Assembly (NCBI GenBank): GCA_018692355.1
Contig: JABHKE010000144.1
Coordinates: forward strand, 1-32,753
Direction of reading: 5' to 3'
Origin: Fidelibacterota bacterium
GTDB lineage: Bacteria; Fidelibacterota; Marinisomatia; Marinisomatales; UBA1611
Length of the DNA: 32,753 nucleotides
Shown: positions 1 through 32,753 of the stretch, one piece after another
Position numbering within the stretch: position 1 is the first letter of the stretch
Layout: each line of letters opens with the position of its first letter
Program-made: the position numbers and the translations under genes
Notes under the pieces: generated by a model
Databases searched by the model: none
The model's input: only the letters and a program-made list of their open reading frames with translations
What the model was told of the DNA's origin: nothing

Positions 1-47
1 AAATCTGAATCATTTAGCTTTTTGTTTGTATCTTTTCTTTGGGTCAT
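1..47 (-). CDS. 5' end of a truncated CDS (MTQRKDTNKKLNDSD...), product unknown
   Basis: ATG at 47-45 on the minus strand, preceded by AAGGAG (plus 55-60 ctcctt) with 7-nt spacing; the reading frame stays open to the window edge. Confidence 0.55.
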   Translation of the reverse strand, partial: MTQRKDTNKKLNDSD

Positions 48-235
48 GGCTTTTCTCCTTATTATTTGCTTCTTGTCAAAACAAATTTAAGAAAAAACTG
101 TGACCCCTTTTTTTAAAGTACAGAAAATTATGGACATAACTGCATAATCATTACCAGCAATTTCAAGTATTTTAATTATTTCACATACAGGTATTCGGTA
201 AGAACAGTTATTTTAAATAAAAATTAAATTATAAT

Positions 236-673
236 TTATTCTGAATTGTTGCTGCTTTGCTCAATCCTGCTACGAACAATCCAAATATTTTTATATCCTT
301 TTTTATTCAGAGTTGCCTTTTGTTCTTCCGCTTCTTTTTTTGTTACAAAGTTACCTAACCTGAGTTTATAAAGCGGTGCTTCAAAAACCATGTAAATTGA
401 ATCTTTCAAACTTCTCTCAAATTTTCGTAGAGTCCGGTTTGTCTCTTCCACTGAAGAAGATTCGAAAATCTGCAATCGGTATCCTTCTTGGGTTGTAATT
501 CGAATATTTTTTAATGAATCCAACAAACCAAATTGTGATGTTCCAAATATCTTATCCAGAATTTTTGGTGTTTTAGGTACTGGGTCTCTAACAGAATTCA
601 TATCAAACCAGAATAATGAATCCTGCGCTGACAAACATCCTGTGAAGAGTAATAAAAAAAAGAATGGTCTCAT
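236..673 (-). CDS. SPOR-domain lipoprotein
   Basis: Signal peptide with lipobox (MRPFFFLLLFTGC); C-terminal SPOR-like region (YRLQIFESSSVEETNRTLRKFE...YKLRLGNFVTKKEAEEQKATLNKKGYKNIWIV). Start overlaps the batE stop by 4 nt. Confidence 0.75.
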   Translation of the reverse strand: MRPFFFLLLFTGCLSAQDSLFWFDMNSVRDPVPKTPKILDKIFGTSQFGLLDSLKNIRITTQEGYRLQIFESSSVEETNRTLRKFERSLKDSIYMVFEAPLYKLRLGNFVTKKEAEEQKATLNKKGYKNIWIVRSRIEQSSNNSE

Positions 674-1416
674 TTTAATGCCCGAATTGATTCAGTTGGA
701 ATCCACCCTTTTTTCCCATCAATGAGAATAATTTCCACCCAATCCTTCTGGGTTTGATGGATATCTGCAAAGCTGCCTTCATTAATCCGGAATAGTAACG
801 TGTTTTCACCATAAAACGGACCCGAATATGCATCTACACCGTTAGCAATCACAACACCAGTATTTGTACGATTATCCTGAAAATATTTATCCGCAGCAAC
901 TACGTGGATACCCAGCGTCACCACAATGAGTCCTGTTAAAATAGATTGGCTCATACTCCCTCGTATCCACCCAAACTGGAGCCCAAATACCCACAATGCC
1001 TGAAATAGAAGTACTAAACTTCCAAACACGATCCATTCCTGTAAAGTTAAATTTGATTTGATGTCCCGGTATATTTGTAAGAGAAAAAACGGTTCCGGCA
1101 TGTCAATGCGATCAATTCGTCGCGCTTTTGCTACGGAAAGATTATGATGGGAATCCGTATCCCTGGGTGAAATTTTTAATCCATTCGAATAGGCCCAGAG
1201 AGCTTGCCCAATGTAATGGAGTCGGTAATATGCATTCCCCAAATTATAGTATAAATCCGCATGCTCATGCCCCAATTCCAAAATGGATTCATAGGTTTGG
1301 ATTGCATCCTCATATTTTTCATAAATCATGGCATCGTTCCCCTGTATTAATAAATCGTTGGGGATATCCGCAAATCCAATGGACAAAAACATCAAGATAA
1401 ATAAAATGTGTCTCAT
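670..1416 (-). CDS. batE: BatE-like protein: TPR repeats, two TM segments, C-terminal SH3-like domain
   Basis: TPR (ADLYYNLGNAYYRLHYIGQALWAYSNGLKISPRD), TM helices, SH3-like C-terminus (WVEIILIDGKKGWIPTESIRAL); position after batD. Confidence 0.8.
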   Translation of the reverse strand: MRHILFILMFLSIGFADIPNDLLIQGNDAMIYEKYEDAIQTYESILELGHEHADLYYNLGNAYYRLHYIGQALWAYSNGLKISPRDTDSHHNLSVAKARRIDRIDMPEPFFLLQIYRDIKSNLTLQEWIVFGSLVLLFQALWVFGLQFGWIRGSMSQSILTGLIVVTLGIHVVAADKYFQDNRTNTGVVIANGVDAYSGPFYGENTLLFRINEGSFADIHQTQKDWVEIILIDGKKGWIPTESIRALK

Positions 1417-3113
1417 GCCAAGATCCGATCAATTTGTTTCATCACAACTGCCATGTCCTTTAAAATGGTAGCTTCTCTCTCCATTCCGCCGGGAGCATAT
1501 TTTCCAGCATCACAGGCTTTTAATAAGTCTAAAATATTTCTCAGTGATTCGCTGGGAATTTGGTCACCGAGATAATTTTTAACACTGGCAGGATCCAAGT
1601 TGTGAGTGGATAAAATAAGTTTATTCTCAAGGTAAATGTAAAAGGCTCGACTGGCCATTTCAAATGGATCACCATTCCCTTTTTTTATTTCTTTCAATCC
1701 AGTTCTAAGTGCACCGCGAATTTGTCTACCTTCTTCCGTTGATAAACGATAACCTGTGAATTTCGAAATAAAGGAGGGAGAAACAAAAATCAGGATGGAA
1801 CATAGATAAATATAAATTGCTGTATTCGATCTCCCCCTGGTTGATGAACTTAAGTTTGCTGGTCCTGTATGAATGAACCGTATGTCCTGTCCGATTAATT
1901 CCACTTCCCGTTTGGTAAGCCCGGACCCATTGGGCTGTGCTGCATCGCTGGGTAAAATTGGAATATCAATTGGATCAGTTTGGGTTCGCTGCCAATTTCC
2001 ACTTTTCGGATCAAAATAGGACATTTGAACTCGTGGGATGGTTAAATTTCCGGCAGATCTTGGAATTAAAATATATTCCCATGATTGAGTACCGGTAAGA
2101 TCATCCCGAAACGTGTCTTTCTCAAATTTATCTGTGGGCGGGAATGCCTCAAGTTCTGCGGGAAATTTTATCTCTGGAATGGAAAATAGACCTAAGTTTC
2201 CAGTTCCTTTCATCGAAATTGAAAAAGTGAATCCTTCATTAACCTTCGCAGTATCCCGGTCTGTATGAGATGATATTTTATAGGAACCAACAGCACCCGT
2301 GAAATCAAAAGGTCGTGGTTCAGGAAAGGACTGGATAAAGATTTTCTTTTCTTTTGATCTCAATACCTTCGTTTTTGTTTCCGTAAAAAATGAATCAAAA
2401 AATGGATCGAAGAATGGGTCACGACGACGTTTCTTTTTCTTTGATTCAATTAGAACTTTTACTTTTAATTGTGGAATAACATGTTTTCCAGATGGGATTG
2501 GAAACAATGCTTTTTGCCCAAGATTCGCTACTTGGTATTTCACTCCCTGAATTGTCACATTCCTATATTGAACTCGTTTAGGTGTGTATAAATCTTCTAC
2601 CCAAAATCCGGGGAAATCTGGCATTTCAAACGGTTCAATGGAAATATTGGCATTTTTATACAATTTATAGGTTAACGTTATTTGCTCTCCAAGATAGGCT
2701 TTTTCTTTATCAATCTCTGCTACAATGAAGACAGAATTCTCCGAAGAATCCGTAGTTTTATTTACCTGGATCTGAATAGGCTTTCCACGAAAAGATCTTC
2801 CATCAACTATTCCTGAAAGAGCAGGAATAACCAGCATTCCACCCCGTTTTGGTGAAAGGGTCCATGTGAGAGTTTTGGTGCTGGTCATTTTACCATTAAT
2901 CCATTGAATATTAGTCTGTTGCCCGGGACCACTGGCGATTTCAAAATCTTTACTTACCTGATTCATATCTACTTGTGGAAAATCTTTGCTCCCTGTCACT
3001 TCTATGGATAACGTGACCAAGTCATCTTCTGTCAACTGGTTTCGGTCAACGGAAATCTGTATCGTTTGACCATATGTGAAAGACAAGACCAGAAGCATTA
3101 AAAGTATTCTCAT
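1413..3113 (-). CDS. batD: BatD family protein (oxygen tolerance / aerotolerance)
   Basis: Signal peptide, then IQISVDRNQLTEDDLVTLSIEVTGS and repeated beta domains; DPFFDPFFDSFF segment. The ORF track starts at a TTG (3119); ATG at 3113 overlaps the batC stop as TAATG and is the more likely start. Confidence 0.85.
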   Translation of the reverse strand: MRILLMLLVLSFTYGQTIQISVDRNQLTEDDLVTLSIEVTGSKDFPQVDMNQVSKDFEIASGPGQQTNIQWINGKMTSTKTLTWTLSPKRGGMLVIPALSGIVDGRSFRGKPIQIQVNKTTDSSENSVFIVAEIDKEKAYLGEQITLTYKLYKNANISIEPFEMPDFPGFWVEDLYTPKRVQYRNVTIQGVKYQVANLGQKALFPIPSGKHVIPQLKVKVLIESKKKKRRRDPFFDPFFDSFFTETKTKVLRSKEKKIFIQSFPEPRPFDFTGAVGSYKISSHTDRDTAKVNEGFTFSISMKGTGNLGLFSIPEIKFPAELEAFPPTDKFEKDTFRDDLTGTQSWEYILIPRSAGNLTIPRVQMSYFDPKSGNWQRTQTDPIDIPILPSDAAQPNGSGLTKREVELIGQDIRFIHTGPANLSSSTRGRSNTAIYIYLCSILIFVSPSFISKFTGYRLSTEEGRQIRGALRTGLKEIKKGNGDPFEMASRAFYIYLENKLILSTHNLDPASVKNYLGDQIPSESLRNILDLLKACDAGKYAPGGMEREATILKDMAVVMKQIDRILA

Positions 3114-3862
3114 TACCAATCCTTTTCCAACTTTCGGGATTTAGATTTTGCGATTTGTCGTTTCTGGTTGATCTTTTCCTGGTCTTTCAAGGCGTTCAGT
3201 ATAGCTTCAGCCTGCATCTGTTTATCAGTTTTTTGATCTTGCGTCTCGTCTTTTTTTGCTTGGGATTGTTGTTGCTCTTTTTCCTTTTCTGATTGAGATT
3301 GTTGTTGGTCCTCCTGTTGTTTCTGTTGATCCTCGCTTTTTTCCTGGTTATCCTGGTTTTTATTTTGTTCGTCCTGCCCTTCTGAATCTTGATCTTGCTT
3401 CTGTTGATCCTGTTTTTCCTGATCCTGTTCCTGGTTTTGTTTGTCTTGCTGCTGCTGTTGTTCCTGTTGTTGTAAAACCTGTTTCAGAAGTTCATAATTC
3501 ACTTTTGCATCTTCATCTGTTGGATCCAATTCAATTGCTTTTCGATATAAGGCAAGACTTTCTTCCATTTTTTGTTGATCTCGGAACATATTCCCTAAAT
3601 TATACATGGCTTTGGATGCCAAAGATTTATCATCGGAATTCATAGCATTATTTAATGCACGGGCTGCTGTCTCCATATCCTTTTGCTGATAGGCAGTTAC
3701 TCCCAATCCAAATTGAGCCCCGTTATCCTTTTTTCGGTTTTTTAAAACATGTTCATAATAAATACGAGCTTCATCATATTGACCTTCTTCGTAGGCTTTT
3801 TTCCCCTTGTCCTGGCCAAATAAGACACCCAGATAAAGAAGAAAGGCTAATAACCTAATCAT
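3113..3862 (-). CDS. batC: BatC-like TPR protein with Q/E/D/K-rich C-terminal region
   Basis: TPR repeats (AMYNLGNMFRDQQKMEESLALYRKAIELDPTDEDAKVNYELL) plus low-complexity tail; located between batB and batD. ATG at 3862 overlaps the batB stop as ATGA and starts a signal peptide (MIRLLAFLLYLGVLFGQ); the track start at 3901 is probably too long. Confidence 0.82.
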   Translation of the reverse strand: MIRLLAFLLYLGVLFGQDKGKKAYEEGQYDEARIYYEHVLKNRKKDNGAQFGLGVTAYQQKDMETAARALNNAMNSDDKSLASKAMYNLGNMFRDQQKMEESLALYRKAIELDPTDEDAKVNYELLKQVLQQQEQQQQQDKQNQEQDQEKQDQQKQDQDSEGQDEQNKNQDNQEKSEDQQKQQEDQQQSQSEKEKEQQQSQAKKDETQDQKTDKQMQAEAILNALKDQEKINQKRQIAKSKSRKLEKDW

Positions 3863-4863
3863 GATTTTCTTCTCGGTCGGGTGGGCATAACAAATCCCCA
3901 AACTAAAAAGCCAAAAGCCAGCAATGCGAAAGACTGGTATCTATCTTCATACTCGGAAAATTCATGAGTAGAGATAGTTTTCTTTTCCATGTTTTCAATC
4001 GCTAAGGCTATATCTTCGTGCGTGTCTCGATTATTATCAAACCAGAAAAAAGACCCATTTCCCGCAGACGCTATATCTATTAAGATTCGTTCATTCAAAG
4101 TAGATGTAATGAGTTTTCCATCTCGATCTCGCTTATATTCGTTTGTATTTCTCTCTTTTCCTTTCAAAGGAATCAAACTTCCCATTTCAGACCCAACACC
4201 TACTGTATTAATCATCAGTCCGGATTTAGCCGCTTGCGTTGCCAATTCCACCGCTTGTCCTTCATGATCTTCCCCATCTGTCACCATGAGCATTACTTTA
4301 AATTTATCGGTTTCTTCCGTGAATGCATTCATGGCCGTATTCATGGCGGAGCTCAAGGCTGTTCCCTGGGTTGGAATCATATCTGTATCAATTTCGTTTA
4401 GAAAAAGTAAAGCAGCCTCATAATCTGTAGTGAGTGGTAAATACAAATGACTGGATCCAGCAAATACAATGATGGCGACACGATCTCCTTTCAATTTTCG
4501 AATGAGTCTTCCCAATTCAAATTTAGCCTTTGCAAGGCGAGATGGAGTTACATCTTCTGCATCCATACTGGTGGATGTGTCCAGAGCAATGACCAGATCA
4601 ACACCTTTTCTTTCAATCGGTCTAACACGCATCCCTATTTGTGGACCTGACGCTGCCAGAGCCAACAGCGCTAGTCCAATTAGGATCAAACGATTTCGCC
4701 ACTGTATTCTGCCTTTATCAAGGTTCAATCTGGAGATGGTTCTCACCTTCTCAGATGCATTTGGAAATATCGAGTCACGCCTACGATCCTTCAATTGCCA
4801 AATAATCCAGAAAAAAACCTGAATTACCAAAAAGGCTAATACCCAACTAAAGCGGAATGACAT
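3859..4863 (-). CDS. batB: BatB-like VWA-domain protein
   Basis: MIDAS motif LDTSTSMDAEDVTPSRLAKAK; TM helices at both ends; adjacent to batA. Confidence 0.87.
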   Translation of the reverse strand: MSFRFSWVLAFLVIQVFFWIIWQLKDRRRDSIFPNASEKVRTISRLNLDKGRIQWRNRLILIGLALLALAASGPQIGMRVRPIERKGVDLVIALDTSTSMDAEDVTPSRLAKAKFELGRLIRKLKGDRVAIIVFAGSSHLYLPLTTDYEAALLFLNEIDTDMIPTQGTALSSAMNTAMNAFTEETDKFKVMLMVTDGEDHEGQAVELATQAAKSGLMINTVGVGSEMGSLIPLKGKERNTNEYKRDRDGKLITSTLNERILIDIASAGNGSFFWFDNNRDTHEDIALAIENMEKKTISTHEFSEYEDRYQSFALLAFGFLVWGFVMPTRPRRKS

Positions 4864-5831
4864 CAGGTTCTGCTCCTAAAAATGGATCGTCGTATAGTTT
4901 CCATTCCCAACCCCATGAGAAATGCAGGAATCAAAAACCAGCCATACAATTCTTTGTATTGTGTGAATTCTTTTACTTCGATCTCAGAACGCTCCAAAAG
5001 ATCAATCTCTTCATAAATGGATGCTAAAACTTTCACATCCGTGGCTCGAAAGAATTTTCCCCCTGTCATATCGGCTATATGCTGTAATGTTTCTTCATCT
5101 ATTTCATTTCGAATAAGCCCACGTCCGGGGATTCTTGTGTAGGATTGATTTGTCCCTGCGCCAATGGTATAAATTTTGATGTCGTATTCTGCAGCTAGTT
5201 CCGCAGCAGTTTTTGGATCAATCTCTCCAGCATTATTACTCCCATCAGATAATAAGATCATGACTCGGCTCTCCACATCACTGTTTCGGAGTCGATTTGT
5301 TCCATTTGCGATGGCCATGCCAATTGCAGTACCGTCATGTTCTTTGGAAGCAACCGTTATTTCTTTGATTAAAGATTTTAGTACTTTTTTATCCACGGTG
5401 AGCGGACATTGAATAAAGGATTCACCGGCAAAAACAAGAATCCCGATCCTGTCATCTTTCCGACTTTCAATAAAATCACTAGCCGTTTTTTTGACTGCTT
5501 CTAATCTGTTTGGTGGAAAATCGTCTGCCAACATACTAGAACTAATGTCCAACACCAAAAGCATATCGATGACACTAACAGATGTCTCCTGCAGATTGTC
5601 GATTAACCTTGGGCGGGCAAGTCCCAAGATAACCAAAAAAAGGACCAATAAATACATTGTTTGTAGAAATATGTGCTTTCTATTTCCAATTATCTTGAAT
5701 TCTTCAGAAATAAAAGTGGAAGATGAGATTCGCAACGTGCCTTCTTTATTTCGTCCGGACGCACGATACCAACCCATCACTAAAGGAAGGATTAGAAATA
5801 AAATGAGATACCAGGGATGCTGAATGTCCAT
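4863..5831 (-). CDS. batA: BatA-like VWA-domain protein
   Basis: MIDAS motif LDISSSMLADDFPPNRLEAVK; LSDGSNNAGEIDP; N- and C-terminal TM segments. Confidence 0.87.
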   Translation of the reverse strand: MDIQHPWYLILFLILPLVMGWYRASGRNKEGTLRISSSTFISEEFKIIGNRKHIFLQTMYLLVLFLVILGLARPRLIDNLQETSVSVIDMLLVLDISSSMLADDFPPNRLEAVKKTASDFIESRKDDRIGILVFAGESFIQCPLTVDKKVLKSLIKEITVASKEHDGTAIGMAIANGTNRLRNSDVESRVMILLSDGSNNAGEIDPKTAAELAAEYDIKIYTIGAGTNQSYTRIPGRGLIRNEIDEETLQHIADMTGGKFFRATDVKVLASIYEEIDLLERSEIEVKEFTQYKELYGWFLIPAFLMGLGMETIRRSIFRSRT

Positions 5832-5912
5832 CTAATTAAATAAGTTATTTTTGACCGATTCCTATCTGATCTCAGTACGATTGAACCAGAAAAATGTTTC
5901 GGATAAATTGGC

Positions 5913-5934
5913 GATGTGGTAAATACACCACATC
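5913..5934 (-). terminator. Hairpin downstream of tatA (possible weak terminator or RNA stability element)
   Basis: Perfect 8-bp inverted repeat GATGTGGT-(6 nt)-ACCACATC starting about 10 nt past the tatA stop; no clear U-tract on the minus strand. Confidence 0.4.
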
Positions 5935-5943
5935 CCGGATACG

Positions 5944-6180
5944 TTAACCTTCGCCCTCGTCCTTATTCTCTACGGGTGTTTCTGCACTTTCCTTAGCATC
6001 CATAATTTCTTTTTTGCTTGTTTCAACAGCATCCTTGAATTCATTAATTCCTTTACCAAGACCACGTGCCAACTCTGGCAATCGCTTGGCACCAAAAAGT
6101 AATAATATCACCAAAAAGATGAGAACGAGTTCGCCAGTTCCAAGATTGAACATGGCGTAGTTTACATCAACATTTGACAT
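5944..6180 (-). CDS. tatA: Sec-independent translocase TatA/E-like protein
   Basis: LGTGELVLIFLVILLLFGAKRLPELARGLGKGINEFKDA. ATG at 6180 has SD GGGAGG just upstream; the track start at 6192 is a TTG upstream of that SD. Confidence 0.92.
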   Translation of the reverse strand: MSNVDVNYAMFNLGTGELVLIFLVILLLFGAKRLPELARGLGKGINEFKDAVETSKKEIMDAKESAETPVENKDEGEG

Positions 6181-6195
6181 GAAACCTCCCAATTT

Positions 6196-6483
6196 TTAAC
6201 GAAAATATCTTAAGATGTAATAGGCGGATGTTAGCCCAATAATACTAGTGAAATTGAAATTCATGGCCAATCCAAATTTCAAAGTAATAATCTTCAGATC
6301 CAAAACAATGACACCCATTTCATTTCCCGAGAAGCCACCTAGATCCAGTGAAAGGCTGGTAAGAAAAAAATCTTTGACCACACCTTCAGGTAATCCCCAT
6401 CCCAGTATATTCCCTAACACACCACCAATAGCTGCGCCTATAAATAAACCGACGACTATTAAAGAAACATTTCTTTTTGTCAT
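6196..6483 (-). CDS. DUF4321-like small membrane protein
   Basis: 95 aa; N-terminal TM with glycines (VGLFIGAAIGGVLGNILGWGLP) and ...LDLKIITLKFGLAMNFNFTSIIGLTSAYYILRYFR. Family assigned from memory of the pattern. Confidence 0.6.
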   Translation of the reverse strand: MTKRNVSLIVVGLFIGAAIGGVLGNILGWGLPEGVVKDFFLTSLSLDLGGFSGNEMGVIVLDLKIITLKFGLAMNFNFTSIIGLTSAYYILRYFR

Positions 6484-6486
6484 GGT

Positions 6487-7239
6487 TTATATATCCGCCT
6501 CTGATGGTGCATCATTCCGTCTTGGGTTAATGAGCCAATTGATAATATTCCATCCAATATAAACTGCAATCAGTGGCATTAGAATGAATCCTTGCCAGAT
6601 CGTTAGAATAATCATTGAAAAAATAAACGCTAACAAAAGAATGGTATTCGTTCGCCCGGATTTAAATGAAAATAATGGAAATTTCGCAAAGTGAATCGGA
6701 CTGATCATGAGAAAGCTAAGACCGGCAACCAGCATCAATGCCGTTCTCGGATCGCCAAAATCACCATCGATTTGATGATTAAAAAATAAGTATGAAAATA
6801 AAGTGATGGTTGCAATAGGAGTCGTTAATCCGACTGTGTATGATTTTGGTTTTCCCGGCTCCTCATCCAGATTGGATTTAGCCAATCGAATCGTACCAAA
6901 CATCAGAGGTATAAAACTAATAAATCCGCCTAAAAGCGGTGGTAGTCCATCCACGTAAAGCGAATATACCAAAATGGATGGCACCACACAAAATGAGACA
7001 GTATCTGCCATAGAATCAAACTCCATTCCAAATCGGGATGAAATACCTAATATTCTGGCAATTTTCCCATCGAAAACGTCGAAGAGCCCGGCTATGATGA
7101 TAAAAACCCCTGCTTTTATGGGATGATTATTCAAGATAAGTCCTATGGCAAGAAATCCGAGAAACATATTGAACAATGTCAAAATATTCGGGATAAAGTG
7201 CCGGGGTGATCGTCTTTTCTTTTTTAGATTAATTTTCAT
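6487..7239 (-). CDS. pssA: CDP-diacylglycerol--serine O-phosphatidyltransferase
   Basis: CDP-alcohol phosphatidyltransferase motif DGKIARILGISSRFGMEFDSMAD; multiple TMs; adjacent to psd. Confidence 0.9.
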   Translation of the reverse strand: MKINLKKKRRSPRHFIPNILTLFNMFLGFLAIGLILNNHPIKAGVFIIIAGLFDVFDGKIARILGISSRFGMEFDSMADTVSFCVVPSILVYSLYVDGLPPLLGGFISFIPLMFGTIRLAKSNLDEEPGKPKSYTVGLTTPIATITLFSYLFFNHQIDGDFGDPRTALMLVAGLSFLMISPIHFAKFPLFSFKSGRTNTILLLAFIFSMIILTIWQGFILMPLIAVYIGWNIINWLINPRRNDAPSEADI

Positions 7240-7871
7240 TCAAAAGTACCTATGATTGTTTTACTTCCAGTTACTTTCTGCCCTAATTTTACGGATAAAT
7301 TTACATGTTTTGGGAGGATCAAATCAGTTCTGCTTCCAAAGCGAATAAATCCCAATCTACCTCCTATTTCCATATTTTCGCCCTTATTCGCATAACATAT
7401 TATTCGCCTAGCAATCAGCCCAGCAATTTGTTTTACTTTAATGGAACCCACCTTCGAAATAATCGTTATTTCTGTTTGTTCATTCTCGTCTGATGCTTTG
7501 TGATCAAAAGCTGCCAAAAATTTTCCTTTTTTGTATTTAATATCAGTGAAAGTTCCTTCAATGGGCATTCGGTTGGCATGGACATTGAACACATTCAGAA
7601 ATATAGATACTAACTGAGCAACTCCTACATCAGGATCATTCACATCTGTTATCTTTACAATTTTACCATCTGCCGGAGCTAAAATCATGTTCTCTCCTTC
7701 CGGAATATTTCGGATAGGATCCCTGAAAAAATTGAAACAAAAAACCAATAATCCAAATAGAATCCATGGAATGGTCATAGGAATACCTAATGTATCATAT
7801 TGCCATATAGAAACAGCTGTAAATACAAAAAGTGGGAGCACGATAATTCTACCTTCGGGAGCAAGTCTCAT
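7236..7871 (-). CDS. psd: Phosphatidylserine decarboxylase
   Basis: ILAPADGKIVKI, NVFNVHANRMPIEG, and a C-terminal FGSRTD corresponding to the pyruvoyl cleavage site. Confidence 0.9.
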   Translation of the reverse strand: MRLAPEGRIIVLPLFVFTAVSIWQYDTLGIPMTIPWILFGLLVFCFNFFRDPIRNIPEGENMILAPADGKIVKITDVNDPDVGVAQLVSIFLNVFNVHANRMPIEGTFTDIKYKKGKFLAAFDHKASDENEQTEITIISKVGSIKVKQIAGLIARRIICYANKGENMEIGGRLGFIRFGSRTDLILPKHVNLSVKLGQKVTGSKTIIGTFE

Positions 7872-8953
7872 TTATAGGAATTTCCTTTATATTTTCCCAA
7901 TTTCATTTTTACTTTTTTATAGTTTCCATCACGGAAAATCTTCAATGTGACTTTATCACCGGAACGAAGGTCATTATCTATAATAACCGATCGAATATCA
8001 CTGGGTTTATTGACCGGTTCTCCATTGACTGTAAGAATAACATCCCCCGGTTCCAACCCTGAACCTTCCGCAGCACTCCCTTCAGTTACTTCAACAATGA
8101 TAACACCTTTTGAAAATGGAATATTCAAATAACGTGAAATACTTTGAGTCACGGATTGAACAACTAATCCGGTGGAATAACCTCGATCCACATGTCCAGT
8201 GGTTCTTAATTCTTTTGCGACCCGTTTTGCGGAATTTATGGGTATGGCAAATCCAATTCCTACAGACCCTTGAGCTTGATCAGACCCTGTATAAATAAAT
8301 GTATTGATCCCAATGACTTCCCCTAAAGCATTGACCAGCGGACCACCTGAGTTTCCATGATTAATGGCAGCATCCGTTTGAATCATATCTTGGAATACCT
8401 TTCCACTTTTTAACCGTCCAAAATCCATGTTGGTTGCAGATATAATGCCTACACTTGCAGATGGTTTATTACTGATTGAAAAAAGCTGAAATGGATTTCC
8501 CAAAGCTATAACCCATTCGCCAATGAGGAGATCTTCTGAACTTCCCAATTGAGCATAGGGAAAATCAGACCCATCTAATTTTAAAAGAGCAAGATCAGAT
8601 GTTATATCCGAGCCAACAATCTCTGCTTCGTATTCTGATCCTCCAGATAAAGTAACAGAAATTTTATCCGCATTTTCAATCACATGATGATTTGTCATTA
8701 CAAATCCATCTGGGCTAATCACCACTCCGCTTCCTGAACTTTTCATGGGATAAATTTCCCGGGGATACATGAACCCGAAGAATGGGTCAAAAGAGACAGA
8801 TGAAATGTGCTGCTCCACGTTAATGCTGGCTACAGCTGGGCCAATTTTTTCAATGGCACGAGTAATAGCCGTCTCTCTAGATCCTGAAATCTCATTACCC
8901 GTGAGAAAGTTCAAGAAGAAAAAGAGTACGAACAGGATGAATGGTTTATTCAT
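7868..8953 (-). CDS. Trypsin-like serine protease with PDZ domain (HtrA/DegP/DegS family)
   Basis: Catalytic triad contexts VMTNHHVIE, TSDLALLKL, NHGNSGGPLVN; C-terminal PDZ (GSGLEPGDVILTVNGEPV). ATG at 8953 overlaps the end of truA. Confidence 0.92.
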   Translation of the reverse strand: MNKPFILFVLFFFLNFLTGNEISGSRETAITRAIEKIGPAVASINVEQHISSVSFDPFFGFMYPREIYPMKSSGSGVVISPDGFVMTNHHVIENADKISVTLSGGSEYEAEIVGSDITSDLALLKLDGSDFPYAQLGSSEDLLIGEWVIALGNPFQLFSISNKPSASVGIISATNMDFGRLKSGKVFQDMIQTDAAINHGNSGGPLVNALGEVIGINTFIYTGSDQAQGSVGIGFAIPINSAKRVAKELRTTGHVDRGYSTGLVVQSVTQSISRYLNIPFSKGVIIVEVTEGSAAEGSGLEPGDVILTVNGEPVNKPSDIRSVIIDNDLRSGDKVTLKIFRDGNYKKVKMKLGKYKGNSYK

Positions 8954-9680
8954 AATCAACTTGGATCAGGATTAACCCTTCTGCAGGTGCTTTAAAAATT
9001 CGTGCATCTTTTTGTGGATTCATTATTAAAGATAAAAAGTCTTCTTCCGAAAACCGTTTTTCTACAACTGCAATCATGGTTCCAACGAGGTATCTAACCA
9101 TGTGGTGTAAGAATCGGTTTCCAGTGATATGAAAAATTACCATTTTTCCATCTGACTTCCATTCTGATTTATAAATGATGCAGCGGGTATGATCCATATC
9201 TTCTCGAAATTTGCTTAGAGAAAGGAAATCGTGGTCACCAACCAAATGAATTGCTAATTGATTGAGTCTCCGTAAATCCATTTTTTGCAAATGCCATGAT
9301 TGGTTTTTATACAAGATCGAATCCCCGGTAAAACATTGATATTGGTAATGGCGTTTGGTTGCATCGAATCTTGCCTGAAAACCTTTATTTACCTTTTCTA
9401 TATCCATAACTCTGCATTCAAGGGGCAAATTACCATTTAACGCATTTTTCAGGTCATCTTCATTCAATCTTGTTTCAATATCCACATGAGCTACCTGACC
9501 CAATGCATGCACCCCAGTATCTGTGCGACCCGCGCCATGAACCGGGATTCTGTCTTTAGACCCGGATACCTTTTGAACCGCCAATTCTAAAACACCCTGA
9601 ATAGTTCTTTCTTTCTTCTGAAGCTGCCATCCAAAAAATCCAGACCCATCGTATTGGATCGTTAATTTATATCTATCCAA
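8946..9680 (-). CDS. truA: tRNA pseudouridine(38-40) synthase TruA
   Basis: YDGSGFFGWQLQ, GAGRTDTGVHALGQVAHVD, FLHHMVRYLVGTM. Confidence 0.95.
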   Translation of the reverse strand: MDRYKLTIQYDGSGFFGWQLQKKERTIQGVLELAVQKVSGSKDRIPVHGAGRTDTGVHALGQVAHVDIETRLNEDDLKNALNGNLPLECRVMDIEKVNKGFQARFDATKRHYQYQCFTGDSILYKNQSWHLQKMDLRRLNQLAIHLVGDHDFLSLSKFREDMDHTRCIIYKSEWKSDGKMVIFHITGNRFLHHMVRYLVGTMIAVVEKRFSEEDFLSLIMNPQKDARIFKAPAEGLILIQVDYE

Positions 9681-10386
9681 TCGAATGAACTCCTATCATT
9701 ATAATTGGGATGAGTAAAATTAAAGTCAGATCTAAAAAAGTGAACTTGATAAAAGGATATACACTTCGAGGAATAGATTTTCCATAACCACGCATTTCCA
9801 TAACTCGAGTGATTGATTCTGATTTATTAAGATTTAGAATGATAAAATCCGGAACAAATTGAGCAACTTGAATCACTTTTTTTAGAAAGGATTCTGATAT
9901 TGAAATTGATAATGCTTTTTGGGATCTCTCCAACTGTCGCCACTCTTCTTTAAATGTGGGGAAAAAACGGACCGTCATATCAAAAAAGAGTAATAAATCT
10001 TCCGCCCATCGATAATTCAGATTCATCTTGAACCATATACTCCGGAATGCAGTGATAACATCCTGTGAACTGGATTTAATAGTATAAATTGTCATAACAC
10101 TTACCATAACAATCAACCTAAGAGTCGCAAGGGTTACATCCATAATAATGGTGGAAATGGAACGATCTGAGACCAGGAATGAAATGACAAAAAAAATGAG
10201 CCCGGTTAAGGGGAAATATCTCCAGAATGGACGGGTCCGATTTTTCCATTCAGACCATTGATCCCTTTTAAAAATAAGAAGTGAAATTGCTATCAAAATA
10301 TGAAGAGTTAGAATTCCGATTTCCATGGATAAAAGAACGGAAACCGAAAATGCCATATATAGGAAAAGTCGGGTGATGGGATTCAT
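9673..10386 (-). CDS. Energy-coupling factor transporter transmembrane protein (EcfT/CbiQ-like)
   Basis: Polytopic protein with RVMEMRGYGKSIPRS matching the EcfT/CbiQ coupling-helix pattern; directly upstream of truA. Confidence 0.75.
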   Translation of the reverse strand: MNPITRLFLYMAFSVSVLLSMEIGILTLHILIAISLLIFKRDQWSEWKNRTRPFWRYFPLTGLIFFVISFLVSDRSISTIIMDVTLATLRLIVMVSVMTIYTIKSSSQDVITAFRSIWFKMNLNYRWAEDLLLFFDMTVRFFPTFKEEWRQLERSQKALSISISESFLKKVIQVAQFVPDFIILNLNKSESITRVMEMRGYGKSIPRSVYPFIKFTFLDLTLILLIPIIMIGVHSIG

Positions 10387-10388
10387 TT

Positions 10389-11006
10389 TTACAAGTGAAA
10401 TTCGACCTTAAGAGAAAGGGATCCAGTTCCGTTAGGTGAAATGGTTGGCATCAATGAGATGGATTCGATCTTTTCTAATCTTGTCAAGTAGAGCGCGTCA
10501 ATCGCTGACAAAATGTGATTCACCACAATGCCTCCAATGATGAATTTTCCCGCCATAGCCAATACATCGCTCCGTATTCTCATGATTTCAAATGATTTTA
10601 TATTTTCTTTGGAATCCCAATTCCAATCCCAGCCTTCATTTTCTGCATAAAGACTTTCCATATCGCGAAACCTAAGATGTTCATCATTGTAATTTTCCAT
10701 ATCGGTATAATTCCCGAGATCTACCCAATATTCATGGTTTTTCCCACGAGAATCCACACCGGCATGCTCAACTGCAAAAGACTTATACTGTTTTGCCTGA
10801 TGTCCGGAAAATGTATACGCACTGATGCATGCTGTAACTAGGGAAACTTCAGTGAGACGAAATATTCGGGCTCTTTTAGATTGTTGTACAGCCGCCTCTC
10901 CCCATCCCGGTAGGATGGCAGACTTCACCATGGGATGGATCCTTGCCGATTCACCGAAAAGTAAACCGATAAAGAGTAAAATTATTAATATCGTCTTCTT
11001 ATACAT
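10389..11006 (-). CDS. DUF5683-like exported/membrane protein
   Basis: Signal peptide, then HPMVKSAILPGWGEAAVQQSKRARIF, and a C-terminal NHILSAIDALYLTR. Confidence 0.6.
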   Translation of the reverse strand: MYKKTILIILLFIGLLFGESARIHPMVKSAILPGWGEAAVQQSKRARIFRLTEVSLVTACISAYTFSGHQAKQYKSFAVEHAGVDSRGKNHEYWVDLGNYTDMENYNDEHLRFRDMESLYAENEGWDWNWDSKENIKSFEIMRIRSDVLAMAGKFIIGGIVVNHILSAIDALYLTRLEKIESISLMPTISPNGTGSLSLKVEFHL

Positions 11007-12481
11007 GGGATGGGTCCGAGAAGGAGAAAAATTACAAAACAGATCATAGCAAAAACATCACCATTCCGACTATAAAAACTTCCAGTGGCACCTAAGGGAA
11101 CAGTCACTTTAAAAACTGCCATTTCACCCAAGCCCTGTTCTTTCATGGATACTCCATTCGCAAGGATGAGCCCTGAAATCCCTGTATTCGCAGAGCGTAC
11201 AACAGGAACGCGGTTTTCTATAGCACGGATCCGTGCCACATCATAATGCTGATAAGGACCTGCAGATTTCCCTAACCAGCCGTCATTTGTTTGGATGGTT
11301 AACATCTCAGCACCCTGCTGAATAAATTCACGAGTAATCTCAGGGATACTGGATTCATAACAGATCAAATTGGAAAATCTTATGTCCTTCCATTCAAAAA
11401 CGGTGTACTCGGATCCATGGGTAAAGTTCCCCTGCCCAAGATTCAACATATTGAGGGAAGGAAATTGATCTGACAAAGGAATATATTCTGCGAATGGAAC
11501 AAGATGAAGTTTATTATAAAGAATATATTTATGGTTTGGCGTTAAAAACATGCTGCTATTGAAATATCGTTTCTTCCCATCAGGTAATTTGGTTCTATCC
11601 ACAGTCCCAGTTAACACAGGAATTCCTGATGAATCAACTTTTGATTGAATTTGACCTCGAACATGTCTGTCCAATCTTAAATATGCAGGAAAAGCAGTTT
11701 CAGGAAACAAAATCAAATCAGGATTAAGATTTATAGCAAGAGAGTGAAGAGAATCCATATATGTGATGGTGTTTTCTCTTTTTTTATAATCCCATTTAGC
11801 ATTTGGATCAATATTTGGTTGAAGGACTGCTACACCCATATTTGTAAGTGAATCGTTGAATCCTTTCATTCTTGAATTGCCAGAAAACCAGAGGCCCAAC
11901 AATAAAATCCCTAAAAAATATCCCAATTTTTTATTGGGTTCAAAATTCTGAATTAATATATAAAGTATAACATTAAGTAATGCAATCCATAGTGTTACTC
12001 CATAAGATCCTGTAACTTCCATTATCTGGATCATTGGCAGGAAATCTAATTGAGATAAAACCATATTCCCCCATGGAAAGCCCAAAGCACCAAAACTCCG
12101 TACCCACTCCATAGAAACAATGAGAAACGGGAATAATACTAATCCGTTACCATAGGCTTTAACTCTACCCAAAATCCAACCAGCAACAGCCCAATAGATT
12201 CCTAAATGCAGAACAGCTGCAATGAGGGAAAGTAGTACTACCCAAAAACTGGCGCCTGAATTAACACCGATCCAGTAAAACGCTATGAAATTATGGGTCA
12301 TACCAAATACATACCCATATCTCGCATTTTCATTCGCATCATGATCCAGCCAAATATGGAGAAGGGGAATAAGTCCAATCCATGCTAAAAACCCCAAATG
12401 CCAAGGCTGATAGGCGAGACCTGTAATAACCCCACCAAAAATAGCCAATTGCCAAGCAGGTCGATCAAAGAGGGGAGTCAT
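10985..12481 (-). CDS. lnt: Apolipoprotein N-acyltransferase
   Basis: Multi-TM N-terminus plus nitrilase domain: LFPETAFP (Glu), YNKLHLVPFAEYIP (Lys), LICYESSIPE (Cys). Confidence 0.93.
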   Translation of the reverse strand: MTPLFDRPAWQLAIFGGVITGLAYQPWHLGFLAWIGLIPLLHIWLDHDANENARYGYVFGMTHNFIAFYWIGVNSGASFWVVLLSLIAAVLHLGIYWAVAGWILGRVKAYGNGLVLFPFLIVSMEWVRSFGALGFPWGNMVLSQLDFLPMIQIMEVTGSYGVTLWIALLNVILYILIQNFEPNKKLGYFLGILLLGLWFSGNSRMKGFNDSLTNMGVAVLQPNIDPNAKWDYKKRENTITYMDSLHSLAINLNPDLILFPETAFPAYLRLDRHVRGQIQSKVDSSGIPVLTGTVDRTKLPDGKKRYFNSSMFLTPNHKYILYNKLHLVPFAEYIPLSDQFPSLNMLNLGQGNFTHGSEYTVFEWKDIRFSNLICYESSIPEITREFIQQGAEMLTIQTNDGWLGKSAGPYQHYDVARIRAIENRVPVVRSANTGISGLILANGVSMKEQGLGEMAVFKVTVPLGATGSFYSRNGDVFAMICFVIFLLLGPIPCIRRRY

Positions 12482-12891
12482 CGGTTTTGCTTATCCAAAA
12501 ACTGTTGGAGAATGATCGCTGCAGCCCGTTGATCAATCAATCCTTTATTATGTCCTGTTTTAATATTCTGTTGGATCATAGATTTTTCTGCACTGACAGA
12601 AGAAAGCCGTTCATCTTCTAAATGAATGGGTAATTTGAGAGCGTATAATAAGTTAACAAATTCCCCGACCTTTTTAGTCTGGGCTGTTTCCTGCCCTTTC
12701 AACCCAATAGGAAGCCCAACTACTATGGCTTCCACATCTTTTTCTTTTATTAGAGATTGAAATACTTGAAGGCATTTTTCATTCCCTTCATTTCGAATAG
12801 TTTTAAATGGAGAAGCGATAATTTTAATCGGATCAGACATGGCTAATCCGATTCGACTATCCCCATAGTCGATCCCAAGAACTCGCCCCAT
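12478..12891 (-). CDS. ruvX: Holliday junction resolvase-like RuvX/YqgF
   Basis: MGRVLGIDYGDSRIGLAMSDP, VVGLPIGLKG, LEDERLSS. Confidence 0.93.
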   Translation of the reverse strand: MGRVLGIDYGDSRIGLAMSDPIKIIASPFKTIRNEGNEKCLQVFQSLIKEKDVEAIVVGLPIGLKGQETAQTKKVGEFVNLLYALKLPIHLEDERLSSVSAEKSMIQQNIKTGHNKGLIDQRAAAIILQQFLDKQNR

Positions 12892-12894
12892 AGA

Positions 12895-13203
12895 TTAGAG
12901 AGGTTTACGTAGGTGTGCTTTCAGTATCTTCCCAGGCTTGAATTGTGTTTTCTTATGGGCGGGAACATAGATCTCTTCATTGGTTTTAGGATTCCGTGCA
13001 CGAGGTTTTGCTTTCGTAGGCTTGGATTCAAACACACCAAAATTCCTTATCTCTATCCTAATATAGGGATGATCTTCACTGAGAAAACCCCTCATAATAT
13101 TGAAAAAATCATCCACAAGGCCCTTGGATGCCCTGACACTGACTCCATTTCGTTCAGCCAATTGGGTGGCAATATCTATTTTAGTATAAGTTTTTGTTTC
13201 CAT
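12895..13203 (-). CDS. HU/IHF family DNA-binding protein
   Basis: IEIRNFGVFESKPTKAKPRARNPKTNEEIYVPAHKKTQFKPGKILK. Confidence 0.93.
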   Translation of the reverse strand: METKTYTKIDIATQLAERNGVSVRASKGLVDDFFNIMRGFLSEDHPYIRIEIRNFGVFESKPTKAKPRARNPKTNEEIYVPAHKKTQFKPGKILKAHLRKPL

Positions 13204-15392
13204 TATCGACCTGCTCTTTCTACATAATCAACATATTTTAATTTAGTCATTTTTCTCATGAGACGATTTAATTGACGATTATTATTAACTTGGACAATAA
13301 AATGAGCAACCCCTATAGATTCCTTTACTTTAATATCCACACTGGCAATATTTACATTTTGCTTCGAAATGCACTCAGACATATCCTTTAATGCCCCTTT
13401 ATGATCCTGGACTACGACCCTTAAGCGAACATTAAAATGATCTGATGATTTCACATTCCATTCTACAGGGACTAACCGATCTGATTCATGGTTCAGTAGG
13501 GGGAGACTTTTACATGCATTTTGGTGAACCGTTATTCCGCGTCCACGAGTGACAAATCCGATCAATTCATCTCCAGGAATCGGGTTACAGCATTTTCCAA
13601 AATTCACCATGAGATTATCAATGCCATCCAGGATAATTCCTTTAGTTTGGGACCTTGCAAAATTAAAAAATCTTGAAGATTTTTCTTCTTCGGTCTTATC
13701 TTCGATCTCATCTTCTTGCGGCCTTAGTTTTCGGAACATGTCTCGAACGGTAATCATTCCTGACCCAATAGCTTTTAATAATGCCCCAGAGTCGGAATAA
13801 CCAAATTTGCTGAAACTTTCCCTGAATTCTTTTATGTCTTTCAACATTTTCATTCGACGAAGAGTCTTCTCAAGCAATTCTTCACCGATTTTAATACTTT
13901 CTTCATCTTGAACCATTTTCAGGTATCGATTAACTTGATTTCGCGCTTTGGTAGTTATAATAAACTTTTGCCAACCATAGCTAGGCATTTGACTTTTACT
14001 GGTGATGATTTCAACCATATCCCCATTGTTTAATTTAGTATTTAAGGGCACAACAGAATGATTGATCTTTGCACCCATGCAATGCATCCCAACCTGGGTA
14101 TGAACCTGAAATGCAAAATCCACAGGCGTTGCACCTACAGGTAACTGAATCAGGTCACCAACAGGAGTAAACACAAAAATTTCTTCATTGTATAAATCGA
14201 TCTTCAGAAGTTCCATGAATTCTTTTGGATCAGCAGATTCATTTTGAAGAATTTCCAATAATTCACGGAGCCATTTTACATTTTTATCAATTCCCGATGA
14301 TTTTCCATCTTTATAAACCCAGTGTGCAGCCACACCAATCTCTGCAGTGTCTTCCATGTCTCCTGTGCGGATCTGGATCTCCACTAACTGACCCTTGCGT
14401 CCAATAACGGTCGTATGAACAGACTGGTACCCATTAGTTTTAGGATTTGCAATAAAATCTTTAAACCGTTCCTGAATCGGTTTGTAAAGACTGTGAACTA
14501 TTCCCAAGGCTAAATAACATTGCTCAATTTTTTCTACGATGACTCGGATAGCATAAAGATCGTAGATTTCTTCAAAGGATTTATCCCGGGACATCATTTT
14601 TCCATGGATGGAAGAATAGGATTTGGACCTGCCATAGACCTTGGGAATAATTTCGTATATTTTTAGTTCATCTGCTACAGGGCCAATAATCTCCTTTATA
14701 AATTTATCCCGTTGTTTTTTGGATGATTTTATTTGAGAGTCCAATTTCTTATATCCAGAAGGATCTAAAACACGAAATACTAGATCTTCCAATTGAGATT
14801 TTACCGAAGACATACCCAAGCGATGTGCTAAAGGAACATAGACATCACGGGTTTCCACAGCGATTCGATGTTGTTTAATTTTGGACATGTGCTTAATCGT
14901 TTCCATATTATGGAGTCGATCAGCAAATTTGATAATGATGACTCTAAGGTCTTTGGCAACCGATAGGAGCATTTTCATAAAATTCCCCGCCTGTTTCTCT
15001 TTTCGGGTTGAAAAGTGGATTCCTCCTATCTTTGTAACGCCCTCCACAAGATATGCTAAATCATCCCCAAATTCTTGTCGAAGTCCGTCAACGGAAACAT
15101 CTGTATCTTCAACCGTATCATGGAGTAATCCAGCTATAATCGTGGTAGTATCCATTTTCCATGATGCCAGTATTTGGGCCACAGCAACACAATGGGTAAA
15201 ATAATTTTCGCCTGAACGGCGTTTTTGTCCTTCATGATGATAATCTCCGTATTCGTAGGCCTTCCAAAGAAGCGATTTTATTTCATCTTTTTCCTCGCCT
15301 GGTCCTACTGAAACTGCATCAACTAGATTCATGAATGGTTTTGGATATTCTCCGAATAATTGCGGGGCTAATCTTGAAAGAGGGTTATCCAT
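13203..15392 (-). CDS. RelA/SpoT bifunctional (p)ppGpp synthetase/hydrolase
   Basis: HD domain (LLHDTVEDTDVS), synthetase domain (YAIRVIVEKIEQCYLALGIVHSLYKPIQERFKDFIANPKTNGYQSVHTTV), TGS (VFTPVGDLIQLPVGATPVDFAFQVHTQVG), C-terminal ACT. Start overlaps the dnaB stop (TAATG). Confidence 0.95.
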   Translation of the reverse strand: MDNPLSRLAPQLFGEYPKPFMNLVDAVSVGPGEEKDEIKSLLWKAYEYGDYHHEGQKRRSGENYFTHCVAVAQILASWKMDTTTIIAGLLHDTVEDTDVSVDGLRQEFGDDLAYLVEGVTKIGGIHFSTRKEKQAGNFMKMLLSVAKDLRVIIIKFADRLHNMETIKHMSKIKQHRIAVETRDVYVPLAHRLGMSSVKSQLEDLVFRVLDPSGYKKLDSQIKSSKKQRDKFIKEIIGPVADELKIYEIIPKVYGRSKSYSSIHGKMMSRDKSFEEIYDLYAIRVIVEKIEQCYLALGIVHSLYKPIQERFKDFIANPKTNGYQSVHTTVIGRKGQLVEIQIRTGDMEDTAEIGVAAHWVYKDGKSSGIDKNVKWLRELLEILQNESADPKEFMELLKIDLYNEEIFVFTPVGDLIQLPVGATPVDFAFQVHTQVGMHCMGAKINHSVVPLNTKLNNGDMVEIITSKSQMPSYGWQKFIITTKARNQVNRYLKMVQDEESIKIGEELLEKTLRRMKMLKDIKEFRESFSKFGYSDSGALLKAIGSGMITVRDMFRKLRPQEDEIEDKTEEEKSSRFFNFARSQTKGIILDGIDNLMVNFGKCCNPIPGDELIGFVTRGRGITVHQNACKSLPLLNHESDRLVPVEWNVKSSDHFNVRLRVVVQDHKGALKDMSECISKQNVNIASVDIKVKESIGVAHFIVQVNNNRQLNRLMRKMTKLKYVDYVERAGR

Positions 15393-16738
15393 TAAAACGG
15401 TTCAGAAGGAGATAAATTTTCATAACGTGCATATTTGCTAATAAAAGACGCATCCACTACACCCGTGGGACCATTTCTCTGTTTCGCAACAATGATTTTT
15501 GCTTTACCTTCATCTTCATCATCCTGAGTATACAACCACTGACGGTATAGGAAAATGACCACATCCGCATCTTGCTCGATAGCACCACTTTCACGAAGAT
15601 CTGATAATTGGGGTTGCTTATCTGCCCGTTGTTCAACGGCACGAGATAACTGAGACAAGGCAACAACAGGAATCTCTAATTCTTTCGCCAAAGCTTTTAA
15701 TGACCTTGAAATCACTGAAATTTCCTGTTGGCGACTTTCAACACCTTTCGGTCCCTGCATCAATTGAAGATAATCCACTACGATCATTCCAATATTGTGT
15801 TCGGCCTTCAATCGACGAGCTTTCGCTCGCAGTTCTAATACGGTGAGAGCAGGTGTGTCATCCAAATAAATGGGTGCTACAGCCAAAGATCCAACGGCAA
15901 TACTTAAATTTTTCCAATGGGTTTTGGGAAGATTTCCTGTCCGGACAAAATGACTGTCCACTCGGGCTTCTGCACAAAGGAGACGCATAGCCAATTGATG
16001 ATTTGCCATTTCAAGGCTGAACATTCCCACACCAACACCACCTTCTAATGCAGCATTCCTCAGCATGGATAAAGCTAAAGCTGTTTTCCCCATCCCCGGC
16101 CGACCTGCAATAATGATGAGATCTCCATTTTGCCATCCAGATGTTATATCATCTAAATCAAGTAACCCAGATGGTACGCCGATCACATTGCCTGACTGAG
16201 CATTTATATGCTCTAATTTTTCGAATGCTTCAACGAGTATCGGATCAATGTGCTTAAATCCACCTTTCAAACGATTCTGGGTAATTCTGAAAATGGACTG
16301 TTCCACTGTATCTAGTATATCACCTACCTCCTGGCTATCATCATAAGCTTCTTTTGCAATATCATGGGACAAATTGATCAAATTCCGGAGTAAAGCTTTT
16401 TCTAGTACAATTTTGGAATATCGCTCTGCGTGAGCTGCCGTAGGAACTGATTCAACTAAGCCGGTCACATAATATGCACCACCAACGGATTCTAGATCTT
16501 TATTTTTCTTGAGAAGATCGATGACGGACACGGTATCAATTGGCTCACCTTTATCAAACAAGTTGAGCATGACAGAAAATATTTTCCCATTCCCATCTTT
16601 ATAAAAGTGCTCTGGGCCTAACCATTGAATTGTTTGACTAACGGCTTCTTTTGAAGCCAGCATAGACCCAAGAACTGCCATTTCCGCATCATCGGAGTGG
16701 GGTTGAACATTGAGTATCTGGTTATCGTCTGGTGTCAT
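15392..16738 (-). CDS. dnaB: Replicative DNA helicase DnaB
   Basis: IIIAGRPGMGKTALALSMLRNAA (Walker A), IGMIVVDYLQLMQGP, LSQLSRAVEQRADKQPQLSDLRESGAIEQDADVV. Confidence 0.96.
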   Translation of the reverse strand: MTPDDNQILNVQPHSDDAEMAVLGSMLASKEAVSQTIQWLGPEHFYKDGNGKIFSVMLNLFDKGEPIDTVSVIDLLKKNKDLESVGGAYYVTGLVESVPTAAHAERYSKIVLEKALLRNLINLSHDIAKEAYDDSQEVGDILDTVEQSIFRITQNRLKGGFKHIDPILVEAFEKLEHINAQSGNVIGVPSGLLDLDDITSGWQNGDLIIIAGRPGMGKTALALSMLRNAALEGGVGVGMFSLEMANHQLAMRLLCAEARVDSHFVRTGNLPKTHWKNLSIAVGSLAVAPIYLDDTPALTVLELRAKARRLKAEHNIGMIVVDYLQLMQGPKGVESRQQEISVISRSLKALAKELEIPVVALSQLSRAVEQRADKQPQLSDLRESGAIEQDADVVIFLYRQWLYTQDDEDEGKAKIIVAKQRNGPTGVVDASFISKYARYENLSPSEPF

Positions 16739-16742
16739 TGTT

Positions 16743-17420
16743 TTATACGTTTTGTAAATAATCCCGAATCCACTGGAAATCGATCCACGCGGGTTTCTTG
16801 AAATTCGAGTTCCTTAAGAGGGCAGCCGGATGGAAGGTAACACGAAGCGGTGTCCCGTTGTAATCATGGGTTTTATCCCGCATTTCTTTTAAAGGGACAT
16901 CCATCTTCAATAATGTTTTACCGGCAACACGGCCTAATGCTACTATCAATTTTGGTTGAATTTGACTTATTTGTTCGATTAAATAAGGTTCACATTTCTT
17001 TACTTCAGATGGCAAGGGATCACGGTTATTAGGAGGTCGGCATTTGATAACGTTAGCAATATACACTCCATCGCCACGTTTCCGATCTATGGCATAAAGG
17101 ACCTTATCCAGCATTTTACCGGCGCGACCCACAAAAGGCTCCCCTTTTAAGTCTTCCTGCTCACCAGGCGCCTCTCCTACAAGGAATAAATCCGCATTAG
17201 GATCGCCAACCCCAAAAACAAAATTGGTTCTGGTCTTACCCAGGGGACATTCCAGACAGGTGCATATGGACTGATTATATGCATCCAATTTACCGTTTGC
17301 TAAGAGGTCTTTTTTCTCAGGCTTAGGTTCTGACAAAGGGGCAGGTTTGTTGGAAAGGTACAATTCATTCCCATACAATGCTTTTTGTTGTTTGAGATAT
17401 TGGTGAAGCGCCCCTTTCAT
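16743..17420 (-). CDS. Uracil-DNA glycosylase (family 4/5-like, probable Fe-S)
   Basis: [78 protein letters not shown]. Confidence 0.9.
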
Positions 17421-17429
17421 TGTTATTGT

Positions 17430-17705
17430 TTAACCAGGTTTGGTTTTTCTCCAAGTTACTTCACCTTCAATAAATTTATCAATCGCCACTGTGGTGACCT
17501 TTTCTTTCTCTTCATAAGTTTCAGGTGATGGCTCTTCCACTTCATCAAAAACATCCGGATCATCATTTTGATGTTCAAGGATAGTTCTGCTCAAAATACG
17601 CTCCTGCAGTTCATCTCGAGCCTGCCCGAACATTGCTGCGACAGCTTCGTACATATTTTCTGCACGTTCTTCTATTTCACGAAAAGGGACGGTTTTAAGA
17701 CCCAT
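17430..17705 (-). CDS. rpoZ: RNA polymerase omega/Rpb6-like subunit
   Basis: Located directly after gmk; omega-like helix ENMYEAVAAMFGQARDEL and C-terminal VAIDKFIEGEVTW. Sequence is divergent, so support is partly positional. Confidence 0.65.
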   Translation of the reverse strand: MGLKTVPFREIEERAENMYEAVAAMFGQARDELQERILSRTILEHQNDDPDVFDEVEEPSPETYEEKEKVTTVAIDKFIEGEVTWRKTKPG

Positions 17706-18270
17706 TTAGGACTCCTTCTTTTAAGTCATTGACTATGGTTATTAGCTCTTGGGTTGCCACATTGAGATCTTCATTGATCATCACATGGTCAAACCGATCT
17801 TTGTATTCCATTTCTTGCTGGAATCTCTGGAGGCGGACCTTAATTCGTTTTTCCGAATCGGTACCGCGTTTTTTTAATCGTTCCCTCAAATGTGTAATGC
17901 TTGGGGGAATAATAAAAATTGAAAAGGAATTATCCGGATACAATTCTTTAATTCGAATGGCACCTTTTACATCCATTTCCAATAAAACTATTTTATTCTG
18001 AATAATGGCATTTTTCAAAGTTGATTCGGGTGTACCGTAATAAAAGCCGTGAACATTTTCCCATTCAGCTAAGTCTTTGTTAAGGATCAGGTCCTCAAAT
18101 TCATCATGGGAAATAAAATTATAATCATCACCATCACATTCAATACTTCTTTGCTTCCGTGTGGTATAAGATGTTGACCATTCAATTTCCGGCATGACCT
18201 TTTGCAAGGCTTTACAAAGAGTTGTTTTTCCAGAACCAGATGGTGCTGATATGGTAATCAAATTAATCAT
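17695..18270 (-). CDS. gmk: Guanylate kinase
   Basis: ISAPSGSGKTTLCKAL, STSYTTRKQRSIECDGDDYNFIS, LLEMDVKGA. Confidence 0.95.
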   Translation of the reverse strand: MINLITISAPSGSGKTTLCKALQKVMPEIEWSTSYTTRKQRSIECDGDDYNFISHDEFEDLILNKDLAEWENVHGFYYGTPESTLKNAIIQNKIVLLEMDVKGAIRIKELYPDNSFSIFIIPPSITHLRERLKKRGTDSEKRIKVRLQRFQQEMEYKDRFDHVMINEDLNVATQELITIVNDLKEGVLNGS

Positions 18271-19130
18271 TAGAGAATATTCTGAACTTGTTCTCGTATT
18301 TTTTCTAATTCGCCTTTTATTTCTATAACATGATTTGTCACGGCAGGTTGGGGACTTTTAGAACCAATCGTATTCACTTCTCGGCCAATCTCTTGAATCA
18401 GGAAATTGATTCGCTTCCCCACAGGTTCTTCCTGGTTTACATATGATGACAATTGTGTAAAATGACTTTTACAGCGAACAATTTCTTCTGTAACGTCCGC
18501 CCGTTCAGCTAAAAAAGCAACTTCCTGGATGAGACGAGTTTCATCTAATGCTTCACCATCTAACAATTCCGAAATCTTTTCCCGCATTTGAACCTGTTTC
18601 TCAATACTAAACTTTCCAGAGATTTCTCCTACTTCATCAATTCTGGTTTGAAGGAGTTCCATTCGATTCAATATATCTGTTTGTATCTCATGCCCTTCTT
18701 TTTCACGCATTTCATTTACCTGGTTTAAGGCAAGTTCCACTGCTTTTAAGATGATCCCGGGTTTTAAGTTTTCCGGTTCATCTGCGGAAAGAAGATCATT
18801 GGTTGAAATTATATCACTCAAATTCATTCTCTGACCATAGTCCACATGTATTTTTTTTATCACATCTTGTAGAATTTCAAATCGTTTCCGATTGAAACTC
18901 AGTTTTTGTGAGTCCTGATCTGACTTTAATTCAAAACGCACCTGAACATTACCTCGCTGAAGAGATGTCTCAAGTGTATTTCGAACCTTTATTTCCAGGA
19001 TGGGGTCCAAATTGAACCCACGAATTTTTGTCTCCAAAAACCTGGAGTTAACCGTCCGTATTTCTACATCGATCTTATTTGGGCCTTTGCCGGCTGAACC
19101 GCGACCAAATCCTGTCATACTTTTAATCAT
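18270..19130 (-). CDS. yicC: YicC family endoribonuclease/stress-induced protein
   Basis: MIKSMTGFGRG start, EIRTVNSRFLETKIR, C-terminal FLIQEIGREVNTIGSKSPQPAVTNHVIEIKGELEKIREQVQNI. Confidence 0.95.
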   Translation of the reverse strand: MIKSMTGFGRGSAGKGPNKIDVEIRTVNSRFLETKIRGFNLDPILEIKVRNTLETSLQRGNVQVRFELKSDQDSQKLSFNRKRFEILQDVIKKIHVDYGQRMNLSDIISTNDLLSADEPENLKPGIILKAVELALNQVNEMREKEGHEIQTDILNRMELLQTRIDEVGEISGKFSIEKQVQMREKISELLDGEALDETRLIQEVAFLAERADVTEEIVRCKSHFTQLSSYVNQEEPVGKRINFLIQEIGREVNTIGSKSPQPAVTNHVIEIKGELEKIREQVQNIL

Positions 19131-19276
19131 AATTTCCTATAAGGGTATAGCCTATTAAACTACGAACTTTAGAGAATATTATCCAAGAAGGATGATGGCC
19201 GGAATAGGATAAATATTGAGCTCTAAAAACCAGGTTCTAAACCCAATATTTTAAGAATAAAAGAATAGCCAAACTA

Positions 19277-20404
19277 TTAATCAAGAAGTTTTGATTTGAC
19301 CCATTCCAATGAAAAAATCAAAGATATAAGATGATGGTTTCCTAATCCATCGGCAGAACTCGATGATAAAAAAGCATAATCGATCCCGAATCCTTCCCAT
19401 TCCACACCCAATCCACCTGTTGAATTATTAACAGAGTTTCGTCCCAATCGGATAAATAGTTTATCTTTATAGATCCCTTCTATTCCGAATGATCCATCCA
19501 CAGAAAAGGAACCAAATCCCAATTGTGAATCTAAATGACGATTGGATGTAGAAATATCCAGATTGAACATAGAATGAAGACTCACAGGAATCTTTTTCAA
19601 TTTCAACGGTTGATGTATTCCAACAGAGACGGTTGGTGTTGTTCCTTCCACAGTTCCATTTTCCCAAATAAGTCCGGAAGTTGGGAGGTTCCGAGCAACA
19701 ATGCCAATATTTGTTTCATAGATTTTTTTTACGATTCCAAAATCTATGCCAACACCCAACGCAAACTGATTATCCAGTGAATAGGATAAAACTTTTACGC
19801 CAATGCCTATTGGCAAACCTCTAAACGAATGATTAAATGCACCATGGATACCGATTTGATGTTGACTGAAATATTGAAGTTGATCTACATCCAAGCGTTC
19901 ACCTTCATCCAAAATCCCATTCCCTTCACCCGGATCATTGGTCCCAAATTTCCCATCATTCCCCCAATCCAATAGCATATTTCGTGTATCTGGGATTTGA
20001 CCAATACCTTCATACAACATATTGACTTGAATAGGCTTTCCTTTTCTTTGAAACTGAAATCCCGCTAGATCATTATTCAAAATCCCGGAAAACCGAGATT
20101 GATGAGTCAGATTGATATTTGGGATCGGCGCTAGCGAAAATATCGGATTTATTAATGATGATGTAGGCGAACCAAAATTATAAGCGGTGGTTGCTTTTCC
20201 TAAGGATGCAGTTCGGGCATCAGTTACATGCTCAAAAAGTTCCCAACCATAATTCACCATAAAACTATTGGAAAACCCAATGCTCACAATAAAAAAGTAA
20301 GAAAATAATGAGATTTGCCATTTAGATACGGAGTCTCGAATAAAGCTTTGAGTCTTTGCGACTTTGCGGCATTTCCTACAACCCATGTTCTTTTTTGATC
20401 TCAT
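19277..20404 (-). CDS. PorV/PorQ-like outer-membrane beta-barrel protein (UPF0164-like)
   Basis: GWELFEHVTDARTASLGKATTAYNFGSPTSSLINPI (pattern typical of PorV/PorQ-like proteins), hydrophobic signal, repeated amphipathic strands. N-terminal start is uncertain. Confidence 0.65.
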   Translation of the reverse strand: MRSKKNMGCRKCRKVAKTQSFIRDSVSKWQISLFSYFFIVSIGFSNSFMVNYGWELFEHVTDARTASLGKATTAYNFGSPTSSLINPIFSLAPIPNINLTHQSRFSGILNNDLAGFQFQRKGKPIQVNMLYEGIGQIPDTRNMLLDWGNDGKFGTNDPGEGNGILDEGERLDVDQLQYFSQHQIGIHGAFNHSFRGLPIGIGVKVLSYSLDNQFALGVGIDFGIVKKIYETNIGIVARNLPTSGLIWENGTVEGTTPTVSVGIHQPLKLKKIPVSLHSMFNLDISTSNRHLDSQLGFGSFSVDGSFGIEGIYKDKLFIRLGRNSVNNSTGGLGVEWEGFGIDYAFLSSSSADGLGNHHLISLIFSLEWVKSKLLD

Positions 20405-22973
20405 CTAAAGTTTTAAGTGCTTCCAGGGGCGTCATTGAATTCACATCCAATTCATTCAGCTTTTTGCGCAATTTTAATTCTTGTTCCTGGAACAGTGTTA
20501 TCTGGTTGGACGGTTCTGGCGGCGTAGAAGTTCCACCTTTTTCCACAGATTGCTGAATATGATGGTTCAGTATCTCCGTTGCACGATGAATCACTGATTT
20601 TGGTAATCCTGCCATTTGTGCCACATGAATTCCATAACTTTTATCAACTGATCCTTTTGCTATAGAGCGAAGAAATACTATTTTATCTCCAAATTCTTTC
20701 ACTTCCACATGGTGGTTCTCAACTCGTTCCAAGAGTGATTCCAGATCTGTTAATTCGTGGTAATGGGTTGCAAATAAAGTACGAGCCAAAACACCTTCTG
20801 TGTTGTGAAGAAATTCTGTTATAGCCCACGCCAGAGAAAGGCCATCAAATGTGGCTGTCCCTCGACCAATCTCATCTAGCAGGATCAAACTGCTATTCGT
20901 AGCATTATTCAAAATATTGGCGGCCTCGTTCATTTCCACCAAAAAGGTACTTTCACCACCAGCAAGATTATCACTGGCTCCTACTCGAGTAAACAATTTA
21001 TCTGCTACTCCAATTTTCGCTGAATTAGCCGGAACAAAACTTCCAATCTGAGCCATTAATACAATGAGTCCAACTTGTCTTAAATAAGTGGATTTCCCTG
21101 CCATATTGGGTCCCGTAATTAAGTGGATCTGGTTGATCTTAGAATCTATAGAGAGATCATTAGGGATAAATTTATCGGTAGATGGCAGCAACTGTTCAAC
21201 GACAGGATGACGCCCTTGGTTAATCTCCAATTCCGGATTATTTGTCAATTCCGGGCGAACAAAATTCTGGTTCAATGAAGTTGTAGAAAATCCAACCAAA
21301 AGATCCATCCGATTGATAGCTTTTGCATTGGTGTGAATATCAGAAATGGTGCCCAATAAGAATTGGCACAATTCAGAGAAAATATTGGATTCTATCGTAA
21401 ATATTTTTTCTTCTGCATTGAGAATTTTATCTTCATATTCTTTTAATTCTTCGGTGATATATCGTTCGGAATTAACGAGGGTTTGTTTCCTAATAAATGC
21501 TTCTGGGACTTTATCCTGATGGACTTTGGTTACTTCGATGTAATAACCAAATACCCTGTTAAATCCCACCTTTAGCTTTGGAATGGCCAATTCTTCTCGC
21601 AATGAACTCTGAAAATTGTCTATCCACTCTTTCCCGGAATTAAGTAAAGTTCGTAATTCATCAAGATCACTATCCACACCTTTACAAATTATATTCCCCA
21701 TTTTGACCTGTATCGGTGTATCTTGATTGATTAGAGATAAAATCTTTTCAGTGATCGAATTTGTATCAATAAATGATTTTGCCAATAATGCCAAGTTTTG
21801 ATCGTCTGCTGATATTAATTCTTTTTGCCAATCCGGAATTTTCTGCAAAGTAAGTGCGATCCCTATCACATCTCGGGGCGACGCTTTCCCATGATTCACT
21901 TTTCCAAGAATACGCTCCAAATCAGCTGTTTTGCTTAACGATTCTCGTATTGATTTCATGAGTCTAACATTTTTAGAAAAAGCATCAACCAAATCCAACC
22001 TTGCATTGATTCTTTTAATATCAGTCAGTGGATAATGGAGCCATCGTCGAAAAAGTCTGCCTCCACCAGCAGTTTGGGTTTCGTCGATACAATCCACCAA
22101 TGTTCCATGCGTCCCTTGTGTGGACAAACTTTGGAAAACTTCCAAATTCCGAATTGTAAATCCATCTAACCCCATAAAACCTTCGTTAAAAACTGGGACT
22201 ATTTTAGATACATGATCCAGAGCGGAACTCAAATTGGATTTAATGTGATGCAACAAAGCACCCCCTGCTGAGATAGCTAATTTCAATTCATCACACCCGA
22301 ATCCTTTTAAGGATTTAAGATTAAAATGTTGGGTCAGTGCTCTGTATGATGAATCTTCATCAAAAATCCAACTTTCAATCTGCGTAATAAATGGACGAAA
22401 TTCACGGTACCATTCTGTGGTAGAATAAACCACACTTTCATCCAAGATCATTTCACTGGGAGAGAATTTTAACAAATTATCTTTTAATTGGTCCACAGGA
22501 CATTCACCAATATGGAATTCTCCTGTTGATGGATCCAGGAAAGCAAATCCGGCAAAATTCTTTTGAAAGGTTACAGAACCAATATAACGGTTGGATTTTT
22601 TACTCAATGCCTGGTCGCTTATAAGTGTCCCGGGTGTTACAACTTCAATCACTTCCCGTTTCACGATCCCCTTGGCTAATTTCGGGTCCTCTACTTGTTC
22701 GCAAATGGCCACACGATGCCCCGCCTTCACCAATTTTGGGAGATAATTATCTAAGGAATGATACGGAAAACCGGCCAATGCCACATTGGATGCTTTTCCA
22801 TTAGCCCGTTTGGTCAAAACAATTCCAAGAACCTTGGCAGTAATTTCCGCATCTTCCAGAAAAGTCTCGTAAAAATCACCCATCCTGAATAACACCAGCG
22901 TATCTTCATATTGCGATTTCACTTCCAGAAATTGCTTCATGACCGGTGTTTGTGCGATGACATCCTTACCCAT
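20376..22973 (-). CDS. mutS: DNA mismatch repair protein MutS
   Basis: TPVMKQFLEVKSQYEDTLVLFRMGDFYETF, GPNMAGKSTYLRQVGLIVLMAQIG, LLDEIGRGTATFDGLSLAWA; a C-terminal NQITLFQ resembles a beta-clamp-binding motif. Confidence 0.97.
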   Translation of the reverse strand: MGKDVIAQTPVMKQFLEVKSQYEDTLVLFRMGDFYETFLEDAEITAKVLGIVLTKRANGKASNVALAGFPYHSLDNYLPKLVKAGHRVAICEQVEDPKLAKGIVKREVIEVVTPGTLISDQALSKKSNRYIGSVTFQKNFAGFAFLDPSTGEFHIGECPVDQLKDNLLKFSPSEMILDESVVYSTTEWYREFRPFITQIESWIFDEDSSYRALTQHFNLKSLKGFGCDELKLAISAGGALLHHIKSNLSSALDHVSKIVPVFNEGFMGLDGFTIRNLEVFQSLSTQGTHGTLVDCIDETQTAGGGRLFRRWLHYPLTDIKRINARLDLVDAFSKNVRLMKSIRESLSKTADLERILGKVNHGKASPRDVIGIALTLQKIPDWQKELISADDQNLALLAKSFIDTNSITEKILSLINQDTPIQVKMGNIICKGVDSDLDELRTLLNSGKEWIDNFQSSLREELAIPKLKVGFNRVFGYYIEVTKVHQDKVPEAFIRKQTLVNSERYITEELKEYEDKILNAEEKIFTIESNIFSELCQFLLGTISDIHTNAKAINRMDLLVGFSTTSLNQNFVRPELTNNPELEINQGRHPVVEQLLPSTDKFIPNDLSIDSKINQIHLITGPNMAGKSTYLRQVGLIVLMAQIGSFVPANSAKIGVADKLFTRVGASDNLAGGESTFLVEMNEAANILNNATNSSLILLDEIGRGTATFDGLSLAWAITEFLHNTEGVLARTLFATHYHELTDLESLLERVENHHVEVKEFGDKIVFLRSIAKGSVDKSYGIHVAQMAGLPKSVIHRATEILNHHIQQSVEKGGTSTPPEPSNQITLFQEQELKLRKKLNELDVNSMTPLEALKTLDEIKKEHGL

Positions 22974-24831
22974 TCAAAGAATGTCCTTTCAAGCGCACAT
23001 TTTCATGTCGAATAGTAAAATGTTTCTTATCGAGATATTCCAACAGTGGAATCGCCGTTTTACGTGTGAGCCCTGTTATTTCTTTAAAATCCGCCACAGC
23101 CAATTGCTCCTTCGACTTGAAATATTCATGAATATCATGAATAACCTTATCAAGATTGGAACGGTTTAGCCAAAAGTTATTTCCAAGATTTTCCACCTTT
23201 CCCTGGGCAAATAACAAGTGAATCAGATCCCCCACCCGTTTGGGCTTGAATCCGGACACTTCTATGATCTCTTTGAGTAGAGTCGGCTCAAATCCGGATT
23301 GAGTTAAAATGGATTCAATTTTTCCCAATTCTTCCAAATCCTTTTTAGAAAACTCAGGCTTATAACCCGCAAGAGAGAACCCTCCTTTTTCTTCTGAAAT
23401 AACGCCATTTTCTAATTGGATTTTCATGACAATCTCAAGCCAGTCTTCCGACCATTTAAGTTGGTTTAATATTCCATCGGTGCTCAGGACAGATCGGAAT
23501 GGATTCTTTTCATAAGTATCATCAAAATAGGATATTAAATCTTTCTTTCCCTTTTCCAATCCGAACTCAGAGTATAGAATTCCACTCTCCGATTCCATTA
23601 CATGTATTTCAACGATCCAACTCTGTAAAATATCGTTAGAAATAAAAAATAACTTCTGCCATTTTTCTCTCGATTTGGGTGTTTTCCAATCTTCATCGAT
23701 CAAATAACCAAACCGTTCCTTCGGATCGATGGGAAGGCTATCGGTGCGATGCCGCAATACTGACCATTTTCCAAGTGGTTTAGGATCTATCACTAATCCG
23801 CCTGCAATCGTATCCATGGGAGAATAAGATCGAACTATAAACCGGTCATCCATAGCTACAGCAACAGGCGATTCAAGATCAATGATAACATTCCCGGATT
23901 GACCTTTTTCTAATTTTTTTCCAGAAACTCGCCCTAGGATCTCAGAAGTTCCCATATGGAAACGTAACCGCTGTTTATTCTTAATAATCCAATCTGTTGA
24001 ATTCGTCATAGAAATATTCGCAAGGATACGGTTGGATGACTGCAAACAATCCGGAATAGCAAGAACGGTCCCACGGGTTAGATCTGAAGATTTTACATGG
24101 GAAAGATTCAGTGCAGCACGATCTCCTGATAAAACGGTTTTGGTTGCACCACCATGGGTTTGGATACCACGAATTTTAGTTTTAATACCTGATGGTAGAA
24201 TCTCAATATCATCTCCATTCTGGGCAGAACCATTCTGGACCGTACCGGTTACAACTGTACCAAATCCGGTTTTTGAAAAAACGCGATCCACATTCAGTCG
24301 AAATTGTACAGAAGAAGACTTTGATTGATAATTTTCAGCCAAGGATAAAATATCAGATTTCAGGCCTTCAACCCCATCTCCGGTTAGATTATTAATTCGG
24401 TGGATAGAGATAGAATCAAAACCAATGTCATCCAATAATTCAGAAATATCCAATTCAACCAGATCCAGCCATTCACTATCATTCACCAGATCGGTTTTGG
24501 TCAGGGCAACTATGCCTTTATTCACACCAAGAAGTGTGAGGATATTCAGGTGTTCACGGGTTTGGGGCATCACACCATCATCTGCAGCAATTACCAACAA
24601 ACCAAAATGGATATTTGCTGCACCTGCAGCCATATTTCTGATAAATTTTTCGTGGCCAGGAACATCAATAATGGTGATGTTTTCAGTAAGATAAGCAAAG
24701 CCAAGATCAATGGTCATTCCCCGTTTTTTCTCTTCCGCAAGTCGATCTGTATTGGTCCCAGTTAAGGCTTTAACCAGAGATGTTTTACCATGGTCAATGT
24801 GACCTGCAGTTCCCACCACAACTTGCGACAT
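22966..24831 (-). CDS. selB: Selenocysteine-specific elongation factor SelB
   Basis: [61 protein letters not shown]; ~620 aa with C-terminal winged-helix region. Confidence 0.95.
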
Positions 24832-24833
24832 GG

Positions 24834-26198
24834 TTAGACCTCCTGAATTGCAATTGATAGCCGTTTAATTTGATTGGGTAAAACGGATTTCAGATCAATA
24901 TAAAATGTATTTTTTTTTATATATCCAACTACTGGAATGGAACCGCAACGGAATGACTTGGCAAGGTCCTTGGACTTCCCATTTTTGGGTGAAAAACTTA
25001 AGGATGCACTTTCAATCTTATCATCCGGTAAAGAACCACTCCCCGCTTCTACTTCAGAGTCCACCAGTAAAATTCCCAAATCTTTAATTGTTTTTTTCTG
25101 CAATGAATCCAAAACCTTTTGTCCACGGGTTTTTAATACCTTTCGCGATGTGGTTAGCATGGTGAGAGAAAGATTATCTTTCGAGAATGATTGGGATCTA
25201 TAAGACCGTAACGTTTCTTCTAAAAGTCCGATGGTTACCTTATCACATCTTAAAACACGATATAATGGATTTTTCTTACAGGCATTAATCCATTTCTTGC
25301 GGCCCACCATGAGGCCGGATTGCGGTCCACCCAGGAGTTTATCTCCTGAGAATGAAATAATATCTGGCCCGCTATTTACAATGGATTTTACTGGAATTTC
25401 GTCCGCCAGACCCAACAGATTCATATCAAGCAGAGCACCGCTTCCAAGATCCGCCATGACGGGTATCTTATGTTTCTTACCAAAATTGACTAGATCAGAC
25501 AAAGAGACTTCTTTGGTAAACCCTTTTACTACATAATTGCTGGTATGAACCCATAGGATCAATTTCGTTTTATTGGAAATGGCTTTTTCGTAATCTTTTA
25601 AATGTGTACGATTCGTGGCTCCTACTTCTTTCAGGATTGCACCACTTTTTTCAATTATATCAGGAATCCTGAAAGAGCCACCTATTTCCACCATTTGTCC
25701 ACGGGAACAGATTACTTCTCCACCTTGAGCCATTTCGTTCAAAGCTAGGAATACAGCAGCAGCATTATTATTTACCACCATGCCCGCTTCTGCGTCACAC
25801 ATTGAACTCAATTGCTCCTGGATCAAAGTTTGTCGATCGCCGCGATTGCCGGATTCCAAATCAAATTCAAGATTAACATAACCATCCAAGCGATCCGCCA
25901 AATCTTTTAATTGTTTACCGCGAAAAGGTGCTCGGCCAAATCCAGTATGGAGTACAATACCAGTACCATTAATTACATTGACCAGTTTGGGAGCAGATTG
26001 TAATAATACTTGGGATGCAATATGACTTAATAACTCCCCCTTAGTTTTGGATAATTCCCCTTTCCTAATATTTGCCCTGATCTTTGTTAATTCCGAATTT
26101 ATAATATATTTTATATAATCTTCATGAAGTAATATATTTCCATTCAGTTCAAGTAATACTTGATGTACGGATGGACAGTCTTTCAGGGTGGTTTTCAT
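24834..26198 (-). CDS. selA: L-seryl-tRNA(Sec) selenium transferase SelA
   Basis: NVINGTGIVLHTGFGRAP, GDRQTLIQEQL, VVNNNAAAVFLALN, ISFSGDKLLGGPQSGLMVGRK. ATG at 26198 preferred to the track TTG at 26210. Confidence 0.95.
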   Translation of the reverse strand: MKTTLKDCPSVHQVLLELNGNILLHEDYIKYIINSELTKIRANIRKGELSKTKGELLSHIASQVLLQSAPKLVNVINGTGIVLHTGFGRAPFRGKQLKDLADRLDGYVNLEFDLESGNRGDRQTLIQEQLSSMCDAEAGMVVNNNAAAVFLALNEMAQGGEVICSRGQMVEIGGSFRIPDIIEKSGAILKEVGATNRTHLKDYEKAISNKTKLILWVHTSNYVVKGFTKEVSLSDLVNFGKKHKIPVMADLGSGALLDMNLLGLADEIPVKSIVNSGPDIISFSGDKLLGGPQSGLMVGRKKWINACKKNPLYRVLRCDKVTIGLLEETLRSYRSQSFSKDNLSLTMLTTSRKVLKTRGQKVLDSLQKKTIKDLGILLVDSEVEAGSGSLPDDKIESASLSFSPKNGKSKDLAKSFRCGSIPVVGYIKKNTFYIDLKSVLPNQIKRLSIAIQEV

Positions 26199-26236
26199 AA
26201 TAAGGGGCAAGAAGTTCTAACGAATCAGCCTTCAGT

Positions 26237-27409
26237 TCAAGGAGTTTGATTTTTTCGCTTCATTAAAAACCACCCGGCAATAACAGCAGGAATTAAACTA
26301 ATCGCCATAAAGGGGAATACCATTTCAATCGAATATTGATTGGTAATCCATCCACAAACAGCCGGTGCAATACCGCCAATCCCGAAGCTCAAAAAGAATG
26401 AAATACCGTATCCTATTCCACGATGTGAACTGGGAGTCAATTCCGCTAATAATGCATTCGAGACGGGTTGATTTAAGAAATGTACTATCCCTAACAAAAT
26501 ACTGGAAATGAGCAAACTCCATCCACTGGTGTATCCCATTAAGAATAAAAATGGCATATTTAAAATAACGATCCAAAATAAAAGGAAAGATCTGCTATAT
26601 CGATCTCCAACATATCCACCAATGGTTTGTCCGAAAATACCTGACGTAAACACTAATGTTGTGAAAAATCCCGCTTTCAACGTTTCAGGCAACAACGCAA
26701 AAATACCCGTGGTTTGGGATCCAAATAATGAGGGCATATAGGTGGTGAATCCGCCAAAAGAGAAGCCCAAAGCCGTCGACATAACATAATAAAGGACTAT
26801 TGATCGCTTATCTTTTATTTCAAATATTTCCTTTTTTGTTTCATCCTCAATAGGTTTATTACGTCTTTTAATCATGAAAAAAGTCACTAAAACCAGAATA
26901 CCCTGTAAAATTATCCAAATCAGATAAGATACCCGCCAACTCCCAAATTCAGCTGCTGCTCCAGCAAATAAAGGCCCTAGAGCCAATCCTACGGATCCGG
27001 CCACACCATGAATTGCCATACCTTTGCTTAAATTTGTCAAACGACGGGAAAGAATCGTAAGTCCTGCTGGATGGTAAATACTGGATGCTAACCCTAAAAT
27101 ACCCAATCCAATCGTCATTTGAACTGGGGTATTTGCAAGGATCAGACCCAACCCACCAATTATTGATCCAATCTGATAAATCAATAGCAAGACTCTTCCT
27201 CCAAGTTTTGCTTCCAGAAATCCTGCTGGAATAGCCCCTGCACCAAACATAAATGCACCCGCCGAAGCCATTATTCCCAATGTATCCAAGCCTAAATCAA
27301 ATTCATGGTGAAATAAAAGCATCAATGTTGGAAAGACCATCATTTGCGCATGTACAGCCAAGTGAGAAAAGGCTGTAACACCCATGACTATTTTGTTCTC
27401 TTTATTCAT
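26237..27409 (-). CDS. MFS transporter
   Basis: 12-TM-like hydrophobic pattern, AFSHLAVHAQMMVFPTLMLLFHHEF, GYVGDRYSRSFLL. ATG at 27409 (MNKENKIVMGV) preferred because the track start at 27430 lies inside an intrinsic terminator hairpin. Confidence 0.85.
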   Translation of the reverse strand: MNKENKIVMGVTAFSHLAVHAQMMVFPTLMLLFHHEFDLGLDTLGIMASAGAFMFGAGAIPAGFLEAKLGGRVLLLIYQIGSIIGGLGLILANTPVQMTIGLGILGLASSIYHPAGLTILSRRLTNLSKGMAIHGVAGSVGLALGPLFAGAAAEFGSWRVSYLIWIILQGILVLVTFFMIKRRNKPIEDETKKEIFEIKDKRSIVLYYVMSTALGFSFGGFTTYMPSLFGSQTTGIFALLPETLKAGFFTTLVFTSGIFGQTIGGYVGDRYSRSFLLFWIVILNMPFLFLMGYTSGWSLLISSILLGIVHFLNQPVSNALLAELTPSSHRGIGYGISFFLSFGIGGIAPAVCGWITNQYSIEMVFPFMAISLIPAVIAGWFLMKRKNQTP

Positions 27410-27415
27410 AGCAAA

Positions 27416-27452
27416 AAGCCCCTGCCGCAAACATTCGCTTCCGGAGGGGCTT
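27416..27452 (-). terminator. Intrinsic (Rho-independent) terminator after rplS
   Basis: Minus strand AAGCCCCT-CCG-G-AAGC-GAAT-GTTT-G-CGG-C-AGGGGCTT followed by TTT; 8-bp GC-rich base stem plus inner paired segments, 20 nt after the rplS stop. Confidence 0.85.
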
Positions 27453-27472
27453 CAATTGTTTTAAAAAAATAA

Positions 27473-27820
27473 CTACCGTTTTTCTTCGATACGGGCTGCT
27501 TTTGAGCCGATGATATTTTTCAAATAGTTCAGTTTTGCTCGACGAACTTTTCCACGACGCTTCACATCAATGGAAGCAAGCATGGGTGAATGGAGCGGGA
27601 AGATCCTTTCAACCCCAAAACCATTCGCCACTTTCCGTACTGTGAATGTTGCATCCAGGCTTGTTCCGCCATGGCGTGCAATCACAACACCTTCATAACG
27701 CTGCACCCGCTCTTTACTCCCCTCACGGACACGTACGTCAACGGCAACCGTATCTCCTGACCTAAAGTCAGGAATATCCGATTTCAAAAATTCTTTTGTT
27801 GCTTCTACTACTTTATGCAT
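27473..27820 (-). CDS. rplS: 50S ribosomal protein L19 (bL19)
   Basis: [69 protein letters not shown]. Confidence 0.97.
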
Positions 27821-28538
27821 GATTTATCTCCGATTCTTTCATTTTTTCAAATTTTTCCCAGAGATCCGGTTTCTTTTCTTGAGTCCGTTTCTCTTTTTGT
27901 TCCTGCCTCCAAGCTTCAATTTTTGCATGATAACCGCCCAATAATACCTCCGGAACTTCCATTCCATCGATCTCACGTGGATGGGTATAATGTGGATGGT
28001 CTAACAGATCCTGCGAAAAAGAATCCGTTAATGCCGAATCCAGATTATTGAGCGTTCCTGGGATGAGCCGAACTGTACTGTCCAACATCACCATGGCAGG
28101 AATCTCACCACCGGTCATGACAAAATCACCCAGAGAATACTCATGCGTCACATATTTTTCCATGACACGTTCATCTATTCCCTTGTAATGTCCACAAATA
28201 ACAATAAGCTTTTCTTGTTGACTGGTTTCTTCAGCTATTTCCTGATTCCATATTTTTCCTTGGGGCGACGGATAAATTACCCGCACATTATCAGGGCCAC
28301 CAACCAACTCCATGGCATGATCTATCGCCTTAAAAAGTGGCTCTGCCATTAAAACCATTCCACTTCCACCGCCAAAAGGTGTATCATCAATCTGACGATA
28401 ACTCCCTTTCCCAAAATCTCGGAGATTTACAATATGGAATTCAACCACATTTTTCTCCACAGCTTTCCGAAGAATACTGTTCTGGATCAGGGTGTCAATA
28501 ACATCCGGAACCGGCGTTATGACAGAAATTTGGATCAA
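27813..28538 (-). CDS. trmD: tRNA (guanine(37)-N1)-methyltransferase TrmD
   Basis: [55 protein letters not shown] start overlapping the rimM TGA (TTGA). Confidence 0.96.
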
Positions 28539-29038
28539 TCCAGTAAACCTTCCATAGGAGAGATCACAATTACACCTTGTTCATGATTAATACCTTTAAC
28601 CACTTCCGGGATCACGGGAATTAGAAATTCCTTTCCTCCATTTGTGATAACATAAACATCACTGTGAGGTAGCCACATTACATCTTTCAGGATGCCAACA
28701 AGATCCCCCGATTCTGAAAAAACCTCATATCCCAACAGATCTTTTCCGATCATGTTAATTTGATCTTCTCTCGATGCTTCGATAAAAATGGTTTGACCCA
28801 CAATTTTCTCTGCATCGGAGACCGTATCAACACCTTCGAATTTAAACCGTCTCTTTTTTCCCATTCCTGTCACGATCTCAAGACGAACATCTTCAGAAGT
28901 ATCAGGTGAAAATCCCAACATGAGTTGTTTGCCTTCGATATAGTCATCGAAATATCGGGATAAAGGTCGTAACCGTACATCTCCAGTAAGTCCGGAAGTT
29001 GTAGTTATGGTTGCAATGGGGTGGACAAGGTTTTTCAT
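28535..29038 (-). CDS. rimM: Ribosome maturation factor RimM
   Basis: TTTSGLTGDVRLRPLSRYF, DLLGYEVFSESGDLVGILKDVMWLPHSDVYVI, EFLIPVIPEVV; between khpA and trmD. Confidence 0.93.
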   Translation of the reverse strand: MKNLVHPIATITTTSGLTGDVRLRPLSRYFDDYIEGKQLMLGFSPDTSEDVRLEIVTGMGKKRRFKFEGVDTVSDAEKIVGQTIFIEASREDQINMIGKDLLGYEVFSESGDLVGILKDVMWLPHSDVYVITNGGKEFLIPVIPEVVKGINHEQGVIVISPMEGLLD

Positions 29039-29272
29039 CTAGTCAATCACATCCAATCGAGCTCTTTTACCGCCTTCCTTGGCATTTATCGCAAAAACCA
29101 GTGTTCGAAGTGCAGATATATTACGCCCGCCCTTACCGATCACTTTTCCATAATCACCATCGCCAACGGTTAATTCGTAAATGAGTCGCTGTTCAGTTTC
29201 AACAATCTCAATATTAACCTCATCTGGTTTATCAACCAGGAGTTTAATCGCCTGTTCAATGAACTCTAACAT
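29039..29272 (-). CDS. khpA: KH-domain RNA-binding protein KhpA
   Basis: 77 aa; GKVIGKGGRNISALRTLVFAINAKEGGKRARLDV (KH GxxG motif); SD GGAGGA upstream of ATG. Confidence 0.92.
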   Translation of the reverse strand: MLEFIEQAIKLLVDKPDEVNIEIVETEQRLIYELTVGDGDYGKVIGKGGRNISALRTLVFAINAKEGGKRARLDVID

Positions 29273-29315
29273 AGTGTCCTCCGTATTGTTAATGATTAAT
29301 TATTATGGGAATTTC

Positions 29316-30461
29316 TTATTTTTCTTTTGAAGTAGCCTTTTGATCTTGGTCTTCATCGGATGTTTCATCAGCAGATTCAGCTACCGGAGCTTCATCACTT
29401 GAATCATCTACTGGCTCTTTTTCATGTGTTTCTTCAGCAGATTCATCCGCGGAGGTTTCATCTTCTGCTTCGCTATCTTCCTCCACTGGAGTCTCCTCAT
29501 TAGAAATTTCGGTAGATTCCTCTTCGTCTGATGATTCCTCTTCCGGTGCGATTTCTTCACTCGATTCTTCCGTTACTTCAGGCTCATCTGCACTTTCTTC
29601 AGTTGATTCTTCTCTAGAAGGTGACTCTTCAACACTCTCTGCTGGTGTTTCATCAGCAGATTCAGTTTCATCTTCTTGAGATTCTCCTTCAGTTGGCGAA
29701 TCTTCTATAAGTTCAGCTTCAGATGATTCATCGGTTGTAAACTCTGCGTTAGAACTTGCGTCGTCAGATTCATCAGCGGAAGTTTCATCTTCTGCTTCGC
29801 TATCTTCATCCACTGGAGCATCTTCATTAGAAATTTCGGTAGATTCGTCTTCGTCTGATGATTCATCTTCAGGTGCGATTTCTTCACTCGATTCTTCCGT
29901 TACTTCAGGTTCATCTGCACTTTCTTTAGTTGATTCTTCTCCAGCAGGTGCTTCTTCAACTTCTTCAGTTGGCGCATCTTCTATAGGTTCAACTTCAGGT
30001 GATTCTTCTACTGGTACTTCAACCACCACTTTTTCTGAAGCGGTATCGTCTTCGTCTGCTTCAACCGCTTCCACAGCAACAGCTTTTTCTTTTTCATCTG
30101 CTTTCTTTTCAGCGCGATCAGCACGGGCTTTTTGCACATCTTCCCGGTTCATCTCCCATTTTTTCATCTCTTTTTCAATCTGGGCTTCATCCAGGCCTTG
30201 TTTTATCAAATGCCATTGATGGGCAATCCCTGCACGGCGTAATAATTTATGTGCAGCTTCGGTGGGCTGTGCACCTTCACCTAGCCAATGTATAACCCTT
30301 TCACCTTTCAGATCATAAGAACGATCTACATCAATTGGATTGTACCAGCCCAATTCTTCAATTGCAGCACCATCACGGCGATTCCGAGAATCCATTACAA
30401 CCATTCTGTAAAAAGGTCTATTTCGACGTCCTATTCGTTTGAGTCTTATTTTCGTCGCCAA
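29316..30461 (-). CDS. rpsP: 30S ribosomal protein bS16 with a ~250-aa acidic C-terminal extension
   Basis: MATKIRLKRIGRRNRPFYRMVVMDSRNRRDGAAIEELGWYNPI is canonical bS16; an open frame continues to residue 381. TTG start with AAGGAG (plus 69-74 of 304xx: ctcctt at 30469-30474) 7 nt upstream. Confidence 0.93.
   Translation of the reverse strand: MATKIRLKRIGRRNRPFYRMVVMDSRNRRDGAAIEELGWYNPIDVDRSYDLKGERVIHWLGEGAQPTEAAHKLLRRAGIAHQWHLIKQGLDEAQIEKEMKKWEMNREDVQKARADRAEKKADEKEKAVAVEAVEADEDDTASEKVVVEVPVEESPEVEPIEDAPTEEVEEAPAGEESTKESADEPEVTEESSEEIAPEDESSDEDESTEISNEDAPVDEDSEAEDETSADESDDASSNAEFTTDESSEAELIEDSPTEGESQEDETESADETPAESVEESPSREESTEESADEPEVTEESSEEIAPEEESSDEEESTEISNEETPVEEDSEAEDETSADESAEETHEKEPVDDSSDEAPVAESADETSDEDQDQKATSKEK
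29438..29613 (-). repeat. Copy 1 of the direct repeat inside the rpsP tail
   Basis: Aligns without gaps to 29765-29940 (offset 327 nt = 109 codons); my hand count is 165/176 identical. Confidence 0.9.
29765..29940 (-). repeat. Copy 2 of the direct repeat inside the rpsP tail
   Basis: See copy 1 at 29438-29613. Confidence 0.9.
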
Positions 30462-30472
30462 TTTGTATCTCC

Positions 30473-31804
30473 TTAATTAAATCTTTCGAGACCACCCAAT
30501 CCGGGTAATTTCATGTTTTTCATTTTTCCCATTTTTTTCATCATTTTCTTCATCTGAGAAAACTGATTCAAAAGGGCATTTATTTCCTGTACCGAACGTC
30601 CACTTCCTTTTGAGATCCGCAATCTGCGACTGCCATTAATGATCTCCGGTTGCTGACGCTCACCCGGTGTCATAGAATTGATGATCGCTTCTGTCCATCC
30701 GACTTGACGGTCATCCATATTCAATTGTTTTAAAGCTTTCGAGTTCATACCAGGCATCATGCCGATGATCTGGCTCATAGAACCCATTTTTTTCATTTGC
30801 TGTAATTGCATTTTGAAATCATCCAGATCAAAAGTATTCTTTACCAGTTTTGTCTGAAAATCCTTTGCCTGGTCCTCATCAAAAACGTCCTGGGCTTTTT
30901 CCACGATGGAAACCACATCTCCAAATCCAAGGATTCGATCTGCAATTCGTTTCGGATCAAAAACTTCCAACCCATCTAATTTTTCAGACGTTCCAATAAA
31001 TTTGATAGGTTTACCCGTCACTTCACGGATTGAAACTGCTGCTCCACCTCGAGAATCGCCATCCATTTTTGTCAGGATTACACCTGATAACGGGAGCACT
31101 TCGTGAAAAGCCTGTGCTGAATTCACAGCATCTTGCCCCGTCATGCCATCCGCAACAAAGATGATCTCGTCGGGGTCAGACATATCAGCAATCTGCTGAA
31201 TTTCTGTCATCATTTCGCCATCTAGATGGAGTCGCCCGGCTGTATCCAAGATTACAACATCATTTTTCAAAGATCGTGCTTCTTCAATTCCCCGTTTGCA
31301 AATCGCCAACGGTTCTCCGGCTCCTTCTTCGTAAACCGCCACATCTGCCTGTTGCCCCACAGTGATTAATTGTTGGACAGCAGCGGGACGGTACACATCA
31401 GCGGCAACCATCAAAACCGATTTACCGGATTTTTGCAACCGATAAGCCAGTTTCCCTGCAGTGGTCGTTTTTCCGGCCCCTTGAAGGCCAGCCAATAAAA
31501 TAACAGCCGGATTGTTCTTCAAGACCAAGTCTTTTGAATCGGTTCCCAAAAGGATAACCAATTCATCGCGAATGATCTTCACGAATTGCTGACCCGGTTT
31601 CACCGATTTCAGGACCTTTGTCCCCTGCGCTTTATCATGCACAGTATTGACAAAAGATTTAGCCACATTGAAGTTCACATCAGCATCTATCAATGCCCGT
31701 CGAACTTCCCGAACAGTATCATTGATATTCTTATCAGTTATTTTACCCAGACCTCGAACATTTCGAAGAATAGATTCAAACCTTTCTGTGATGTGACCAA
31801 ACAT
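30473..31804 (-). CDS. ffh: Signal recognition particle protein Ffh
   Basis: LLAGLQGAGKTTTAGKLAYRLQ, DTAGRLHLDGEMMTE, TKMDGDSRGGAAVSI, Met-rich M domain (MKKMMKKMGKMKNMKLPG). Confidence 0.97.
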   Translation of the reverse strand: MFGHITERFESILRNVRGLGKITDKNINDTVREVRRALIDADVNFNVAKSFVNTVHDKAQGTKVLKSVKPGQQFVKIIRDELVILLGTDSKDLVLKNNPAVILLAGLQGAGKTTTAGKLAYRLQKSGKSVLMVAADVYRPAAVQQLITVGQQADVAVYEEGAGEPLAICKRGIEEARSLKNDVVILDTAGRLHLDGEMMTEIQQIADMSDPDEIIFVADGMTGQDAVNSAQAFHEVLPLSGVILTKMDGDSRGGAAVSIREVTGKPIKFIGTSEKLDGLEVFDPKRIADRILGFGDVVSIVEKAQDVFDEDQAKDFQTKLVKNTFDLDDFKMQLQQMKKMGSMSQIIGMMPGMNSKALKQLNMDDRQVGWTEAIINSMTPGERQQPEIINGSRRLRISKGSGRSVQEINALLNQFSQMKKMMKKMGKMKNMKLPGLGGLERFN

Positions 31805-31874
31805 GTGTTTCCGATTCGAAAATAGCTCGGGAAATTAGGGCCTTTCTTTATTAAAAGTAAATGCGAAAAGTCAA

Positions 31875-31903
31875 TTGAAATTCCAAGGATATTATAATAT
31901 AAA
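31875..31903 (+). promoter_or_regulatory. Candidate sigma70-type promoter for the plus-strand gene
   Basis: TTGAAA (31875-31880), 17-nt spacer, TATAAA (31898-31903) within the divergent intergenic region; consensus match only. Confidence 0.4.
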
Positions 31904-31922
31904 ATTATCGTAGTTTTCTGTC

Positions 31923-32552
31923 GTGGAAATTCAATCAAATTTGATATTTATTGTTTTATCTGTATTGGCTATCGTGTCAAAATACACAAGCCCAAACAAT
32001 TTGTATCGATTATTTAAACTTCTTCCTATACTATTATTAATAATTTGGGTAGCCAGTTTTGGAGACATTCAGGGCAACCCTTATACAAGGGCAATCCTAG
32101 CGGGACTCTGTTTTTCAATTATCGGTGATTCCCTTTTACTCTTCCCAGTTCAATTCAAATTGGGCCTTTTTAGTTTCCTCATAGGGCATATTTGGTATAT
32201 GCTTGGGTTTCTATCAGGTGATTGGTCACTTCCAATTCTTCCAACACTTATAATTACAATTTTGGCTTTGGGAATGTTTTTTCAACTTTATCCCACCTTG
32301 GAAAAATTAAAGATACCGGTTTTGGTTTATATTTTTATGATTGCAGGAATGGGAATTACGTCTTTCGGAAGACTTGAGACTCTTCAAACATTTCCAACTT
32401 TAATTGGAGCTATCGGTGCAAGTTTATTCATGATTTCCGATGGCGTACTTGGGTGGAATAAATTCAAGAATCCATTCCATTTAGCTGAAGGTATCATCCT
32501 TATTACCTATTATTCTGGACAATGGATGATATCTTATTCAACCTTGATGTAA
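31923..32552 (+). CDS. YhhN/TMEM86-family membrane protein (lysoplasmalogenase-like)
   Basis: Eight-TM-like pattern; AILAGLCFSIIGDSLLLFP, FLIGHIWYMLGF, MISDGVLGWNKF, YYSGQWMI match the family; GTG start. Confidence 0.8.
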   Translation: MEIQSNLIFIVLSVLAIVSKYTSPNNLYRLFKLLPILLLIIWVASFGDIQGNPYTRAILAGLCFSIIGDSLLLFPVQFKLGLFSFLIGHIWYMLGFLSGDWSLPILPTLIITILALGMFFQLYPTLEKLKIPVLVYIFMIAGMGITSFGRLETLQTFPTLIGAIGASLFMISDGVLGWNKFKNPFHLAEGIILITYYSGQWMISYSTLM

Positions 32553-32554
32553 CC

Positions 32555-32753
32555 CTAAAAAGTGTAATCTATGGTAACACCAATTTGTCTTGGATCGCCA
32601 TAACTTTTCCAGAGTTGGTCTGGATAAGTGGGTGGAATGAGTCCAAAATAAAAACCTCTCGTTGTATATCTTTCATCTAAGGCATTCCGAATCCATAATT
32701 TAACAATGGTTTTTCCAAAGGATTTTCCAATATTAATATTTAGTAATGTATAG
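32555..32753 (-). CDS. C-terminus of a TonB-dependent receptor (5' part outside the window)
   Basis: Manual translation: YTLLNINIGKSFGKTIVKLWIRNALDERYTTRGFYFGLIPPTYPDQLWKSYGDPRQIGVTIDYTF*; the 'NALDERY...GDPRQIGVTIDYTF' ending with terminal Phe is typical. Not in the supplied ORF track. Confidence 0.8.
   Translation of the reverse strand, partial: YTLLNINIGKSFGKTIVKLWIRNALDERYTTRGFYFGLIPPTYPDQLWKSYGDPRQIGVTIDYTF

What the first reader, a model, noticed from the sequence alone, without database searches (positions are those of the whole stretch)
29316..30071. Ribosomal protein bS16 carries a ~250-aa, almost purely acidic disordered tail
Seen directly: a normal bS16 domain (residues ~1-115) is followed in frame by a tail dominated by E/D/S/T/A/P, with very few K/R and a single aromatic (one F) from residue ~131 to 381. 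bS16 is typically ~80-100 aa; modest charged extensions are known in some Bacteroidetes-type S16 proteins, but this is two to three times the length of the globular domain. An acidic brush on the 30S body could recruit basic factors, act in assembly, or buffer ions. The function is inference.
Basis: partly seen in the sequence, partly recalled or inferred. Interest (0 to 1): 0.62.

Follow-up and report, generated by a model that had tools for sequence, protein, structure and literature searches.

The report
Ribosomal protein with hypervariable acidic tail
In a little-studied phylum of mostly marine bacteria, one ordinary ribosome protein (bS16) carries a long, floppy, strongly negatively charged tail that changes length quickly between species but keeps its acidic make-up, and at least three other ribosome proteins in the same genome carry shorter tails of the same kind.

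Summary
The ORF at 29316-30461 (-) is a true bS16 (rpsP, in the trmD operon) of a Candidatus Neomarinimicrobiota MAG. Residues 131-381 hold 113 D/E against 7 K/R and one aromatic. AlphaFold gives a bS16 domain (to ~90), a helix (92-137) and no structure from ~150 to the end. It is not an oddity of this genome. 155 bS16 genes from 26 families of the phylum all carry a C-terminal extension, 28-348 aa in the 129 complete ones. This one ranks 6th in length and 3rd in acidity. Tails grow by in-frame tandem repeats, differ up to threefold within a genus, and evolve about five times faster than the core, but still under purifying selection (median pN/pS 0.28 against 0.05). The same genome has encoded acidic tails on bS6, uS2 and bL25, and none on most other r-proteins read. 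So this is a lineage-wide acidic-tailed ribosome with bS16 as the extreme case: a new variant of known r-protein extensions (P. gingivalis 192 aa, F. johnsoniae 188 aa, C. acnes). Most likely the tail acts through composition, as a solvent-exposed electrostatic brush / RNA-mimic limiting off-target contacts of bS16 and 30S. That function is inferred. Tolerated repeat expansion is the close rival.

The parts
29316..30461 (-). rpsP, complete bS16 ORF, 381 aa, TTG start
   Evidence: PF00886 83.2 bits, TIGR00002 101.2 bits
30192..30461 (-). bS16 globular domain, residues 1-90
   Evidence: pLDDT mostly above 90; Foldseek matches to bS16 of solved ribosomes over ~80-90 residues
30051..30188 (-). long helix, residues 92-137, conserved across the phylum up to about residue 116 (e.g. 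E98, K101, W102)
29319..30050 (-). acidic disordered tail, residues 138-381
   Evidence: pLDDT below 50 almost throughout 152-381; net -5 to -11 per 20 residues throughout
29756..29997 (-). tail repeat, first copy in the protein
29429..29670 (-). tail repeat, second copy, 86% identical, 327 nt away; 7 of 20 amino-acid changes between copies are D/E swaps
30469..30474 (-). Shine-Dalgarno AAGGAG for rpsP, overlapping the ffh stop codon (30473-30475)
   Evidence: sequence; the same motif upstream of relatives
30473..31804 (-). ffh (SRP54), upstream neighbour
29039..29272 (-). KH-domain protein (KhpA-like), downstream neighbour
28535..29038 (-). rimM
27813..28538 (-). trmD
27473..27820 (-). rplS (bL19), no tail

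Best explanation
Shown: a genuine bS16 with a helical extension and a long, disordered (predicted), polyanionic C-terminal tail; the extension is present in every bS16 examined in Neomarinimicrobiota, hypervariable in length, expanded by in-frame tandem repeats, and under weak purifying selection; similar encoded tails sit on bS6, uS2 and bL25. Inferred: the tail works through composition rather than sequence. It leaves the 30S surface from the end of the rod-like helix (about 230 disordered residues, comparable in reach to the subunit) and acts as an electrostatic brush and RNA-mimic. It would screen the basic face of free or newly made bS16 against off-target RNA and hold mature 30S away from nucleic acid and from other ribosomes. 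Length is nearly free because only the amount of negative, non-sticky chain matters. The description is near-certain; the confidence given is for the mechanism.
For: 129 complete bS16 from 26 families: tail 28-348 aa, net charge median -22; 117 of 124 gap-free tails net negative; essentially no aromatics. In 39 close pairs the tail pN/pS is 0.28 against 0.05 in the core. Between the two internal copies, differences concentrate at third codon positions (19 of 35, p 0.011) and 7 of 20 amino-acid changes are D/E swaps. 226 of 230 repeat-array calls in the tails have a period divisible by 3. The charge profile is consistent: strongly basic residues 1-20, a basic junction at 100-120, then about -5 to -6 per 20 residues. 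AlphaFold shows no structure beyond ~150. In solved ribosomes the Bacteroidota extensions are largely unmodelled: 85 of 188 residues present in F. johnsoniae, 97 or 118 of 192 in P. gingivalis. Tails recur on bS6 (median 69 aa, net -23) and bL25 (44 aa, net -18). Adding four Glu to the C-terminus of bS6 changes translation in Pseudomonas fluorescens (PMC7343187), so an acidic 30S tail can have an effect.
Against: No direct functional data. Charge is not universally kept: some tails are near neutral (G141 +4, G160/G161 +3, G022 +1), and f19/f23 tails end in a Lys/Ala/Pro-rich basic block. uS2 tails are of mixed charge. Tails as short as 28 aa suffice in some species. Purifying selection could merely remove harmful (sticky, basic or truncated) variants. 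The sequences are from MAGs, and the repeats make exact lengths uncertain.
Confidence: 0.4

Rival explanations
1. Tolerated expansion: replication slippage at an E/A/P/S-rich, solvent-exposed C-terminus lengthens the tail; selection only keeps it soluble and non-sticky, and the length has no function of its own.
For: 73 of 124 tails carry tandem arrays; length varies up to threefold within a genus (87-270 in g1, 51-154 in g25); pN/pS is about five times that of the core. Short tails persist. Charge is not always acidic.
Against: An extension is present in all 155 genes examined over 26 families; net negative in 117 of 124; it recurs on specific r-proteins and not on most others in the same genome. 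It is costly in an abundant protein, even in genomes of ~1 Mb (f15).
Confidence: 0.35
2. Translational modulator: the tail reaches the mRNA entry side of the 30S and tunes initiation or mRNA choice, like RimK polyglutamylation of bS6 but fixed in the gene.
For: In C. acnes the bS16 extension runs to uS4 near the mRNA entrance (PMC10085706). Four added Glu on bS6 shift translation of a gene set (PMC7343187). bS6 tails co-occur here.
Against: The C. acnes rationale (short h17) is not met: h17 in relatives is E. coli-sized (77 against 76 nt over positions 430-505). Where this tail lies on the 30S is unknown.
Confidence: 0.12
3. Recruitment tether: the tail binds one or more specific basic proteins (assembly factor, hibernation factor, nascent r-proteins).
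For: High acidic density could bind basic r-proteins; rimM lies in the same operon.
Against: No conserved motif survives in the tail beyond the helix and a frequent SEEE/DEEE end in family f1; length and sequence are hypervariable.
Confidence: 0.08
4. General adaptation to salt: an acidic proteome as in salt-in halophiles.
For: The phylum is largely marine (established knowledge); tails are acidic.
Against: No other ORF of the window comes close (next -12 per 60 aa against -31); most r-proteins read in the genome have no tail.
Confidence: 0.03
5. Assembly or annotation artefact.
For: Repetitive region; 26 of 155 relatives' contigs end inside the tail and several have N runs there.
Against: In-frame tails, nearly all acidic, in 129 complete genes, with codon-level purifying selection. 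Only the exact length is in doubt.
Confidence: 0.02

Closest known systems
Bacteroidota bS16 (P. gingivalis 9i5v, 192 aa; F. johnsoniae 7jil, 188 aa; NCBIfam NF011094/PRK14521)
   Same: bS16 domain, then a charged extension with an E/A-rich end; extension largely unmodelled in the structures
   Different: Shorter (~90-100 residues past the domain), A/E/K mixed rather than almost purely acidic; this protein scores 100 bits against that model's cut-off of 209
Actinobacterial bS16 (C. acnes 8crx, 147 aa; mycobacteria 156-162 aa)
   Same: C-terminal extension of bS16, its end without EM density (PMC10085706)
   Different: 65-residue extension with an ordered part on uS4, argued to go with a short h17; h17 is not short in the present lineage
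RimK-polyglutamylated bS6 (E. coli, Pseudomonas)
   Same: Acidic C-terminal tail on a 30S protein that alters translation (PMC7343187)
   Different: About 4 Glu added after translation to bS6; here up to ~350 encoded residues, mainly on bS16
bL25 (CTC/TL5 type) with acidic C-terminus
   Same: Encoded D/E-rich end on an r-protein; present in the same genome
   Different: Short (33-56 aa after residue 180) with an even length; bS16 tails vary 28-348

Membership tests
Ribosomal protein bS16 | Family profile above curated cut-off | tested here: met
   PF00886 83.2 against 27; TIGR00002 101.2 against 45.3
Ribosomal protein bS16 | ffh-rpsP-rimM-trmD-rplS gene order | tested here: met
Ribosomal protein bS16 | Incorporation into the 30S | not testable with these tools
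   Needs ribosome proteomics; it is the only bS16 match found in this (86% complete) genome
Bacteroidota-type long bS16 (NF011094, PRK14521) | Score above the equivalog cut-off of 209 | tested here: not met
   100.4 bits
Long bS16 NF011093 (PRK14520) | Score above the equivalog cut-off of 165 | tested here: not met
   101.2 bits
C. acnes-type structural bS16 extension | Goes with a short 16S h17/V3 | tested here: not met
   V3 178 against 177 nt in E. coli for G004 of the same genus; no 16S was found in the own genome
C. acnes-type structural bS16 extension | Contact with uS4 | not testable with these tools
   Needs a ribosome structure
RimK-type acidic tail | Glutamates added after translation | tested here: not met
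   The tail is encoded
Intrinsically disordered polyelectrolyte tail | Low hydropathy, high net charge, low predicted structure | tested here: met
Salt-in acidic proteome | Acidity across the proteome | tested here: not met
   Window ORFs and most r-proteins show none; the whole proteome was not scanned

The most novel reading that the evidence does not exclude
A whole phylum has ribosomes with several polyanionic, fast-evolving disordered arms (bS16 up to ~350 aa, bS6 up to 170, bL25, sometimes uS2) that function collectively through charge, as an electrostatic corona controlling assembly, spacing or mRNA access; such a tail set has not been described as a system in the literature I could search.
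Probability: 0.35. Interest if true: 0.7.

Novelty: new variant of a known kind. Interest (0 to 1): 0.46.

Why it matters
Ribosomal proteins are thought of as compact, basic and slowly evolving. Here a near-universal bacterial r-protein carries an acidic, repeat-built chain longer than its own domain, kept across a phylum while its sequence turns over. It offers a natural series (28-348 aa) for testing what charge and length of a disordered arm do to a ribosome, and it warns that bS16 genes are assembly breakpoints in these MAGs. The conserved UUG start of the same gene adds a clue to control of the trmD operon, whose regulation is reported as unknown (PMC10931766).

Tried and rejected
Short-h17 compensation as in C. 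acnes: tested on relatives' 16S, not met. Coordinated tail budget: bS16 and bS6 tail lengths are uncorrelated (rho -0.06); the bS16-uS2 length correlation (rho 0.51 over genomes) weakens to 0.26 (not significant) on family means, though net charges still correlate there (0.67). The absence of stops in tails was not used as evidence because ORFs are defined by it. Tandem Repeats Finder at its default threshold found nothing in the window; the repeat only showed with the repeat finder. Rfam found no leader or other RNA in the window. Paper searches for acidic or disordered bS16 tails in Marinimicrobia or Bacteroidetes returned nothing on the subject. The single genome-contig scan gave only 12 loci, so phyla outside Neomarinimicrobiota were judged from PDB sequences alone.

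Full report
What is there. The minus-strand ORF 29316-30461 encodes 381 aa, starts at TTG and is preceded by AAGGAG. It is bS16: PF00886 83.2 bits, TIGR00002 101.2 bits, in the order ffh, rpsP, KH protein, rimM, trmD, rplS. Related records are mostly titled Candidatus Neomarinimicrobiota, and the window is contig C63 of an 86%-complete MAG.

Anatomy. AlphaFold2 on an alignment of 58 sequences gives a confident bS16 fold to about residue 90, a confident long helix 92-137, and pLDDT under 50 almost throughout residues 152-381. The helix is conserved across the phylum to about residue 116 (W102 in 54 of 58, E98 in 52 of 58). Residues 131-381 contain 113 acidic and 7 basic residues. Two copies of a ~242-nt unit, 327 nt apart, are 86% identical; their differences favour third codon positions (19 of 35, p 0.011), and 7 of the 20 amino-acid changes swap D and E. 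The next most acidic 60-aa stretch in the window has net -12 against -31 here.

Relatives. 155 bS16 genes from 26 families of the phylum were extracted. All extend past the core. Among 129 complete genes the tail is 28-348 aa (median 109) and the median net charge is -22. The window's tail (270 aa from residue 112, net -105) is 6th in length and 3rd in charge. Of 124 without sequence gaps, 117 are net negative. Exceptions matter: a few are near neutral, and f19/f23 tails end in a basic Lys/Ala/Pro block.

Evolution. In 39 close pairs the median pN/pS is 0.28 in the tail and 0.05 in the core. 73 of 124 tails contain tandem arrays, and 226 of 230 array calls have a period divisible by three. Lengths within single genera range 87-270 (g1), 51-154 (g25) and 37-155 (g77). 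So the tail is real coding sequence under weak purifying selection, with fast length turnover. 26 of 155 contigs end inside the tail, against 1 of 71 bS6 and 0 of 71 uS2 genes; the latter sets were partly chosen, so this is a rough control.

Other ribosomal proteins. In the same genome bS6 (79-aa tail, -23), uS2 (77 aa, -14) and bL25 (45 aa, -22) also have acidic ends and bL21 a Lys-rich one, while uL2, uL3, uL4, uL16, uL22, uL23, uS3, uS7, uS9, uS10, uS12, uS19, uL13, bL9, bL12, bL19, bL27 and bS18 show none. Across the phylum bS6 tails have median 69 aa and net -23 (n=70) and uS2 tails 37 aa with mixed charge (n=71; one of 309 aa with net 0); in 31 genomes of the same order bL25 tails have median 44 aa and net -18.

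Known comparisons. The longest bS16 chains among the PDB matches listed are P. gingivalis 192 and F. johnsoniae 188 aa; only 97-118 and 85 residues of these are in the coordinates compared by Foldseek. In C. acnes a 65-aa extension contacts uS4, which the authors link to a short h17 (PMC10085706). h17 in three full 16S genes and two partial ones of the present order is E. coli-like in length, so that rationale does not transfer. RimK adds about 4 Glu to bS6 and an encoded 4-Glu version changes translation in P. fluorescens (PMC7343187).

Mechanism. Composition kept and sequence free point to a bulk electrostatic or entropic role: screening the basic face of bS16 from off-target RNA and forming a brush on the 30S. 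This is inference. The main rival is tolerated slippage with selection only against harmful composition; present data cannot separate the two. Specific docking is less likely because no motif persists.

Start codon. rpsP begins with TTG in 126, GTG in 15 and ATG in 13 of 155 genes (one unassigned); all 13 ATG cases are family f15. The neighbouring KH gene is ATG in 107 of 108 and ffh in 55 of 56. The SD of rpsP overlaps the ffh stop codon, suggesting coupling. A review states that regulation of the trmD operon is unknown (PMC10931766).

Noticed in passing
window 30459-30461; 155 relatives: Conserved non-AUG start of rpsP: 126 TTG, 15 GTG, 13 ATG (all ATG in family f15), while neighbours ffh and the KH gene are almost always ATG; possible translational control or attenuation of bS16.
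   Followed up: partly
26 of 155 bS16 loci, e.g. L003, L022, L109, L151: Contigs of relatives end inside the bS16 tail, or carry N runs there, unusually often; the repeats look like assembly breakpoints or strain-variable sites, so bS16 may be missed or truncated in MAGs of this phylum.
   Followed up: partly
L166, L167 (family f23), L099 and L112 (f19): bS16 tails ending in a Lys/Ala/Pro-rich, histone H1-like basic block (in L166, L167 and L099 after an acidic block).
   Followed up: no
L255 (G039): uS2 with a 309-aa C-terminal extension of zero net charge (polyampholyte).
   Followed up: no
16S of relatives (L172-L176), E. coli positions 198-225: The h10 region is about 10 nt longer than in E. 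coli in all five relatives compared.
   Followed up: no
G132 contigs C8 and C17: Two bS16 matches of equal score with open frames of 244 and 176 aa; strain variants or a duplicate.
   Followed up: no
window 22966-26210: selB and selA adjacent, so this organism probably makes selenoproteins; TGA may be read as selenocysteine in some genes.
   Followed up: no
many family f1 bS16 tails: A recurrent C-terminal end SEEE/DEEE in family f1, absent from the window's own protein (ends SKEK).
   Followed up: no
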